A stretch of DNA of 64,000 nucleotides from Tistrella mobilis (GTDB taxonomy: Bacteria; Pseudomonadota; Alphaproteobacteria; Tistrellales; Tistrellaceae): assembly GCF_041468085.1 (NCBI RefSeq), contig NZ_CP121017.1, positions 1,095,501 through 1,159,500 on the forward strand. The letters are read 5' to 3'. Both the position numbers and the translations under genes were made by a program. Positions 1 through 64,000 of this stretch are shown piece after piece; within the stretch, counting starts at the first letter, position 1; every line of letters starts with the position of its first letter. A model generated the notes under the pieces. The model saw only the letters and a program-made list of their open reading frames with translations, was not told where the DNA came from and made no database searches.

Positions 1-932
1 ACCCGGCCCATCCAGCCGGCCGGCCATTCCGAGGGCGGGGCGAAATCCCAGCGGTCGCGGGGCACCAGGAAACCGGCCCGGGCGGCGGCGGTGACGACGC
101 CGAGCCCGATCAACCCGCCCAGCAGCGACGGGAATTCGGCCCCCAGGAACATGCCTGCCGCGACATAGGGAATGGTGAATGCGAAGGCTGCGAAGATTGC
201 GAAGGGCAGGATTGACAGACCTTCGCTCCAGGACCGGTTGCGACCGAAGAAGCGGGTCATCACCATGATCAGGAACAGCGGCATCAGCGTGCCGCAGATC
301 GCATGGATGATGGCCACTTCCGAGGTGATCAGGCCGAAAAACGCATCCCAGGACGAGCCCCGGGCGGTGAGCGTCGCCGAGAGCGCCGCCCGGTCGAGCC
401 CGGTCTGCACGCCCACGATCAGCGGTGTGCCCACCGCGCCGAACGAAACCGGCGTCGACTGGATCATCATTCCGAAGACCACGGCCGCTGCGGCCGGGAA
501 ACCCACCGCCACCATCAGCGGGGCTGCGACCGCAGCCGGGGTGCCGAAGCCCGAGGCGCCTTCGATGAACGAGCCGAACAGCCAGGCGATCAGGATCACC
601 TGCACCCGGCGGTCGGGGCTGATCGCGGTGAAGCCCGAGCGGATCGCGGCGATGCCGCCCGAATGCTTCAGCGTGTTGAGCAGCAGGATGGCGCCGAAGA
701 TGATCCACAGCAGGCCGGCGGTCTGGATCAGGCCCTGAAGGGTGGAGGCGAGCACGCGGTTTCCGCTCATCCCCCAGGCGCCGAGGGCGATGGCGACGGT
801 CAGCAGATACACGATCGGCATGGCACGCGCCGCCGGCCAGCGCAGGCCGATCAACATGATACCGGCCACGAGGATCGGCAGGAAAGCCAGCAGGGCCATA
901 AGCCCGGAGGTCTCGGTGGGCACGGGAGTCAT
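1..932 (-). CDS. lldP: L-lactate permease (LctP/LldP family), 3' end cut by window edge
   Basis: Integral membrane permease of the lactate permease family, which imports L-lactate (and often glycolate) with protons across the inner membrane. The readable N-terminal 310 residues are a run of hydrophobic helices. They include the family-typical stretches [15 protein letters not shown] and [11 protein letters not shown], with glycine-rich re-entrant segments that form the substrate path. The C-terminal half lies beyond base 1. The reading starts at ATG 932, but the AGGAGG directly abuts that codon. An in-frame GTG at 923, about ten bases after the AGGAGG, may therefore be the real start. It stands alone; the next gene upstream on the same strand is the MocR regulator, 134 bp away. 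The family assignment is firm. The substrate is not provable from sequence. Confidence 0.93.
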
Positions 933-1066
933 ACCTCCTGGAACGGGCGCCCGGCCCGGTCGGCGGCGGGCGGCGGTTGCTTCCGGCGGGTACTCTTCAA
1001 GAAGTATGACTAATCAATGACGGGATTCATAGGATGGATCTGCAACCCGTGATTTTGTGATCCGCT

Positions 1067-2548
1067 TTACGCGATCGGGCGGAGCGGAGCCGGTGCCGGG
1101 TGCGGATCCAGCAGCCGGGCCAGGCGGTCGAGCGCCTTCAGGAACACGGCGTCGTCAGGGGCGGCGGCCAGCGACAGGCGGGCAGCGGCGGGAACGGGAA
1201 CCGGTGGCACGGTGAAGGCGCGGGCCGGGGCGATGCGCACGCCGGCGGCTTCGGCAGCTTCGGCGAAGCGGTCGGGATCCCAGATATGGGCGGGGTTGCG
1301 GCCGGGGCCGAGGCCGATCCAGGCATGGGCGCAGGTTGGGGCGAGGGTCAGATCCAGCCCGGGCAGGCGCTGGTCGAGCAGGGCGCGGCGGCGCAGATTG
1401 GCCGCACGGGCCGCGGTGGCGAGGGTTTCGGCCGTGCCGTCGGCAATCCAGCGGGTGACGATTTCGGCACCAAGCGGCGGCGCCATCCAGGCCGAGGCCC
1501 AGAGGGCGGCGGCGATGCGGTCGTCGAGGGCGGCCGGCGCCGCCAGCCAGCCGACCCGGAGCCCAGGCCCCAGCACCTTGGACGGGCTGCCGACCAGCAG
1601 CACCTGATCGGGGCAGAGCGCCGCGACCGGGGCCGGCAGGGCGGCCGGGGGGGCAAGGGGGGCGTGAACATCGTCCTCGATCAGGAACAGGCCGCGGCGG
1701 GTGATCACCCGGGCCAGATCCGCCCGGCGGGCCGGCCCCATGCTGGCACCGGTGGGGTTGTGCAGGGACGGCGAGAGAATGGCGCCGCGAAGCCGGCCAT
1801 CCTCGGCGGCCAGCCGGTCCAGCGCGCCCGGGTCGGCGCCTTCCGCATCGATCGGCAGGGGTTTGAGGCGGATGCCGCGGAAGCGGGCGGCGGCCAGGAT
1901 GGAGGGATTGGCAAGACCTTCGACCGCCACCGCCTCGCCCGGGGCGGCGATGGCGGCCAGCGCCACCACCAGCGCATGCTGGGCACCGGCCGTGACCGTC
2001 AGCCGGGCCGGATCGGGCGACCAGCCGGCCCGGCCGAGCCAGAGCGCGCCGGCCTCGCGATGGCGTGCGGCGCCGCGGGCCGGCTGATAGGCCAGCAGCT
2101 CCGCCGCCTGCGACCCGGCGGCCATGGCGGCAAGCGTGCGCGAAAGGGCGGCGGCCGCGGCGGGGTCGGCAGGCTGGGCCAGCGACAGATCGATGAGGCC
2201 GGTCTCGTCCTCGCCCTCTGCCGAGGTCTCGCGGCGGCGGCGCGGGCGGGCCGGCTCCCGCGGGGCGATCACCCCGTCATCGGCGCGGCGGCGCCGGCCG
2301 ACCCGGGTTCCCCGGCCGACCTCCGCCGTCACCAGGCCGCGCGCCGACAGTTCTTCATAGGCGCGGGTGACGGTGGCGATGGCGACGCCCAGCCCCCAGG
2401 CAAGGCGGCGCTGCGGTGGCAGGGCGGCTCCGGGGGCGAGACGGCCGGCGGCGATGTCGGCGGCGATGATATCGGCGAGGGCGCGATAGACCGCGCCGCC
2501 ACGCGCGGTCTCCACCGCCTGCCGCCAACCGTCCTGCAGCGCCTCCAT
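1067..2548 (-). CDS. MocR-type regulator (GntR winged helix fused to class I aminotransferase fold)
   Basis: Transcription factor of the MocR/PdxR branch, about 493 residues. An N-terminal GntR winged helix (about residues 10-80, with PPQRRLAWGLGV...TVTRAYEEL) is joined by a charged linker to an aminotransferase-like domain. That domain carries the PLP-lysine context GSPSKVLGPGLRVGW, and such proteins sense PLP or an amino-acid adduct. I chose ATG 2548 (start MEALQDGWR) because an upstream ATG at 2650 would add 34 basic residues read through the divergent promoter and its operator-like repeats. The gene is divergent from a PLP-dependent dehydratase with a 168-bp shared promoter region. The usual arrangement is a MocR protein controlling its divergent neighbour, so it probably activates the dehydratase. 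The target is inferred from position. Confidence 0.9.
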   Translation of the reverse strand: MEALQDGWRQAVETARGGAVYRALADIIAADIAAGRLAPGAALPPQRRLAWGLGVAIATVTRAYEELSARGLVTAEVGRGTRVGRRRRADDGVIAPREPARPRRRRETSAEGEDETGLIDLSLAQPADPAAAAALSRTLAAMAAGSQAAELLAYQPARGAARHREAGALWLGRAGWSPDPARLTVTAGAQHALVVALAAIAAPGEAVAVEGLANPSILAAARFRGIRLKPLPIDAEGADPGALDRLAAEDGRLRGAILSPSLHNPTGASMGPARRADLARVITRRGLFLIEDDVHAPLAPPAALPAPVAALCPDQVLLVGSPSKVLGPGLRVGWLAAPAALDDRIAAALWASAWMAPPLGAEIVTRWIADGTAETLATAARAANLRRRALLDQRLPGLDLTLAPTCAHAWIGLGPGRNPAHIWDPDRFAEAAEAAGVRIAPARAFTVPPVPVPAAARLSLAAAPDDAVFLKALDRLARLLDPHPAPAPLRPIA

Positions 2549-2576
2549 GATTGCACGCCTCCATCTGGTGAAATTT

Positions 2577-2695
2577 GCCCTCAGGACAATCGCGCCGTTG
2601 ACGGCCGGCCGGTGAAGGCGTGTCCTGAGGGTGATGTCAGGACGATACAACCATCTGAGCTGACAAGGTGATTTTAAAGATTGTCCTTAGGACGA
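2577..2695. promoter_or_regulatory. Three copies of an ATTGTCCTKAGG motif between mocR-like gene and dehydratase
   Basis: The divergent promoter region contains three related sites: TTGCCCTCAGGACAAT at 2575-2590 (reads ATTGTCCTGAGG on the minus strand), GTGTCCTGAGGGTGA at 2620-2634, and ATTGTCCTTAGGACGAT at 2680-2696. The last is a near-palindrome around TCCTTAGGA. Repeated sites spaced over about 100 bp fit binding of a dimeric MocR protein to separated half sites. The motif itself is seen in the sequence; the binding protein is inferred. Confidence 0.55.
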
Positions 2696-2716
2696 TTTCG
2701 GACGGGAGACCCTGAG

Positions 2717-3694
2717 ATGACCGATGCCGCGCTGGAGGATGCCCGCCGGATCGTGGGTGAGGCCATGGCGCCCACGCCGCAGATCGCCTGGCCGCTGCTG
2801 GCCCGGCGCCTGGGGGTCGAGACCTGGGTGAAGCACGACAACCATACCCCGATCGGCGCCTTCAAGCTGCGCGGCGGGATCGTCCATGTCACCCGCCTGC
2901 TGCGGGCGCGGCCGGAGGTGCGGCATCTGATCGCCGCCACCCGCGGCAATCACGGCCAGGCGGTCGCCTTCGCCGCCCGGCGTCACGGCATTGCCGCCAC
3001 CATCGTCGTTCCCCGTGGCAACAGCGCCGAAAAGAATGCCGCGATGCGTGCGCTGGGGGCCGAGGTGGTGGAGGGGGGCGCCGACTATCAGGCGGCGCGC
3101 GATCATGCCGCGGCCATGGTCGAGGCCTCAGGCGGGCGGGCGGTGATGGTGCCGGCCATCTCTCCCGACATCGCCGACGGCACCGCCACCCAGTCGCTGG
3201 AATTCCTGACCGCGGCGCCGGCGCTCGACCGGCTTTATGTGGCGGTGGGCATGGGCTCGGGCATCTGCGGCGCGGTGCGTGCCCGCGATGCGCTGGGGCT
3301 TGGAACCGAGATCGTGGGCGTGGTCGCGGAAGGTGCACCGGCCTATGCGCTGTCCTTCGCCGCCGGCCGACGGGTCGAAACCGACCGGGCGGACACTTTT
3401 GCCGACGGCATCGCCTGCCGGTCGCCGGATCCCTGGGCACTGGAGGTCATCGGCCGCGGGGTGTCGCGCTTCGTGACCGTGTCGGAAGACGGGCTTGCGA
3501 AGGCGGTCAGGGCCTATCATGCCGATACCCACAATCTGGCCGAAGGGGCAGGGGCAGCCGCCCTGGCCGGGGCCATGGCCGATGCCGCCGCCGGCCGTCT
3601 GGCGGGCTGTCGGCGGGTGGGCGTGGTGCTGTCGGGCGGCAATATCGATGCCGCGCTCTATGCCGGGCTGATCGCAGCACCGGAAGCGGCCTGA
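2717..3694 (+). CDS. Threonine dehydratase-like PLP enzyme (fold-type II ammonia-lyase)
   Basis: Fold-type II PLP enzyme of 325 residues, close to threonine/serine ammonia-lyases and hydroxyamino-acid dehydratases. PLP lysine is K50 in GAFKLRGG. The substrate-loop motif ATRGNHGQAVAF follows, then a glycine-rich phosphate loop GMGSGICG and a C-terminal LSGGNID. It lacks a C-terminal ACT regulatory domain, so it is likely catabolic rather than a feedback-regulated IlvA. The start ATG 2717 is preceded by GGGAG; an upstream ATG at 2681 lies inside the operator-like repeats. Divergence from a MocR regulator suggests substrate-induced expression. The exact substrate (threonine, serine or a hydroxylated amino acid such as hydroxyaspartate) cannot be fixed from sequence. 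Confidence 0.88.
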   Translation: MTDAALEDARRIVGEAMAPTPQIAWPLLARRLGVETWVKHDNHTPIGAFKLRGGIVHVTRLLRARPEVRHLIAATRGNHGQAVAFAARRHGIAATIVVPRGNSAEKNAAMRALGAEVVEGGADYQAARDHAAAMVEASGGRAVMVPAISPDIADGTATQSLEFLTAAPALDRLYVAVGMGSGICGAVRARDALGLGTEIVGVVAEGAPAYALSFAAGRRVETDRADTFADGIACRSPDPWALEVIGRGVSRFVTVSEDGLAKAVRAYHADTHNLAEGAGAAALAGAMADAAAGRLAGCRRVGVVLSGGNIDAALYAGLIAAPEAA

Positions 3695-3740
3695 GCATAC
3701 AAGGCCTGAGCACACAAGGATTGCCGCCGCCTGCCGGATC

Positions 3741-3766
3741 GCGGGCGGCCCCGCAGGGCCGCCCGC
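3741..3766. terminator. Perfect 10-bp hairpin between convergent genes
   Basis: GCGGGCGGCC, a 6-nt loop, then GGCCGCCCGC, between the stop of the dehydratase (+) and the stop of the cqsA homologue (-). There is no clear U-tract on either strand. A bidirectional terminator or RNA-stability hairpin is the simplest reading. Confidence 0.6.
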
Positions 3767-3784
3767 CGTGTCGGGATCCGTGGA

Positions 3785-5065
3785 TCAGGCCGCGTCGCGG
3801 TCGATGCGCAGATCACTGACCAGCAGATCGCGGCAATCCGCCGCCGCCCGGATCACCCGGTCGAGATCGGCCTGGGTGAGGCCGGAATTGACCGTGAGCC
3901 GGACCAGCGACCGCCCCTTGGGCGTGGCCGGCGCACAGAACACGGCGCCGAAGATGCCGTGATCTTCCAGCCGGTCGCGCAGCTGCGCCGTTTTTGCCTC
4001 GGCACCGCCGATCAGCGAGATGATCGGCGCCGGGCTGTTGCCGACATTGATACCGGCCTCGGCCAGACCCGCGCGCAGATAGGCGGTGTTGGCGAAAAGC
4101 CGCGACCGGCGGTGCTCGTCGGTGCGGATGACGTCGAGCGTGGCACGGAAGCCTGCGATTTCATGCGGCAGGACGGTCGAGCTGAAGATCGCCGGCCGCG
4201 AGGTGTAGCGGAAGTATTCCAGCGTCTTCTTCGTGCCGGCGACGATGCCGCCGCGGCCGACCATGGCCTTCGACAGGCTGAAGGTGCGGAAATGCACCCG
4301 GTGTTCCAGCCCCATGGCGGTGACGAGGCCGGAGCCCTGCGGCCCGAACACGCCGACGCCATGGCTTTCATCGACCACCAGCATGCAGCCGGTCTCTTCG
4401 GCAAGGTCGCAGAGCTGGTCGAGCGGGCAGAGATCGCCGCTGGTGCTGTAGACCGAATCGACCAGGATCACGCCCGGGCCGTTCTTGGCGATCACGCTGC
4501 GCAGATGGGCCATGTTGTTGTGGCGGAAGGGCCGCGGCTTCGCGCCCGCGCTGTGGATGCCCTGCCAGAGCGAGGCATGGCCGTAGAGATCGACATAGAC
4601 CGGGGTGTCGGCATCGGCGATCGCCTGGATCAACCCGTCATTGGCGGCCCAGCCCGACTGGCAGAGGGCGACACCCTCGGCGCCGAGGAAGCGCGCCATC
4701 TCGCGCTCATAGGCGCCCTGGGCGTCGAGGAACTGCACGAACACGCCCGACATGAAGGTTTCGGTCTTCACGTCATCGAGCGCTGCGCGGAGCGCGCCGA
4801 TGATCCGGCCGTCGTCGGCGAGCGAAAGATAGTCGTTGTTGGCCAGCATGATGGATCCGGCCTGCGGCGCGCGGCCGACCGTGACATGATGCTCGGGGTA
4901 CTCGGCCTTCCACTCCGCCATCCGGCGCTGCAGGCCCGGCAGTTCGGGGGCAAGACCGCCCTGGCTGCGGGGCTGCGCCGCGGCGAAGGGCTGGGGCCCC
5001 GACAGGGTGCGGTGCAGGCTGTCGATGGCGGCGTTGCGCACGGCGGCGATCTCATTGGTGAGCAT
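3785..5065 (-). CDS. cqsA: CqsA-type alpha-oxoamine synthase (alpha-hydroxyketone autoinducer synthase)
   Basis: PLP-dependent enzyme of 426 residues in the alpha-oxoamine synthase family, resembling Vibrio CqsA/Legionella LqsA more than 5-aminolevulinate synthase or KBL. CqsA condenses an acyl-CoA with an amino-acid-derived co-substrate to give CAI-1-type signals. CqsA-like features that I recognise are LCQSGWAANDGL, YGHASLWQG...RPFRHNN, VDSVYSTSGDLCPL, VDESHGVGVFGPQG (D232, H235), the Schiff-base lysine K266 in FSLSKAM, PAIFSSTVLPHE and GIFGAVFCAPATPKG. ATG 5065 follows AGGAGA at good spacing. Relative to Vibrio CqsA it has an N-terminal extension of about 45 residues. It is monocistronic, with a long AT-richer leader upstream. 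No receptor is adjacent, but a CqsS-type sensor lies at 39.7 kb. Assignment to the CqsA branch rests on remembered family motifs. Confidence 0.87.
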   Translation of the reverse strand: MLTNEIAAVRNAAIDSLHRTLSGPQPFAAAQPRSQGGLAPELPGLQRRMAEWKAEYPEHHVTVGRAPQAGSIMLANNDYLSLADDGRIIGALRAALDDVKTETFMSGVFVQFLDAQGAYEREMARFLGAEGVALCQSGWAANDGLIQAIADADTPVYVDLYGHASLWQGIHSAGAKPRPFRHNNMAHLRSVIAKNGPGVILVDSVYSTSGDLCPLDQLCDLAEETGCMLVVDESHGVGVFGPQGSGLVTAMGLEHRVHFRTFSLSKAMVGRGGIVAGTKKTLEYFRYTSRPAIFSSTVLPHEIAGFRATLDVIRTDEHRRSRLFANTAYLRAGLAEAGINVGNSPAPIISLIGGAEAKTAQLRDRLEDHGIFGAVFCAPATPKGRSLVRLTVNSGLTQADLDRVIRAAADCRDLLVSDLRIDRDAA

Positions 5066-5565
5066 GTGTCTTCTCCTGAGGTACAGGTCCGGGGATTCGG
5101 ACAGGGGGATGGCGCGTTTCTCGCGCAACCGGGCGGCCATCGGCGCGTTCTGCCCGATGTTCGCAATCCGGAGCTGCGTCCATGGACGCGGGCTCGCTCT
5201 AAGCTACATGGGGAGAGGAAGGGATCGAATCATGAACTGAAACTTAACGACGATATTGAATCACATGTCATTCATCTTCAGGCCATAGAAGACACACGTA
5301 TGAAGGGTGGCATGGCCGGAGATCCTTCAACGGTGTTTTGATTTATTCACACAACTTATAGACGTATAGAATTTCGGACGATTCCCGCACTATCGGCGCC
5401 GGGGGGGCGTCACGCGGGACGCACGAAATCGTGAAGACGACGGGGCACAGGGTGATTGGCGGCCGGATCGATATCCTGGCTATGCTCATCTCAAGGACGG
5501 CAGGGATGCGGACGGGTTCCAGGGGGAACCGGCATTGCCGCCCGACCGAGAGGGAGCAGACTCCG
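5066..5565. other. 500-bp divergent intergenic region between cqsA and the buf operon
   Basis: No gene is supported here. It holds the cqsA leader and promoter (minus strand) and the bufA1 promoter (plus strand). Bases 5230-5390 are distinctly AT-richer than the surroundings, as expected for promoters. Two palindromes are visible: GCGTCCATGGACGC at 5176-5189, 110 bp before the cqsA start, and GGTTCC-AGGG-GGAACC at 5515-5530, about 35 bp before bufA1. Either could be an operator. An open frame antisense to bufA1 across this region looks like a shadow. Confidence 0.6.
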
Positions 5566-5853
5566 ATGACCATGCGTATCGACACCGTCACCGCCGCCAT
5601 TGCCGCCGCCATGTCGCTGGCCGCGGTGACCCTCGCCACCGTGCCGGCCACGGCGGCCGAGACCGAGAAGTGCTACGGCATCTCCAAGGCCGGGCAGAAC
5701 GACTGCGCCAATGCCGCCGGCACGCATTCCTGCGCCGGCATGTCGAAGACCGATTATGACGGTGCCGACTGGAAGGCCGTTGCCAAGGGCAGCTGCGTCG
5801 GCATGGGCGGGATGCTGGAGCCCTTCAAGGGTATGAACCCGAAGAAGAGCTGA
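5566..5853 (+). CDS. bufA1: Bufferin precursor, BufA1 (DUF2282) family
   Basis: Ninety-five-residue exported small protein. It has an N-terminal signal peptide (basic MRIDT, hydrophobic core, probable cleavage near ATAAE at 30-32). A mature part follows with exactly four cysteines at 36, 47, 56 and 77 in the contexts KCYGI, NDCAN, HSCAGMS and GSCVGMGG. This four-Cys pattern is the hallmark of DUF2282 bufferins. In that family BufB/BufC convert cysteines to thiooxazole groups that chelate copper in the periplasm. The start ATG 5566 follows AGGGAG; the frame upstream is open but carries no signal peptide. It heads an operon with bufB, bufC and doxX, the canonical order. Regulation by metal stress is likely, but no ECF sigma gene lies beside it. 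Confidence 0.92.
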
Positions 5854-5899
5854 TTTTTCCGCAACGTGAAACGACCTGTCCGGCAGGAGGTGCGGTGAT

Positions 5900-6760
5900 A
5901 TGGCAGGCACCAGTGCAACCGCAGGCATCGGCCTGCGCCCGCCGCACCTTCCCGGTCTTCTGGCAGGAGAGGTCGCCCGGCCCGGCTGGGTGGAAATCCA
6001 TGCCGAAACCTTCATGGCCTCCCGCCCCGGGGCCGGATCGCATCCCCGGCTGCGGGATCTGGAACGTCTGCGGGCCGATCTGCCGGTCTCGATCCACGGT
6101 GTGGGCCTGTCGCCCGGCAGCGTCGGCGGGATCGATGCCGATCATCTGGCGCGGCTCGCCGATCTGGTCGACAGGCTGGAACCGGTGCTGGTGTCGGAAC
6201 ATGCGGCCTGGTGCCGGACACCCGCCGGCTGGATCGACGACCTGCTGCCGGTGCCGATGACCGTCGGGGCGCTGCGCATCCTGGCCGACAATGTCTGCCG
6301 CATTCAGGACGTGCTGCGGCGGCCGCTGCTGATCGAGAACCCGTCCACCTATCTGCCGCTCCGGGCCGAGATGGACGAGCCGGCTTTCCTTGCCGATCTC
6401 GTCCGGCGAACCGGCTGCGGCCTGCTGCTCGACGTCAACAACATCGTGGTCAGCGCCCATAATCTGGGCCGCGATGCCGGCGCCTGGCTGGCGGCTATGC
6501 CGCTTGCGGCTGTGGGCGAAATCCACATCGCCGGGCATGCGGTGGAACCCGATCCCGACGACCCCGCGGCGCCGGCGCTGCTGATCGACGATCACGGCCA
6601 TCCGGTGGCAGATCCGGTCTGGGATCTGCTCGACCGGGCGCTGGCGGTGACCGGCCCGGTGCCGGTGCTGCTGGAACGCGACACCGACCTGCCGCCCTGG
6701 GCGGCGCTGGTCGCCGAGGCGGCGCGGGCCGACCGGGCCATCGATCGGGTGCGGCCATGA
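5900..6760 (+). CDS. bufB: BufB, DUF692 multinuclear non-haem iron oxidase (MNIO)
   Basis: TIM-barrel enzyme of the MNIO/DUF692 family, 286 residues, which oxidises cysteines of a ribosomal peptide using a di- or tri-iron centre. Visible candidate ligands sit at typical places: E32/H34 (VEIHAETF), H66 (SIHGVGLS), E100 (VSEHAAW), E146/N147 (LIENPS), D179/N180 (LLDVNN), H209 and H213 (IHIAGH), D231/H232 (DDHGHPV) and E259 (LLERD). It starts at ATG 5900 after AGGAGG and follows bufA1 by 46 bp. Its stop overlaps the start of bufC by four bases, so the two are translationally coupled, as expected for BufB-BufC complexes. Confidence 0.93.
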
Positions 6761-7524
6761 GCCTGGGCGACTTCCAGGACCGGATGGCGGCAATGGCGTT
6801 CGGCCGGGCGCCGGTCGATCCGGCGGCGATCGCCGGCTGGACCGATCCCGGCTGGTCTGCCGCCGCCCTGCAGCGCCGGCTGGCGGTCCATCGGCGCAAT
6901 GCCGCAGGGGCCGCGATCGAGGCGCTGGCCGCGGTGTTTCCGGTCACCCGGATGATGATCGGTGACGCAGCATTCGCAATCTTCGCACGCGCATATCTGC
7001 GTGATCACCCCCCGGCCGTGCCGCAGCTGTCGGCCTGGGGGGCGGATTTCCCCGACCAGCTGGCGGCGGAGGCCGATCTCTGGCCGGCGGTCGCCTGGGT
7101 GGCACGGCTGGAATGGGCGCGGGTGGCGGTCTGGTTCGCCCCCGAGACCGCATCCTTCCACCCCGGAGACGCGCCGCCCGACCGTCTGGCGCTCCGGCCC
7201 GCGGCCATGGTGGTCGATGCACCCTGGCCGGTCCAGGCGATCTGGGCGGCCCATCAGCCGGATGCCGCCATGGATCTGGCCGATGCGGTGGCGCGTGGAC
7301 CGGACTGCGTGCTGGTGGTGCGGGGCGTCTCGGGCCTGCCGGTCCATCATCCGATGCCGGCCGGGACCGGCATCCTGGCCGGGCTGTTCCGCCCGGACGA
7401 CGAAGGGCGGGTGCCGGCGCTCACCGCCGTGGTCGCGCTGGCGCTGGACCGCCGCCCCGATCTCGACCTGCCGGCGGCTCTGGGCGGGCTGATCGCGGCA
7501 GGCGCGCTCGGCCCCGTCGGCTGA
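6757..7524 (+). CDS. bufC: BufC, DUF2063 partner of BufB
   Basis: Protein of 255 residues beginning with the DUF2063 putative DNA-binding-like/RRE-type domain ([11 protein letters not shown]..., then [28 protein letters not shown]). An alanine/tryptophan-rich C-terminal domain follows. In described MNIO systems the DUF2063 partner binds the precursor leader and presents it to the oxidase. The ATGA overlap with bufB argues for equimolar production. It is slightly shorter and more divergent in the C-terminal half than typical, but nothing looks broken. Confidence 0.88.
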
Positions 7525-7542
7525 TCATCGAAGGATCTTCAC

Positions 7543-8019
7543 ATGCGACGCATCCTGCAGGGCTATTACCGCCTGCCCGGCGCCGGCGACGGCTGGATCG
7601 CGGCCGGTCTGCTGGCGGCGCTCCGCCTCTGGCTGGCCTGGCCCTTCTTCCATACCGGCATGCTCAGGGTCGAGCGCTGGTCGACCCAGACTTTCCTGTT
7701 CGGCGAAATCCATCCGCTGCCGGGCGTCGATCCGTGGATCGCGGCCCTGCTGACCACCACGGCCGAACTCACCCTGCCGGTGCTGCTGGCCGCGGGGCTC
7801 GCCGGCCGGCTTGCGGGGCTTGGCCTCGCGGTGATGTCGGCCACCATCCTGCTTGTGGTGGGCCAGACCCCCCAGGGGCTGGAGAACGGCATTTCGCAGC
7901 CGGCCGAACAGATCCCCTGGATCCTGGCCGGTCTGGTCATCGCGCTGGCAGGGCCGGGGCGGCTGGCGCTGGATCGGGTGATCGCCGCCCGGCTGGCACC
8001 GGCGCGGATCAGATCTTGA
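7543..8019 (+). CDS. DoxX-family membrane protein of the buf operon
   Basis: Four-helix inner-membrane protein of 158 residues. It has the DoxX features of a first helix ending in an FHTGMLRVERW-type amphipathic segment and a second helix rich in PVLLAAGL. DoxX proteins commonly close bufferin operons and are proposed to support quinone-linked redox or thiol oxidation. It lies 18 bp after bufC. Its 3' end overlaps the convergent cupin gene by 11 bp. Confidence 0.85.
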   Translation: MRRILQGYYRLPGAGDGWIAAGLLAALRLWLAWPFFHTGMLRVERWSTQTFLFGEIHPLPGVDPWIAALLTTTAELTLPVLLAAGLAGRLAGLGLAVMSATILLVVGQTPQGLENGISQPAEQIPWILAGLVIALAGPGRLALDRVIAARLAPARIRS

Positions 8020-8353
8020 CCACGTAGTCCTTGAGAGTGGTTTCCACCACCTCCCAGGTGCCGGTGAAGCCTTCCTGAAGGATGAAGGCATCGCCCGGGC
8101 CGACCTTGCGGGCGGTGCCGCCATCCTCGGTGATGATCGAGACGCCCGAGCGGATGCGGCAGTATTCCCAGCAATCGCTGACGAAGCGCCATTTGCCGGG
8201 TGTCGCCTCCCACAGCCCGGCGGCGAGGCCGTCGGCCCGTTCCTCGACACTCCAGGTGCGAAAGGCGGGCGCCCCCTCCAGAACATTGGCGGGGTTGGGG
8301 GTGGACTCCTCCGGCTCGATGCCGTCGATGTCGAGTGCAGTGAACATGGCCAT
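8009..8353 (-). CDS. Cupin-fold protein (DUF861/cupin_3 family)
   Basis: Small single-domain cupin of 114 residues. Landmarks are GLWEATPGKWRF, the conserved SDCWEYCRIRSGVSIITEDGG turn and VGPGDAFILQEGFTGTWEV, typical of the DUF861 branch (related to EutQ and ureidoglycine aminohydrolase domains). The few possible metal ligands make a catalytic role uncertain. ATG 8353 was chosen because GAGGGG lies ten bases upstream; the frame is open further upstream without a ribosome site. It stands alone and is convergent with doxX. Confidence 0.82.
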   Translation of the reverse strand: MAMFTALDIDGIEPEESTPNPANVLEGAPAFRTWSVEERADGLAAGLWEATPGKWRFVSDCWEYCRIRSGVSIITEDGGTARKVGPGDAFILQEGFTGTWEVVETTLKDYVVKI

Positions 8354-8426
8354 GGCATCGTTTCCCCTCTGATCCGGGGCGCGCACCGCCCCCCGGGGGG
8401 AGAGCATAGCCCGACGATTGCGGAAC

Positions 8427-8465
8427 GAAAACGGGCGCCGCCTCGGCGAAGAGGCGGCGCCCGTT
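8427..8465 (-). terminator. Rho-independent terminator of gapR
   Basis: A 15-bp perfect stem AACGGGCGCCGCCTC / GAGGCGGCGCCCGTT (8430-8444 with 8451-8465) and a 6-nt loop. Read on the minus strand it is followed by TTTTCG. It lies 20 bp after the gapR stop. Confidence 0.88.
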
Positions 8466-8485
8466 CGAATTCCGTCGCCGGGGGC

Positions 8486-8737
8486 TCAGCCGATCGGCAT
8501 GCCCAGGGCGCGCTTGTAGAGTTCGAGCAGTTCGTCCTGCTCCGCCACGTCGTGCGGCTCCATCTTGCGGAGCTTGAGCACCTGGCGCATCACCTTGGTG
8601 TCGAAGCCGTTGCCCTTGGCTTCGGCGAAGATCTCGCGGATGTTCGCGGCGATGCCGGCCTTCTCTTCCTCCAGCCGCTCGATCCGCTCGATATACGAGC
8701 GCAGCACGTCGCCCGCGATGCCGCCGACCTCGGTCAT
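8486..8737 (-). CDS. gapR: GapR, DUF2312 nucleoid-associated protein
   Basis: Eighty-three-residue alpha-helical protein of the DUF2312/UPF0335 family. Features are an early coiled-coil (RSYIERIERLEEEKAGI), then the signature AEAKGNGFDTKVMRQVLKLRKM and a C-terminal helix ending in LYKRAL. In Caulobacter GapR binds overtwisted AT-rich DNA ahead of polymerases and supports topoisomerase activity. The family is nearly confined to Alphaproteobacteria, which supports the taxonomic guess for this window. It is a single-gene unit with its own strong terminator. Confidence 0.93.
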   Translation of the reverse strand: MTEVGGIAGDVLRSYIERIERLEEEKAGIAANIREIFAEAKGNGFDTKVMRQVLKLRKMEPHDVAEQDELLELYKRALGMPIG

Positions 8738-8865
8738 GGATCGTATCCCCGTCTCTCAAGGCAGATGACCATCGGAACCCCCGACTGCGGGGATCCCGTG
8801 CAAGGGCGGCAAGATAACGGCTGGCGCGGGCCGGCGCAATCGCGGCGATGCGGTGGCAGACCGGC

Positions 8866-9762
8866 TCAGCCCTCGCGGAATCGGGCAGGGGTGACGCCGA
8901 AGCTGCGCCGGAAGCGGGTGGTGAGGTGGGCCTGGCTGGCGAAGCCGGTCGCGGCGGCGATCTCGGCGATCGGCAGGCGGGTGCGGGCCAGCAGGTCGCG
9001 GGCCCGTTCAAGCCGCAGCCGCATGACATAGCCGAGCGGGGTCTCTCCGGTTTCGCTGCGGAAGCTGCGGGCGAAATGATAGGGGGTGAGGCCGGCGGCC
9101 CCGGCCAGATCCGACAGGCGGATCGGCTCGTGCAGCCGGTCCATGATCAGAGCATGCACCCGGGCGACCCGCCCGCCCGGCAGGCCGGATCCCTGCGGAT
9201 CCCCGACCGGTGTGGCGCGGTGGCGGCGCAGCAGGTCGAGGGCGATCAGATAGGCGCGGGAATCCATCTCGATCGGCCCGGGCGGGTCGGCGGTGTCGAA
9301 GGCGCGGGTCAGATAGGCCGCCACCTGCCCCGGCAGCTCGCCATCCGGCTGGCCGAAGAAATCCGCCAGCCGCCCGGCGCCGCGCCGCCCGCCATGGCCG
9401 TCGTCGACCTCGTCCAGCAGCGACTGACGGAAATAGAGATGGGCGTAGTCGACCGGCGCCGCCGCCTCGGCCCGGAAACGGCCGCCGCTTCCGGGGGCCT
9501 GAAGCGAGACGGCGCCGTCTCGCGCAGCCTCGTCGACCACCGGGCGGTCGACCCGGCGGACCACCGGCCCGGCGATCTGGATGGTGAGCACGTAATGGTC
9601 GACACCGGGGAAGTCGGTCGCCTCGCCAAGCCGCGCCACCTGGCGGCTGACCGGCGCATTCCATCGTTCGGCGACGCCTACCGGGCTGGTCGCCACCGCC
9701 CCGCCCAGCCGGCGATAGAGCGCCAGATGCGCGGGTTCCTTATCGAAGGCGTGAACGCCCAT
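8866..9762 (-). CDS. AraC-family transcriptional regulator
   Basis: Regulator of 298 residues. It has a variable N-terminal effector domain (about 1-190) and a C-terminal double helix-turn-helix with the AraC signatures LSDLAGAAGLTPYHFARSFRSETGETPLGYV and IAEIAAATGFASQAHLTTRFRRSFGVTPARFR. ATG 9762 follows GGAGGGCGGAG. It is divergent from the xapX-amidohydrolase pair. An 11-bp inverted repeat lies between them, so it probably controls that pair. No effector can be deduced. Confidence 0.9.
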   Translation of the reverse strand: MGVHAFDKEPAHLALYRRLGGAVATSPVGVAERWNAPVSRQVARLGEATDFPGVDHYVLTIQIAGPVVRRVDRPVVDEAARDGAVSLQAPGSGGRFRAEAAAPVDYAHLYFRQSLLDEVDDGHGGRRGAGRLADFFGQPDGELPGQVAAYLTRAFDTADPPGPIEMDSRAYLIALDLLRRHRATPVGDPQGSGLPGGRVARVHALIMDRLHEPIRLSDLAGAAGLTPYHFARSFRSETGETPLGYVMRLRLERARDLLARTRLPIAEIAAATGFASQAHLTTRFRRSFGVTPARFREG

Positions 9763-9852
9763 CTCCGCCCTCCCTCGCCGGACAGCAATCTGCGGCTAAG
9801 AATTAAAGCAATCCTGTGAAAGACGCATCAGGCCGATGGCGGGAAGCTGCGC

Positions 9853-9883
9853 TGACACTGTCGTCGCTCAGGCGACAGTGTCA
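9853..9883. promoter_or_regulatory. Perfect 11-bp inverted repeat in the AraC/xapX divergent promoter
   Basis: TGACACTGTCG, a 9-nt spacer, then CGACAGTGTCA. It is 90 bp upstream of the AraC start and 46 bp upstream of xapX. It could be an operator or, as RNA, a hairpin in the xapX leader. There is no U-tract, so a terminator is unlikely. Confidence 0.55.
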
Positions 9884-9928
9884 CAGACCCTGGCCACAGA
9901 CCTTGCGGAGCGGAGGCCGCAGCACCCC

Positions 9929-10195
9929 ATGAAGATGTATGTCCTCTCCCTTGGTGCCGGCCTGCTGAATGTGCGCTCGCCCGCGCCGCCGGTCATCGCT
10001 TTGCTCGGACTTCTGGGTATTCTGATCGGCGAGCAGGTTGTGCCGCTCGCGAAGCGCGCGCTCGGCGGCGAGGGCATCACCCTGTCGTGGATGCGCGAGG
10101 AATGCACCCCGCACATCTTCGGTGATCTGCCCCGGCGGGCGTCGAAGACCGGGGGGCGCGATGATCCTGCATCCGATCCCACCCGCCCCGCCTGA
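9929..10195 (+). CDS. xapX: XapX-domain (DUF1427) membrane protein
   Basis: Eighty-eight residues. MKMYVLSLGAGLL and NVRSPAPPVIALLGLLGILIGEQ match the XapX domain, a short two-helix membrane motif almost always found beside YtcJ-type amidohydrolases. That is exactly the arrangement here. Compared with the form I remember, the residues joining the two blocks (about VGVIYSLL) are missing, so the first membrane helix is shortened; this may impair it. The C-terminal tail (MREECTPHIFGDLP and beyond) is hydrophilic. ATG 9929 matches the family start. Confidence 0.82.
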   Translation: MKMYVLSLGAGLLNVRSPAPPVIALLGLLGILIGEQVVPLAKRALGGEGITLSWMREECTPHIFGDLPRRASKTGGRDDPASDPTRPA

Positions 10196-10224
10196 TGCCC
10201 CGCCCAATCGAAGGATCGCCATCC

Positions 10225-12144
10225 ATGTCTGCATCCAGCGGATCACCGACAGCCGACCTGCTGCTGGTCAACGGCCGGATCACCACGCTTGACCCAGCCA
10301 ACCCGGAGGCGGATACGGTGGCGATCGCCGACGGCCGCATTCTGGCCGTCGGCCGCCGCCAGGATCTGGCGGTGACGACCGGCCCCGAGACCCGGGTGCC
10401 CGAGACCCGGGTGATCGATCTGGGGGGCCGGCGGGTGATCCCGGGGCTGAATGACAGCCATACCCATCTGATCCGTGGGGGGCTGAACTACAACATGGAG
10501 CTGCGCTGGGAGGGGATCGAAAGCGTTCACGACGCGCTGGCCCTGCTCAAGGCCCAGGCGCGGGTAACCCCGGCGCCGCAATGGGTGCGGGTGGTGGGCT
10601 CGTTCACCATGTACCAGTTCCGCGAGAAGCGGCTGCCGACGCTCGACGAGATCAATGCCGCCGCCCCCGACACGCCGGTGTTCATTCTGCATCTCTATGA
10701 CCGGGCGCTGCTGAACCGGGCGGCGCTCCGCGCGGTGGGCTATACCCGCGACACGCCGGAACCGCCGGGCGGCGAGATCCGGCGCGATGCCCATGGCGAG
10801 CCGACGGGGTTGCTGCTGGCCAAACCCAATGCCGCGATCCTTTATGCGACGCTCGCCCGCGGGCCGAAGCTGGAACCGGAGGATCAGATCAATTCCACCC
10901 GCCAGTTCATGCGCGAGCTGAACCGGCTGGGCGTGACCAGCGTGATCGATGCCGGCGGCGGTTTTCAGAACTACCCGGACGATTATGCGATCATCCGCAG
11001 GCTGGCCGAGGACGACCAGCTGACGGTGCGCATCGCCTACAACCTTTTCACCCAGCGTCCGGGCGCCGAGAGAGAGGATTTCGTGAACTGGGCCGCCCAG
11101 GTGAAGCCGGGCGATGGCGGCGACTGGTTCCGCCACAACGGTGCCGGCGAGATGCTGGTGTTCTCGGCCGCGGATTTCGAAGACTTCTTCATGCCGCGCC
11201 CCGAACTGCCGCCCGAAATGGAGGGCCAGTTGGAACAGGTGGTGCGGGTGCTGGTCGCCAATCGCTGGCCCTTCCGCCTGCACGCCACCTATGACGAAAG
11301 CATCGGCCGCGCGCTCGACGTGTTCGAGCGGGTGAACCGCGAGATCCCCTTCGATGGGCTGCACTGGTTCTTCGACCACGCCGAAACGGTCACCCCGCGC
11401 AATCTGGAGCGGATCGCGGCGCTGGGCGGCGGCATTGCGGTTCAGCACCGCATGGCCTTCCAGGGTGAGGCCTTCGTCGACCGGTATGGCGCCCGCGCCG
11501 CCGAGACCACGCCACCGGTGCGCCGGATGCTGGATATGGGCCTGCCCGTCGGCGGCGGGACCGATGCGACCCGGGTCGCCAGCTACAACCCCTGGACGGC
11601 GCTCGCCTGGCTGGTGACCGGCCGCACGGTGGGCGGCCTGCAGCTCTATCCGCCATCGACCCGCCCTTCGCGGCTGGAGGCGCTTGGCATGTGGACCGAG
11701 GGCTCGGCCTGGTTCTCGACCGAAGGGGGGAAGAAGGGTCGGATCCAGGCCGGGCAGTTCGCCGATCTGGCGGTGCTGTCCGAGGATTTCATGACGGTCG
11801 CCGACGAGGCGATCGCCGGCATCGAAAGCCTGCTGACCATCGTCGGCGGCCGGATCGTCCATGGCGCCGGCCCCTTCGACCGGCTGGCGCCGCCGCCACT
11901 GCCGGTCAGCCCCGACTGGGCGCCGACGAAGCGCTATGCGCTGGATCAGGTGAAGCAGCGCAAGGCGGCGATGGCGGCCGACGGTATCGACCGGTCGGTC
12001 GCGGCCGCGGGCAGCTGCTGCGTCAGCGCCTGCGGCATCCACGGCCATGCCCATGCCCGGCCGCGCGCCGCGGCCCTGCCGGTGCAGGACGGCGACCTGG
12101 CCGGCTTCTGGGGTGCCGTCGGCTGCGGCTGCTGGGCGGTCTGA
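10225..12144 (+). CDS. YtcJ-type metal-dependent amidohydrolase
   Basis: Amidohydrolase of about 639 residues with an N-terminal beta-sandwich (LLLVNGRITTLDP...VAIADGRILAVG) and a TIM barrel. Metal-site motifs visible are NDSHTHLIRGG early, DHAETVTPRNLER, VQHRMAFQGEAF and a late GGGTDATRVASYNPW. YtcJ relatives hydrolyse amide or formyl groups of small molecules; the substrate is unknown. I prefer ATG 10225 (AAGGA ten bases upstream) to ATG 10195, which overlaps the xapX stop. The C-terminus carries a Cys/His-rich tail (SCCVSACGIHGHAHA...CGCW) beyond the enzyme fold. It is co-transcribed with xapX. Confidence 0.88.
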   Translation: MSASSGSPTADLLLVNGRITTLDPANPEADTVAIADGRILAVGRRQDLAVTTGPETRVPETRVIDLGGRRVIPGLNDSHTHLIRGGLNYNMELRWEGIESVHDALALLKAQARVTPAPQWVRVVGSFTMYQFREKRLPTLDEINAAAPDTPVFILHLYDRALLNRAALRAVGYTRDTPEPPGGEIRRDAHGEPTGLLLAKPNAAILYATLARGPKLEPEDQINSTRQFMRELNRLGVTSVIDAGGGFQNYPDDYAIIRRLAEDDQLTVRIAYNLFTQRPGAEREDFVNWAAQVKPGDGGDWFRHNGAGEMLVFSAADFEDFFMPRPELPPEMEGQLEQVVRVLVANRWPFRLHATYDESIGRALDVFERVNREIPFDGLHWFFDHAETVTPRNLERIAALGGGIAVQHRMAFQGEAFVDRYGARAAETTPPVRRMLDMGLPVGGGTDATRVASYNPWTALAWLVTGRTVGGLQLYPPSTRPSRLEALGMWTEGSAWFSTEGGKKGRIQAGQFADLAVLSEDFMTVADEAIAGIESLLTIVGGRIVHGAGPFDRLAPPPLPVSPDWAPTKRYALDQVKQRKAAMAADGIDRSVAAAGSCCVSACGIHGHAHARPRAAALPVQDGDLAGFWGAVGCGCWAV

Positions 12145-12173
12145 TACCGCCCGGAGGGGCCGGGCGAAGCCGG

Positions 12174-12192
12174 CCACCGTCGCGTGCGGTGG
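12174..12192. terminator. Weak hairpin between convergent amidohydrolase and DUF1244 genes
   Basis: CCACCG-7 nt-CGGTGG immediately after the amidohydrolase gene, abutting the DUF1244 stop. There is no U-tract. Possible bidirectional terminator. Confidence 0.3.
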
Positions 12193-12495
12193 TCAGGCCT
12201 TGTGTGCGTCGGCCTGCTTCGCGGCGAAGGCCGCCTGCTGTTCGGGCGTCGCCTCGGTCTGGTGGCGGGCCTTCCATTCGCCATAGGGCATGCCATAGAC
12301 CAGCTCGCGCGCGGCTTCCTTGTCGATCGGTTCCCCCTTTTCGGCCGCGGCCTCGGCATACCAGTTCGACAGACAGTTGCGGCAGAAGCCGGCCAGGTTC
12401 ATCAGATCGATGTTCTGTACCTCCGGCCGGTCGCGCAGATGCTGGACCAGGCGGCGGAAGACGGCGGCTTCGAGTTCGGTGCGGGTGTCGGTCAT
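12193..12495 (-). CDS. DUF1244 family protein
   Basis: About 100 residues, all-helical, with the family signature DLMNLAGFCRNCLSNWY followed by an Ala/Glu-rich C-terminus. The two cysteines in FCRNCL could bind metal. No biochemical role is established; the family is widespread in Proteobacteria. The start ATG 12495 is preceded by GAGGAC at seven bases. Its partner upstream on the same strand is an N-formylglutamate amidohydrolase-like gene 52 bp away, so the two may form an operon. Confidence 0.85.
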   Translation of the reverse strand: MTDTRTELEAAVFRRLVQHLRDRPEVQNIDLMNLAGFCRNCLSNWYAEAAAEKGEPIDKEAARELVYGMPYGEWKARHQTEATPEQQAAFAAKQADAHKA

Positions 12496-12547
12496 CTGGC
12501 TGGTCCTCATCAGACGGTAGATGCGGGATGTGGGGGGTTGAGGCCGG

Positions 12548-13294
12548 TCAGTCCAGCCCGGCGAGTGCTGCCGAGAGGGCGGCCGCGATCAGACCGGCCA
12601 TGATTGCCGCGCCATCCGGCGTGGCGATCAGATCCTGGCGGATCTCCAGCGCCACATAGGGCAGGCCGCGCCGTTCGGCATGGATGTCGGTGGTGTAGCC
12701 GCGCATGGTCTTCAGCGAATAGGGCTGGTTGTCGCCGACCACAAGACCCGGAACCCCGCGCAGACGGCCGAGCAGCGGGGTTGCCAGCCGGTCGTTCAGG
12801 GCGTGGAGCACGCCGATATGCCAGGGGCGGTGCCGCCCGTCCATCCGGTCGGTGCAGGAATGGACCGAGACCACCGCCGGGTGCAGCCCGGCGGCCACCA
12901 GGGCCGTGATCCGGCGGTCGACCGCGGCATGATAGGGGTGAAAGATCCGCGCGGCGCGGGCCTGATGCTCCGTTGCATCGGCCCGGCGGTTGCCCGGCAC
13001 CTCGATCCCGTCGGACCGGCCGGGCATCGAGGCCGGATCGTCCAGGAAGCGGTTCACGTCCAGCACCAGCCGGGACACCGTGGTGAGCACGGCGGGGGCA
13101 TTGAAGGCGCCGGCCAGGCGCCGGGTCACCTCGGCCGCGCCGATATCCCAGGCCACATGCCGGTCGAGCACGGCCGGATCCAGGCCAAGCCCGTCATATT
13201 CGGGCGGGATATGGTTGCTGGCATGATCGCAGAGGAAGATCACGCCGCTGCGGCCCTCGGGGCGGATCACTTCGGGCAGGAAGGGTGCGGTCAA
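12548..13294 (-). CDS. N-formylglutamate amidohydrolase family protein
   Basis: Zinc hydrolase of the HutG/FGase fold, 248 residues. Family motifs are IFLCDHASNHIPPEYDGLGL, VLDVNRFLDDP, RIFHPYHAAVDRRI, SVHSCTDRMDGRHRPWHIGVL and VGDNQPYSLKTMRGYTTDIHAERRGLPYVALEIRQDLI. These cover the expected metal and substrate contacts. No hut genes are nearby. It is preceded by a creatininase-family amidohydrolase with a 12-bp gap, so its role may be in degrading another N-acylated amino acid. Length and motifs look intact. Confidence 0.9.
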   Translation of the reverse strand: MTAPFLPEVIRPEGRSGVIFLCDHASNHIPPEYDGLGLDPAVLDRHVAWDIGAAEVTRRLAGAFNAPAVLTTVSRLVLDVNRFLDDPASMPGRSDGIEVPGNRRADATEHQARAARIFHPYHAAVDRRITALVAAGLHPAVVSVHSCTDRMDGRHRPWHIGVLHALNDRLATPLLGRLRGVPGLVVGDNQPYSLKTMRGYTTDIHAERRGLPYVALEIRQDLIATPDGAAIMAGLIAAALSAALAGLD

Positions 13295-13306
13295 GGACGG
13301 CCTGCG

Positions 13307-14050
13307 TCAGCTGTCGTCGCCGGAGGCGAGGACGGCGGCGCGGACGATCTCGGTCGCGCCGGTCGCCCCAAGAGCGGCGAGCAGGGCATGGCCCTTGTCT
13401 GCCGAGGCGGCGGACGGGTCGCCGATCACGCCGCTCCGGGTATAGGCGGCCATGCCCAGTTCCGTCAGCCGCGGCCGCTCGCGCGCGCCATCGGCCGCAG
13501 GCAGGGGCATCGCCACGGCATCCGGGGCGGCAGCCAGCAGGATCGAGGTCTCGATCTCGCCTGCATGCATGTCTTCCGAGAGGCTGCGGGCGATCCCGGC
13601 CGCCTGCAGGGCTTCTGCCCAATGGTCACGGCCGGGCAGCAGCAGGGTGCGGGGATGGGCGGTCAGGTTCAGCTCCTGGACCAGATTGGCCAGCACGTAA
13701 TTGCCGCCATGGGCATTGACGATGGCGAGCACGCCGATGCCCTGATGGCGCAGGCTCGCCGCCACATCTTCGATGAAGGCGGAAAGCGCGCGGGCGCCGA
13801 CCCAGATCGCACCGGGAAAGCCCGCATGTTCCTGGGAACAGCTGACCGGCAGCGGCGGCAGCACCAGCGTCGCGGCCGCCATGTCGGCCGGCAGGGCGTC
13901 GTGGATGGCGGCGGCCACGGCGCCCGCGATCAGCGTGTCGGTGGTCATCGGCAGATGGGGGCCGTGCTGCTCGAACGACCCCACCGGCAGGATTGCAGCC
14001 AGCGGTGCCGTGGCGGCCAGATGGGGCAGGCGCTGTCGTGACGGGATCAT
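13307..14050 (-). CDS. Creatininase-family amidohydrolase
   Basis: Creatininase/FAPy-deformylase fold, 247 residues. Metal-binding motifs are LPVGSFEQHGPHLPMTTDT at the N-terminus, IVNAHGGNYVL in the middle and SEDMHAGEIETS. ATG 14050 begins the conserved part; the upstream ATG at 14116 would add 22 residues of low-complexity sequence. Related enzymes hydrolyse creatinine, 3-dehydro-scyllo-inosose or formamidopyrimidine, or act in mycofactocin maturation. None of those contexts is present here. It forms a likely operon with the N-formylglutamate amidohydrolase and DUF1244 genes. Confidence 0.88.
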   Translation of the reverse strand: MIPSRQRLPHLAATAPLAAILPVGSFEQHGPHLPMTTDTLIAGAVAAAIHDALPADMAAATLVLPPLPVSCSQEHAGFPGAIWVGARALSAFIEDVAASLRHQGIGVLAIVNAHGGNYVLANLVQELNLTAHPRTLLLPGRDHWAEALQAAGIARSLSEDMHAGEIETSILLAAAPDAVAMPLPAADGARERPRLTELGMAAYTRSGVIGDPSAASADKGHALLAALGATGATEIVRAAVLASGDDS

Positions 14051-14253
14051 CGGATGCGGATCTCTCGGACGAAGCGGATTGCTCGACGAAGGGGATCTCC
14101 CGGCGAAAGCTGGCACAGCCGGGATGGCCGGCCGGGCGGTCGCCGGAAGGGTGGCCCAAGAATGGCCCGTCCGGCAGGACTTGCCAAGCCGTGCGACCTC
14201 CGGTCACGATCTTAAACCCCGCATGTTCCCCCGAAGAGACGGATCCGCCGCTC

Positions 14254-15528
14254 ATGACCCTCGCTCCCGACGCCCTGCTCCGGCGCCTGTTCGATGCCGG
14301 CCTGGCGGCCAGCCTGCCGTCGGCGGCGCTGCTGGCCCCGCATATGCCGGCGCCCCCCAAAGGCCGCCTGCTGGTGCTGGGCGCGGGCAAGGCCGGGGCG
14401 ACGATGGCGGCGGCGGTGGAAGAGCTGACCGCGGGCTGGCCGATGCGGCCCGAAGGGCTGGTGATCGTGCCCTATGGCCATGGCCTTGAAACGCGGCATA
14501 TCCGCGTGGTCGAAGCCGCCCATCCGGTGCCGGACGAGGCCGGGCGGCGGGCGAGTGCGGCGCTGATCGATCTGGCGCGCGGCCTGGGCCCCGACGATCT
14601 TCTGCTGGCGCTGATTTCGGGCGGCGGCTCGGCACTGGCCGCGGCACCGGTGGCGGGGGTATCGCTCGACGACAAGCGGGCGGTGACCCGGGCGCTGCTG
14701 GCCTCGGGCGCGCCGATCGGGGCGATGAACACCGTCCGCCGGCATCTCTCGGCGATCAAGGGCGGCCGGCTGGCGGCCGCGGCGGCGCCGGCCCGGGTGG
14801 TGACGCTGGCGGTTTCCGATGTGGCCGGCGACGACCCGGCCACCATCGCCTCGGGCCCGACCGTGCCGGACGCGACCACGCTGGCCGATGCCAGGCGCGT
14901 GCTGGCCGACTGGGGCATCACCCCGCCCGAAAGCGTCGCGCGGGCCCTCTGCGACCCCGCAAACGAGACCCCGAAACCCGGTGATGCGGTCTTCGATCGG
15001 GCACAGTACCGGATGATCGCAACCCCGATGCTGGCACTTGAGGCCGCGGCGGCAGAGGCGGCGCGCCTTGGCCTCACACCCCTGGTGCTGGGGGACCGGA
15101 TCGAGGGCGAGGCCCGCGAGGTCGCCCGCGCCATGGCCGGCATGGCGCTTTCCGCCCGTGCCCATGGCCGGCCGGTGCAGGCGCCCGCGGTGCTGCTTTC
15201 AGGGGGCGAGACCACGGTGACCGTGCGTGGAGACGGGCGCGGCGGCCGCAACGTCGAATTTCTGCTGGCCCTCGCCCTGGCACTGGGCGGTGCCCCCGGC
15301 ATCCACGCCCTTGCCGCCGATACCGACGGCATCGACGGCGCCGAGCCGGTGGCGGGTGCCGTGATCGGCCCCGACACGCTCACCCGCAGCCGCACGCTCG
15401 GCCTCGACCCGGCGGAGGTGCTGGCCCGCAACGACGCCCACACCCTGTTCGCCCGGCTGGAGACCCGGATCGTGACCGGGGCGACGCGGACGAATGTGAA
15501 TGATTTCAGGGCGATTCTGGTCATGTGA
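14254..15528 (+). CDS. Glycerate 2-kinase (GckA/TtuD-type, DUF4147-MOFRL)
   Basis: Cytosolic kinase of 424 residues that phosphorylates D-glycerate to 2-phosphoglycerate. Older annotations call it hydroxypyruvate reductase TtuD. The N-terminal DUF4147 domain has LVLGAGKAGATMA, HPVPDEAG and LALISGGGSAL. The C-terminal MOFRL domain has LLSGGETTVTVRGDGRGGRNVEF and ALAADTDGIDGAEPVAGAV. ATG 14254 starts just after CCGCCGCTC without a strong ribosome site. The upstream in-frame ATG at 13993 would run antisense through the creatininase gene. It is divergent from the creatininase gene and probably monocistronic. Confidence 0.92.
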   Translation: MTLAPDALLRRLFDAGLAASLPSAALLAPHMPAPPKGRLLVLGAGKAGATMAAAVEELTAGWPMRPEGLVIVPYGHGLETRHIRVVEAAHPVPDEAGRRASAALIDLARGLGPDDLLLALISGGGSALAAAPVAGVSLDDKRAVTRALLASGAPIGAMNTVRRHLSAIKGGRLAAAAAPARVVTLAVSDVAGDDPATIASGPTVPDATTLADARRVLADWGITPPESVARALCDPANETPKPGDAVFDRAQYRMIATPMLALEAAAAEAARLGLTPLVLGDRIEGEAREVARAMAGMALSARAHGRPVQAPAVLLSGGETTVTVRGDGRGGRNVEFLLALALALGGAPGIHALAADTDGIDGAEPVAGAVIGPDTLTRSRTLGLDPAEVLARNDAHTLFARLETRIVTGATRTNVNDFRAILVM

Positions 15529-15637
15529 CCTGTCGGCCCCGCGCCCCGAGAATCTGGCGGTTACAGCCTATCCGCCCCATCTATGGAGGGGTAAGCTGAG
15601 GCCGGAAGGCGGCCCGTCTGCGAAACAGGGGGATGTC

Positions 15638-15886
15638 ATGAGTCTGAACGTCAAAGATCCGGAAGCCCGGCGTCTGGCGCAGGCTATTGCCGATGCGACC
15701 GGCCAAAGCATGAGCCGCGTCGTGACGGAAGCCCTGCGCGAGCGCTATGCACGGCTCCGACAGCCCTCCGCCAAGGCGAGCGTCGAGGAGCTTCTTGCCA
15801 TTGCAGATCATGCTGCAGCCCACGTAAAACGCCCATATCTTGAACATGGCGATTTGCTTTACGATCAACGTGGGCTGCCGAAATGA
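15638..15886 (+). CDS. VapB-type antitoxin (Rv0623 family)
   Basis: Eighty-two-residue antitoxin. SLNVKDPEARRLAQAIADATGQSMSRVVTEALRERY is a ribbon-helix-helix-like N-terminal DNA-binding part. The C-terminal half (VEELLAIADHAAAH...DHGDLLYDQRGLPK-like ending, here HGDLLYDQRGLPK) is typical of Rv0623 antitoxins that neutralise PIN-domain VapC. ATG 15638 follows AGGGGG. Its stop overlaps by four bases (ATGA) the start of what should be vapC. The toxin gene is broken, so this antitoxin is orphaned. Confidence 0.88.
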   Translation: MSLNVKDPEARRLAQAIADATGQSMSRVVTEALRERYARLRQPSAKASVEELLAIADHAAAHVKRPYLEHGDLLYDQRGLPK

Positions 15887-15997
15887 TTGTGGATACCTCC
15901 CCTGGCGAAGGACATGGCAGAGCCTTTGCTTTTTAAGGGCAATGACTTCGGCGAGACGGATCTTCCGAGAGCAGCGCCGACGTCGTCATTCCGCTGA
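15883..15997 (+). pseudogene. Remnant of vapC PIN-domain toxin, internally deleted
   Basis: Directly after the antitoxin, ATG 15883 encodes MIVDTS, the first strand of a VapC PIN domain with its first catalytic aspartate. The sequence then jumps into what looks like the C-terminus of VapC in another frame: LAKDMAEPLLFKGNDFGETDL, ending at a stop at 15995-15997. In intact relatives these ends are separated by roughly 95-100 codons. The reading from ATG 15883 itself stops after 17 codons at 15934. An internal deletion with frameshift has thus removed most of the toxin. Confidence 0.8.
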
Positions 15998-16024
15998 CGG
16001 CCGCTGCTGCCGGATTGACCCGCA

Positions 16025-17587
16025 TCAGATCAGGCCGTCGCGTGCCCAGTCGGCCAGGTCCCGCGCCGGTACCGGCAGCCAGTCGGGGACAGGGCGGCGG
16101 GCGGGGTCGCCGTGGAAGGCGGCGAGCCAGCCGAGTGCGCGGGCGTTCAGCTCCACCATCAGCGCATAAAGATCCAGCGCCCGGCGGGCATCGTCGCGGC
16201 CCAGATGCGGGATTTCGGCACCCAGCCGGCGGGGCATGGTGGTGTGATCGAGGCCGATATTGATCTGCTCATGGGCGCGGACCTCGGCATCGTCGGCGGC
16301 GGCGATGCCGGCGGCGGCCAGCCGGCCGTTCATCGGGTTCGGCCGGCCGGGCAGGCCTTCGGTGACGATCAGCACGGCCGGGAAGGCTGCGGGCGCACGA
16401 TCGGCGATCAGGCCCAGGATCTCGACATAGGCCGTGAAGGGCGGCAGCGGCAGACCGTTGATCACCGCCTCTGCATCCAGCCCCAGCCGGCGGCAGGCCT
16501 CCAGCTCGTGCGTTTCATGGCCGCTTTCCTCGACATGATAGCGCCGCATGCGGCCGCGCAGCCCCGGGCGCAGCGCCATGCGCATCGCCGGCAGGAAGAT
16601 GTCGGTGATCCGCGCCGAGACATGGTACTGCGCCAGATAGACGCCGCGCGCGACCGCGGTCGCGATGCCGGAATCCCGGGCTGCCAGCAGGGCACCGATC
16701 CGGTCGTCGCCGATGGCGGCAAGCAGGGCAGGCGTCATGGCCTCGGCAGCCAGGATCAGGCCGATCCCGGTTTCGGGGATCGGCGCATCCGCGGGCGGCA
16801 GCGCCCGGCGTGCAGCCCCGGGCAGACCGGCCAGGACCAGCGTGGTGGCGACCACGCCCAGATGGCGCTCGGCCTCGGCGATGTCGTAGAGGCAGCCGGG
16901 CGGGGGCGAGAACCGGGCTTCGGTCCCGGTCAGCCGGGCCAGCAGGCGGCCGGTGGCGACCAGGCTCAACGGCGCGGTTACCGCCCAGCCTTCGACCAGC
17001 ATCCGCAGGATGGCAGCATGGAAGCCGGTGCCCCGCGGCAGCTCCGGGGGCGGGGCGAAGGGGCCGGCCTGGCCGCCGCCGGCGATCAGGTCGCGGATCC
17101 GGTCGAGCAGGCTGCGGGCGAGATCCAGCAGCGCGGCATGATCGAGCCCGCCGATCTCGCGCCGCCCGGCGGCGATCCAGCCTGCGGCCCGGTCGAGGGC
17201 GGCATCCAGCCGGGCGTGATCGGCGACCAGAACGTCATGGCCGTCATCGGTTTCGGCGATCAGCCCCAGCCGGTCGAGCCCGTCCAGAAGATCGACCAGA
17301 CCGTCGGGATCGGGATCATGACCGGTGGCGAGCTGTTGCGCGCGGGCGGCGGAGGCCCGGCGCAGGGTCGCCCACTCGCCTGCCGCCGGATCGCGCAGCC
17401 GGTCGAGCCGGGCGGCAAGCTCGGCCGCCCCGATGCCGGTGACGTCGAGTTCGGTCACACCGCCCTCGTGGATGAGGGCAAGGCTGTCGGCGCTGCGGGG
17501 CTCGATCTGCAGCACCGCCAGTCGCGGCCGGCGATAGGCACCGAGGCTCCAGGGGGAGAAGGGGGCGGCAGGGGCGGGCGCGGTCAT
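16025..17587 (-). CDS. Haem-oxygenase-like di-metal protein with N-terminal extension
   Basis: Protein of 520 residues. The C-terminal half (about 300-490) is a TenA/haem-oxygenase-like helical domain with candidate metal ligands H322 (QYHVS), E353/E354-x-G-H357 (HVEESGHET) and H439-x8-H448 (HEQINIGLDH). The same three-motif set occurs twice in the upstream neighbour, so the three domains are related. The first 180 residues contain a small beta-rich segment (AYRRPRLAVLQIE...ELDVTGIGAAEL) and a helical DGLVDLLDGLDRLGLI block reminiscent of PqqD/RRE-type winged helices. That comparison is tentative. Its start overlaps the upstream stop by ATGA, so it is translationally coupled. Function unknown; an oxidative modification of the operon product is a reasonable guess. 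Confidence 0.8.
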   Translation of the reverse strand: MTAPAPAAPFSPWSLGAYRRPRLAVLQIEPRSADSLALIHEGGVTELDVTGIGAAELAARLDRLRDPAAGEWATLRRASAARAQQLATGHDPDPDGLVDLLDGLDRLGLIAETDDGHDVLVADHARLDAALDRAAGWIAAGRREIGGLDHAALLDLARSLLDRIRDLIAGGGQAGPFAPPPELPRGTGFHAAILRMLVEGWAVTAPLSLVATGRLLARLTGTEARFSPPPGCLYDIAEAERHLGVVATTLVLAGLPGAARRALPPADAPIPETGIGLILAAEAMTPALLAAIGDDRIGALLAARDSGIATAVARGVYLAQYHVSARITDIFLPAMRMALRPGLRGRMRRYHVEESGHETHELEACRRLGLDAEAVINGLPLPPFTAYVEILGLIADRAPAAFPAVLIVTEGLPGRPNPMNGRLAAAGIAAADDAEVRAHEQINIGLDHTTMPRRLGAEIPHLGRDDARRALDLYALMVELNARALGWLAAFHGDPARRPVPDWLPVPARDLADWARDGLI

Positions 17588-19659
17588 CGGGCAGGCTCTC
17601 CGCGGGGGGCGGTCATCGAAAGCGGCAGGCGCAGGGCCGGGGTCGGGTCGGTGCCCGGCCCGTAATGGCTGAGGATGCGGCGCTCCAGCCGGTCGAAGGC
17701 TTCAAGCAGCGTGACGGCTGCCTTGAGCGTCACCAGACTCTGCTCCCGGCCGATGAAATCGCGCAAGCCCATCAACCGGGACGAGATGTCGCCATGGGCG
17801 CCCTCGTCGTTCAACCCCGCATGCCAGACCAGCGGCGACCAGAAGCCTTCGGGCAGGTCGAGCATCCTGGCCCGTTCGACCAGCAGATCATGGAAACGTT
17901 GCGCCGGCCGTTCGAACAGGAAAAGCAGGGCCTCGAACGAGATCGGATCCTGTGCGGCGAGCACCGCCAGCGTCGAGGTGAGCGCGAAGGTTTCGGGCAG
18001 GGGCACCAGCCGGTCGAGCAGGGCCTCGTCGATGCCGACCGCCCCCAGCGCATCGGCAAGGGTGCGGTCATGGCCGACCTCCTCGGCAAGGAAGCCTTCC
18101 AGAAGCCGGGTCCGGGCCGGCGGTCCGGCATGGCCGAGCGCCGGGGCAACCGCCCGCGGCCCCATCCTGACCACCTGATGATATTCGATCGCATAGCCGA
18201 TCAGCTGCGCGCGCGAGGCGCTGCCCTCGGCGAAGGCCCGGCCGAGGGCGCCGGCGCAGATCCGGGTCTCGGCGGCGGCGACGAAGCGGCGCAGCTCGCG
18301 CATCGCCTGCGCACCCGACACGCCATGGGCGATGCCTGGATCGGCATCCTCCAGCAGGCCCAGCCCGTCGAGCGCCTGCAGGATCTGGCCGACGCCCGCG
18401 GCACCGAAACCGGGGGCCACGGCCGCCAGCCGTTCACGCGTGGCGCCCTGAGCCAGGGCCGCCATCAGCCGGCGGGCCTCGTCCAGCCCTTCCGGCAGAA
18501 TGTCGATCGCACAGCCCTGATCGCCATAGTCGAGCCGGATGGAGGCGGCCTCGATCGCCACCCCCACCCCATCGCGCAGCCTTGGCCGGCGCGGCACCGC
18601 AGCTTCGGGCGCCGACGGATCGGTGGTGACCATGCCTGCGATCGCCGGCAGATCGGTACCGGGGGCGAAACCTTCCACCCGCCGCACCCGGTCGCCCGGC
18701 ACGGCGTAATGGTCGAGAATCGCGCCGTAGAAGTCGTCATACAGCTCGACGAACAGGTCGAGCCCGTCGATCACCCGGCCGAGTTCGTCCTCGCCGATAC
18801 CGTCGAGCGCGTCGAAGATCTCGCGGGTGAGCAGGCCGTGGCCGCCGTTCATGTTGATGCCGGCATGGGCGCGGATCGGGCCGATGAAGGCCTCGTCCAT
18901 GCCGCGGCGCTCGGCCGCGCGCACGAAGCTGTCGACATCGATGTCCCGGCCTTCCAGCACGCCCAGCGTCGCAAAGAACAGGATCGGATCGGTGCGCGCC
19001 CAGTGCGACAGCGCATTGGCGAGCGCCATGGTCTCGGGCAGCGGCACGGTGCGGGCCAGGATTTCGCGGTCGAGCCCCACGGCTTCGAGCGCTTTCAGGA
19101 TCAGCTCGTCATGGCCGACCTCTTCGCCGTAGAAGCGGTTCATGGCCACGCGGGCCGGCGTGCTGCCGGTCCAGGCCAGAACCGGGCTGTCGAACCAGCT
19201 TTCGCGGAACAGGAAGTGGTAATTCTCGATCGCCATGCCGTGAAAGACCCGCTCGGGCACGGCATGGGGGTCGTCGAGCATCGCCCGCCAGAACCGGTTG
19301 CGATAGAGCCGGGTGAAGAGCAGCCGGTTGGTCCGGTCCTCGATCGCGAACAGGGCGGCCCGACCCGACCGGGCAGCCGGCGGTGCCGCCTCGTCGACCA
19401 GATCGAAGGCGGCGAGGTCGCGGATCAGCCGGGGCATGTCGGCACCGCCGGCTTCGCGGTGGAGCGCGTCGGCATCGCGGCCGCCATCGATCAGGCGCAG
19501 CACCCGGCCGAGCGCCGGGGCATCGACGCCCCGGGCATCCAGATGGAAACGCTCGCCGCCGCAGTCGAGGGCGATGCCGTCCGCGGCCTCGATGATGCGG
19601 GCGGCGAGGCGGGGCCGGCGGAGGGGAGAGGCTTGGGGCGGAACGGGTTCGATGGACAT
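17584..19659 (-). CDS. Tandem haem-oxygenase-like protein: two (small domain + HO-like) modules
   Basis: Protein of 691 residues built as an internal duplication. Each half begins with a small beta/helix domain (about 20-92 and 362-440, both ending in a LxxFDLVDE/LDGLGLLED-like helix). Each then has a haem-oxygenase-like domain with matching motifs. Module 1 has E145-x2-H148 (IENYHFL), E179/E180-x-G-H183 and H265-x8-H274. Module 2 has IEYH494, E526/E527-x-G-H530 and H613-x8-H622. Both share a PLPET turn. Such domains host di-iron oxygenases, PqqC or TenA; the retained Glu/His pattern favours a di-metal oxidase. The small domains have the size and position of PqqD/RRE peptide-binding domains, but identity is not certain. 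It lies 37 bp after the ThDP enzyme gene and overlaps the next gene. Confidence 0.82.
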   Translation of the reverse strand: MSIEPVPPQASPLRRPRLAARIIEAADGIALDCGGERFHLDARGVDAPALGRVLRLIDGGRDADALHREAGGADMPRLIRDLAAFDLVDEAAPPAARSGRAALFAIEDRTNRLLFTRLYRNRFWRAMLDDPHAVPERVFHGMAIENYHFLFRESWFDSPVLAWTGSTPARVAMNRFYGEEVGHDELILKALEAVGLDREILARTVPLPETMALANALSHWARTDPILFFATLGVLEGRDIDVDSFVRAAERRGMDEAFIGPIRAHAGINMNGGHGLLTREIFDALDGIGEDELGRVIDGLDLFVELYDDFYGAILDHYAVPGDRVRRVEGFAPGTDLPAIAGMVTTDPSAPEAAVPRRPRLRDGVGVAIEAASIRLDYGDQGCAIDILPEGLDEARRLMAALAQGATRERLAAVAPGFGAAGVGQILQALDGLGLLEDADPGIAHGVSGAQAMRELRRFVAAAETRICAGALGRAFAEGSASRAQLIGYAIEYHQVVRMGPRAVAPALGHAGPPARTRLLEGFLAEEVGHDRTLADALGAVGIDEALLDRLVPLPETFALTSTLAVLAAQDPISFEALLFLFERPAQRFHDLLVERARMLDLPEGFWSPLVWHAGLNDEGAHGDISSRLMGLRDFIGREQSLVTLKAAVTLLEAFDRLERRILSHYGPGTDPTPALRLPLSMTAPRGEPAR

Positions 19660-19696
19660 GGGGAGCGGCCCCCTCGTGATCGTGACGTGTGAACGC

Positions 19697-21454
19697 TCAG
19701 GACTTGAAGGCGTCGGGATCGCCGCCGCCGAAGGCTGCGGCGATCGCCTTGCCCGAGACGGCGCCCGCCGGGCGGCGGGCGGCCGGATCGAGCATCACCT
19801 CGACCACGGCAGGCACGCCCGCCTCGGCGGCACGGGCGGCGCGGGCCAGGGCGGGGGCAATGCCCGATGCCCTGTCCACCCGCTCTCCATGGCCGCCCAG
19901 CGCTTCGGCCAGGCGGTCATAGCGGGTGGCGCGGCTCAGGAACTGGCCGTCGAGATTGGCGTCGCCGAAGATGTCGTCATGGAAATTGCGCATCTCGCCC
20001 CAGGCGCCGTCATTGCCGATCAGCACGACGAAGCCGGTCCCGGCGCGCACCGCGCTGTCGATCTCCATGGCGTTGAAGCCGAAGGCGCCGTCGCCCTGTA
20101 CGGCCAGCACCGGGCAGTCGGGCCGGGCCAGGCGGGCTGCGATGGCAAAGGGCAGGCCGATGCCCAGGCAACCGAAGGGCCCGGGATCCATCCAATGGCC
20201 CGGCCGGCCGACCGGAATGGCGCCGGCGGTCTCGGCAATCACGTCGCCGCCATCGCCGATGGTGACGGTATCGGGGGTGACGAAGCGGGCGGCCTCGGCG
20301 GCAAAGCGGGCATGGTCGATCGGGCCGTCGCCGTCCAGGCTCTCCCGAAGTGCCCGGGCCGCTCTGGCATCGCGGGCGGCAAGCTGTTCGGGCCACGCGA
20401 CGGGCACCCGGTGGCCGTCGGCCTCGAAGGTTTGGGCAAGGGCGGTCAGGAAATGGCGCGGGCAGGCGGTGATCCCCATCACCGCGCCGCGATTGCGGCC
20501 CAGTCTCGCGGGGTCTGCATCGACATGGACGATCACGCAATCGGGGTCGATCAGCGGTGCGCGGCCATAGTTCAGGCGGAAGTCGAAATCGATGCCGACC
20601 GCGATGATCAGATCGGCCGCGGGCAGGGCCCGGGCGCGTGCCGCGGTATGCATCTGCGGATGATCCGGCGGCAGGATGCCGCGTGCGGCACCATTGGCGA
20701 AGACGGGGCAGCCAGTCTCGCGCGCGAACCGGTCGAGCGCGTCTTCGGCCCCCGCCCAATAGACACCCGAGCCCGCCAGCAGCAGGGGTGTGCGGGCGGC
20801 GCGGAGCAGGGCGGCGGTCTTGGCCACGGCATCCGGGTCGGCGGCGGGGGCGTGGCTCTGGCCGCGACCCTGCGCAAAGCTGAGGGCGTCGGCCGGCAGC
20901 CGGCCCATCAGCAGGTCGAAAGGCAGATCCAGCGCCACGGGCGCCGGGCGCGGCACCATGGCGGCCGCGGCCGCCTCTGCCAGCAGCTCGGGCAGGCGCC
21001 ACAGGTCGCCAGGGGTTGCGGTCATGCGGGTGACCGGTTTCAGCATGTCGAGCTGGGGGGCCTCCTGCAATGCGCCCATGCCTTCGGTCGCCCCCGGATT
21101 GCGGCCGGCAAGCAGCATAAGCGGGCTGCCGGCCGCCCAGGCATTGGCGACCGCGACTGCGGCCCCCACCACGCCCGGCCCGGCGGTCGCCGCCGAAACC
21201 TGAACCTGACGGGTCAGGCGGGCCATGGCATCCGCTGCATGGGCGGCGGCCTGTTCATGGCGGAAATCGACCAGCCGGATGCCGGTGCGCGCGCAGCCGT
21301 CGAACAGCGGCGACAGATGTCCGCCGGTCAGCGTGAAGAGATGGCCGATGCCCAGCGCGCGCAGCTGCGCGGCGGCGACGATGCCGCCATGGAGCAGGGG
21401 CGCCGGATCGGCATCGATCCGCGATGCAGCCGGATCGGGGGCGGCGTGGCTCAT
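19697..21454 (-). CDS. Thiamine-diphosphate enzyme of the acetolactate synthase/2-hydroxyacyl-CoA lyase superfamily
   Basis: Three-domain ThDP enzyme of 585 residues. The Pyr domain holds the catalytic glutamate E67 in DFRHEQAAAHAADAMAR. The motif TAGPGVVGAAVAVANAW and LMLLAGRNPG follow, then a central Rossmann domain (GSGVYWAGAEDALD). The PP domain has FGCLGIGLPFAIAA and the Mg-ThDP motif VQGDGAFGF...IGNDGAW. It resembles 2-hydroxyacyl-CoA lyases, oxalyl-CoA decarboxylases and acetolactate synthase-like proteins; I cannot choose the reaction. ATG 21454 has GGAAG upstream. It is the second gene of the 55-aa protein/ThDP/HO-like operon, which suggests that it generates or cleaves an alpha-keto or hydroxyacyl intermediate for the pathway. 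Confidence 0.88.
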   Translation of the reverse strand: MSHAAPDPAASRIDADPAPLLHGGIVAAAQLRALGIGHLFTLTGGHLSPLFDGCARTGIRLVDFRHEQAAAHAADAMARLTRQVQVSAATAGPGVVGAAVAVANAWAAGSPLMLLAGRNPGATEGMGALQEAPQLDMLKPVTRMTATPGDLWRLPELLAEAAAAAMVPRPAPVALDLPFDLLMGRLPADALSFAQGRGQSHAPAADPDAVAKTAALLRAARTPLLLAGSGVYWAGAEDALDRFARETGCPVFANGAARGILPPDHPQMHTAARARALPAADLIIAVGIDFDFRLNYGRAPLIDPDCVIVHVDADPARLGRNRGAVMGITACPRHFLTALAQTFEADGHRVPVAWPEQLAARDARAARALRESLDGDGPIDHARFAAEAARFVTPDTVTIGDGGDVIAETAGAIPVGRPGHWMDPGPFGCLGIGLPFAIAARLARPDCPVLAVQGDGAFGFNAMEIDSAVRAGTGFVVLIGNDGAWGEMRNFHDDIFGDANLDGQFLSRATRYDRLAEALGGHGERVDRASGIAPALARAARAAEAGVPAVVEVMLDPAARRPAGAVSGKAIAAAFGGGDPDAFKS

Positions 21455-21525
21455 CGGGAGGGAGCTTCCTTCGGGGGGGCACAGGGAAGGTGCCGGCCCG
21501 GCTCTGCAGGCCGGCACCCGACGGC

Positions 21526-21693
21526 TCAGAGATGCACGGCGATCAGCACCGGCTTCTCCTGGGTCGCCGGCCGGATCTGGACCAGGAAGGTCTTGCCGCC
21601 GGTCAGCCCCGTGCGCAGGGCAATGTCCGGCTCCTTCGCGTCCAGCCCGAGTGCGGCCACCGTATCCCTGACGTCCACCACTTTGTCGCTCAT
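21526..21693 (-). CDS. 55-residue small protein heading the ThDP/HO-like operon
   Basis: Small acidic-to-neutral protein with no cysteine, no signal peptide and no membrane segment. An N-terminal helix-like part (DKVVDVRDTVAALGLDAKEP) is followed by a C-terminal half that looks like beta strands separated by turns (TGLTGGKTFLVQI, KPVLIAVHL). ATG 21693 lies eight bases after GGAGG; an in-frame ATG at 21708 would add five residues. It is followed by the ThDP gene after 71 bp. Size, leading position and strong ribosome site fit either a ribosomal precursor peptide or a small regulatory/structural subunit. I do not recognise the family. Confidence 0.7.
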   Translation of the reverse strand: MSDKVVDVRDTVAALGLDAKEPDIALRTGLTGGKTFLVQIRPATQEKPVLIAVHL

Positions 21694-21922
21694 GGCGTCT
21701 CCCTCCATACGGGGATTGCAGAAACACCAGCATTCTACCTTAGGTTAACAAAGAGTCACGACTAATCGGAATCAAATGATTAAAAATAATATACATAAGG
21801 TTGTAAAAATCATGACGGATCGCGGTAAAGAGCCGTTGTTCCGCATGGCGATTTGATGGAGCCTGGCCGATGCATCCTGCTATGCTGGCCCCGGCAAATC
21901 GTGGTGAACCGGAGGTTGCTTC
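21694..21922. promoter_or_regulatory. AT-rich divergent promoter region
   Basis: Bases 21735-21815 are strikingly AT-rich (for example GATTAAAAATAATATACATAAGG) within a roughly 70% GC genome. The region includes a dyad AATCA-AA-TGATT at 21769-21780. It drives the small-protein/ThDP/HO-like operon to the left and the M20 hydrolase gene to the right. The composition may simply be promoter melting regions, or a NAP/GapR-type binding site. Confidence 0.5.
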
Positions 21923-23131
21923 ATGTCCGCCCCCAAGCCGCAACCGGACCCGAAGGGGCCCGGTGGTCAGATCGCAGCCTGGCTGCATGAAATGGTGGCG
22001 CTCCGCCACGATCTGCATCGCCATCCGGAACTGGCGTTCGAGGAGCGACGGACGGCGGCGCTTGTCGCCCGATCGCTGGCAGACTGGGGCTGGACGGTTC
22101 ATGAAGGTCTGGGCGGGACCGGCGTCGTCGGCACCCTGACCACCGGGCCGGGGCCGGTGATCGGCATCCGTGCCGATATGGACGCCCTGCCCATCACCGA
22201 AACCACCGGCCTGCCCCATGCCAGCATCCATGACGGCCGGATGCATGCCTGCGGCCATGACGGACATACCACCATCCTGCTGGCCGCGGCGCGTTGCCTG
22301 GCCGGGCGGCGGCAGTTCCGCGGCACCGTGCGGGTGATCTTCCAGCCGGCCGAGGAACATGGCGGCGGGGCGGCGGTGATGATCCGCGACGGGCTGTTCA
22401 CCCGCTTTCCGGTCGACCGGATCTATGCCCTGCACAACATGCCGGGCCTGCCGGCCGGCGTTTTCGGCTTCCGGCCCGGTGCGCTGACGGCGGCCTCGGA
22501 CGATTATGTGATCACGGTCCGCGGCCGTGGCGGTCACGGAGCCTATCCGGAACGCGCCGTCGACCCGATCGTGGCCGGGTCTGCCATCGTGCTGGCGCTG
22601 CAATCCGTGGTTGCGCGCAATGTGCCGCCCACCCGGCAGGCCGTGGTGACCGTGGGGGCCTTCCGCGCCGGCGAGGCCGCGAACGTCATCCCCGAAACGG
22701 CGGTGCTGAAGGCGAGCGTGCGGACCACCGACCCCGAGACCCGCAGCCTGATCGAGGCGCGGATCCGCGAACTGGTCGCGGGCCAGGCGGCCGCCTGGGG
22801 CGCCACGGCGACCGTTCAGGTGGACCGGGGTTATCCGGCGGTGATCAACGACGCCGGGGCGACGGCCTTCGCCCGGGCGGTGGCGGTGGACGCCTTCGGT
22901 GCCGGACGGGTGATCGACATCCCCGAGGCATCGATGGGCAGCGAGGATTTCGCCTATATGCTGGAGGGCGTTCCCGGCTGCTATCTGGTGGTGGGCAACG
23001 GCATCGAATCAGGACCGACCAGCTGCATGATCCACAACCCCGGCTATGACTTCAACGACGCCGTCCTGGGCGATGCCGCCGCCTTCTGGGTGGCATTGGC
23101 CGAAGCCTCGGCGCCGGCAGGTGCCGCCTGA
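21923..23131 (+). CDS. M20-family amidohydrolase (hippurate hydrolase/IAA-amino-acid hydrolase-like)
   Basis: Binuclear metallopeptidase of 402 residues. Motifs in order are RHDLHRHPELAFEE, GIRADMDALPI, HACGHDGHTTILLAAA (metal ligands C, H and H), FQPAEEHGGGAAVMI with the catalytic Glu pair, ALHNMPGLPAG, a lid domain with GRGGHGAYPERAVDPI, and the late SMGSEDFAYMLEGVPG plus a C-terminal HNPGYDFND histidine. All are intact. Members cleave N-acyl or N-aroyl amino acids. RBS GGAGG precedes ATG 21923. It is followed after two bases by a GGDEF-EAL gene, so the pair is probably co-transcribed. Confidence 0.92.
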   Translation: MSAPKPQPDPKGPGGQIAAWLHEMVALRHDLHRHPELAFEERRTAALVARSLADWGWTVHEGLGGTGVVGTLTTGPGPVIGIRADMDALPITETTGLPHASIHDGRMHACGHDGHTTILLAAARCLAGRRQFRGTVRVIFQPAEEHGGGAAVMIRDGLFTRFPVDRIYALHNMPGLPAGVFGFRPGALTAASDDYVITVRGRGGHGAYPERAVDPIVAGSAIVLALQSVVARNVPPTRQAVVTVGAFRAGEAANVIPETAVLKASVRTTDPETRSLIEARIRELVAGQAAAWGATATVQVDRGYPAVINDAGATAFARAVAVDAFGAGRVIDIPEASMGSEDFAYMLEGVPGCYLVVGNGIESGPTSCMIHNPGYDFNDAVLGDAAAFWVALAEASAPAGAA

Positions 23132-23133
23132 AC

Positions 23134-25794
23134 ATGGACCCGGTCACGGCCCGCCATTGCCTGCGCCTTGCCCTGGCCTGGATGCTGCTGCTGGCATCCG
23201 CGCTGGCCGGGGGCGGCCCGCTGCGGACAGCCTCTGCCGCGGAGGCGCCGGTCGTGACGATCCGGGGCATCGAGGCCGGCCTGGATCTTGCGCCCTTCGC
23301 CCGTATCCTGCCCGATCCGGGCGGCCGGATGGATCTGGAGGCGGCGCGCCGGGCCACCGGCTGGCAGACCACGCCGAACCGGCTTCTGCGTTTCGGCTAT
23401 GCGCCCGACATGGCCTGGTGGGCCCGTGTGACGCTGACCAATCCGTCGGCGCGGGCGGCACGGGTGGTGATCGATCTCGGCACGTCGCAACAGGATTATG
23501 TCGACTGGTACGTCACGGCGCCCGACGGGCAGGTCCTGCTGACCAATCAGACCGGTGACCGGCGATCCTTCGCAACCCGGCTTCTGCCCTATCGCGACCT
23601 CGTGCTGCCCTATCACCTGCCGTCGGATGCGACCGTCACGGTCTATCTGCGCCTGGGAACCCATGACGGCCTGTTCGCGAGCATGCCGTTCCGATTGTAC
23701 GACTACACCGGGTTCTTTACGACGTCAGGACGTGAAAGCGCGCTGCTTTCCATGTTCCATGGCGGACTTGCCGCACTGGCCTTGTTCAATCTCCTGGTTT
23801 TTCTGGTCACCCACCAGGGCGCGGTGGGTCTCTACGTCCTGCATCTTCTGGCGGTGCTGACCGGCAGCGTCAGTTTCCGCGGCTTCGGTTTTCAGTATCT
23901 CTGGCCGGATCTTCCGGGCCTCAGCAATGCCATGACCGCGGGCTCGATCATCCTGGCCTTCGTCACCGGCAGCCTGTTCGTTGTCCGTTATGTCCGTCTG
24001 CACCGCCATGTATCGGTGGCCACCCGCCGTGTGGTCAGCCTGCTGATGATCGCGGCCCTGTCCGGCCTGGTGCCGCTGGCGTTCGGGCAGTATGCGCTGG
24101 CGGTGGGGTTCAGCCTGATCGGCCTCGGCCTGGTGGTGGTGGTCTACCTGCTGAATGTCCGTCTGCTGTTCAGGGGCGTGCGCGAAGCCCGGTTCACCGT
24201 GCCGGCCTTCTTCGCGCTGATCGTCGCCGTGGCCCTGCATTACCTGGAAATCAGCGAATTGCTGCCGCCCAGCGGCTTCCGGGTCTGGCCCCTGATCATC
24301 GGGTCGTCGATCGAGGTGATGCTGCTGGCCTTCGGCCTGGCGGATGCCATGAACCAGCAGCGGGAGCGGCGCTTCGCCGCCGAACGCCGGGAAGAGCTGG
24401 CCCGGCTGCACATGGCGGAGATCGAGCGTGAGGCCAGCCACAAGGCGCGTCATGACGAACTGACCGGCCTGCTGAACCGTCGGGCGGCTGAAGAATGGCT
24501 TGAGGCGGCGGTGGAGCGGGGCCAGCCGGTGGCCGTGCTGCATCTGGGCCTGAATGATTTCGGCGCGGTGAACGAGGCGGTGGGCCATACCGGCGGTGAT
24601 GCCGTGCTGCGCCAGCTGGGCCGCCGGCTGGAAACGGCGATGGCGCCGGGGGAGATTGCGGCACGGCTGCTGGCCGATGAATTTCTGGTGCTGATGCCCG
24701 ATACCGATCAGGCGCGGGCCGTGATCGCCGCCGATCGCATCCAGCGGCTGTTCGCGGTGCCCCAGCAGGTGAGCGGCACCGACATCTCGATCGCCTGCCG
24801 GGTGGGTATCGTCATCTTCCCGGTGGATGCGCGCACGGCCGAGGATCTGCTGCGTCGGGCGGCGATCGCCATGCAGGATGCCGCACGTCTGCCGCGGCGG
24901 ATTCAGGTCTATCAGGCCGGGCGCGACGACGACCATCGCCGCCGGATCGCCCTGATCCGCGACCTGCGCCATGCGGCGGAGCACGGCGAATTCCGGCTGC
25001 TCTACCAGCCCAAGATCCGGATCGCGACCGGCACGCTGGTTGCAGCAGAGGCGCTGATCCGCTGGGAACACCCGACCTACGGCATGATCTCGCCGGCCGA
25101 ATTCATCCCGCTTGCCGAACAGAGCGGCGCCACCCGGGGCATGACCCGCTGGGTGATCGGCGAGGCCGTGCACCGGATGCGCAGCTGGCGGGCGGCCGGG
25201 CTCGACATCGGGCTGTCGGTCAATATCTCGGCGCTCGATCTGGATGATCCGGATCTCATCGGCTTCGTCGGCCGCAGCCTGGAGGCGGCAGGCATCGAGG
25301 CCGGCCGGCTGACGCTGGAGGTGACCGAAAGCGCGATCATGACCAATCCGGAACGGTCACGCGCCATTCTGGAAGACCTTCGGGCGAGCGGCGTGATGAT
25401 CTCGGTGGATGATTTCGGAACCGGCTATTCCTCGCTTGCCCATCTCAAACGGCTGCCGGTGCAGGAGCTGAAAATCGATCAGTCCTTCATCCGAGATCTG
25501 TCTGAGGCGAGTGAGGACGCCGTGATCGTGCGCTCCACCATCGGCATGAGCCACAATCTGGGGCTGACGGTCGTGGCCGAGGGGGTGGAGAGCGTCGAGA
25601 CCCTGGCGCTGCTGGGCAGCTGGGGCTGCGATGTCGCCCAGGGCTACGCCATCGCCCGGCCGCTTGCCGCCGCCGATTTTGAACGGTGGGTGGCAGAGCG
25701 CGGGGGAGCCGGGGTGAGCGGAGAAACCGGAGCGAGCGGAGAAGCTGGGGCGACGGACGCGTCGGGAGATGATGCGACGTCCGAGGCCGACTGA
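23134..25794 (+). CDS. 7TM-DISM sensor with degenerate GGDEF and intact EAL domain (c-di-GMP phosphodiesterase)
   Basis: Inner-membrane signalling protein of 886 residues. It has a signal peptide (to about ASA-AEAP), a periplasmic 7TMR-DISMED2-like domain (about 40-190), seven membrane helices (about 200-405), a short coiled-coil, GGDEF (about 440-600) and EAL (about 615-860). The diguanylate cyclase signature has become LLADEF near residue 512 instead of GGDEF, so the cyclase is expected to be inactive, perhaps a GTP sensor. The EAL part keeps AEALIRWEHP, NISALDLDDP, LEVTESAIM, VDDFGTGYSSL, KIDQSFIRDL and AEGVES, so it should hydrolyse c-di-GMP. The C-terminus is a Gly/Ala/Glu-rich imperfect repeat (SGETGASGEAGA). 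It begins two bases after the M20 gene. Confidence 0.9.
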   Translation: MDPVTARHCLRLALAWMLLLASALAGGGPLRTASAAEAPVVTIRGIEAGLDLAPFARILPDPGGRMDLEAARRATGWQTTPNRLLRFGYAPDMAWWARVTLTNPSARAARVVIDLGTSQQDYVDWYVTAPDGQVLLTNQTGDRRSFATRLLPYRDLVLPYHLPSDATVTVYLRLGTHDGLFASMPFRLYDYTGFFTTSGRESALLSMFHGGLAALALFNLLVFLVTHQGAVGLYVLHLLAVLTGSVSFRGFGFQYLWPDLPGLSNAMTAGSIILAFVTGSLFVVRYVRLHRHVSVATRRVVSLLMIAALSGLVPLAFGQYALAVGFSLIGLGLVVVVYLLNVRLLFRGVREARFTVPAFFALIVAVALHYLEISELLPPSGFRVWPLIIGSSIEVMLLAFGLADAMNQQRERRFAAERREELARLHMAEIEREASHKARHDELTGLLNRRAAEEWLEAAVERGQPVAVLHLGLNDFGAVNEAVGHTGGDAVLRQLGRRLETAMAPGEIAARLLADEFLVLMPDTDQARAVIAADRIQRLFAVPQQVSGTDISIACRVGIVIFPVDARTAEDLLRRAAIAMQDAARLPRRIQVYQAGRDDDHRRRIALIRDLRHAAEHGEFRLLYQPKIRIATGTLVAAEALIRWEHPTYGMISPAEFIPLAEQSGATRGMTRWVIGEAVHRMRSWRAAGLDIGLSVNISALDLDDPDLIGFVGRSLEAAGIEAGRLTLEVTESAIMTNPERSRAILEDLRASGVMISVDDFGTGYSSLAHLKRLPVQELKIDQSFIRDLSEASEDAVIVRSTIGMSHNLGLTVVAEGVESVETLALLGSWGCDVAQGYAIARPLAAADFERWVAERGGAGVSGETGASGEAGATDASGDDATSEAD

Positions 25795-25803
25795 CCGATC
25801 AGC

Positions 25804-26511
25804 TCAGTTGGCGGCCTCTTGCGTGCGGCGACGCGCCCCGATCGCGGTGGCCGCCCGACGCAGTCTGACTGCCCACATGGCGATCATCGGCAGGGTGACG
25901 GCAACCGGCACCACCCAATGGGCACCTTCGGCAACGATGTCCGCCCCCAACCCTGCAAGGGGCCGGTGCAGCACAAGGGTGAGCGTGGTGGTTGCGGCCA
26001 GCGCGGTGAGCATGCGCACCATGTGCCGGCCGATCCGCACGCGGCCCGGTTCTTCCAGAACATCCTGAACCGCCAGGAAGGCGCCGACCAGGCCCAGAAC
26101 CGGCAGGGCGACGCTGGCTGCAACCGGCATCACTGCCGCCAGCGCCGGGTCCACCGCGCGGCCGATCATGCCGGTCAGCCCGGCCATGACGGTCAGCAGG
26201 CCGGTGCCGATCACCACACCCGACATCATCCGATCGGCCGTGGACGGCTCGGCGGTCTGACGGGTGGTGGCCCGCCAGCCAGCGATCAGGGTGTAGGTTG
26301 CAAGCAGGGTAACGATCAGCAGCAGCACCGAGGGTTGCACGATCGCAAGGCCCAGCCCGGCCAGGATCGAGATGCCCATGAGCACGCTGAAAATCCGGCT
26401 CATCGGCCGGATGCGCGCATCCTCATGCGGCAGAAGCGCAAGCCTGAGGGCCGCGAGCACCGCGGCCGACGCCGCAGCGGTCTGCGTGGCCAATAGCCCG
26501 TCCACAACCAT
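25804..26511 (-). CDS. DUF2306-like multipass membrane protein (paralogue of the 40.7-kb gene)
   Basis: About seven hydrophobic segments in 235 residues; no catalytic motif. Landmarks shared with the protein at 40722-41354 are TLIAGWRATTRQ...PSTADRM, VMAGLTGMIG, LAVQDVLEE, IGRHMVRM and a final AMWAVRLRRA. That second copy has LLAAGWRAARRR, AGLTGAVG, ACQDLMEA, IARHLSRM and WNVRLRRA. The two are clearly paralogues of one family, which I place near DUF2306 with limited certainty. ATG 26511 follows GGGAGGGG. It is convergent with the EAL gene (9 bp) and probably monocistronic. Confidence 0.78.
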   Translation of the reverse strand: MVVDGLLATQTAAASAAVLAALRLALLPHEDARIRPMSRIFSVLMGISILAGLGLAIVQPSVLLLIVTLLATYTLIAGWRATTRQTAEPSTADRMMSGVVIGTGLLTVMAGLTGMIGRAVDPALAAVMPVAASVALPVLGLVGAFLAVQDVLEEPGRVRIGRHMVRMLTALAATTTLTLVLHRPLAGLGADIVAEGAHWVVPVAVTLPMIAMWAVRLRRAATAIGARRRTQEAAN

Positions 26512-26792
26512 GGTTTGCCCCTCCCGATGTCACGCTTTTGCCCCGCCGTCCTGAAGGGTCATATGGGCCCCCCGGAACACGGAGCAAGCGTAAACCATCT
26601 GTTAACCATGATTTTTATATCAAGGATTTTGACGGCATTTTATGTAGCGGAGGCAACCATCTGATTTCCTGCGGGATTCCGGATAATGTCACGGCTGGCC
26701 GTGCCATACGGCCCGTCTGCCCTGAAAATGACATGCGGTGGCCGGCTCCACGGCCGCCTTTGCGGAACCGGCCAATGATCAGGCACCCATCG

Positions 26793-28196
26793 TCAATCGA
26801 TCGGGCGGTCCAGATCCACCGCCGCCAATGCCGCATCCTGGCGGCGGGTCAGGGCGTCGACATCGAAGTCGTCGATCAGATCGCGGAACATCCGATGCCA
26901 GTTGATTTCGGCCTTCAGGTGCAGGAAGACCGAACCCAGGCCGATCGCCGCGCGGTCCATCAGCACGAATTCGCGGGGCGGGGTAACCCCGCCCAGCCGC
27001 TTCAGCTCGGCATGGACCTTTTCGGCAACCGCGCGCCCGTACTGGCCGCTGCTTTCCTCCTGGATCCGCTGCACCCGATCCTCCAGCAGCGGGCGGTACA
27101 GGAAGCCTGCCCAGGTGTTCAGCACCTCAAGCAGCGTCTTGTCGATCTTCTGGAAACCCCAGGCGCGATAGGCTTCCACCGCCAGCTCGTCATCCTTGCG
27201 GTCGAGCGCGTGATAGAGGTCGATCACCCCTTTCACGAAGCCCGGCCGGAACACGCGTATGCAACCGAAATCGAGCAGGTTGATGCCGTGATCCCCGGGG
27301 CGGACGGCGTAATTGCCCAGATGCGGGTCGCCATGGATCACGCCGTACTCGTAGAAGGGCACATACCAGGCCCGGAACATGTTCATGGCGATCCGGTCCC
27401 GCACCGTCTGATCTGCATCGCGGAACGACATCAGCCGCGCGCCCTCAAGCCAGGTCATGGTCAGCAGCCGCTTCGTCGACAGTTCGGGCAGCCACTCCGG
27501 CACATGAACGTCGGGCTCGTTCTTCAGCATATGGTCGTAGAGCCGCATCTGCCGGCCTTCGCGGCCGTAATCCAGCTCTTCCCTGAGCCGCGCCGACAGT
27601 TCGGCATGAATCTCGTCGGGATTGATCGCGCGGTCATAGCGGCGGTAGATGCCGAAGATCAGCTTCAGCTGGCGCAGATCCGCCTCCACCGCCGAGGCCA
27701 TGTCGGGATATTGCAGCTTGCAGGCCAGCGCCCGGCCGTCATGGGTGGTGGCCTTGTGGACCTGTCCCAGAGAGGCGGCGGCCACGGCCTCGCGCTCGAA
27801 ACTGCCGAACCGGCTGCGCCAGTCGGGCCCGAGTTCGGTCGCCATGCGCCGTTTGACGAACAGCCAGCCCATCGAGGGGGCATCGGCCTGAAGCTGGGCC
27901 AGTTCTTCGGCATATTCGCGCGGGAGCGCGTCGGGGATGGTGGACAGGATCTGGGCCGCCTTCATCAGCGGGCCCTTGAGCCCGCCCAGGGCTGCGCGCA
28001 GATCCTCGGCATGGCGGCCGCGATCCAGCGGCAGGCCGAACAGGCGCTCGCCCGCCAGCCGGGCGGCCAGGCCGCCGACGCCGGTGCCGACCCGGGCATA
28101 GCGCCGGATCCGGCCGCCAAGGCGGTCGTCTTCGTCGGACGTGGCCGCCGCCCCGGTCGGGGCGGCGGTGTCGTCATGAGAGGTGGGCGAGGTCAT
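26793..28196 (-). CDS. ABC1/AarF (UbiB-like) atypical kinase
   Basis: Atypical protein-kinase-like fold of the ABC1/ADCK/UbiB family, 467 residues. Family marks are the inhibitory-helix motif LMKAAQILST (the KxGQ-type motif with Ala), the Ala-rich loop AAASLGQVHKA, VIHGDPHLGNYAV (catalytic loop) and LLDFGCIR (metal-binding DFG-like). There is no C-terminal membrane segment, unlike UbiB. Such proteins act in ubiquinone or isoprenoid lipid metabolism by ATP-dependent mechanisms. The first 25 residues are disordered. It lies 54 bp downstream of pepF on the same strand and may share its transcript. Confidence 0.9.
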   Translation of the reverse strand: MTSPTSHDDTAAPTGAAATSDEDDRLGGRIRRYARVGTGVGGLAARLAGERLFGLPLDRGRHAEDLRAALGGLKGPLMKAAQILSTIPDALPREYAEELAQLQADAPSMGWLFVKRRMATELGPDWRSRFGSFEREAVAAASLGQVHKATTHDGRALACKLQYPDMASAVEADLRQLKLIFGIYRRYDRAINPDEIHAELSARLREELDYGREGRQMRLYDHMLKNEPDVHVPEWLPELSTKRLLTMTWLEGARLMSFRDADQTVRDRIAMNMFRAWYVPFYEYGVIHGDPHLGNYAVRPGDHGINLLDFGCIRVFRPGFVKGVIDLYHALDRKDDELAVEAYRAWGFQKIDKTLLEVLNTWAGFLYRPLLEDRVQRIQEESSGQYGRAVAEKVHAELKRLGGVTPPREFVLMDRAAIGLGSVFLHLKAEINWHRMFRDLIDDFDVDALTRRQDAALAAVDLDRPID

Positions 28197-28250
28197 GGGG
28201 GAGGAGGCTCCTTCCGGGCGGGCGGCGCCGGAGGCCCGGCGGCCGGGCCC

Positions 28251-30062
28251 TCAGAGACCCGCCGCCGCGACTTCCGCTTCCAGACGATCGATATAGCCCT
28301 CGATCAGCTGAAGGCCACGGCTCCAGAACGCCGGATCGCCGGCATTCAGACCGAAGGGCGCCAGCAGTTCGCGATGATCCTTGGCCCCGCCGGTGGCGAG
28401 CAGGGTGCGATATTTGGCGACGAAATCCGGATCGCCCTGTTCGTGCACGGCATAGAGCGCATGAACCAGGCATTCACCGAAGGCATAGGCATAGACATAG
28501 AAGGGGGTGTGGAAGAAATGGGGGATATAGGCCCACCAGTTCCGGTAGTCTTCGGTGAAATCAAAAGCCGGTCCCAGGCTTTCGGTCTGGACCTCGAACC
28601 ACATCCGGCCCAGATCTTCGGGGGTAAGCTCGCCCGAGCGGCGTGCGTCGTGGACCTTCATCTCGAAGCTGGCGAAGGCCACCTGGCGCACCACGGTGTT
28701 GATGATGTCCTCGATCTTCGAGGCCAGCATCAGCCGGCGGCGGGTCGGGTCGGTCTCGGCATCCAGCAGGGCGCGGAAGGTCAGCATTTCGCCGAAGACC
28801 GAGGCGGTCTCGGCCAGGGTCAGCGGGGTTTCCGACAGGAACAGGCCCTGATGTGCCGCCAGCGTCTGGTGCACGCCGTGGCCCAACTCGTGGGCCAGCG
28901 TCATCACGTCGCGCGCCTTGCCCTGATAGTTCATCAGTACGTAAGGATGGGCACCGGGAACCGTCGGATGCGAGAAGGCGCCGCCGGCCTTGCCATGGGC
29001 GACCGGGGCATCGATCCAGTTCTCGGTGAAGAACCGGCCGGCGATCTCGGCCATTTCGGGCATGAAGCGGCCGAAGGCGTCGAGCACGATCTCACGCGCC
29101 CGGTCCCAGTGGATCGCAGCATCGGCATCCTGGGGATAGGCGGCGTTGCGATCCCAGTAGTTCAGCTTCTCCATGCCGAGCAGCCGGGCCTTCAGCGCAT
29201 AATACCGGTGCGAGATCCGCGGATAGGCCTCGCGCACCGCCTTGATCAGCGCGTCCACCACCTCGTCTTCGACCTGATTGGACAGGTTGCGCGACGAAAT
29301 CGGCCGGGCGAAGCCGCGCCAGCGATCCTCGGTCTCCTTGTCCTTGACCACGGTGTTGTAGATGAGCGTCAGCATCGGGATGCGCTGGCTCAGGCCGTCC
29401 GAGAAGGCGGCCGCGGCCTTGCGCCGACGCTCGGGGTCGCGGTCGCCCAGGCGCGAGAGCACGGCATCCGAGGTCAGCTCTTCGCCGTCGATGGTGAAGC
29501 GGGCGGACGCCCAGCTCTCGTCGAACAGCCGCACCCAGGCGGACCGGCCCGAGACCGACTTCTCCAGCACGAATTTCTCCAGCCGGTCCTCCAGCTGGTG
29601 GGGGCGGAAGGCGCGTTGCCGCTCGATCCAGGGCCGGTAGCGGGCAAGCCGCGGCTCGGCCTCGTAGGCGGCGGCAAGTGCCGCATCGTCCAGCCGGTTG
29701 AACTCCAGCACGAAGAACAGCAGCCGGCTCGAAATCTCGGTCAGCTGTTCCGACACCGTCTGATAGCGGCGGCCGGCCTCGGCCTGGTCCAGGCGGGTGA
29801 CGTGCATCAAGCCGATATAGGACCCGATCCGCCCCATCGCCTCTTCGATGCGCTCGTAAGTCTCGACCGCATCGGCCAGGGCCGCGGGGACAAGCTCCGC
29901 CAGCCGGCCTTCATGGGCCGTGGCGAAGGCCTCCGCATCGGCACGCGCCTTCGCGACATCGGCATCGATCGCCGGATCGTCCGGGGCCGCGTAGAGATCG
30001 TCGAGGCGCCAGCGGGGCAGATCACCGATCTCGGGGCGAAGGGGCTCGTGGCCGTCGGGCAT
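28251..30062 (-). CDS. pepF: Oligoendopeptidase F, M3 family
   Basis: Cytosolic zinc metallopeptidase of 603 residues cleaving short peptides. The active site MTLAHELGHGVHQTLA holds the HExxH pair, followed by the third ligand glutamate in the SETPLTLAETASVFGEM helix. The C-terminal IPHFFHTPFYVYAYAFGECLVHALY segment is typical of the M3B PepF branch. ATG 30062 (start MPDGHEP) has GAGGAG upstream; ATG 30134 would add 24 residues with no ribosome site. It is first gene of a probable pepF-ABC1 kinase pair and divergent from the sigma-54 response regulator. Confidence 0.93.
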   Translation of the reverse strand: MPDGHEPLRPEIGDLPRWRLDDLYAAPDDPAIDADVAKARADAEAFATAHEGRLAELVPAALADAVETYERIEEAMGRIGSYIGLMHVTRLDQAEAGRRYQTVSEQLTEISSRLLFFVLEFNRLDDAALAAAYEAEPRLARYRPWIERQRAFRPHQLEDRLEKFVLEKSVSGRSAWVRLFDESWASARFTIDGEELTSDAVLSRLGDRDPERRRKAAAAFSDGLSQRIPMLTLIYNTVVKDKETEDRWRGFARPISSRNLSNQVEDEVVDALIKAVREAYPRISHRYYALKARLLGMEKLNYWDRNAAYPQDADAAIHWDRAREIVLDAFGRFMPEMAEIAGRFFTENWIDAPVAHGKAGGAFSHPTVPGAHPYVLMNYQGKARDVMTLAHELGHGVHQTLAAHQGLFLSETPLTLAETASVFGEMLTFRALLDAETDPTRRRLMLASKIEDIINTVVRQVAFASFEMKVHDARRSGELTPEDLGRMWFEVQTESLGPAFDFTEDYRNWWAYIPHFFHTPFYVYAYAFGECLVHALYAVHEQGDPDFVAKYRTLLATGGAKDHRELLAPFGLNAGDPAFWSRGLQLIEGYIDRLEAEVAAAGL

Positions 30063-30326
30063 GGGAAGGCTGCTCCTCAAGGAACCGTATCGTTGTGGTG
30101 GACACAATATAGGCCGCAGGTCGCGACCCACCAACCCGAACGAACATGCGTCATTGATTTCAATGAAGCGTCACTGGTCAACCCTTACCGTCAAGCCATC
30201 GCGCGGTTGGCGTTGGCCAACTTGGTAAATGGACGTGATACGCTTATCTGATTAAATATGCAGTCCTCAGCGGTCGGCCGGCTCTCCGTCCCTCCGTCCA
30301 CGGTATCGGAACGGCGCATCCATCAT

Positions 30327-32018
30327 ATGACACCCACCATCCTGATCGTCGATGACGACCCCGCCCAGCGCCGGCTGCTGGAGGCGACGATCGGCCGTTT
30401 CGGCTATCGGCCGCGGCCGGTGGGCAGCGGCGAGGAAGCGGTGCGTCTGCTGATGCCGGGGCGTGAGCGGGTCGATGCCGTCCTTCTCGACCTCACCATG
30501 CCGGGGCTGTCCGGCATCGACGTGCTGAACCAGGTGCGCCCCATCCGGCCGCATCTGCCGATCCTGGTCTTCACCGCCCATGGCGGTATCGATGTGGCGG
30601 TGCAGGCGATGCGGGCCGGGGCGACGGATTTCATGGTCAAGCCGGTCTCGGCCGACCGGCTGCAGATCGCGATCCGCCAGGCGCTGCGCCCGGGCGTGGC
30701 CGATGATCTGGACGGGGTGGCGCCGCGGCGCGGCCGGCCGATGCCGGTGACCGATATCCTGGGCGACAGCCGGGCGATCCGCGCCGTGCTGGGCCTGGTG
30801 GCGCGGGCGGCCAATTCCACCATCCCGATCCTGATCGAGGGCGAAAGTGGTGTCGGCAAAGAGCTGATCGCACGCGCCATCCATGCCCGCAGCGATCGTA
30901 CCCACGGTCCGCTGGTGACCGTGAACTGCGGTGCGATCCCCGAGAACCTGGTCGAGACCATCCTGTTCGGCCACGAGAAGGGTGCCTTCACCGGGGCGAG
31001 CGAACGCCATATCGGCAAGTTCCAGGAAGCCTCCGGCGGCACCCTGTTCCTGGACGAGATCGGCGAGCTGCGGCCGGATCTGCAGGTCAAGCTGCTGCGT
31101 GCCCTTCAGGCGGGCGAAATCGATCCCGTGGGCTCAAAGCAGCCGGTGCCGATCGATATCCGGCTGATTTCGGCCACCAACCGTAATCTGTGGGATCTGG
31201 TCCAGACCGGCCAGTTCCGCGACGATCTCTATTACCGCCTCAACGTCTTTCCGATCTATGTGCCGCCGCTGCGCGACCGGCGCGACGATATCCTGGTGCT
31301 GGCCCGCCATTTCATCCAGCGCTTCGAGGCGGCCGAGGGCAAGCGCATCCGTGGCCTGACCGAGGCGGCCGAGCGGCTGCTGACCACCTATCACTGGCCG
31401 GGCAATGTCCGCCAACTGGAGAACGCGATCTTCCGGGCCGTCGTGCTGTCGGATGGCGACATCCTGGATGTGGAGCATTTCCCCCAGGTCCAGCAGGCGG
31501 CCTATCGCGCCAACGGCTTCGGCGATACCGCACTGCCCGGCGATTACGGCGCCGGTCCGCCAGTCTATGCCGCGCCCGGCGGCCAGGCGCCGCTGGCACC
31601 GACGCCGGGCGGGCTCGCCTATCCGCAGGCGGTGGGCCAGATGCCGGGTACTCCGATGCCGGGGACTCAGATGGCGGGGGGGCGCCCGATGCTGGTCACG
31701 GCCGGCGGCGGCCAGCCGGCCCCGATGATGCCCCAGGGCTTCGCTCAGGCGCCCATGCCTGCGCCGATGCCGCCGGCGCCTCAGGGCCAGCTGACGGCAA
31801 CCGGCCTGCGCCCGCGCGACGACGAGGCCGAGGCGCCGATCCGCGCCTTCGACGAGGCGGGCCATATCCGGCCGCTGGAAGAGATCGAAGCCGACATCAT
31901 CCGCATGGCGCTGCGCCAGTATCGCGGGCGGGTGAGCGAGATGGCCCGCCGCCTGGGCATCGGCCGGTCCACCCTCTATCGCAAGCTGCGCGATCTGGGC
32001 CTCGACGGCACCGATTGA
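30327..32018 (+). CDS. Sigma-54-dependent response regulator (NtrC/LuxO architecture) with long Pro/Met-rich linker
   Basis: Response regulator of 563 residues. The receiver domain (1-120) has phospho-acceptor D55 in VLLDLTMPG and the switch VFTAHGG...FMVKP. The sigma-54 AAA+ domain (about 145-385) has Walker [10 protein letters not shown], the sigma-54 contact motif [18 protein letters not shown] and the R-finger region. The C-terminal Fis-type HTH (about 525-563) has [25 protein letters not shown]. Between AAA+ and HTH lies an unusual linker of about 120 residues rich in Pro, Gly, Met and Gln ([15 protein letters not shown] and similar). No histidine kinase is adjacent. ATG 30327 is the only start that gives a normal receiver N-terminus. 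Target genes are unknown. Confidence 0.92.
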
Positions 32019-32025
32019 CCCGGGG

Positions 32026-32058
32026 CAAAAAAATGCGGGCGAGCATGAGCCCGCCCGC
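32026..32058 (-). terminator. Rho-independent terminator of the DUF2236 gene
   Basis: On the minus strand GCGGGCG-10 nt-CGCCCGC is followed by ATTTTTTTG (plus-strand A-run 32027-32033). It lies 28 bp after the stop of the gene at 32086-33195 and immediately after the convergent response regulator gene. Confidence 0.85.
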
Positions 32059-32085
32059 CGTGCCGGTATTCGGCCTTTCCCGTCC

Positions 32086-33195
32086 TCAGGCGTAGCGCGC
32101 CTGACGGCGGGCGTTCTTCTGTCCCCGTTTTGCATCCGCATGCAGCCTGCGTGCCGATTTCACCAGCTCGACCGCATCCGGCCCCCACATCATCCTCAGG
32201 AAATAGCGTTCGATCGGGCCGCGCTGGAGGAGCCAGATCAACGGCATCATCGCCAATCGTGCCGCCAGGATCATTTTTTCCCGGCCCGGCGTCACACCGC
32301 TGTTTCGGCGTGTCTTCGATGAGACGGCACTCATGGCAATGAGTTTGAACAGACCTTCCTGGAAGAACAGCTGCCGTTTGACCTTGCGCTGTGATGGGTG
32401 GTAGTTCTTTTGAATCGACGATTTCCACAGGTCATGGAAGTCATCTCCCGTTTCCGGAATGATGCTGAGCGTCTTTGTCACGCCGAAGAGATGGTCGTAT
32501 TTTCTGTAGAGCGCTTTCAGATCTGCCATTGAGGCAGGGAGTTCCGATTCGTCATGCGGGAACAGGCGGCAGTAGTCGCTGACCTCGCGGATGTATTGAT
32601 CCCGTTCCTCGGGTGAGAGGCGCCGTGGGAGCCGGAGGCCCCGGAAGCCGAGGCGTTCATAAGCCCAGAGCATCGAATGCATCTCGGTCAACGCGGCCCA
32701 CATCGACTCGCGCGGCGAATTGGCCCGATACCCACCGATCTCGGGCGCGCCGACATCGATGACATCACCGGCGACTTTCTCGTGGACCCGTATCAGGTGC
32801 TGAGAGACGCGTCGGGCCGTGTCCAGGTCGCCCAGCCACATCGGCGCATGAATGCCCGAGTTGCGCTGGGCGCGGTCGAAGACGTCGAACATCGTCAGCT
32901 CACCCCGGTGCGCCTTGCGGGAGATGGGATCCCAGTCCCGAACCCCGGCCACAACCGGCTTGTAGGTGAGCTGCAGGATGAACTGTGCCGGCGACTGAAA
33001 GACGATGACCGCCGGATGCAGAAGAACATCCCAGGCGACTGAGCCCGGGCCGAACACGCCGCGGTTCCCGACGTCTCCGGGGCGGGCGACCTTCGGCTGA
33101 CCATGGCGTCGCCAACGGGTCGCCTTTCCAAGCAGGCGCTCTCTGGTGACGATGACGTTCGGCCGGCGTTCTTCGGTTTCTGATTGTACGCTCAT
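32086..33195 (-). CDS. DUF2236/MpaB-type oxygenase family protein
   Basis: Protein of 369 residues in the DUF2236 family, which includes latex-clearing rubber oxygenase and fungal MpaB b-type-haem enzymes. Seen are GPGSVAWDVLLHPAV near the N-terminus, FDVFDRAQRNSGIHAPMWLGD (histidine in the usual haem-region position), then WAALTEMHSMLWAYERLGFRG and a basic C-terminal tail. A hydrophobic segment near residues 310-325 (LAMMPLIWLL) may touch the membrane. Substrate unknown; lipid or hydrophobic-chain oxidation is typical of relatives. It is divergent from a TetR regulator with a striking double palindrome 17-55 bp upstream of its start, so it is probably TetR-repressed. It has its own terminator. 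Confidence 0.85.
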   Translation of the reverse strand: MSVQSETEERRPNVIVTRERLLGKATRWRRHGQPKVARPGDVGNRGVFGPGSVAWDVLLHPAVIVFQSPAQFILQLTYKPVVAGVRDWDPISRKAHRGELTMFDVFDRAQRNSGIHAPMWLGDLDTARRVSQHLIRVHEKVAGDVIDVGAPEIGGYRANSPRESMWAALTEMHSMLWAYERLGFRGLRLPRRLSPEERDQYIREVSDYCRLFPHDESELPASMADLKALYRKYDHLFGVTKTLSIIPETGDDFHDLWKSSIQKNYHPSQRKVKRQLFFQEGLFKLIAMSAVSSKTRRNSGVTPGREKMILAARLAMMPLIWLLQRGPIERYFLRMMWGPDAVELVKSARRLHADAKRGQKNARRQARYA

Positions 33196-33211
33196 GGGCT
33201 TGGCCTCCCTA

Positions 33212-33250
33212 ATTCCCTCTCGGGAATAAACAATATTCCCGAGAGGGAAT
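33212..33250. promoter_or_regulatory. Nested double palindrome, probable TetR operator
   Basis: ATTCCCTCTCGGGAAT, a 7-nt AT spacer, then ATTCCCGAGAGGGAAT. The two 16-mers are perfect inverted copies of each other. Each is also a palindrome by itself (ATTCCC-4 nt-GGGAAT). This gives two adjacent binding sites about 23 bp apart centre to centre, just upstream of the DUF2236 gene and 100 bp before the TetR start. Confidence 0.85.
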
Positions 33251-33351
33251 ACGAGTCAAGGCGCGCGGGCGTGCTGCATCGGCGCCGGGGGCGTGATAAG
33301 GAAGACCCTCGCCTGACCATCAAAGCCGGGCAGACAGTGAGCGGGGATGAC

Positions 33352-34044
33352 ATGGCATTGCGGCGAACCCGCCGGCCGGGAAAGCGGGCCGGCCTGGACC
33401 TTCGGCAGATCGTTCAGACCGCACGACAGTTCGATATCGCGGACCTGTCCATACAGTCGCTGGCGGATCGCCTCAACGTCGATCGCAAGGCGCTGCACTA
33501 TCATGTGAAGGACAGGCAATCCCTTTTCGAACTCGTCGCTCTGGACAGGTTTGCGGAACGTCTGAAGGGAGAAGGTGTTGCGGCGGCCGAAGACTGGCGC
33601 GAGGCGTGCCGGGTCTATGCCAGAGAGTTCGTGGACAGTGTCACCTCGCTGGGTGATCTGTCCGAGCACCTGTGGTTCAACGAAGCGGTGACCGCCTGGG
33701 CGCTCGAACCGGCCGAGGCACTTTTCGCACAGTTGAACGCGGCCGGATTCCCGGACGAAGACGCCGTTCGGATGGTGACCATGCTCGCCACCCTCTGTCT
33801 CGGCCATGCGCGCGACATCGTCCAGGCGGGCCGGGAGACGGAACGGCCCCGTCCCCGTTCACTTCGCGCGGCTCTGTCCGAGGTCGGACAGCCCGGATTT
33901 CCCCATCTGGAGCGGATCGCCGGTCTGGGGGTCGATACCTACGGCGCGGCGCAGCTGGCCTTCGGCGTCGAGGTTTTTCTTGAGGGGGCCGAAGCGGTTC
34001 TCAAGCGTGGCCAGGCTCCGGTCCCCCGACCTGCCGGCATGTGA
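33352..34044 (+). CDS. TetR-family repressor divergent from the DUF2236 gene
   Basis: Regulator of 230 residues. The N-terminal HTH (about 20-65, LDLRQIVQTARQFDIADLSIQSLADRLNVDRKALHYHVKDRQSLFELV) resembles the TetR subgroup with YHVKDR in the recognition helix. The rest is an all-helical ligand-binding domain of the TetR_C type. ATG 33352 follows GCGGGG. The open frame begins at 33184, but that would run through the operator. Given the adjacent double palindrome and head-to-head layout it most likely represses both itself and the DUF2236 oxygenase; the inducer is unknown. Confidence 0.88.
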   Translation: MALRRTRRPGKRAGLDLRQIVQTARQFDIADLSIQSLADRLNVDRKALHYHVKDRQSLFELVALDRFAERLKGEGVAAAEDWREACRVYAREFVDSVTSLGDLSEHLWFNEAVTAWALEPAEALFAQLNAAGFPDEDAVRMVTMLATLCLGHARDIVQAGRETERPRPRSLRAALSEVGQPGFPHLERIAGLGVDTYGAAQLAFGVEVFLEGAEAVLKRGQAPVPRPAGM

Positions 34045-34384
34045 TCGAAGGGCAGGCTGCGCGTTGAGCCGACGAGGCGCCGCGCGATAATTTTCTGCAT
34101 ATTTTCAAGAGATATCAGAGGTTTCCTTTCGGGAAACGCTCGGAAACCCGCGCCGTCTTCCCCTGGGACAAGGATATTGCGACATGGCCCGCATCCATCG
34201 TATAACCGGGAAAATAGGTCACTAATACTGACCTAATTTGATCTGCCGGCAAGCTGGCCGGCCAGGATCGACAAGACGAGCCCGGCCCGGCGCCTCGATG
34301 CCCCACGCATCGATTGCGGTGAAGGCGGGGCCATGACCCGGGAACCCGCCCGCGGCGGGGACGATGTCGTGTGGAGACGCCAAG
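34045..34384. promoter_or_regulatory. 340-bp leader/promoter region upstream of indolepyruvate oxidoreductase
   Basis: No gene is supported. Bases 34086-34240 are AT-richer than the surroundings and hold a small hairpin (GTTTCC-TTTCG-GGAAAC, 34121-34137). They also hold a clean dyad TAGGTCA-CTAATAC-TGACCTA at 34215-34235, a good candidate operator for an Lrp/MarR-like or GntR-like regulator about 150 bp before the start of the oxidoreductase. Confidence 0.55.
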
Positions 34385-37300
34385 ATGACGCTGCCCGAAT
34401 TGTCGCTGGACGATAAGTACACCGTCGAACGGGGACGGATCTTTCTGACCGGCACCCAGGCCCTGGTCCGGCTGCCGCTGATGCAGCGCCAGCGCGATCT
34501 GGCGGCGGGGCTGAACACTGCCGGTTTCATCTCGGGCTATCGCGGCTCGCCGCTGGGTGCGCTCGACCAGCAGCTCTGGAAGGCGCGCAAGCATCTGGAG
34601 GCGCATCACGTCGTCTTCCGGCCGGGGGTGAACGAGGATCTGGCGATGACCTCGGTCTGGGGCAGCCAGCAGGCCAATATGGACAACCTGACCCGGCCGG
34701 AACATGCGGCGCTGGCGAAATACGACGGCGTCTTCGGCATGTGGTACGGCAAGGGACCGGGCGTGGACCGTTCCGGCGACGTGATGAAGCACGGCAACAT
34801 GGCCGGCTCGTCGCGCCATGGCGGGGTGCTGCTGCTGGCCGGCGACGACCATGGCGCCAAATCGTCCACCCTGCCGCACCAGGCCGAATACACCTTCATG
34901 GACTGCCTGATCCCGATCCTGAACCCGTCGGGTGTGCAGGAAATTCTGGATTACGGCCTGATCGGCTGGGCGTTGTCGCGCTTCTCGGGCGCATGGGTCG
35001 GCATGAAGACCATCGCCGATACGGTCGACAGCTCGGGCTCCATCAATGTCGATGCCGGCCGGGTCCGCATTCTGCTGCCGGAGTTCGAGTTTCCGGCCGA
35101 TGGCGTGCATATCCGCTGGCCCGATGCGCCGATGGATCAGGAATACCGCCACCATCGCTACCGGCTGGCCGCAGTCGCGGCCTTCGCCCGCGCCAACCGG
35201 CTGGACCGGGTGGTGATGGACGCGCCCCGCGCCCGCATCGGCATCGTCACCGCCGGCAAGAGCCATCTGGACGTCTGCCAGGCCCTGGACGAGCTGGGCA
35301 TCGACGAGGCCCTGGCGGCCCGGATCGGCATCCGGCTCTACAAGGTCGCCATGCCCTGGCCGCTGGAACCGGAAGGCATCCGCCGCTTCGCCGAGGGGCT
35401 GGAAGAGGTGCTGGTCGTCGAAGAGAAGCGCGCCGTCGTCGAGCCTCAGCTCAAGGAGCATCTTTACGGCTGGCGCGCCGATGTCCGCCCCCTGGTGGTC
35501 GGCAAGTTCGACGAGGCCGGCAACTGGATCCTGCCCTCGGCGGGTGAGCTGCGCCCCAGCCGGATCGCCCAGGTCCTGGCCGACCGTCTGACCCGCTTCC
35601 TGCCCGACGAACCTGGCCTGGCCGAACGCATCCGTGCGCGGGTGACGCATCTGCGCCAGCTGGAGGATGCCTCGTCGGGCAAGGCCGCGATCGAGCGCAA
35701 GCCTACCTTCTGCTCCGGCTGCCCGCACAACACCTCGACCGTGGTGCCCGAGGGCAGCCGGGCGTTGGGCGGCATCGGCTGCCACTACATGGCGACCTGG
35801 GTGATGCCGCGTACCGAGACCTTCAGCCAGATGGGGGCCGAAGGAGCATCCTGGATCGGTCAGGCGCCGTTCACGACCGAAACCCATGTCTTCCAGAATC
35901 TGGGCGACGGCACCTATTTCCATTCGGGATCCCTGGCGATCCGCGCCGCGATCGCGGCCAAGGTCAACATCACCTACAAGATCCTGTTCAATGATGCGGT
36001 CGCGATGACCGGTGGCCAGCCGATCGATGGTTCGCTGACCGTGCAGCAGATCGCCCATGAACTGCTTCAGGAAGGTGTGCGCCGCCTGGTGGTGGTGACC
36101 GACGACACCATGGCTTACGAGGGTGGGGCCGGTCTGCCACAGGGCGTCACCGTTCATGACCGCAGCGAACTCGACGCCGTGCAGCGCATGCTGCGCGAGG
36201 TGGAGGGCTGCACGGTGATCATCTATCAGCAGACCTGCGCCACCGAAAAGCGCCGCCGCCGCAAGCGCGGCACCCTGGCCGATCCCGACCGGCGGGTGGT
36301 GATCAACGATCTGGTCTGCGAAGGCTGCGGCGACTGCTCGGCCAAGAGCAACTGCGTGTCGGTGCAGCCGCTGGAGACGGAGTTCGGCCGCAAGCGGCAG
36401 ATCGACCAGTCGAACTGCAACAAGGATCTGTCGTGCCTGCAGGGCTTCTGCCCCAGCTTCGTGACCGTTTCGGGCGCGAAGATCCGCAAGCCCACGCCCA
36501 AGGCCGCCGATGCCACCCCCTTCGAGGTGCTGCCCGATCCGGAGCTGCCGGAGGTGGGCAGGCAGCCCTATGGCATCCTGGTCGCCGGCGTCGGCGGCAC
36601 GGGCGTCGTGACCATCGGTGCGCTGATCGGCGTTGCCGCCCATCTGGAGGGCAAGGGCGTCGGCGTGCTGGACATGACCGGCATGGCCCAGAAGGGCGGG
36701 GCGGTCTTCACCCATCTGCGCATTGCGCAAAGCCCTGAAGACATCAAGTCGATCCGCATCACCACCGGCGGTGCCGATCTGATGCTGGCCGCCGATCTGG
36801 TGGTGGGCGCGCGCCCCGATGCGCTGGGGCTGCTGGACCCCGGGCGCAGCAGGGCCGTGATCAACGACCAGGAGCTGATGACGGCGGCGTTCATCAAGGA
36901 CCCGGATCTGGCCTTCCCCGGCCAGGATCTGCGCGCGGCCTATCGCCGGGCCGCCGGCCCTGCCGGTGTCGATTTCATCGAGGCCGGGCCGATCGCGACG
37001 GCCCTGCTTGGCGACAGCATCGCCACCAACCTGTTCCTGCTGGGCTATGCCTGGCAGCGCGGGCTGGTGCCCCTGGCCGAGGCCAGCATCCGGAAGGCGA
37101 TCGAACTGAACGGTATCGCGGTGAAGCTCAACCTCGACGCTTTCCTCTGGGGGCGGCGTGCGGCGCATGACATTCGTCGGGTGCGCGAGCTGGTCGCCCG
37201 CAGCCGGCCGGTTGCCGAAAGCGCGCGGCTGTCGGAGACGATCGACGAGGTGATCGCCCGGCGGGCCGGTTTCCTGACCGACTATCAGGACGCAGACTAT

Positions 37301-37897
37301 GCCGGCGCCTATAGCCAACTGGTGGAGCGGGTGCGCCGGCGCGAGATGCGGGTGATGCCCCGCAGCACCGCGCTGACCGATGCGGTGGCGCGGTCGCTGT
37401 TCAAGCTGATGGCCTATAAGGACGAGTACGAGGTGGCGCGGCTTTATACCGACGGCGCCTTCCGCGAGAAGCTGGAGCGGCAGTTCGAGGGCGATGTCAG
37501 GCTGACCTTCCATCTGGCCCCGCCGCTTTTTGCCCGGCGCGACAAGACCACGGGCCGGCCGCGCAAATCGAGCTATGGCCCCTGGGTGATGGGGGCTTTC
37601 CGTCTGCTCGCGCGGATGAAGCGACTGCGGGGCACCGTCTTCGATCCCTTCGGCCATACGGCCGAACGCAGGACCGAGCGGCGGCTGATCGCCGATTACC
37701 GGGCCACGGTGGAACGGCTGGTCGCGGGGCTGACGCCGGAAAACCATGGTCGAGCGGTGGAGATCGCGAAGCTGCCGATGGACATTCGCGGCTTCGGTCA
37801 CGTGAAGGACGAGAACCTGAGGCGGGTTCGCCTGAAGGAACGGCGTCTGATGGCCGCCTGGGACAGGCCGGACGGAATGGTTCAGGCGGCCGAGTGA
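34385..37897 (+). CDS. Indolepyruvate:ferredoxin oxidoreductase, fused IorA-IorB type
   Basis: Single-chain 2-oxoacid:ferredoxin oxidoreductase of 1170 residues. It converts aryl pyruvates (from Trp, Phe, Tyr transamination) to aryl-acetyl-CoA with reduced ferredoxin. In order come an N-terminal pyrimidine-binding domain (FISGYRGSPLGALDQQL), a transketolase-like middle, and a ThDP-binding part with CSGCPHNTST, GIGCHYMATW and NLGDGTYFHSG...FNDAVAMTGGQP. An Fe-S region follows with CEGCGDCSAKSNC and CNKDLSCLQGFCPS. The C-terminal gamma/IorB domain has VAGVGGTGVVTIGALIG and TGMAQKGGAVFTHLR. ATG 34385 follows GGAGACGCC. It is monocistronic and ends in a strong hairpin. Confidence 0.93.
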   Translation: MTLPELSLDDKYTVERGRIFLTGTQALVRLPLMQRQRDLAAGLNTAGFISGYRGSPLGALDQQLWKARKHLEAHHVVFRPGVNEDLAMTSVWGSQQANMDNLTRPEHAALAKYDGVFGMWYGKGPGVDRSGDVMKHGNMAGSSRHGGVLLLAGDDHGAKSSTLPHQAEYTFMDCLIPILNPSGVQEILDYGLIGWALSRFSGAWVGMKTIADTVDSSGSINVDAGRVRILLPEFEFPADGVHIRWPDAPMDQEYRHHRYRLAAVAAFARANRLDRVVMDAPRARIGIVTAGKSHLDVCQALDELGIDEALAARIGIRLYKVAMPWPLEPEGIRRFAEGLEEVLVVEEKRAVVEPQLKEHLYGWRADVRPLVVGKFDEAGNWILPSAGELRPSRIAQVLADRLTRFLPDEPGLAERIRARVTHLRQLEDASSGKAAIERKPTFCSGCPHNTSTVVPEGSRALGGIGCHYMATWVMPRTETFSQMGAEGASWIGQAPFTTETHVFQNLGDGTYFHSGSLAIRAAIAAKVNITYKILFNDAVAMTGGQPIDGSLTVQQIAHELLQEGVRRLVVVTDDTMAYEGGAGLPQGVTVHDRSELDAVQRMLREVEGCTVIIYQQTCATEKRRRRKRGTLADPDRRVVINDLVCEGCGDCSAKSNCVSVQPLETEFGRKRQIDQSNCNKDLSCLQGFCPSFVTVSGAKIRKPTPKAADATPFEVLPDPELPEVGRQPYGILVAGVGGTGVVTIGALIGVAAHLEGKGVGVLDMTGMAQKGGAVFTHLRIAQSPEDIKSIRITTGGADLMLAADLVVGARPDALGLLDPGRSRAVINDQELMTAAFIKDPDLAFPGQDLRAAYRRAAGPAGVDFIEAGPIATALLGDSIATNLFLLGYAWQRGLVPLAEASIRKAIELNGIAVKLNLDAFLWGRRAAHDIRRVRELVARSRPVAESARLSETIDEVIARRAGFLTDYQDADYAGAYSQLVERVRRREMRVMPRSTALTDAVARSLFKLMAYKDEYEVARLYTDGAFREKLERQFEGDVRLTFHLAPPLFARRDKTTGRPRKSSYGPWVMGAFRLLARMKRLRGTVFDPFGHTAERRTERRLIADYRATVERLVAGLTPENHGRAVEIAKLPMDIRGFGHVKDENLRRVRLKERRLMAAWDRPDGMVQAAE

Positions 37898-37935
37898 CGG
37901 GCCGGACCGGCAGAAGCCGGCCCCTGGCAGGCGTC

Positions 37936-37975
37936 GGCCCCGGATGCATGCCGGCGCCGGATATGCATCGGGGCC
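37936..37975 (+). terminator. Hairpin downstream of indolepyruvate oxidoreductase
   Basis: GGCCCC-(G)-GATGCAT pairs with ATGCATC-GGGGCC, a 13-bp stem with one bulged G. The loop itself contains CCGGCGCCGG. It lies 39 bp after the stop. There is no immediate U-tract, so it may be a Rho-dependent or 3'-stabilising hairpin. Confidence 0.65.
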
Positions 37976-38154
37976 GGCTGCCCGCACCGGTTTCGCAGAA
38001 ACATGTGGCTCTTGATTTTATCTTCTCGCAGGCTTTGCACGTTATAAGTGCATCCTGACTTCCGTGCACAACGCTCCATCGCCAACGGCTTCGAATGTCG
38101 CCATAATGGCCGGACATGTTTCGAGGGCCGGGATAGAGGGCATATCGGCACATC

Positions 38155-39678
38155 ATGAACGTGCGGCGTGACGGTGGAGCGGAGGTTAAGACGGCGACGG
38201 TGACGGCGCGCATGCGCGCCGCACAGCTCGACGCGCTCTATCGTGCCGCCCGGATCGGCATCCTGATGGAACCGCTGGTTTCCATCTGCCTGGCGGTGCT
38301 GATCTGGCCGGCAGCTGCCCAGCAGCAGATTGCGCTCTGGCTGGTCGCGGTCAACTGCCTCGTCGGCCTGCGCTTTGCCGCCATTCAGCGTGACCTGCGC
38401 GATGGCGAGGCCGAGAGCGAGCCCGAACAACGCGCCCTGCCGATCATGATGATCATTGCCGTCAGCGGTGTGATCTGGGGTCTGGCGCCGCTGGTCCTTT
38501 CACCTGCCGCTGCATCCATCGACATGGCCAAGGTGCTGTTCGCCACGGCCGCGATCGGCGTGGCCGGTACGGTGATGATGTCGTGCCATCTGACGGCGGC
38601 CCTGGTCTGGCTTGGGGTGACCTCTGCCGCGCTGACGGCCGGTCTGGTGATTGCAGGGCGGGTGGATCCGCCGCTGCTGCTGGCGATCCTGACATCGGCC
38701 GCCGTGCTGGCGGTGGGGGCGCATTATCTGGCCCGGCTGCTGGATGACGGGCTGCGCCTGCGGATCGAACTGGCCGATGCGGTTCAGGCGGCCCAGGCGG
38801 CCAATATCGCCAAATCCGATTTCCTGGCCAATACCAGCCATGAACTGCGCACGCCTCTGAATGCGATCATCGGTTTCTCGGAGATCCTGATGAACGATCG
38901 GCCGCGCACCGACGCCCAGATCGATGAACAGATGGAATTCGCCCGGCTGATCAACGAGAGCGGCGTCCACCTGCTCGACATCGTGAACGACATTCTCGAC
39001 CTGTCGAAGATTGAAGCCGGCGCCTACAACCTTGACGAGAGCGTCTTCACGCTGGAGAGCATCGTCCGGGCCACCACCAATCTGATGCGCGGCCAGGCCG
39101 ACAAGGCCGGGCTGAAGCTGGTCAACCGGCTGGCACCCGATCTGCCGGCGCTGCGTGGCGACCAGCGGGCGATGAAGCAGGTGCTGCTGAACCTGCTGTC
39201 GAACGCGGTCAAATTCACCCCGATCGGTGGCAGTGTCACGGTCGAGGCACGCATTGCCGAGGAGGGGGGCTTGACGATCGCAGTGGTCGATACCGGCATC
39301 GGCATTGCGCCGGAAGACATTAACCGGGCGATGGAGGCCTTCGGACAGGTGGACAGTGCGCTCAACCGTCGCTATGCGGGCACCGGGCTGGGCCTGCCGC
39401 TGGTCCGGTCGCTGATCGAGATGCATGGCGGCCGCTTCCAGCTGATCAGCCGGGTGAACGAGGGCACCCGTGCCGAGATCGCCTGGCCGGCGGCGCGCGT
39501 GGTGGGCAGCGGTCGGCGGGGCGGCCCCCATTCGGGGGTCAACGACCCCGGCATTGGCGACCGGGGCACCGGCGGCCGGCTGGGCAGTGGCGGCCGCAGC
39601 ATCGAAGGCTCTGGCGGCGATGGCCGGCGGCCGGGGCAGGGCGGCATGCCGACAGGCCCGAGCACGGTGATGGGCTGA
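38155..39678 (+). CDS. Membrane sensor histidine kinase
   Basis: Kinase of 507 residues. The N-terminal part (about 30-195) has six or seven hydrophobic segments without a periplasmic domain. A short coiled-coil follows, then HisKA with phospho-acceptor H229 in FLANTSHELRTPLNAIIGF. The HATPase has NLLSNAVKFTP (N box), DTGIGIAPED (G1) and GTGLGLPLV (G2). All catalytic boxes are intact. The last 55 residues form a Gly/Arg/Ser-rich tail. No response regulator is nearby. Its stop is three bases from the start of a CqsS-like sensor protein that lacks a kinase, so the two products are probably made together and may work as a pair. Confidence 0.92.
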   Translation: MNVRRDGGAEVKTATVTARMRAAQLDALYRAARIGILMEPLVSICLAVLIWPAAAQQQIALWLVAVNCLVGLRFAAIQRDLRDGEAESEPEQRALPIMMIIAVSGVIWGLAPLVLSPAAASIDMAKVLFATAAIGVAGTVMMSCHLTAALVWLGVTSAALTAGLVIAGRVDPPLLLAILTSAAVLAVGAHYLARLLDDGLRLRIELADAVQAAQAANIAKSDFLANTSHELRTPLNAIIGFSEILMNDRPRTDAQIDEQMEFARLINESGVHLLDIVNDILDLSKIEAGAYNLDESVFTLESIVRATTNLMRGQADKAGLKLVNRLAPDLPALRGDQRAMKQVLLNLLSNAVKFTPIGGSVTVEARIAEEGGLTIAVVDTGIGIAPEDINRAMEAFGQVDSALNRRYAGTGLGLPLVRSLIEMHGGRFQLISRVNEGTRAEIAWPAARVVGSGRRGGPHSGVNDPGIGDRGTGGRLGSGGRSIEGSGGDGRRPGQGGMPTGPSTVMG

Positions 39679-39681
39679 ACC

Positions 39682-40575
39682 ATGTCGGGCAGCAGCATTT
39701 TCAGATCCGACCCGAGGCCGGCTGGCGAGATCGCGCGCGCCGGTACGGAAGTGCCGGCAGGCAGCCTGCGCGGCATCATCCTGAACGGCTTCCGCCATAT
39801 CGAGCCCAATCTCGTGCCGGTATCGATCGCCGGTGCGGTGATGATGCCGGCCTATTGGATGGTCTGGACCTTCCTCTTCCCCCAGGCCTACGAAAATCTC
39901 GGTCTGCGTCTGGCCGGCTCGGTGCTCTGCCTGGCGCTCGCCTTCAGCAGGCGCTGGCCTGCCCGCCTGCAGGCGTGGATCCCCGCGGTCTGGCTGGTGA
40001 TGCTGGGCTATTGCCTGCCGTTCTTCTTCACCTTCATGACGGTGATGAACGGCGGTTCGGTCATCTGGCAGATGTCGACCCTGACCGCCCTGTTCCTGCT
40101 GGTGCTGCTGGTCGACTGGTTCAGCCTGATCATGCTGTTCCTGATCGGCACCGGGCTTGGTGTGCTGATGGCCCTGATCACCGGCCCGCCCGAACATGAC
40201 GTGGCGATCTATGCCGAATATGCCCCGATCCTGGCCTTCGGCCTGCTGGGCGGCGCGATCTTCAACTACAACGCCGCCAATTCGCGGGCGGTGCGGGAGA
40301 GGGCGCTCGCCGAAAGCGGCCGGGCCGCCGGGCGTATGGTGCAGACGCCGCTGATGAGCATCCGGACCTCGGCCCGGTCGCTGGAGACCTATCTGCCCGG
40401 GCTGGTGCGCAGCCATCGCATCGCCCGTGCCCAGGGCGTGCCGGTGGAGAGTTTCGACGACGCCCATCTGGAAGCCTTGCTGCACGTACCGACCCGGATC
40501 GACGATGATTGCGCCGAAGTCGCCCGGCGCCTCCAGGCCCTGGGCGAGCCGGGTGACCATCGGCGGCGCGGCTGA
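39682..40575 (+). CDS. CqsS-type six-helix receptor protein without kinase activity
   Basis: Membrane protein of 297 residues whose residues 40-200 closely resemble the ligand-binding region of Vibrio CqsS, the CAI-1 receptor. Shared are H/A-EPNL (41-44), PAYWMVWTFLFPQAYENLGLRL, GYCLPFFFTFMTVMNGG and IWQMS (W129, S132, matching the CqsS ligand-selectivity positions W104/S107 as I recall them). After the sixth helix the usual HisKA would follow. Here the region reads RMVQTPLMSIRTSARSLETYLPG, lacking the phospho-acceptor His, and the protein ends about 75 residues later with no HATPase and no receiver. Only a helical dimerisation-like stub remains. It is coupled to the upstream complete histidine kinase (3-bp gap, no separate ribosome site). 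Confidence 0.85.
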   Translation: MSGSSIFRSDPRPAGEIARAGTEVPAGSLRGIILNGFRHIEPNLVPVSIAGAVMMPAYWMVWTFLFPQAYENLGLRLAGSVLCLALAFSRRWPARLQAWIPAVWLVMLGYCLPFFFTFMTVMNGGSVIWQMSTLTALFLLVLLVDWFSLIMLFLIGTGLGVLMALITGPPEHDVAIYAEYAPILAFGLLGGAIFNYNAANSRAVRERALAESGRAAGRMVQTPLMSIRTSARSLETYLPGLVRSHRIARAQGVPVESFDDAHLEALLHVPTRIDDDCAEVARRLQALGEPGDHRRRG

Positions 40576-40674
40576 GATCCCGTTCTCAAGCGGATTTTAC
40601 GTCACCATCACTTAAACCGTGTTCGATCGCACAAGCCTCGGGCGCCGGTGATGATTATGATGAAGATGAAGCTG

Positions 40675-40696
40675 CGGCGGCCGGAGCCGGCCGCCG
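40675..40696. terminator. Perfect 10-bp dyad downstream of the CqsS-like gene
   Basis: CGGCGGCCGG-AG-CCGGCCGCCG, in the 146-bp gap between the receptor gene and the DUF2306-like gene. There is no U-tract. It may be a terminator hairpin or lie in the leader of the next gene. Confidence 0.4.
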
Positions 40697-40721
40697 TGCA
40701 GGACATGAGAACGGGGCAGGC

Positions 40722-41354
40722 ATGATTTCGACGGCGTTTCTGGTGCTGCATGTGGGTGCGGGCGCCCTGGCACTGGCGAGCGGACTGACCCTGATGGTCC
40801 TGCCTGGCAAGGGCAATGACCGCCACCGGCGGATCGGCCGGATGTTCGGCTGGTCGATGGCGGTGTCCCTGGCGGCCGCGGTGGTGCTGGCGCTGGTAAA
40901 TTTCTCGTCCTTCCTGCTCGCCATTGCCGGCTTCTCGGCCTATCTGCTCGCCGCCGGCTGGCGCGCCGCCCGCCGGCGCAAAGCGGAGCCGGGCATGGCC
41001 GACCGGCTGATCGCCGGGCTGATGCTGGGTCTGGGGCTGGTGATGATCGTGGCCGGGCTGACCGGTGCGGTGGGCGGGGCCGCCAATATTGTGATGCCGA
41101 TCTTCGGTGTGATCGGCGGGGCGCTCGCCTGTCAGGACCTGATGGAGGCGAGTCGTGTCGGCCCCCGACGTATTGCCCGCCACCTGTCGCGCATGATGGG
41201 GGCGCTGATCGGCACCATCACCGCCGCCCTGGTCGTCAACGGCCCGGCCCTCGGCCTGCCCCCGATCGCCGCCTGGCTGGTGCCGACGGTGCTGGTGGTG
41301 CCGGCGATCGTGTGGTGGAACGTCCGGCTGCGGCGGGCGAGCGGGCAGGGCTGA
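40722..41354 (+). CDS. DUF2306-like multipass membrane protein
   Basis: Integral membrane protein of 210 residues with about seven helices. FLVLHVGAGALALASGL and GNDRHRRIGRMFGWSM (His-Arg after the first helix, typical of DUF2306) are followed by AGWRAARRR, AGLTGAVGG and a final VRLRRA. It is a paralogue of the protein at 25804-26511. That copy has lost the HVGAG/HRRIGR start, so the present one is closer to the family consensus. No reaction is known. Its last 119 bases overlap the convergent DUF3325 reading frame. Confidence 0.82.
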   Translation: MISTAFLVLHVGAGALALASGLTLMVLPGKGNDRHRRIGRMFGWSMAVSLAAAVVLALVNFSSFLLAIAGFSAYLLAAGWRAARRRKAEPGMADRLIAGLMLGLGLVMIVAGLTGAVGGAANIVMPIFGVIGGALACQDLMEASRVGPRRIARHLSRMMGALIGTITAALVVNGPALGLPPIAAWLVPTVLVVPAIVWWNVRLRRASGQG

Positions 41355-41610
41355 CGGTCAGCAGCAGCGTGAAGGCAACCCCCGCGACCGGCATCAGGCA
41401 GATCCAGGCCGCGAGGCCGATGCCCCAGCCGCGGTCGTGGACGGCGAGAGCCATCGAGGCGATGAGGGCAAGACTGCCGGCAAGGCGCAGGGCGGCAGCC
41501 TGTGATCGGCGCGGCGGGCGATTCCACAACTGTCGGTGGTGGCGTTCCATGGCAAGGCCGAGACCCGCGAACCCCGCCAGGGACAGGAACAGGGCGGCGA
41601 GCAGGATCAT
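41236..41610 (-). CDS. DUF3325 family membrane protein of the siderophore-uptake locus
   Basis: Three hydrophobic segments in the first 90 residues (LLAALFLSLAGFAGLGLAM, then ERHHRQLW, LRLAGSLALIASMALAV, WICLMPVAGVAFTLLLTV), the pattern of DUF3325. These small proteins accompany PepSY/PiuB-type reductases in TonB siderophore loci. Typical members end about here, at residue 90. In this case the frame runs on for about 35 Pro/Arg/Ser-rich residues, antisense to the 3' end of the convergent DUF2306-like gene. Its start overlaps the PepSY gene stop by ATGA. It is probably the last gene of the iron operon. Confidence 0.75.
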   Translation of the reverse strand: MILLAALFLSLAGFAGLGLAMERHHRQLWNRPPRRSQAAALRLAGSLALIASMALAVHDRGWGIGLAAWICLMPVAGVAFTLLLTVSPARSPAAAGRSTTRSPAPPAPSAPARRRSGAGRGPGR

Positions 41611-43100
41611 GCCGCCTCCTTCCGCAGCCTGCGGCGCAGGCGGAGACTGATCAGGCCGAGCCCCAGGCCCGCGATGATCGCCGACAGATGCACGCCAATC
41701 ACAACGGCATCACCCGTCCGCCATCCGTCGAGGGCATAGTTGCCGGAACTCCCGAGATCGAGCACCGGCAGCGCGATGCACAGCAGGGCCGAGAGACCGC
41801 ATTGCACCGGCCAGCCACGCCCCGTCGGCACGGTGAAACCGTGGAGGATCGCGGCGATCCAGACCGCCAGAAAGCAGCCGAGTTCGGCCGGCGCGCGCAA
41901 CGGCATGTCCGCGGGCAGCAGGCGATTGGCCCAGAGCAGGGCAATGCAGGCAAGCAGCAGCCCGGCGACGGCCCCGACATTGGCCCTGGCCACACGGTCG
42001 GGGAACCGGTCCCCGTCCTTGCGGGGACGGCTGGTGAACAGCACCAGGCCGGTTGCGATCATTGCCGAGCCGGCGGCGCCGGCGGCGAAATAGAACCAGC
42101 GGATCCAGGGATCGGCGAAGGATACCCGGTGCAGACCGATCATCGCCCCCTGGACGTGGTGGGCGGGCCGCAGATCTTCGGGCCCGGAGAGGCGGATGCC
42201 GGTGACGCCGTCGAAGCGGGTGACCTGCGCGATGCGGACCAGACGCCGGTCCCAGGCATCGTGGAGCTGGACCAGGGCTGCGGCGTCGCCCGGATGGTCG
42301 ATGATGATGACGCGCACACCCTGGCTGCCGTCGGGGCGGCGGAGGCTGTCGAGCATCGGTTCGAGGGGAGCCGGAGGCGCGGGACGGCCCGCGGCAGGGC
42401 GCGTCGGCGGCTCCGGTGCCAGTTCCGCCAGAAAGCTGCCGCGGCTGCCGTCATAGAGCCGGTCCACCGCTGCCGGCATGTAAGTGTCGTAGAGGATGGC
42501 GAGGCCGGTATAGGTGATCATCAGATGGAAGGGGAGAAACAGCACCCCCGCCAGCAGATGACCGTCGAGCCAGGCCCGCCTGGGGCTCGACGCCGGGCGG
42601 AAGGTGAAGACGTCCTTGAAGATCCGCTTGTGGATCAGCACGCCGGCCGCCAGCGTCACCAGCATGGCCATGGCCGCCGCCCCCACCACCCATTTGCCGA
42701 AACCGCCGGGCAGATAGAGCCGGTAGTGGAGGCGGAAAAAGAAGTCACCGCCGATGGTCTCGCGGGGTGTGAGTTCGGCGCCGGTTGCCGGATCGATCAG
42801 CCGCAGCCGGAAACTGCCGTCCTGGAACCAGCCGACGGAGGCCTGGGGCCGGCGGGTATCCGGCAGGGTGATGATCCAGCGCGGCGTGGGCGGCAGCTCT
42901 TCCAGCAGCCGGGCTGTGACCCGGTCGGCGTCGAAGGGGCCGGTCGCGGCCAGTTCGGGGCGCATCCAGCGGTCGAGTTCATCATCGAACACCGCCAGCG
43001 TGCCGGTGGTGAAGATCGCAAACAGCAGCCAGCCGAAGATCAGCCCGGCCCAGGCATGCAGCCACGACATTGATCGGATCAGGGGGAGCGGTTTCGACAT
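41607..43100 (-). CDS. PepSY-associated membrane protein (PiuB-type, siderophore iron release)
   Basis: Inner-membrane protein of 497 residues. It has PepSY_TM helices starting RSMSWLHAWAGLIFGWLLFAIFTTGTLAVFDDELD, a periplasmic PepSY region (LPDTRRPQASVGWF...), a second helix with FRLHYRLYLPGGFGKWVVG, the LDGHLLAGVLFLPFHLMITYTGLAILY helix, then AMIGLHRVSF and four C-terminal helices. Conserved histidines in H-W, H-Y, GH and H-R contexts may bind haem. Relatives such as PiuB/FoxB-type proteins reduce or strip iron from ferrisiderophores in the periplasm. ATG 43100 (MSKPLPLIRSM) is the family start; the longer frame from 43202 covers the DUF3649 gene. Confidence 0.9.
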   Translation of the reverse strand: MSKPLPLIRSMSWLHAWAGLIFGWLLFAIFTTGTLAVFDDELDRWMRPELAATGPFDADRVTARLLEELPPTPRWIITLPDTRRPQASVGWFQDGSFRLRLIDPATGAELTPRETIGGDFFFRLHYRLYLPGGFGKWVVGAAAMAMLVTLAAGVLIHKRIFKDVFTFRPASSPRRAWLDGHLLAGVLFLPFHLMITYTGLAILYDTYMPAAVDRLYDGSRGSFLAELAPEPPTRPAAGRPAPPAPLEPMLDSLRRPDGSQGVRVIIIDHPGDAAALVQLHDAWDRRLVRIAQVTRFDGVTGIRLSGPEDLRPAHHVQGAMIGLHRVSFADPWIRWFYFAAGAAGSAMIATGLVLFTSRPRKDGDRFPDRVARANVGAVAGLLLACIALLWANRLLPADMPLRAPAELGCFLAVWIAAILHGFTVPTGRGWPVQCGLSALLCIALPVLDLGSSGNYALDGWRTGDAVVIGVHLSAIIAGLGLGLISLRLRRRLRKEAA

Positions 43101-43113
43101 GGCGGTCCGATCG

Positions 43114-43371
43114 TCAGCCCGGCGCCGCCAATGCGCCGCCCAGGACGGAGAGCCCTGCGAGTTCGATCCAGGCACGTGCCGGACGGGCAACCGCAAAGGC
43201 ACGCAGCGCCAGCAGGGCCTGGATCAGGAAGGCGGGCAGGGTGGCGGTGACCACGGCGTCCGGGCGGCCGATCGCAGGGGCGAGGAGCACGGCCAGACCG
43301 GCGGTCAGGGCATAGGCCGCAGCCCATGCCCCGGGACCGGCAGCCAGAATCCGCCAGGCGATGCCGTTCAT
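43114..43371 (-). CDS. DUF3649 family membrane protein
   Basis: Eighty-five residues with two to three membrane helices (AWAAAYALTAGLAVLLAPAIGRPDAVVTATLPAFLIQALLALRAFAV-like pattern; the GRPDAV turn is typical). The family travels with TonB-dependent siderophore receptors and PepSY proteins. Here it lies four bases after the receptor stop and 13 bp before the PepSY gene. It is proposed to help in ferrisiderophore reduction; no direct evidence exists. Confidence 0.85.
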   Translation of the reverse strand: MNGIAWRILAAGPGAWAAAYALTAGLAVLLAPAIGRPDAVVTATLPAFLIQALLALRAFAVARPARAWIELAGLSVLGGALAAPG

Positions 43372-43375
43372 GCCG

Positions 43376-45820
43376 TTACCAGCGATAGGACAGCGTGCCG
43401 ATGACGGTGCGCGGGTCGCCGTAGCGGCAGCCGTCGACGGTATTGCAGGTGAGGTAGTCCTCGTCGAAGAGGTTGCGGGCGTTCACACGGAATTCCGTCC
43501 CGGCGAGGTTCGGCGACAGCTCCGCCAGGTCGATGGAGACCATCGCGTCGGTCAGGGTATAGGCCGGTGCCTCCGCGCCTTTCGGCTCGCCGATCAGGTT
43601 CGACGAGCCGATGCGACGGATGCCCGCTCCGGCCCTCATGCCCGAGAGACCCAACCCGTCCAGCCCGACATCGGCCCAGACCGACAGCATGTGACGCGGC
43701 ACACCGTTCTGGCTCTCGCCCTTTTCGCCCGGGGTGTCGCTCCGGGTGATCTCGGTGTCGGTATAGGCATAGCTGGCGATGAGCTGGAGAGGGCCGAAGC
43801 GGCTGCGGGCCTCGGCCTCGAAGCCGCGGGCGCGGACCTGTCCGGTCTGGACCGTGTCACCCAGGGCATCGGTATCGACCACATCGTCCTGGGTCAGCTG
43901 ATAGACCGCCGCGCTCAGCATGGTCTCGCTGCCCGGGATCTGCCAGCGCAGGCCGGCCTCCACCTGTTCGCCGGTGGTGGGATCAAGCGCGCGACCGTCG
44001 CGGTCGACACCGGCATTGGGCGAGAAGGACTGGCTGAAGCTGACATAGGGGGCGACGCCGTTGTCGAACAGATAGACCAGCCCGGCCCGGCCGGTGAAGG
44101 CATCGTCGGTCGTCGTCTCGGCGGTGCCTGCCGCCTTGCCGGTGACGTCGCTCTCGACCCGGTCGTAGCGGCCACCCAGCACCAGCACCCAGCGGTCTGC
44201 AATCTTCATCTGGTCCTGAAGATAGAGGCCGGCCTGATCGCTTTCGGTGCGTGAGCCGCTGTTGGCGCCGAAATTCACCGCGGGATCGGTGCCATAGACC
44301 GGATTGACCGGGTCGAACAGGCTGAAGCTGCCCCGGTAGCGGTCGGTGTCGTAGACCCGGCGATAGAGATCGATGCCGCCGAGCAGGGTATGGTCGACCG
44401 GACCGGTGGTGACCCTGTATTCGACGGAGTTGTCCGATGTCAGGCCGGTGGAATGCTCTTCGCGATCGCTGGCCCGGCGCAGATATGCGGCAAATGATTC
44501 GGACCAGCCGATCTGCATGTAATCCCAGGTGACATCGGCGCGGTAGTAGCGCAGCGCATGGCGCAGGGTCACGTCATCCGAGGCCTGATGTTCCACCCGC
44601 CAGCCGATGCTGTTCACCCGGCTGTCATAGGTGTCGTAATCGGGCTCGCCCAGGAAGGTGTCCCGGCCGATCACCTCTCCGCCGGGGCCGGGATAGAGCG
44701 TCCCGGTGTCGGGAAGGGGCGGGCCGAACTTCGTCTTGATCCGCTGATGGCTGGCCTGAAGCGTGATCCTGGTGTCGTCATCGGGTTCGAAGGCGATGGC
44801 CGGGGCGATGTAGAGCTTGTCGTCTTCCACCTCGTCGACCCAGGTATCGGCATCCCGGTAGAGGGCGGTCAAGCGATAGGACCAGCGCCCCTCGTCGTCG
44901 AGGGCGCCGCCATGATCGGTCTGAAGCTGGATCCGGTCGTAGCTGCCGTACTCGACGCCGATTTCATGCAGCGGATCACGGGTCGGCTGTTTGGTGACGG
45001 CATTGACGACGCCACCCGGGCCGAGCTGGCCGTAGAGCACCGAGGCCGCTCCCTTCAGCACCTCCAGCCGCTCCAGCCCGTAAGGCTCCTGGCTGCCGTC
45101 ATAGACGTTCGATTGCAGCTTCATGCCGTCGCGCAGCATGCCGGTATTGCCGTTGGCGACGTTGAAGCCGCGGATGGAGACGTCGTCGGCAAGCCGACTG
45201 AATACCGAGGGCATGGTTACCACCGAAGCGGTGTAGCCGAGCGCATCGGCCAGGGTCGATGCCTTCTGCACCCGCATCTGGTCGGCGGTGACCACACTCA
45301 CCGATTGCGGGGTTTCGATCAGCGGCGTGTCGGTTTTGGTGCCTGCGGCGCTGCGGGTGGCGACATAGCCTGCGACCGGTCCGTTGGCCCGCTCTCCCGT
45401 GCGGGCTCCGTCGACGCGCAGCGGGTCGAGCCGCACCGCAGTGCCGCCCTCGGGCAGGGCTTCGAGCGCGACGCGATCCGGGCCGGTATAACGCCAGGTG
45501 AACCCGGTGCCGGCCAGCAGAAGGTCGAGGGCCTGATCTGCGGTCAGATCGCCTGCCACGGCGGCGCTCCGCCGGCCGTCGAGCCGGGCCGGATCATAGG
45601 CGAGCTGAAGGCCGGCGCGGGTTGCGAAACTGAGCAGCGCCTGGTTCAGATCCTGGGCAGGGATATCGAAGCGCATCGCTGCGCCCGCTGCCACAGCGGA
45701 TGCGGCCGGCAGCGTCAGTGCCGCCGTCATTGCCGCAAGGCTGGTTGCGCCCGCCAGCGCCATGGCCAGCCGGCGTGCCTTGCCAGCCCCCGAAAGCCTT
45801 GTCGTCGCCCGTGCCGTCAT
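43376..45820 (-). CDS. TonB-dependent siderophore receptor with N-terminal signalling (STN) domain
   Basis: Outer-membrane receptor of 814 residues. It has a signal peptide ending near SAVAAGAA, an STN signalling domain (about 48-115; MRFDIPAQDLNQALLSFATRAGLQLAYDP), a TonB-box region, a plug domain (TPQSVSVVTADQM, SRLADDVSIRGFN, YGLERLEVLKGAASVLYGQLGPGGVVNAVTK) and a 22-strand barrel ending in the aromatic GTLSYRW. The STN domain signals to FecR (46002-46985), which controls the ECF sigma factor next door. The plug motifs are typical of the ferrichrome/ferric-pyoverdine type; the exact siderophore is not deducible. ATG 45820 follows GGAAGG. Confidence 0.94.
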   Translation of the reverse strand: MTARATTRLSGAGKARRLAMALAGATSLAAMTAALTLPAASAVAAGAAMRFDIPAQDLNQALLSFATRAGLQLAYDPARLDGRRSAAVAGDLTADQALDLLLAGTGFTWRYTGPDRVALEALPEGGTAVRLDPLRVDGARTGERANGPVAGYVATRSAAGTKTDTPLIETPQSVSVVTADQMRVQKASTLADALGYTASVVTMPSVFSRLADDVSIRGFNVANGNTGMLRDGMKLQSNVYDGSQEPYGLERLEVLKGAASVLYGQLGPGGVVNAVTKQPTRDPLHEIGVEYGSYDRIQLQTDHGGALDDEGRWSYRLTALYRDADTWVDEVEDDKLYIAPAIAFEPDDDTRITLQASHQRIKTKFGPPLPDTGTLYPGPGGEVIGRDTFLGEPDYDTYDSRVNSIGWRVEHQASDDVTLRHALRYYRADVTWDYMQIGWSESFAAYLRRASDREEHSTGLTSDNSVEYRVTTGPVDHTLLGGIDLYRRVYDTDRYRGSFSLFDPVNPVYGTDPAVNFGANSGSRTESDQAGLYLQDQMKIADRWVLVLGGRYDRVESDVTGKAAGTAETTTDDAFTGRAGLVYLFDNGVAPYVSFSQSFSPNAGVDRDGRALDPTTGEQVEAGLRWQIPGSETMLSAAVYQLTQDDVVDTDALGDTVQTGQVRARGFEAEARSRFGPLQLIASYAYTDTEITRSDTPGEKGESQNGVPRHMLSVWADVGLDGLGLSGMRAGAGIRRIGSSNLIGEPKGAEAPAYTLTDAMVSIDLAELSPNLAGTEFRVNARNLFDEDYLTCNTVDGCRYGDPRTVIGTLSYRW

Positions 45821-46001
45821 CCCTGCATCCTTCCCGGTCCGATGCCTTGTGCCCATGCCTGCCGGGGGATCGTCGCTTATGCGATTGCGTATCGATCGCG
45901 CCGGTCAGGGGAAGACGTTCGAGGCGGAAGATCCGGTAACGCTGCCGGGCATTTTTTTCGAAAGGCTGGCGGGGGCTTTGCGGAACGGCCGGCGGATCCG
46001 C

Positions 46002-46985
46002 TCAACCGCCGGGGCGGATGACGGTCAACAGCGGCAGGATGTCGATGCGGGCGCCGAGTTCGCGGGCGATCGCAGCAAGCGCGCCCGCCGGGTCGTCGGC
46101 GCGGAACACGCCACTGACCGGTCGTGCCGCCAGGGCTTCGTCCAGAATCAGCACATGGCCCCGGCCATGACGCTCCAGCACCGCTGCCACCTGTGCGAGC
46201 GGCTGGCGGTCGAAGATCAGCCGGCCGTCGCGCCAGGCGGTGGCGCGGGCGGGGTCGATCGCCGCGACCGCACCGATATGTCCCGTGCCGTCATAGGTGA
46301 CGGCCTGACCGGTTCCGATCGTGACGGCCGTTTCGGGCCCGGTTTCGACGCGGACGCTGTGTTCCGTGACCGCCACCCCGGTGCGATCTTCCGCCTCCCG
46401 GCTGACGATGAAGGCCGTCCCCAGTGCCCGGACATGGCCGCGGCCGGCGGTGACGACGAAAGGCCGCCCGCCGGTATCCGCCGCGGCGGCGACCCTGAAC
46501 CAGGCGCGGCCGGCCAGCAGGTCGATCCGCCGTTCTCCGCTGCCGAACTCCACCGCGATCGCACTGGAGGCATCGAGGATCGCGACACTGCCGTCGGGCA
46601 GCGTGATCTCCGCCACACCCGCGGGGCCGTTCACATGGTCGGCGGCGATCATCAGCCGGGGGTCGATGCCGAGCATGCCCAGCCCGACGGCGGCTACCAG
46701 ACAGGCGGCGGCCGCAAGCCCGGTCATCCGCCGGAGCGGGGATCCCTTGCGGCGGGCGAAGCGCATCGGCATGGGGGCGACGGGCATGTCGGCCGTCTGC
46801 CCAAGCCGCTGCCAGAGGGCGTCTGCATGGTTGAAGGCGGCCTGATGGGCGGGGTCGGCTGCGAGCCAGAGATCCAGGCGCCGGCGTTCCTCGGCGTCGA
46901 GCGGCACGCCGCCCAGCCGGACCACCCAGGCTGCGGCCCGGGCCTCTATGCTCCCGTCGGTTTCCCGATCTTCGGCGGCCATCAT
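46002..46985 (-). CDS. fecR: FecR-type anti-sigma factor/transducer
   Basis: Protein of 327 residues. The N-terminal cytoplasmic DUF4880 part (AAAWVVRLGGVPLDAEERRRLDLWLAADPAHQAAFNHAD) contacts the sigma factor. One membrane helix follows (about 87-105), then a periplasmic FecR domain (GVAEITLPDGSVAILDASSAIAVEF...ERRIDLLAGRAWFRV) and a C-terminal STN-like half. The C-terminal part receives the signal from the receptor STN domain. It is seven bases after fecI and upstream of the receptor gene, the classical fecI-fecR-fecA order. Confidence 0.93.
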   Translation of the reverse strand: MMAAEDRETDGSIEARAAAWVVRLGGVPLDAEERRRLDLWLAADPAHQAAFNHADALWQRLGQTADMPVAPMPMRFARRKGSPLRRMTGLAAAACLVAAVGLGMLGIDPRLMIAADHVNGPAGVAEITLPDGSVAILDASSAIAVEFGSGERRIDLLAGRAWFRVAAAADTGGRPFVVTAGRGHVRALGTAFIVSREAEDRTGVAVTEHSVRVETGPETAVTIGTGQAVTYDGTGHIGAVAAIDPARATAWRDGRLIFDRQPLAQVAAVLERHGRGHVLILDEALAARPVSGVFRADDPAGALAAIARELGARIDILPLLTVIRPGG

Positions 46986-46991
46986 CCTGCC

Positions 46992-47492
46992 TCAGACATC
47001 CTCGGGTCTCACCTCGCGCATGATCACCGCCAGCGCCTTTGCCAGATGCTTCTGCACCGAGCTTTCCGAGATGTCCAGCCGTCGGGCGACATCGGCATAG
47101 CTCAATCCCTCGATCCGGTTGAGGCGGAAGATCTCGCGCGTGCGCGGCGGCAGGCCCTCGACCACCCGGTGCATCCGGTCCAGCGTCCGCCGGCCGTCGG
47201 TCTCGCGGTCGGCGCCGGGCCGGTCTTCCGGCAGGCGGGCGAGTTCGTCGGGGGGCAGCGGCCGGGTGCGCCGGCGCAGCCCGGCCCGCTGGTGGTCGAT
47301 CATCAGATTGCGGGCGGTGCGGTAAAGCCAGGCACGGCCATCGGTGACCTCTGCGCCCTGTTCGGCATAGCGCAGGAAGGTCTCCTGGGTCAGGTCGGCC
47401 GCCGTCTCCGCGTCCCGCATGCGGCGCGTCAGATAGGATTGCAACTCCCGGCCATGTGCCAGGAACAGCCGTTTGAGCGTGGATCCCGACAA
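46992..47492 (-). CDS. fecI: ECF sigma factor, FecI-like
   Basis: Extracytoplasmic-function sigma factor of 166 residues. Region 2 is DAETAADLTQETFLRYAEQ...DGRAWLYRTARNLMIDHQR. Region 4 is VVEGLPPRTREIFRLNRIEGLSYADVARRLDISESSVQKHLAKAL. These match the iron-starvation FecI group. It should direct transcription of the TonB receptor operon when the receptor binds its siderophore. A perfect dyad 60-84 bp upstream is probably a Fur-type site. Confidence 0.93.
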   Translation of the reverse strand: MSGSTLKRLFLAHGRELQSYLTRRMRDAETAADLTQETFLRYAEQGAEVTDGRAWLYRTARNLMIDHQRAGLRRRTRPLPPDELARLPEDRPGADRETDGRRTLDRMHRVVEGLPPRTREIFRLNRIEGLSYADVARRLDISESSVQKHLAKALAVIMREVRPEDV

Positions 47493-47550
47493 GGAACAGC
47501 CTCGGCACCGCCTCGGGATCCGCAGCGGACCCGACGGCGCTGACCGTACG

Positions 47551-47575
47551 GTTATTGCGAGTCAGTCGCAATAAC
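47551..47575. promoter_or_regulatory. Fur-like palindrome upstream of fecI
   Basis: GTTATTGCGA-GTCAG-TCGCAATAAC, perfect 10-bp arms, 59 bp before the fecI start. The core TGCGA-n5-TCGCA resembles alphaproteobacterial iron-responsive (Fur/Irr-type) operators. Iron control of a fecI operon makes this reading likely. Confidence 0.72.
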
Positions 47576-47599
47576 GAAAACCAAGACCTCCCCTTGGGA

Positions 47600-48811
47600 T
47601 CAGTTCGCCCGGGGCGTGAAAAGATGCGGCACGAAACGGCTGCCGACCCCGGTGATCTCGCCCGCATCCTCGCGCAGGCCCATGGCCACGGCCTTGTCGC
47701 CGATGATCCACACGCCCAGCACCGCATGCCCGCCCGGGGCGGGGGCAAGCGGCGTGAAGGCCTGGTAGACCCAGCCCTCGTCGCCGGCGATGCGCGGGCC
47801 GGGGCTTGCCTGGCGGACCACGCTGTCGGCCGCCGGCATGCCGTCGGGGCCAAGCGTCACGATCTCGACGCCATCGCCTTCGCGGCCGGCGAGCGGCTTG
47901 GCCACCACCCGGTCGCCCGGGGCGAACAGGCCGGGGGCGAATCCCGCCTTCAGCAGCCCCGGATGGTCGGGCTCCAGCTCGTACATGAAGGCCAGGATGC
48001 CCTTGGAGAAGAGCTGCTTCCACAGCGGTTCGAACAGCACCAGCCGCCCGGCCTCCACCGCCTCGATCAGGGGGACGCCCCAGTCTTCGCGCAGCATCCA
48101 TTCGACCGGGTACAGGCTGAACAGTGCCTCGATCGGCGTGCCGTCGGGGTCGTAGAAGCGGCGATCGCTTTCATCGAAGGCGATGTCGCCGATCGCGACC
48201 AGCTTGGTGGCGAGCCCCGCTTCGGTGGCGATCGCCTGCAGATAGCCGGCCGTCGCCATGTCTTCGACCACGTCGCCCGCGGTGAAATGGATCGGCCGCC
48301 CGGCCATGGCGGCCCCCCGCGCCGCCCAGGCCTCGACCAGAGCCTCGTGCAGGCGGTTGAACTGGTCGGCGTCGGGATGGGTCTCTTCCAGCCAGTGCCA
48401 CTGGACGACCGCCGTCTCGTAGAGGCTGGTGGGGGTGGCGGCGTTGTATTCCAGCAGTGCCGGCGCGCCCTCGCCGGTCCAGGCGAGGTCGAGCCGGCCA
48501 TAGACCGGGGCTTCCAGCGGGTCGCCCTCGCGGAAGCGGCGCCAGCTGTCGGCGACCGCCGCCACCGCATAGCCGGGAATGCCCAGCTCCGACAGGCGGT
48601 TCTGGGCGACGGCACGATCGGCCGCACGGATGGCGAGCGCATGAAAGGCGTCGGCCGCATCCTCGATCCGGTCGATCTCGTCTTCGGTGAAGGTCCAGTG
48701 GGCGGTTTCGTCCCAATAGACCGTGCCGTCGGGGGAATGGAAGACGAAGCCCAGCTCCTCTTCCATCCGTCGGGCCCAGTCGGGGCGGGGCGGGTGGGTG
48801 ACGCGATGCAT
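47600..48811 (-). CDS. Glutathionylspermidine synthase-like ATP-grasp protein (YjfC/YgiC type)
   Basis: ATP-grasp amide ligase-like protein of 403 residues in the GSP-synthase C-terminal-domain family. Motifs are LEYNAATPTSLYETAVVQWHW (substrate region), LFEPLWKQLFSKGILAFMYELEPDHPGLL, then VVAKPLAGREGDGVEIV (ATP-grasp) and GHAVLGVWIIGDKAVAMGLREDAGEITGVGSRFVPHLF at the C-terminus. There is no amidase domain. In E. coli the related yjfC/ygiC genes sit with DUF1190 and DUF350 genes, exactly as here. True substrates are unknown; glutathionylspermidine itself is not assured. It is the last gene of the three-gene set. Confidence 0.9.
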   Translation of the reverse strand: MHRVTHPPRPDWARRMEEELGFVFHSPDGTVYWDETAHWTFTEDEIDRIEDAADAFHALAIRAADRAVAQNRLSELGIPGYAVAAVADSWRRFREGDPLEAPVYGRLDLAWTGEGAPALLEYNAATPTSLYETAVVQWHWLEETHPDADQFNRLHEALVEAWAARGAAMAGRPIHFTAGDVVEDMATAGYLQAIATEAGLATKLVAIGDIAFDESDRRFYDPDGTPIEALFSLYPVEWMLREDWGVPLIEAVEAGRLVLFEPLWKQLFSKGILAFMYELEPDHPGLLKAGFAPGLFAPGDRVVAKPLAGREGDGVEIVTLGPDGMPAADSVVRQASPGPRIAGDEGWVYQAFTPLAPAPGGHAVLGVWIIGDKAVAMGLREDAGEITGVGSRFVPHLFTPRAN

Positions 48812-48825
48812 GGGGGATGTCTCCG

Positions 48826-49410
48826 TCAGCCGCCGAAGGAATAGCCGCTGCGGGCACCGGTCGCGCCGAAGCCGCCGGAACGCCGTGCGGGCGAGACCTC
48901 GCCGGCGGGCCTCGCCGGGCTGGTCACGGTGCTGCGCGCCACATTGGCAGAGCCTGCCCAGTTGGTCGGCCGGCCGTTGCGGAACACGTTCTCGCGCCGC
49001 GTCTGCCCGAAGCGGTCGGCGCCGCTGTACATGTAGCCGTTGCGGTCGACATAGACCGGACGGCCGTGATAGCCACCGCCGCCGCCCATCATCCGGCCGA
49101 GCATGAAGCCCGCAAAGGCGGGCATGAAGAAGCTGCCCCCGGACGAGGCCTGCTGCTGGGGCACCGGCTCGCAGCCCTCGGCACCGAAATCCTCTTCGCA
49201 GGCGGCCAGGCTGTCGAAACGCGGCGCGGTGGCGACATGCGCCTCGCGGGCCTCGGCCTCGGCCGCGGCGCAGTCGGCGGCGGTCATCTCGGCGCTGCAG
49301 GCCTCGCTGGTGCCGTAGATCTTCACCTGTTCGGTGTCCTCGCCGCAGCCGGCAAGGGTGAGGGCGGTACCGGCGATGAGCAGGGTGGTCACGGCGCGGG
49401 AGCGGCGCAT
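48826..49410 (-). CDS. DUF1190 lipoprotein (YjfM-like)
   Basis: Lipoprotein of 194 residues with a lipobox LTLAGC (Cys about residue 22). The mature part begins with the conserved DUF1190 pattern of paired Cys segments (SEACSAEMTAADCAAAEAEAREAH and ACEEDFGAEGC). It ends in a Gly/Arg/Ser/Tyr-rich low-complexity tail with GGGGGYHGRPVYVDRNGYMYSG. It lies 14 bp before the ATP-grasp gene and 90 bp after the DUF350 gene. It is probably in the inner leaflet of the outer membrane; function unknown. Confidence 0.87.
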   Translation of the reverse strand: MRRSRAVTTLLIAGTALTLAGCGEDTEQVKIYGTSEACSAEMTAADCAAAEAEAREAHVATAPRFDSLAACEEDFGAEGCEPVPQQQASSGGSFFMPAFAGFMLGRMMGGGGGYHGRPVYVDRNGYMYSGADRFGQTRRENVFRNGRPTNWAGSANVARSTVTSPARPAGEVSPARRSGGFGATGARSGYSFGG

Positions 49411-49500
49411 CGGGGAAAGACCTCGTGCGGTGAAGGAGGGTGATCGACAGATGGGGATTGCGGGACCCTGAAACGAGGGCTCCGCCCCCTCGGGCCGGCT

Positions 49501-49923
49501 TTAATAGGTCAGTGCGCCGGCATTCACCAGGCCGGTTGCGACCGACACGCCGCCGAGCAGGATGCCATAGCCGATCCGGTCGTCTTCGATACCGGCCGAC
49601 AGATCGCCCAGCAGCCGGGCGACGATCAGATAGACCACCAGCTGGCTGACGCAGGCGATGGCACCCCAGAGCGCCATGTCGAGGATCGAGACCGCCCCGG
49701 CCGCGACGGTGTTCAGGGCGATGGCAAGGCCGATGATCGTGCCGGACAGCGAGATGGCGGCCGCCCGGTTGCCGGCGCGGATCAGCCTGATCTCACGATA
49801 GGGCGTGATCGCCTGATAGATCGCGGTGAACACGGCGATCAGCGCCGCCATGGTGCCGAGGAAGCCCAGATAGTCGGGCAGGGCGGCCAGGGTGTAGTCG
49901 AAGAACATCTCGGTCGGCTGCAT
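49501..49923 (-). CDS. DUF350 inner-membrane protein (YjfL-like)
   Basis: Protein of 140 residues with four membrane helices: [68 protein letters not shown] and [33 protein letters not shown] is a DUF350 signature. ATG 49923 fits the family length; the longer open frame upstream is low-complexity. It is first gene of the yjfL/DUF1190/GSP-synthase-like operon. Confidence 0.88.
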
Positions 49924-50031
49924 CGGCGCGTCCTTTTGCGGCCGGCCGGCGGGATCATGACCGCCGGCCCGTCGGGGGGCACCATAGCGCGGCTGCGGGG
50001 GTGGGACAATCGGGAGGGGGCCGGAGGGTAT

Positions 50032-50066
50032 GGGAGACGGGGGCCGGGAGACGGGGGCCGGGCCCC
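50032..50066. repeat. Perfect tandem 14-bp repeat and GC hairpin
   Basis: GGGAGACGGGGGCC occurs twice head to tail at 50032-50045 and 50046-50059, followed by GGGCCCC that can pair with GGGGCC. It sits between the SDR stop and the DUF350 promoter and may act as the SDR terminator. Confidence 0.6.
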
Positions 50067-50072
50067 TCGCCG

Positions 50073-50828
50073 TCAGACGTGCTGCCCGCCATTGATGTGG
50101 ATTTCGGCGCCGTTGATGTAGGAGGCTTCGGGCGAGCACAGGAACATGATGGTGCGGGCGACCTCCTTGGGATCGCCCAGGCGCTGCATCGGGATCTGGG
50201 TGCGGACGATGTCTTCGGTGCCGGGGGAGAGGATCGAGGTGTCGATCTCGCCCGGGGCGATCGCATTCACCCGGACGCCGAAGCGGCCGAAATCGAAGGC
50301 CTGTTCGCGGGTGAGCGTGGCCAGCGCCGCCTTGGAACAGGCATAGGCGACACCCGCGAAGGGGTGCACGCGCGAGCCGGCGATCGAGGTGACGTTGACG
50401 ATAGTGCCGCCGGTGGCCTTCAGTTCCGGCAGCAGGTTGCGCGAGAGCAGCGCCGCCGAGAACAGGTTGACGTTGAATACCGCCGCCCAGGTGGCATAGT
50501 CGGTATCGGCCACCCCCATCCGTGCGCCGCCCGGCCGCTTGGGCGAGATGGCGGCGTTGTTGACCAGCGCGTTCAGCCCGCCGCCGCCAAGTCTGCGGCG
50601 GACATCGGCGGCGATCGCCTCGAAGGCGTCAGGATCGGCAAGGTCGCCCTGGATATGGTTTTCCCGGCCGCCCGGCCAGGGGCATTCGGGATCGAAGGGC
50701 GCGCGCGAGAGGGTAAGTACCCGCCAGCCATGCTGGTAGAAAAGTTTCACCGTGGCATGACCGATGCCCCGGCTGGCGCCGGTCAGCAGCATGGTCTTGC
50801 GGGTGGCGGGCGAATCCTGGTCCTGCAT
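50073..50828 (-). CDS. Short-chain dehydrogenase/reductase (SDR)
   Basis: Classical NAD(P)-dependent SDR of 251 residues. Cofactor motif [16 protein letters not shown], catalytic Ser in [13 protein letters not shown] and YACSK (Tyr/Lys pair), and the C-terminal [15 protein letters not shown]. All catalytic residues are present. The ATG at 50828 follows a weak ribosome site; the long upstream frame is antisense to trmO. It is monocistronic and divergent from trmO. Substrate unknown. Confidence 0.9.
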
Positions 50829-50987
50829 CTCAAACCTGTCGCTGTCTCGATGTCCGGAACCGGACCATGGGGCGCTTCCGCCAGATGGGGGGAAAGCCGG
50901 CTGATTCAACCCGTGCCGCGGGCGCTTTGCAATCGAGAACCATCCGCGCATCATCGCAAGCACCCGCCATCGATCGGAGAGGCCCTG

Positions 50988-51491
50988 ATGGATACCGAAC
51001 TGCGCCCGCATGAAGAGACGGTCACCGCGCCCGAGCCCGGTGATGCCGGGCTGGTCTTCATCGGCCGGATCCGCACGCCCTGGACCGGCCGGGGCGAGTG
51101 TCCGCGCCAGGGCCGGGCGGGGGAGGGTCCGATCTGCCGGGTGGAGATCGATCCGCTCTGGGCGCCGGCGCTGGCCGGGCTCGATGAGTTCGGGCGGCTT
51201 GAACTGCTCTACTGGCTCGATCGGGCGCGGCGGGATCTGGTGGTGCAGAATCCCGGCCATAGCGGGGCGACGCGCGGCACCTTTTCGATCCGCTCTCCCA
51301 ACCGGCCCAACCCGATCGGCACGGCCGAGGTGACGCTGGAGGGGCGCGAGGGCTGCACGCTTCTGGTCCGCGGCCTGGACTGCCTGGACGGCACGCCGCT
51401 GCTCGACGTCAAGCCGGCCCGCCGCCAGCTGGCCGTGATCGACGAGACCGGGACGGCCGGCGGGCCGCGTCATTGCGTGAAGGGGGGATAA
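50988..51491 (+). CDS. trmO: TrmO-type tRNA (t6A37-N6) methyltransferase
   Basis: Protein of 167 residues of the UPF0066/TrmO fold, which uses S-adenosylmethionine to methylate t6A37 of tRNA-Thr to m6t6A. Motifs are FIGRIRTPW...ECPRQG near the start, [18 protein letters not shown], and the signature [20 protein letters not shown], then [20 protein letters not shown] 50988 follows GGAGAG. It is single-domain, without the C-terminal extension of the E. coli protein. Confidence 0.9.
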
Positions 51492-51503
51492 GGCAGACGC
51501 GGA

Positions 51504-52667
51504 TCAACCCATGGCGCGGATGCGCGCGATCCGGTCATCGATCGAGGGATGGGTGGAGAACAGCCCGGCCCGACGCCGACGGCGGCCGCTTTCGCCCGGC
51601 CCGTCCAGCGGGTTGACGATCCAGAGTGCTTCGAGCGCCCGGGCGGAGGTCGGGGCGTCGCGGCCGGTGGCGGCCGCCGCCTCGTCGAGCCGCATCAGCG
51701 CGCCGATCATCGCCTTGGGATTGCGGGTGAGCTTCACCGCCGTGGCATCGGCCAGATATTCGCGCTGCCGCGACAGCGCGAACTGCATCGCCTGGGCCGC
51801 GACGGGGGCGAGGATGGCAACCACCATCAGCAGCAGCGCCACCAGCGCCAGGGCATTGCCGCCATTGCGGTCGCTGCCGCGGCGGGAGCCGCCGCCGAAA
51901 TAGGCCAGTCTGCGGGCCATCGCCGCCACGATCACGATCAGCCCGACCATCACCGACACCACGACCATATAGCGGCTGTCGCCATTGGCGAGATGGCCGG
52001 TCTCGTGCGCCACCACCGCCTGCAGCTCGTCGCGGCTGAGCCGGTTCAGAAGCCCGCGGGTGACCGCGATCGTGCCTTTTTCGGGGCTGAGCCCGGCGGC
52101 GAAGGCATTGGGCATCTCGGTCTCGATCACCATCACCCGCGGCTTGGGCAGGCCGGCGGCGATGGCCATTTCCTCGACCACATTGTGCAGCCGGCGATCG
52201 GCGACCGGGTCGGCCTCGCGCGCGCCGGCAATGCCGAGCGCCATCCGGTCGCCGGTGGTCAGCGCCAGCGTGGACCAGAGCCCGCCCGCCACCGCCATCA
52301 CCGCCGCCCCCACCGCGCCGCCGCCCGAGAGCAGCAGGGCGAGCGTGCCGGTACTTTCCGGGGCATAGGGTGGGGCGACCCACCAGCCCACCAGATAGCC
52401 GAGCGCCATGCCGAACAAGGTGAGGCCCAGGCAGATCGCCAGGCTCTTGCGGCGGTTGGCGCGGATGGCGCCGGCGAAATCGGTGCGGTCGATCCGGATG
52501 CCCTCGACCGGTTCCGGCCGGTCCTCGGTCTCGCGGATCGGATCGGGTGCCGGATCGGGCATGGTGCCCTCGTCGGGCACCGGGTCGGTACCGGTGTCCC
52601 AGGGGCCCCGACGCGCCCAGGGGGAGGCCTGCCTCTGCCAGGGCCGCCAGCCTTTGCCGCGGGCCAT
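51504..52667 (-). CDS. M48-family membrane metallopeptidase (HtpX-like)
   Basis: Membrane protease of 387 residues. Two N-terminal helices (LAICLGLTLFGMALGYLVGWWV and GAAVMAVAGGLWSTLAL) come first. The zinc site is AVVAHETGHLANGD (HExxH), with the third ligand Glu in LSRQREYLADATAV. The C-terminal THPSIDDRIARIRAMG ending is typical of HtpX relatives. A Pro/Asp-rich cytoplasmic leader of about 55 residues precedes the first helix. Start ATG 52667 lies four bases after the lemA stop, so both are in one operon, a common LemA/M48 pairing. It acts in membrane-protein quality control. Confidence 0.92.
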   Translation of the reverse strand: MARGKGWRPWQRQASPWARRGPWDTGTDPVPDEGTMPDPAPDPIRETEDRPEPVEGIRIDRTDFAGAIRANRRKSLAICLGLTLFGMALGYLVGWWVAPPYAPESTGTLALLLSGGGAVGAAVMAVAGGLWSTLALTTGDRMALGIAGAREADPVADRRLHNVVEEMAIAAGLPKPRVMVIETEMPNAFAAGLSPEKGTIAVTRGLLNRLSRDELQAVVAHETGHLANGDSRYMVVVSVMVGLIVIVAAMARRLAYFGGGSRRGSDRNGGNALALVALLLMVVAILAPVAAQAMQFALSRQREYLADATAVKLTRNPKAMIGALMRLDEAAAATGRDAPTSARALEALWIVNPLDGPGESGRRRRRAGLFSTHPSIDDRIARIRAMG

Positions 52668-52671
52668 GGGA

Positions 52672-53253
52672 TCAGCGCAGCGACACGGTCGGCACCGCCG
52701 TTTCGGCGGCATCGACCTGGAAGAATTCCTCGGTCCGGAAGCCGAACATGCCGGCGATCAGGTTCGAGGGGAACATCTGCACCCGGTCGTTATAGGACTG
52801 GATGCTGTCGTTATAATGCTGGCGGGCGAAGGCGATACGGTTCTCGGTGGAGCGCAGCTCTTCGGTCAGCTCCGACACATGGGTGCCCGAGCGGATTTCG
52901 GGATAGGCTTCGACCACGGCGAGCAGCCGGCCGAGCCCGGCGCCCAGTTCGCGTTCCGCCGCCAGCGCCTGGGCGCGATCGGCGGCACTGCCGCCCTGTT
53001 CCGCCCGCTGCGTTGCGGCGACCGCCTTGCCGCGCGCGGCGACCACCGCTTCCAGGGTCTCGCGCTCGAAGGCCATGGCATCGCGCACCGCGGCGACCAG
53101 GTTCGGCACCAGATCATGCCGGCGCTTCAGCTGCACCGAGATCTGGGCAAAGGCATTGCGCACCCCGTTCCGCCGCCCGACCAGGCCGTTATAGGTGGCG
53201 ATGGCATAAAGCGCCACCAGCGCCACGATGCCGAGGATGATCCAGATTTCCAT
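52672..53253 (-). CDS. lemA: LemA family protein
   Basis: Protein of 193 residues with one N-terminal membrane helix (IWIILGIVALVALYAIATYN) and a helical-bundle LemA domain. Motifs are GRRNGVRNAFAQISVQLKRRHDLVPNLV, YPEIRSGTHVSELTEELRSTENRI and AFARQHYNDSIQSYNDRVQMFPSNLIAGMFGF. All are full length. ATG 53253 matches the family start. It is co-transcribed with the M48 protease; the pair probably forms a membrane-associated complex. Confidence 0.92.
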   Translation of the reverse strand: MEIWIILGIVALVALYAIATYNGLVGRRNGVRNAFAQISVQLKRRHDLVPNLVAAVRDAMAFERETLEAVVAARGKAVAATQRAEQGGSAADRAQALAAERELGAGLGRLLAVVEAYPEIRSGTHVSELTEELRSTENRIAFARQHYNDSIQSYNDRVQMFPSNLIAGMFGFRTEEFFQVDAAETAVPTVSLR

Positions 53254-53373
53254 CCGCCTGCGCCTTCTCTCGTCTGCGCCAGAACCGCCGCCCAGACTAT
53301 GCCGCCGCAGGGCGGCGGGCAATTGCCGCGGGTGGATGACACATGATGATCATCCGGCCCCGCATTCTTGTCC

Positions 53374-53871
53374 TCATTTCTCCGGCCACGGCATGATCGG
53401 CACGGTGGAGATGGCGTTCTTGGGCGAGCCGTCGACCAGTTCGTCGGAATAGGTCAGGTAGACCAGGGTGTTGTTGGGCTCGTCGTGGAAGCGGACGACC
53501 TGGAGGCGCTTGAACAGCCAGGAACGGCTTTCGCGGAAGACGTCTTCGCCCTCTTTCAGCTTTTCGCGGATGGTGATCGGGCCGACCTGGCGGCAGGCGA
53601 TCGAGGCGTCGGAGGTGTCTTCGGCCAGGCCCACGGCGCCCTTCAGCCCGCCGGTCTTGGCGCGGCTGACATGGCAGACCACGCCGTCGACCTTGGGGTC
53701 GCGGAAGCTGTCGATGCAGATCTTGTTGTTGGGGCCGATCAGCTTGAAGGTGGTGCTGACGCAGCCGACCTCTTCGGCCTTGGCCGGCGCGGGCGCGAGG
53801 GCGAGCGTCGCACCGATCAGGCAGGTGGCGCCGGCAAGGCCGGCGAGCAGCAGGGGGCGGGAGGAGGACAT
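53374..53871 (-). CDS. creA: CreA family protein
   Basis: Exported protein of 165 residues. It has a signal peptide (about 1-32, ending PAKAEE), then the CreA pattern [42 protein letters not shown] and [10 protein letters not shown]. Four mature cysteines could form disulfides. The C-terminus has [38 protein letters not shown]. Function unknown; no creB/C/D genes nearby. ATG 53871. Confidence 0.92.
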
Positions 53872-53965
53872 GGCGGGTGGGGCCTTCCGGAGGAGGGACG
53901 GGAACGCCCCGATCCTGCCTTGAACCCCGCCCGCTGGTCCAGGTCTCAACCCGTCCTGTCTGGTT

Positions 53966-54739
53966 TCATTGCGCGGTCCAGCCGCCGTCGATGACGAGCG
54001 CCGTGCCGGTGGCATAGGACGAGCGGTCCGAGGCCAGAAAGACCACGGCATCGGCAATCTCGCGCGGCTCGCCCAGCCGCCGCATCGGCGTCACCGCCGT
54101 CATCCGCCGGTCGAAGCGGTCGCCGCCCAGCCTGTCGGCGATCTGCCCGGTCATCGGCGTGCGGACATAGCCGGGATGGACCGAATTCACCCGGATCGCA
54201 TAGCCCAGATGCGCGCATTCCAGCGCCGCGCATTTGGTCAGCATATGCACCCCGGCCTTGCTGGCATTATAGGCGCCGGTGATCGGCATGCCGATCATGG
54301 CAGCGACCGAGGAGACGTTCACGATGGCGCCGCCCCGGTCCTTCATTGCCCGGATGCCGTGCTTCACCCCCAGGAACACGCCGTCGAGATTGACCGTCAT
54401 CACCCGCCGCCATTCGGTCAGGCTGGTGTCTTCCAGCCGGCAGAGTTCGGGCAGCACGCCGGCATTGTTGACCAGCACGGTCATCGGGCCGAAACGCTCC
54501 GCCACGGCCGCCGTCGCCGCTTCCCAGCCAGCCTCGTCGGTCACGTCCTGGGGCAGGGCGGCCACCCGGCCCGGATGGTGTTCGGCCAGCTCTGCCGCAA
54601 GCAGATCGAGCCGGCCTGCATCGAGATCGGTGATCATCACCCGGGCGCCCTCGTCGAGCATGGCGCGGGCGGTGGCGGCACCGATGCCCGAGGCGGCACC
54701 GGTGAGCAGAACGGTCTTGCCGTCGAGCAGTGTGGTCAC
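53966..54739 (-). CDS. Short-chain dehydrogenase/reductase (SDR), GTG start
   Basis: Classical SDR of 257 residues: TGAASGIG cofactor loop, ITDLDAGR (NAD-type acidic residue after strand 2), [17 protein letters not shown] (catalytic Ser) and YNASKAG (Tyr/Lys), ending [16 protein letters not shown] read the start as GTG 54739 because GAGAGGAAG lies seven bases upstream. No in-frame ATG lies near. It overlaps the end of the GST gene by GTGA, so the two are translationally coupled, which suggests a shared detoxification or catabolic step. Confidence 0.9.
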
Positions 54740-55737
54740 CGGCAGGCTTCCTCTCCGACAGGGTCTTCCAGGGGCGCAGAGGCGATCTGGCTTCCGTGCC
54801 CTGCCGGGCGGAGCACATAGCCCTGGCGGGGCAGATGGACCATCACCTCGCCGACGGCGGGGTGAATGCGGCGCAGGCTGATCCGGCCGGCATCGGCGCG
54901 GACCAGTTCGCCGGTCACGGGTTCGGTGACATAGCCTTCGGGGCGGACCTCGACCAGGCTGCCCGGCGCCGGGGCCGCCCCGTCGGCCGAGGCGAGCAGC
55001 GGATCCGGATAGGCCGCGGCGGCGGCATCCAGCGCCTGTTCGGCCGTGAACGGGCTTTCCCGGCCATGGCCGAGGGCGGCGACACGCCCCATCCAGGCGC
55101 GGATGGCGGGGTAGAGGTCGAGCGCGGTGCCGCAGCGGATCGGCAGAGCGTCGAGGAACCAGAGGCCGTGATAGACCGCAAGATCGGCCAGACCCGGCCG
55201 CTTGCCGCCCAGCAGGAATGCCCGGCCGTCGCCCAGCATCTGGTCCACCCGGCGGATCTCGCCCAGCGCCTGCCCAAGGCTGTCGCGCGCCACCTGCTGC
55301 AGCCGGGCCAGCGACGGCTCGGGCTTGCCGCGCAGCGCCGCCCGGTCGGCATTCAACCCCGGCTCGGTGCGTTCGGCATTGACCCCGGTGATGTAACGGG
55401 CGAGCGGCCAGAACAGATCGCGCTCCGCCCAGGCCTCCACCACCCCGGCGAGGCCCTGTTCGGCCAGGCTGGCGAAGAGCGGCGGCGTCGGAAAGCGGCG
55501 CTCCAGCTCGCGGGCGATCAGCCGGGTGTCGCAATAGACGTCGGCGCCGATCTGCATGACCGGCGTGAAGCGATAGCCGCCGGTCAGCGGCATCAGCTTC
55601 GGCTTGGGGTTGATCGCCGGCACGATCACCGACCGCCAGTCCAGCCCCTTCAGCCCGAAGATCAGCCGGATCTTCTCGGAAAAGGGCGAATAATCGTAAT
55701 GGTGCAGGATGATCGTGCTTGTATGAATTCCACTCAT
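54736..55737 (-). CDS. Glutathione S-transferase-like protein with extra C-terminal domain
   Basis: Protein of 333 residues. An N-terminal thioredoxin-like domain (about 10-85; LHHYDYSPFSEKIRLIFGLKGLDW, FTPVMQIGADVYCDTRLIARELERRF) is followed by an all-helical GST C-domain (about 95-235). An added segment of about 95 residues is rich in beta-type sequence (VEVRPEGYVTEPVTGELVRADAGRISLRR). The extra C-terminal part makes it longer than normal GSTs (about 210-230). ATG 55737 follows CAGGAG. It is directly coupled to the SDR. The IS110 element starts within about 80-240 bp upstream and may have separated the gene from its promoter. Confidence 0.85.
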   Translation of the reverse strand: MSGIHTSTIILHHYDYSPFSEKIRLIFGLKGLDWRSVIVPAINPKPKLMPLTGGYRFTPVMQIGADVYCDTRLIARELERRFPTPPLFASLAEQGLAGVVEAWAERDLFWPLARYITGVNAERTEPGLNADRAALRGKPEPSLARLQQVARDSLGQALGEIRRVDQMLGDGRAFLLGGKRPGLADLAVYHGLWFLDALPIRCGTALDLYPAIRAWMGRVAALGHGRESPFTAEQALDAAAAAYPDPLLASADGAAPAPGSLVEVRPEGYVTEPVTGELVRADAGRISLRRIHPAVGEVMVHLPRQGYVLRPAGHGSQIASAPLEDPVGEEACR

Positions 55738-55883
55738 CGGGCCGTCTCCTGGTAGGATGTTTGGCCTGATAGCCGGGAGAGGGTCGCCGCGTTGCGCTCG
55801 AAGGATGATCTTCGTGCATGAGATTGGCGCCCTCGCCCGGTGCTTTTTGCCCGAACGGTATCCGGCGGTGTCGTGGCGAGGGG

Positions 55884-55917
55884 GCGGATGACCGCCCCGA
55901 TCGGGGCGGTCATCCGC
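55884..55917. ncRNA. 34-bp perfect palindrome in the IS110 leader, candidate bridge-RNA stem
   Basis: GCGGATGACCGCCCCGA followed immediately by its reverse complement, 66 bp before the transposase start. IS110-group elements express a structured bridge (seek) RNA from this position. The palindrome could be one of its stems or a transposase-binding site. A loop-less 17-bp arm would need to open a few central bases to fold. No target or donor loop could be assigned. Confidence 0.4.
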
Positions 55918-55982
55918 GCATGGACAAGCAGGGGCACGAGCACCGGCTCCGAGGCTTCCGGCTCATCCGCACGGGAGGCGCC

Positions 55983-57152
55983 ATGCAATTCGTCGGCATC
56001 GACATCGCGTCGGAAACCCATGTCTTCGCCATCCTTGATGCGGACGGCACGGTCCTGGCCAAACCCAAGCCGTTCACCGAAGACGCGGCCGGGCACGGCG
56101 CGTTGCTGGCCGCGCTGGCCCCGCCGGGTGAGGCGCTGGTGGTCATGGAGGCGACCGGGCATTACTGGAAGAACCTGTTCGCCGTGCTGGCGGCCAAGGG
56201 CTACGAGGTCGCCCTGATCAACCCGCTGCGCACCCACCGCTTCCAGGGCGAGAGCCTGGAGCGCACCAAGACCGACGCCATCGACGCCCTCGGCCTGGCC
56301 CGCTTCGGGCGGGAAAAGCGCCCCTCCCCGACCCGGCTGGGCAGCCGGGCCAGCGAGGAGCTGCGCGAACTGGTTCGCCACCGCGACCGGCTGCGCCAGG
56401 ATTTCGACGACCGCGTCCGCCAGCTCCGCCGGCTGGTCGATCTCGGCTTCCCGGAATTCCGACGCTATGTCCGCACGCTCGACAGCATGCTGGCCACCGC
56501 CATCCTGGCGGAATACCCCACCGCCGAGGCCGTCGCCAAAGCCACGCCACGCCGGCTCGCCAAGCTGCGCTACGATGGCCGCCACGCCGTCGGAAGCGAA
56601 CTGGCCGACCAGATCATCGCCGCGGCCAAGCGCTCGGTCGGCCAGCACCACGGCCCCGCCTACCGCGTCCAGGTCCGCGACATCTGTCAGGATCTCGATC
56701 TGTGGCGCCGCCGCTTGGCCGACCGTGACGACGACATCACCCGTCTGCTCGACGAGCACGAGGTCGGCTCGCTGCTGACCTCCATCGACGGAATCGGTCC
56801 CAGCACCGCAGCACGCCTCATCGCCGAACTCGGCGATCCGGCCCGCTTCGACAGCCCCGCAGCCCTGGCAGCCTACGTCGGCGTCATCCCAGCCCTGCGC
56901 CACTCCGGAAAGCGCCGCCCCACCCGCGCCGGCATCACCCCGATCGGCAACGCGCGCCTGCGCACCGCCTTGTGGATGCCAACCCTCACCGCTGTCCGCC
57001 GAAACCCGTGGCTCAAAGCCTTCTACGACCGACTGCGCGCACAGGGAAAGCCACCAAAGCTCGCCCTCGTCGCCGCCATGCGAAAACTCCTCGTCGCCGT
57101 CTACGCCGTCGCCAAGGCTCGAAAACCCTTCGTGCCAAAGCTCGCCGACTGA
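55983..57152 (+). CDS. IS110-family transposase (DEDD recombinase)
   Basis: Transposase of 389 residues. The N-terminal RuvC-like DEDD domain has D7 (FVGIDIASETH), E56 (VVMEATGHYW), D98 and D101 (ERTKTDAIDALGLARF). A coiled-coil follows, then the C-terminal Tnp domain with a helix-hairpin-helix (SIDGIGPSTAARLIAELGD) and the conserved AYVGVIPALRHSGKRR...ITPIGNARLR, containing the family serine. All motifs are intact, so it may be active. ATG 55983 gives the family N-terminus MQFVGID. Composition does not differ visibly from the host genome. Confidence 0.95.
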   Translation: MQFVGIDIASETHVFAILDADGTVLAKPKPFTEDAAGHGALLAALAPPGEALVVMEATGHYWKNLFAVLAAKGYEVALINPLRTHRFQGESLERTKTDAIDALGLARFGREKRPSPTRLGSRASEELRELVRHRDRLRQDFDDRVRQLRRLVDLGFPEFRRYVRTLDSMLATAILAEYPTAEAVAKATPRRLAKLRYDGRHAVGSELADQIIAAAKRSVGQHHGPAYRVQVRDICQDLDLWRRRLADRDDDITRLLDEHEVGSLLTSIDGIGPSTAARLIAELGDPARFDSPAALAAYVGVIPALRHSGKRRPTRAGITPIGNARLRTALWMPTLTAVRRNPWLKAFYDRLRAQGKPPKLALVAAMRKLLVAVYAVAKARKPFVPKLAD

Positions 57153-57181
57153 AAAAAGCGCTTGCTCAGCGTGACGGTATC

Positions 57182-58849
57182 TCATGCGGCGCTCTCCCCG
57201 GCGATGGCGTCCCCGGCGGGCCGCGTCGTGTCGGCCTGAAGCTGCATCTCCAGCGTCTTGCGCTGGACCTTGCCGCTGGTGCTGCGCGGGAAGTCGTCGC
57301 GCGAGGCCATGAAGCGGATCTCACGCGGACATTTATAGGTGGCGAGCCCTGCCCGGCACCAGGCGGTCAGCTCGGCCGCCGTCACCGGGGGAGCATCGTC
57401 GTTGAGCGCCACGAAGGCGACCGGAACCTCGCCCCAGCGCTCGTCGGGGCGGCGCACGACCACGGCTTCGCCCACGGCCGGATGGGTCATCAGCACCCGC
57501 TCGATTTCGACCGGATAGATGTTCTCGGCCCCCGATTTGATCATGTATTTGGCCCGGTCGACGAAATCGAGCCGGCCATCGGGGCGTTCCACGAACATGT
57601 CGCCCATATGGAACCAGCCGCCGCGGAAATCCTTGGCATTCGTCGCGGCCGCATTCCAGTAGCCGCTGAAGACCGAGGGGCCGCGCACGGCGATCTCGCC
57701 CGCCATGCCCGGGGGCACGTCGCGGTCGTCCTCGTCGACCAGCCGCCAGAGATGCAGGCTGTTCGGGGCCTTGGCGAGGTCGGCCGGCGCCTCGCCCGGT
57801 GCGAAGCGGGTGCCGGCGGCCGGCAGCATGCCGGTTTCGGTGGAGCCGAAACTGTTCCAGTAGGGCGCTTCCAGCACGCCCGAAATCTCGGCGATCAGGG
57901 CCGGCGGCACCAGATCGGCCAGCGCGCCGACCATCTCGATCCGTGCCGGCCGCCAGTCTGGCCGGGCGGCCCGGCGGCTGCGGATCTCGGCGGCCACCCG
58001 CTCGATCATGCCCGGGATCAGCACCAGCCACCAGTGCGGCCCGGTCTCCACCAGATCGACCAGCCGCGGGATGTCGGCGCCGTCGACGACCACCACCCGG
58101 CCGCCGGTCATCAGCACATGCATCGCATGTTCGATCGAGACCATGTGGAACATCGGTGCCCAGGCGACGAAGACATGATCGGGTCTGAGCCCGAGTTCCC
58201 GGCGGCTGAGGGTGAACCGCGCCATTTCGGCCCGGGCGCTGATCATGGCGCCCTTGGGCAGGCCGGTGGTGCCGCTGGTGTAGAGGATCAGCAGCCCGTC
58301 CTCCTCATGCGCTTCGGCCTGGGCCTCGGCGCCCGGGATGGCGGTGGTCTCTTCGCCGTCGAGCGCCGCCTCCCAGTCGGGCCCGAAGACCAGCGGATCG
58401 AGGCCGAGCCGGAGCGCGGTGTCGCGGAAACGCGGTGAGGCGATCACCAGTCGTGGATCGACCAGGCCGACGCAGTGGCTGAGCTCACCGTCCGACAACC
58501 TCCAATTGAGGGCAGCCAGAATGATACCAGTGCGAGCGGCGGCGAAGGCCAGCACCACATAATCCAGCCGGTTTTCGGAGAGCACGGCCATCCGGTCGCC
58601 GCGGCCGAGGCCGCGCGCCGTCAGCAGACGGGCGGTGCGGTTCACCCGTGCGTCCAGACCGGCATAGTCCAGCACCTGGCCTTCTCCCTCGATCGCCGGC
58701 CGGTCGGGGAAGCGCGCCGCGATCTCCGCCAGATGCCCGCCCGGTGTACCGGGCAGCACCTCATGCGTTTTTGCTCCGGCATCCCGGATTGCCTGTGATA
58801 TATCAAGATCGTCTACAGGTTGGGTCTGGGGGCGCGGGTCGACCGTCAT
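57182..58849 (-). CDS. AMP-forming acyl-CoA synthetase
   Basis: Adenylate-forming ligase of 555 residues that activates a carboxylic acid with ATP and CoA. Motifs are ILYTSGTTGLPKGAM (P-loop), YWNSFGSTETGML (A5), GWFHMGDMF (A7), DRAKYMIKSGAENIYPVEIE (hinge) and RSTSGKVQRKTL (catalytic lysine near the end). The protein is full length; substrate not deducible. ATG 58849 follows GGAGAG. Its stop codon lies about 30 bp from the IS110 transposase stop and inside the small inverted repeat. It is divergent from a TetR regulator with an intervening palindrome, suggesting TetR control as in fatty-acid degradation. Confidence 0.93.
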   Translation of the reverse strand: MTVDPRPQTQPVDDLDISQAIRDAGAKTHEVLPGTPGGHLAEIAARFPDRPAIEGEGQVLDYAGLDARVNRTARLLTARGLGRGDRMAVLSENRLDYVVLAFAAARTGIILAALNWRLSDGELSHCVGLVDPRLVIASPRFRDTALRLGLDPLVFGPDWEAALDGEETTAIPGAEAQAEAHEEDGLLILYTSGTTGLPKGAMISARAEMARFTLSRRELGLRPDHVFVAWAPMFHMVSIEHAMHVLMTGGRVVVVDGADIPRLVDLVETGPHWWLVLIPGMIERVAAEIRSRRAARPDWRPARIEMVGALADLVPPALIAEISGVLEAPYWNSFGSTETGMLPAAGTRFAPGEAPADLAKAPNSLHLWRLVDEDDRDVPPGMAGEIAVRGPSVFSGYWNAAATNAKDFRGGWFHMGDMFVERPDGRLDFVDRAKYMIKSGAENIYPVEIERVLMTHPAVGEAVVVRRPDERWGEVPVAFVALNDDAPPVTAAELTAWCRAGLATYKCPREIRFMASRDDFPRSTSGKVQRKTLEMQLQADTTRPAGDAIAGESAA

Positions 58850-58979
58850 CTTTGCTCTCCGTCCGACGGGGGCGACCGGGCTGGCCGGCGGATGATCCGG
58901 CAAAGCTGCATGATGCGGCGTTCTCCGGATGGCCGATACGGGTGCGGACGTCATTCACCCGATGGTGGCCCCTTTAAAA

Positions 58980-58997
58980 AATGAGTATGGACTCATT
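58980..58997. promoter_or_regulatory. Palindrome between acyl-CoA synthetase and TetR gene
   Basis: AATGAGT-ATGG-ACTCATT in an AT-rich patch of the divergent promoter. The 7-bp arms and 18-bp span are typical of TetR operators; it is 130 bp before the synthetase start and 50 bp before the TetR start. Confidence 0.65.
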
Positions 58998-59047
58998 ACT
59001 TATCCACTGGCAAGTGCGTGCATGAGGGTGCATGCTCGCCACAGGAT

Positions 59048-59716
59048 ATGTCCGGACCGGAGCCCCCAGCCTTGGCCTACCGACAGACGCCCGAGACCCG
59101 GCGCCGCCTTGCCGAGCGCCGGATGATGATCCTGAAGGCGACCCGCGAACTGATCGCCGAAGTCGGCTTCCGGGGTGTGCGCAGCCGGCTGGTGGCGGAA
59201 AAGGCCGGGATCTCGGAAGGCACGATCTACCGTTATTTCCCGACCATGACCGCGCTCTACACCGAGGTCTTCCGGACGGCGGCCTTGCGCGAACTTGCCG
59301 CCTCGGTCGAGGCGGCGGACCGGCCGGGCCCGCATGGCGAGCGGCTGGCGGCTGCCGTGCGGGTGCATGTCGAACGCGCGCTGCGCCGGCCGCGCCTGGC
59401 CCATGCCCTGCTGGCGGAGCCCGTCTCGCCCGAGATCGAGGCGGTGCGGCTGGACTGCCGCCACCGCTTCCATGTGCTGTTTTCCGAGATTCTGCAGGAC
59501 GGTATCGCGGCGGGTGAATTCACCCCCTTCGACACCGAACTTGCCGCCGCCTGCATCACCGGCGCGCTGGACGAGGCGATCATCTGGCCCTTCGCCAAGG
59601 TGGCCGACGATGCCCGCGACAAGCCGGTGCTGGTCGATTTCATGGTCGGGTTCTGCATGGCCGGGCTCGACCGGTTCCGGACGGCGGGGGCCGGGGGGGT
59701 ACGCCGCCCCGCCTGA
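59048..59716 (+). CDS. TetR-family regulator
   Basis: Regulator of about 222 residues. HTH (about 18-63) ILKATRELIAEVGFRGVRSRLVAEKAGISEGTIYRYFPTMTALY is clear; the rest is the helical ligand domain. Two starts are possible: ATG 59048 and GTG 59018, which would add ten residues. Neither has a strong ribosome site. It is divergent from an acyl-CoA synthetase, so acyl-CoA is a plausible inducer. It is convergent with the LysR gene, four bases apart. Confidence 0.88.
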   Translation: MSGPEPPALAYRQTPETRRRLAERRMMILKATRELIAEVGFRGVRSRLVAEKAGISEGTIYRYFPTMTALYTEVFRTAALRELAASVEAADRPGPHGERLAAAVRVHVERALRRPRLAHALLAEPVSPEIEAVRLDCRHRFHVLFSEILQDGIAAGEFTPFDTELAAACITGALDEAIIWPFAKVADDARDKPVLVDFMVGFCMAGLDRFRTAGAGGVRRPA

Positions 59717-59720
59717 CGGG

Positions 59721-60647
59721 TCAGCCGCCGCTGCGGCGCAGCTGCCGCTGGCAGGCCTCCACGAAGGCGCGAAGCTTGGGGTCGCTGCGGCTGGCCCGGG
59801 GATAGCACAGAAACAGGGCGTCACGGGCGGGCATGAAGGCATCCAGCACCGTCTCCAGCCGCCCGGCGGCAAGATCGTCCGCCAGCATCAGCTCCGACCC
59901 ATAGACCAGCCCCAGCCCCTGCAGGGCGAAGGTGCGGACCAGCTTTGTGTCGTTGGTGACGATCTCTCCCGGCGGGTCGACCGAGAGTGCCTGCGCCGTG
60001 CCGTCGGGGCCGGGGCGTTCGAACTCCCAGCGATAAATCCGCCGGCTGCGGGCCAGGCGGAAGCGGATGCAATCGTGACGGGCGATGTCTTCCGGCACCT
60101 CCGGCCGGCCGCGGCGGGCCAGATAGTCGGGCGATCCGGCCACCAACCAGCGGAAGGGGCGCGAGACCCTGACCGCGATCATGTCGTGATCGATGAACTC
60201 TCCGATCGCGATATGGGCGTCGTAGCGGCCGGCGATCTGGTCTTCCAGCCCGTCATCGATGGTGATGTCGACGGTGACCCCGGGGCAGGTGGCGCGGAAG
60301 GTCGGGATCAGCGGGTGGATCACCGTCTCCACCGCCAGCCGGTGGGCGAGCAGGCGAAGCGTACCCGACGGTTCCGCCGTCATCCGGCGCAGCCCGTCGA
60401 TGGTGCCGGTGATGGCCTCGGCCGCAGGACCCAGTCGCCCGAGCAGGGTTTCCCCGGCCTCGGTGAGCGAGATCCGCCGGGTGGTGCGGTGGAAAAGCGG
60501 CAGGCCCAGCCGCCGTTCCAGCCCCTGAAGCGCCTGGCTGACCGCCCCTGGTGTAACGCCAAGCTCGGCTGCGGCACCCCGGATGCTGCCGCGGCGGGCG
60601 ATGGCCAGGAATTCATGCAGACCGTCGAACGGGTCGCTGTTCGCCAT
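59721..60647 (-). CDS. LysR-family regulator
   Basis: LysR regulator of 308 residues. The winged HTH (about 8-66) is FLAIARRGSIRGAAAELGVTPGAVSQALQGLERRLGLPLFHRTTRRISLTEAG. The effector domain has PEDIARHDCIRFRLA and GLGLVYGSELMLADDLAAGRL. It is typical of the CrgA/DsdC-like branch beside oxidoreductases. It is divergent from the aldo/keto reductase-MFS pair and probably regulates it. Confidence 0.92.
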   Translation of the reverse strand: MANSDPFDGLHEFLAIARRGSIRGAAAELGVTPGAVSQALQGLERRLGLPLFHRTTRRISLTEAGETLLGRLGPAAEAITGTIDGLRRMTAEPSGTLRLLAHRLAVETVIHPLIPTFRATCPGVTVDITIDDGLEDQIAGRYDAHIAIGEFIDHDMIAVRVSRPFRWLVAGSPDYLARRGRPEVPEDIARHDCIRFRLARSRRIYRWEFERPGPDGTAQALSVDPPGEIVTNDTKLVRTFALQGLGLVYGSELMLADDLAAGRLETVLDAFMPARDALFLCYPRASRSDPKLRAFVEACQRQLRRSGG

Positions 60648-60805
60648 GAAGCAAGGGTCCGGGGCACAGGAGCGGGGGTGACGGATCGCACCATCATTGT
60701 TCAGGCATACTATACACGGCGTGACTGATCCACGCGGTTATCCGATGCACAGCCCCATGCCATATCGGCCCTGTCGACAACGACAGCGATCGAATGGGGA
60801 AAGCG

Positions 60806-61852
60806 ATGCGCTACAACACCCTTGGCGGCACGGGCCTGCTCGTGTCGGAACTCTGCCTCGGCACCATGACCTTCGGCGGCCGCGGCGGCTTCTGGACTCA
60901 GATCGGCAGGCTCGATCAGGCGGGCGCGGATGCGATCCTCGCCCGGGCGCTGGATCGGGGCGTCAACTTCATCGACACCGCCGATATCTATTCGGGCGGG
61001 CTCTCGGAAGAGATCACCGGCCATGCCATGCGTAATTCCGGCCGGCCGCGCACCGACATGGTTCTGGCGACCAAGGTGCTGGGGCAGGTGGGGGAGGGGC
61101 CCAATGACCGCGGCGCCTCTCGCGGGCATATCATGGATGCGGTCAAGGCCAGCCTGCGCCGGCTCGGCACCGACTATATCGATCTTTACCAGATCCACGG
61201 TGTCGATCCGGTAACGCCGATCGAGGAGACGGTGCGGGCGCTGGATGATCTTGTCCGTCAGGGCCATGTGCGCTATGTCGGCGTGTCCAACTGGTCGGCC
61301 TGGCGGATCATGAAGGCGCTGGGCATCGCCGACCGTGGCGGTTTCAGCCGCTTCGCCACGCTCCAGGCCTATTACACCATCGCCGGCCGCGATCTCGAAC
61401 GCGAGCTGGTGCCGCTGATCGAGGCCGAAAAGCTGGGTCTGATGGTGTGGAGTCCGCTGGCGGGCGGCCTGCTCTCGGGCAAGTACGACCGTGACGGCAA
61501 CGGCCCCGAAGGGTCGCGCCGGGCGACCTTCGACTTCCCGCCGGTGAACCGCGACCGTGCCTTCGACTGCATCGACGTGATGCGCGAGATCGCGGATGCG
61601 AAGGGCGTGTCGGTCGCGCGGATCGCGCTCGCCTGGCTGCTGCATCAGCGGTCGGTGATGTCGGTGATCATCGGTGCCAATACGGTGGAGCAGCTGGACG
61701 ACAACCTGGCCGCGACCGAGGTCGAGCTGTCGACCGAGGATCTGGCGCGGCTGGATGCGGTGAGTGCGCTTCCGCCCGAATATCCGGGCTGGATGCTGGA
61801 ACGCCAGGGGGCCGGACGCGCGGCTTCCCGGCGGCGGGGAGACGATCGGTGA
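60806..61852 (+). CDS. Aldo/keto reductase
   Basis: NADPH-dependent (beta/alpha)8-barrel reductase of about 348 residues. Motifs are MRYNTLGGTGLLVSELCLGTMTFGG, FIDTADIYSGGLSEEITGHA (catalytic Asp/Tyr), VLATKV (Lys), YIDLYQIHGVDP (His), and SVMSVIIGANTVEQLDDNLAA (cofactor loop). ATG 60806 follows GGGGAAAG; ATG 60794 would add four residues. Its stop overlaps the GTG start of the MFS gene by GTGA. Confidence 0.92.
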   Translation: MRYNTLGGTGLLVSELCLGTMTFGGRGGFWTQIGRLDQAGADAILARALDRGVNFIDTADIYSGGLSEEITGHAMRNSGRPRTDMVLATKVLGQVGEGPNDRGASRGHIMDAVKASLRRLGTDYIDLYQIHGVDPVTPIEETVRALDDLVRQGHVRYVGVSNWSAWRIMKALGIADRGGFSRFATLQAYYTIAGRDLERELVPLIEAEKLGLMVWSPLAGGLLSGKYDRDGNGPEGSRRATFDFPPVNRDRAFDCIDVMREIADAKGVSVARIALAWLLHQRSVMSVIIGANTVEQLDDNLAATEVELSTEDLARLDAVSALPPEYPGWMLERQGAGRAASRRRGDDR

Positions 61853-63075
61853 GCGAGGCTGCGGCCACCTCTGGACCATCCGCGTCGCGAGGGCCCTTCG
61901 GGGCCCTCGTGGCGCTTTTTGCCGTCGCGACCGGTGCGCTGGTCGCCAATCTCTATTATGCGCAGCCGATGGTGGCGGCGATCGGGGCGGATCTGGGGCT
62001 CGACCCCGATCTTGCCGGCTCGCTGACCGGCATCACCCAGATCGGATACGGCGTCGGCCTGTTCCTGCTGGTCTCGGCCGCCGATCTGGTCGAAAACCGC
62101 CGGCTGGTGCTGGCGACGCTGGTGCTGACCACCTTGGGCCTCGGCGGCATTGCGCTCTCGACCGAGGCGCTGCCGCTGTTTGCCTTCTGCTTCATGGTCG
62201 GCCTGTGTGCGACCGGCGCCCAGGTGCTTGTGCCGTTCATCGCGAGACTCGCGCCCGACGAGCGCCGCGGCCAGGTGGTCGGCACGGTGATGGCCGGCCT
62301 CTTGACCGGCATCATGCTGGCGCGGCCGGCCGCCCTGTTCATTGCCGGCAGCTTCGGCTGGCGGGCAGTGTTCTGGGCTTCGGCCGTGCTGATGCTGGTG
62401 GTGGGGGCCGCCCTCTGGCGGATGATGCCGGCCTGGCAGCCGGGGCGAAGCCGCAGCGGATCCGGGCTGGTCGCCTATCTTCGCATCCTGGGCTCGATGC
62501 CCGGCCTGTTGCGCCGCCTGCCCGCGGTGCGCCGGCGGGCCGCCTATCAGGCGCTGATGTTCGCGGCCTTCAACCTGTTCTGGACCACGGCGCCGATCAT
62601 GCTGGCGGAGCGCTTCGGCCTCAGCATTCACCAGATCGGCCTGTTCGCACTGGCGGGCGCCGGCGGTGCCCTGGTCGCTCCGGTCGCGGGACGGCTGGCC
62701 GATCGCGGCTACAGCCGGGTGCAGACCGGGGTGGCGATGGTGCTGGTGGTGGTGTCGTACCTCGCCTCGGGGGCGGCGGTTTCCGCCGGCTCGATCATCG
62801 CCATGGCGGTGCTGGCGGTGGTGCTGGATGCGGCCATCCAGGCCAATCAGATCACCGGCCAGCGCATCATCTTCTCCACCGCGCCCGAGATCCGCGGCCG
62901 GGTCAACGCCATCTACATGACGATCATGTTCTTCGCAGGCGCCTCGGGTGCCGCACTCGGCACCGTGATCTATCACGCCGGCGGCTGGGCAGGCGTGGTT
63001 GCAGCCGGTGCCGGGCTCGGCCTCGCCATGCTTGCGATCTATGCCACCGAATTCCGACGTGGCCGGGCCGGCTGA
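61849..63075 (+). CDS. Major facilitator superfamily transporter (GTG start)
   Basis: Twelve-helix transporter of 408 residues. Motif A-like region is VSAADLVENRRLVL, with VNLYYAQPMV-like ANLYYAQPMVAAIGADLGL near the start, as in the YnfM/SotB-type drug or arabinose exporters. The start is GTG 61849, overlapping the aldo/keto reductase stop, so the two are translationally coupled. The 3' end overlaps the convergent msrQ gene by 37 bases. Probable exporter for a product or toxic substrate of the reductase. Confidence 0.9.
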   Translation: MSEAAATSGPSASRGPFGALVALFAVATGALVANLYYAQPMVAAIGADLGLDPDLAGSLTGITQIGYGVGLFLLVSAADLVENRRLVLATLVLTTLGLGGIALSTEALPLFAFCFMVGLCATGAQVLVPFIARLAPDERRGQVVGTVMAGLLTGIMLARPAALFIAGSFGWRAVFWASAVLMLVVGAALWRMMPAWQPGRSRSGSGLVAYLRILGSMPGLLRRLPAVRRRAAYQALMFAAFNLFWTTAPIMLAERFGLSIHQIGLFALAGAGGALVAPVAGRLADRGYSRVQTGVAMVLVVVSYLASGAAVSAGSIIAMAVLAVVLDAAIQANQITGQRIIFSTAPEIRGRVNAIYMTIMFFAGASGAALGTVIYHAGGWAGVVAAGAGLGLAMLAIYATEFRRGRAG

Positions 63076-64000
63076 GCACGGGGCCGGGACCTGAAGGCCA
63101 GGTGCAGCCCCACGATCCCGAGCCCCGCCATGGCCACCACCGCGGCGGGGCGCGGGAAGACATCGGGCATCAGATTGGCCGCCACCACCCGGCCGGGATC
63201 CAGGCTGGTGCCGAAGGCGAACCAGGCCGCCTCGATCCCGACGGTCAGAAGCCCCGCGGCCAGGGCGAGGCCGACGAGGCCCGGCACCCCCCGCACCCAG
63301 GCGGGGCGCCGGGCATCGGCCAGCCGCCAGAGCGCGGCCCAGCCCAGAATGCCCGCCAGAATGGTCGCCTCCCCCGGCTCCAGCCGGGTCTGCATGAAGA
63401 AGTGCAGGGCGCCGAGCAGGGCGGCGGCATAGACCGCCTTGTGCAGCCGCTTCCAGGCGCTGCCGCCCAGCCGCTTCGCCATGCCGTCGGTCGAGGTGGC
63501 GAGCAGGGCCGCCAGGATCAGCACGGCCACGAAGCCGATGGTGAGATAGGTTCTGAGCCAGATTTCGGACGCGATCCGGACGAGATCGAGCTTCATCCAG
63601 ACGAGATAGAGCCCGAAATGGGCGAGCGTGTAGAGCCCGGCCGCCACCCCGATCATCCGCCGGAGCTGGCCGATCTTCGGCCGGCCGAGGGAGAGTTTGA
63701 GCGGTGTTACCAGCAGTGACAGGGTCAGCAGCCGCACGGCCCACAATCCCGCGAGCAGCAGTGTCTCCTTGACCTGGGGCACGCTGAGCCCGGCTTCGTC
63801 GATGCCGCCGGCCGGCCCGCCCGGCCCCAGCAGTCCCCGATCCGGCAGCCCCTGAAGCCCGATCCCGGGGCCTGGCTGCTGCGGCATATCCGGTGCGGCT
63901 GCGACCAGAGTCCAGATCATCCACATGCCCGGCAGCAGCAGCAGGCCGAAGACCAGCGCCTTCATCGGCGAGAAACGGCCGCGGGGGTCGTTCCAGGGCA
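63039..64000 (-). CDS. msrQ: MsrQ-like haem-binding membrane subunit (ferric-reductase-like), 5' end outside window
   Basis: Membrane b-haem protein that passes electrons from the quinone pool or respiratory chain to MsrP, the periplasmic methionine-sulfoxide reductase. Helices carry TLLLAGLWAVRLLTLSLLVTPL, RRMIGVAAGLYTLAHFGLYLV (haem His), LGGSAWKRLHKAVYAAALLGALHFFMQ (two His) typical of the family. An ATG exists at 63965, but the frame stays open to the edge. The upstream residues PWNDPRGRFSP look like protein, so the true start is probably beyond base 64000. An insertion rich in Pro/Gly (about 25-55) precedes the conserved core. It overlaps the convergent MFS gene by 37 bp. Confidence 0.85.
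   Translation of the reverse strand, partial: PWNDPRGRFSPMKALVFGLLLLPGMWMIWTLVAAAPDMPQQPGPGIGLQGLPDRGLLGPGGPAGGIDEAGLSVPQVKETLLLAGLWAVRLLTLSLLVTPLKLSLGRPKIGQLRRMIGVAAGLYTLAHFGLYLVWMKLDLVRIASEIWLRTYLTIGFVAVLILAALLATSTDGMAKRLGGSAWKRLHKAVYAAALLGALHFFMQTRLEPGEATILAGILGWAALWRLADARRPAWVRGVPGLVGLALAAGLLTVGIEAAWFAFGTSLDPGRVVAANLMPDVFPRPAAVVAMAGLGIVGLHLAFRSRPRAQPARPRRNSVA

Follow-up and report, generated by a model that had tools for sequence, protein, structure and literature searches.

We find that an open reading frame of Tistrella mobilis (positions 39682-40575, +) encodes a His-less CqsS-type receptor without kinase function of its own, a finding supported by profile search, alignment, tree and the absence of a catalytic-domain remnant. 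Positions refer to the window, i.e. the whole 64,000-nucleotide stretch of DNA that was analysed. The reading we favour, with a probability of about 0.6, is that this protein serves as receptor subunit in a split alpha-hydroxyketone quorum-sensing system, in which the ligand, its binding, the partnership with a second protein and the output are all inferred. An initial annotation, made from the letters alone, had already claimed a CqsS-type receptor that lacks a kinase, and this held; it missed the CqsA synthase in the window and the fact that the receptor is paired, in a conserved manner, with the kinase upstream, and most of the functional argument rests on these two points.

The frame opens with an ATG, encodes 297 residues (a six-TM receptor domain followed by a degenerate DHp, with neither catalytic domain nor receiver) and has a GC3 of 0.87, a coding-type value typical of the window genes. 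Neither Pfam nor NCBIfam gave a match for it, and the relationship to CqsS was therefore tested directly with an HMM of our own, built from nine Vibrio-type CqsS receptor domains and nothing else. This profile search, which the initial annotation had suggested as a check, matched residues 38-198 of the receptor (118.6 bits, E=9.9e-36) and gave no second match among all window ORFs of >=60 residues. Profile match and alignment together place the CqsS-type six-TM receptor domain at residues 38-205 (39793..40296, +). Identity to V. campbellii CqsS is 30% over 219 residues (BLASTP), and a PDB sequence search with the receptor returned no meaningful relatives.

The protein resembles Vibrio CqsS, the CAI-1 receptor and a hybrid histidine kinase, in its six-TM domain, in an associated CqsA and in the EPNL, FPQxYENLxLR, CLPxFFxxM and W-x-x-S motifs; indeed, the EPNL, FPQAYENLGLRL, CLPFFFTFM and IWQMS stretches of the Tistrella receptor align with Vibrio CqsS. 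In the alignment, W129, S132 and F186 take the places of W104, S107 and F162 in V. cholerae CqsS, for which a role as ligand determinants has been reported (PMC3376566). Position C170, which has a role in tail length and is a Phe in V. harveyi (PMC3285556), is also a Phe in Tistrella (F194), which by analogy with F175 of V. harveyi would predict that C8 tails are preferred to C10, while Leu and Gly occupy the positions of F160 and F166, at which LqsS likewise differs (PMC3376566). When the genome was searched with the receptor as query, only the receptor itself was matched, making it the sole CqsS-type receptor; a second full-length CqsS, considered as a coupling partner, was rejected, as there is none in the genome. 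No phage-borne copies of the receptor were found. The locus lies on a 4.9 Mb contig (C4) here and on the 1.13 Mb megaplasmid pTM3 (NC_017958.1) in T. mobilis KA081020-065, whose receptor is 95% identical, and this difference suggests replicon fusion or exchange. A 686-aa open frame runs antisense to the kinase and receptor genes (38500-40560, -) and is most likely a high-GC artefact.

Unlike Vibrio CqsS, the Tistrella receptor has no phosphoacceptor His, no catalytic domain and no receiver. The position of the H-box His is taken by Arg218 (codon 40333-40335), within the motif R218-M-V-Q-T-P-L, so that G-R-M-V-Q-T-P-L of the receptor aligns with A-H-E-L-R-T-P-L of its relatives; Arg218 corresponds to the phosphoacceptor H194 of V. 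cholerae CqsS. Neither HisKA nor HATPase was detected in the ORF at Pfam E<=1, and the protein stops at residue 297 without a C-terminal receiver, only 13 residues beyond the homologous region, as opposed to 126 to 627 more in relatives (the shortest of these extensions being truncated by a contig end). A tblastn search for a catalytic-domain remnant in the ~1.7 kb downstream, in any frame, gave chance-level matches only (best E=0.37 and above), whereas the positive-control locus gave 1e-131. With Arg218 in place of the His and no ATP-binding domain, the receptor cannot autophosphorylate. Directly 3' of the gene there is a weak terminator-like hairpin (40580..40593, +), weak because three such hairpins were found where 1.6 were expected.

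A sequencing or assembly frameshift could hide a full kinase, and the initial annotation had itself pointed to a frameshift that restores a kinase domain as a possible refutation. No such frameshift was found. Two further Tistrella species, with 95% protein identity, keep both the ORF and its stop, which makes an error of this kind very unlikely; the stop is the same in all three independent genomes, one of them being the complete pTM3 sequence of T. mobilis, and no remnant of the catalytic domain was detected in any frame of the ~1.7 kb downstream. We regard this explanation as all but excluded.

What remains behind the membrane domain is under strong selection. The residual ~80 residues align with essentially the whole two-helix DHp, and a degenerate DHp predicted to form a two-helix hairpin can be placed at residues 206-290 (40297..40551, +) by alignment, dN/dS and a low-confidence model. 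Between Tistrella species, dN/dS is ~0.10 for the whole protein, 0.32 for its fast-evolving N-terminal 29 residues, 0.06-0.09 for the TM domain and ~0.03 for the DHp, which is the most constrained part of the receptor. The neighbouring kinase, CqsA and other genes have values of 0.06-0.13, above that of the DHp, and thus selection on the degenerate DHp is as strong as anywhere in the locus. The AlphaFold2 model of the receptor, computed with two sequences, has a mean pLDDT of 49, with only the DHp helices reaching 70-83; no fold search was therefore made from it.

These values also bear on the possibility that the gene no longer has a function and is merely what is left of a decaying CqsS kinase, as the loss of both the catalytic His and the whole catalytic domain might suggest. 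Against this stand the intact ORF in three species, the dN/dS of ~0.10 overall and 0.03 in the DHp, the retained ligand determinants and an independent His-less relative that still has its catalytic domain. A pseudogene is rejected on the basis of dN/dS and conservation, and decay is very unlikely. Set against these results, several claims of the initial annotation held: EPNL, IWQMS and the Trp/Ser positions as CqsS hallmarks (by alignment to Vibrio CqsS, W104/S107 being W129/S132), the replacement of the histidine motif by MVQTP (the His position being R218) and the lack of HATPase and receiver (by Pfam, the protein end and the downstream search). Its description of the HisKA as a stub failed, since the DHp is near-complete and the most constrained part of the protein.

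Receptor matches were found in 14 genomes in a sample of 385 Alphaproteobacteria and in 21 genomes in a sample of 398 Pseudomonadota, and plasmid records added relatives in Vibrio, Paraburkholderia, Dyella and others. In a receptor alignment of 42 rows, the H-box His is kept in all 38 sequences outside Tistrella and G003, the latter belonging to another alphaproteobacterial order, of which it is the only genome examined. The truncated architecture of 297 residues, with its stop, was found in this survey of homologues in three Tistrella species only (our family sample consisted of three Tistrella genomes). The G003 receptor (454 aa) has a Lys at the H-box His position and retains a Pfam-positive HATPase domain; it is the sister of the Tistrella receptor (tree support 99/97), and the two TM domains are 43% identical. 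Since G003 has a Lys yet keeps the catalytic domain, the His was probably lost first. We consider it likely, although inferred from two lineages, that this loss took place in the common ancestor of the Tistrella and G003 receptors and that the catalytic domain was lost later on the Tistrella branch.

Most of the non-Vibrio relatives found are kinases of 410-470 aa without a receiver. The statement in the initial annotation that known CqsS/LqsS proteins are complete hybrid kinases therefore held in part, for Vibrio CqsS only, as a receiver is lacking in LqsS and in most of the environmental relatives (PMC3376566); it had also called a stand-alone receptor unusual, and the absence of a receiver as such is not. 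Legionella LqsS, Janthinobacterium JqsS and the environmental CqsS-type kinases share with the Tistrella protein the receptor domain, the lack of a receiver and a CqsA/LqsA neighbour (PMC3376566, PMC3566124), but they keep the His and the catalytic domain and often adjoin LqsR, whereas the Tistrella receptor has lost both, and the LqsR query used matched no relative in any of the four genomes that carry His-less receptors.

A CqsA-type alpha-hydroxyketone autoinducer synthase is present in the window (3785..5140, -), identified by the NCBIfam equivalog NF005526 (479.7 vs a cut-off of 428 bits). It is 44% identical to V. campbellii CqsA and keeps the PLP-binding lysine (CqsA K236), the Lys of its SLSKA aligning to that of SLAKT in V. 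campbellii. CqsA and receptor lie ~35 kb apart, a distance retained in all three Tistrella genomes. Only seven of the 385 sampled alphaproteobacterial genomes have CqsA, namely the three Tistrella genomes, G003, which has two copies, and three members of a single other genus, for which this sample yielded no CqsS receptor match. The G003 copy that lies between kinase and receptor scores above the NF005526 cut-off; whether the Tistrella and G003 synthases are sisters was not resolved by the CqsA tree. At the second G003 locus and in G187 and G358, CqsA forms a divergent gene pair with a histidine kinase that lacks a CqsS domain (L151:9160-11977, L153:8798-11991 and L154:8949-12120), and these kinases are possibly a different kind of alpha-hydroxyketone sensor. 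A membrane domain shared between the Tistrella kinase and the CqsA-paired kinases of G187 and G358 was considered and rejected, as no similarity was found. In G280, a single 1206-aa ORF (L152:9891-13511, +) contains two MMPL transporter stretches and, behind them, a CqsA domain; it adjoins a second CqsA, whose ORF opens with a transposase-like DUF772 stretch. This could be a fusion of exporter and synthase, or else an artefact of assembly or insertion. The window itself also encodes an IS110-family RNA-guided transposase (55812-57146, +).

Immediately upstream of the receptor lies the gene for a membrane histidine kinase of 507 aa with intact HisKA and HATPase (38155..39678, +), which is our proposed signalling partner. 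Its stop precedes the receptor ATG by 3 bases in this genome, and the gap is 3 to 5 nt across the three Tistrella species, indicating a tight operon. In G003 the order is kinase, CqsA and convergent His-less receptor, all within 4.3 kb. The Tistrella and G003 kinases are mutual best full-length hits (40% identity) and sisters in a 45-row catalytic-core tree (97/92, with the bootstrap not fully settled), so that kinase and receptor are conserved together across two orders. The membrane domain of the kinase diverges fast (25% between Tistrella and G003) and was rejected as a family marker, with G003 ranking no better than unrelated genomes; the case for orthology is therefore built on the mutual best hits at full length and on the tree of catalytic cores. 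With the Tistrella kinase as query, a separate kinase was found within several kb of none of 20 His-containing CqsS loci (0/20). In many His-containing loci CqsA adjoins the receptor kinase, at times with an LqsR-like regulator in between. For the loci compared, a separate kinase tracks the His-less state of the receptor, but two lineages with one origin amount to a single evolutionary event.

In the split system that we propose, CqsA would make a CAI-1/LAI-1-like alpha-hydroxyketone or its amino precursor, and the six-TM domain of the His-less CqsS would bind this signal in the membrane, for which there are no binding data. The ligand state may then be passed through the conserved degenerate DHp helices, through TM contacts or through both to the kinase encoded at 38155-39678, and would change how this protein balances kinase and phosphatase activity toward a response regulator not yet identified. 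The identity of the ligand, a physical contact between receptor and kinase, the direction of regulation and the output are all inferred. An NtrC/LuxO-type sigma-54 response regulator (30255-32012, +) is encoded 6 kb upstream of the kinase, a generic family match below the LuxO cut-off; it is a possible output regulator on proximity only. The search for an LqsR-type regulator in the four genomes that have a His-less receptor, made with one LqsR query and no positive-control genome, gave none.

As precedents for this proposal, dead kinases that regulate live ones are represented by DivL with CckA, RetS with GacS and a truncated ChrS with HrrS (PMC9491836); like the Tistrella receptor, these pseudo-histidine kinases are kinase-derived and are proposed to regulate a second, active kinase via dimerisation-type helices. 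Unlike the Tistrella protein, they are not known quorum-sensing receptors, the truncation of ChrS arose in laboratory evolution, and it is in Tistrella that a six-TM domain inferred to bind the signal is kept while the catalytic domain has been lost entirely by evolution. A separate membrane receptor driving a kinase is known from UhpC-UhpB, in which a polytopic receptor without kinase activity is encoded with the membrane histidine kinase that it activates (PMC8871633), although UhpC is a transporter relative, whereas the Tistrella receptor descends from a kinase. Finally, a CqsS-adenylate cyclase chimera is regulated by ligand, i.e. the CqsS receptor domain can drive a foreign dimeric effector (PMC4821796). 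A bolder reading, which we consider slightly more likely than not, is that a CqsS relative lost first its His, a state kept in G003, and then, in Tistrella, its whole catalytic domain, and that its dedicated role is now to bind the signal on behalf of a separate histidine kinase, of another family, that was inherited along with it.

Several points speak against a split system. The kinase has a membrane domain and possibly an input of its own, the Tistrella CqsA is ~35 kb away rather than adjacent to the receptor and is not resolved as sister of the G003 synthase, the association with a kinase is a single evolutionary event, and the structure model is poor. Some Alphaproteobacteria pair CqsA with a kinase where no CqsS domain was detected, so that in principle the Tistrella kinase might detect the signal without help. 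The main rival, which remains possible, is that the upstream kinase itself senses the signal or something else, with the His-less CqsS in an accessory role in which it fine-tunes the kinase, sequesters the ligand or blocks signalling (as a decoy or dominant negative). Sensing by the kinase is supported by its multi-helix membrane domain and by the kinases without CqsS domain that adjoin CqsA in G187, G358 and the second G003 locus; an accessory role is supported in that non-productive heterodimers could arise through the degenerate DHp, much as has been proposed for the partners of pseudokinases (PMC9491836). However, the Tistrella kinase has a membrane domain unrelated to the one in those other CqsA-linked kinases, and this domain is 25% identical between Tistrella and G003 as against 43% for the receptor TM domain, which keeps its ligand determinants. 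A blocking receptor would find no full-length CqsS in this genome that it could poison.

Alternatively, the receptor could work with another partner, either one more of the ~50 kinases or a non-kinase effector, its place after the kinase being incidental. The adenylate cyclase chimera shows that other dimeric effectors are possible (PMC4821796), and there are ~52 kinase-like matches in the Tistrella genome. We consider this unlikely, as the kinase-receptor neighbourhood is kept across two orders, with both genes sisters, and the gap in Tistrella is 3-5 nt.

If the split reading is correct, the locus extends what is known of this type of signalling. CqsS/LqsS-type quorum-sensing receptors have been described as one-piece sensor kinases, and their use has been reviewed as apparently restricted to some gammaproteobacteria and scattered environmental relatives (PMC3376566). 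The Tistrella locus puts a circuit of synthase and receptor in Alphaproteobacteria, with kinase activity and the inferred signal binding on different proteins. The receptor domain and the synthase belong to known families, and the new part is the split arrangement, which is inferred. The open-licence literature searched yielded neither a paper that deals with CqsA/CqsS in Tistrella nor one that describes a CqsS lacking its kinase, which is not proof of absence. The locus would also offer a natural case, with an intermediate surviving in a relative, of a receptor kinase turning into a pure receptor that borrows another kinase. Furthermore, this is a small six-TM protein for which the ligand class is known and a candidate partner is defined, and it could reveal how the state of a membrane receptor is passed on through DHp helices when the receptor carries out no phosphotransfer itself.

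Other arrangements of CqsS-like domains were observed among the relatives. In reduced-genome Alphaproteobacteria (L015, L017, L020, L022, L024, L025, L026), a sodium:solute symporter domain is followed by a CqsS-like six-TM domain and a histidine kinase, and as many as five such proteins occur in one genome (G086). On a plasmid of Paraburkholderia caribensis (L028:3912-7553), a CqsS-like hybrid kinase comes right after a ketoacyl-synthase III-type gene, not CqsA, and this gene is possibly a different signal synthase.
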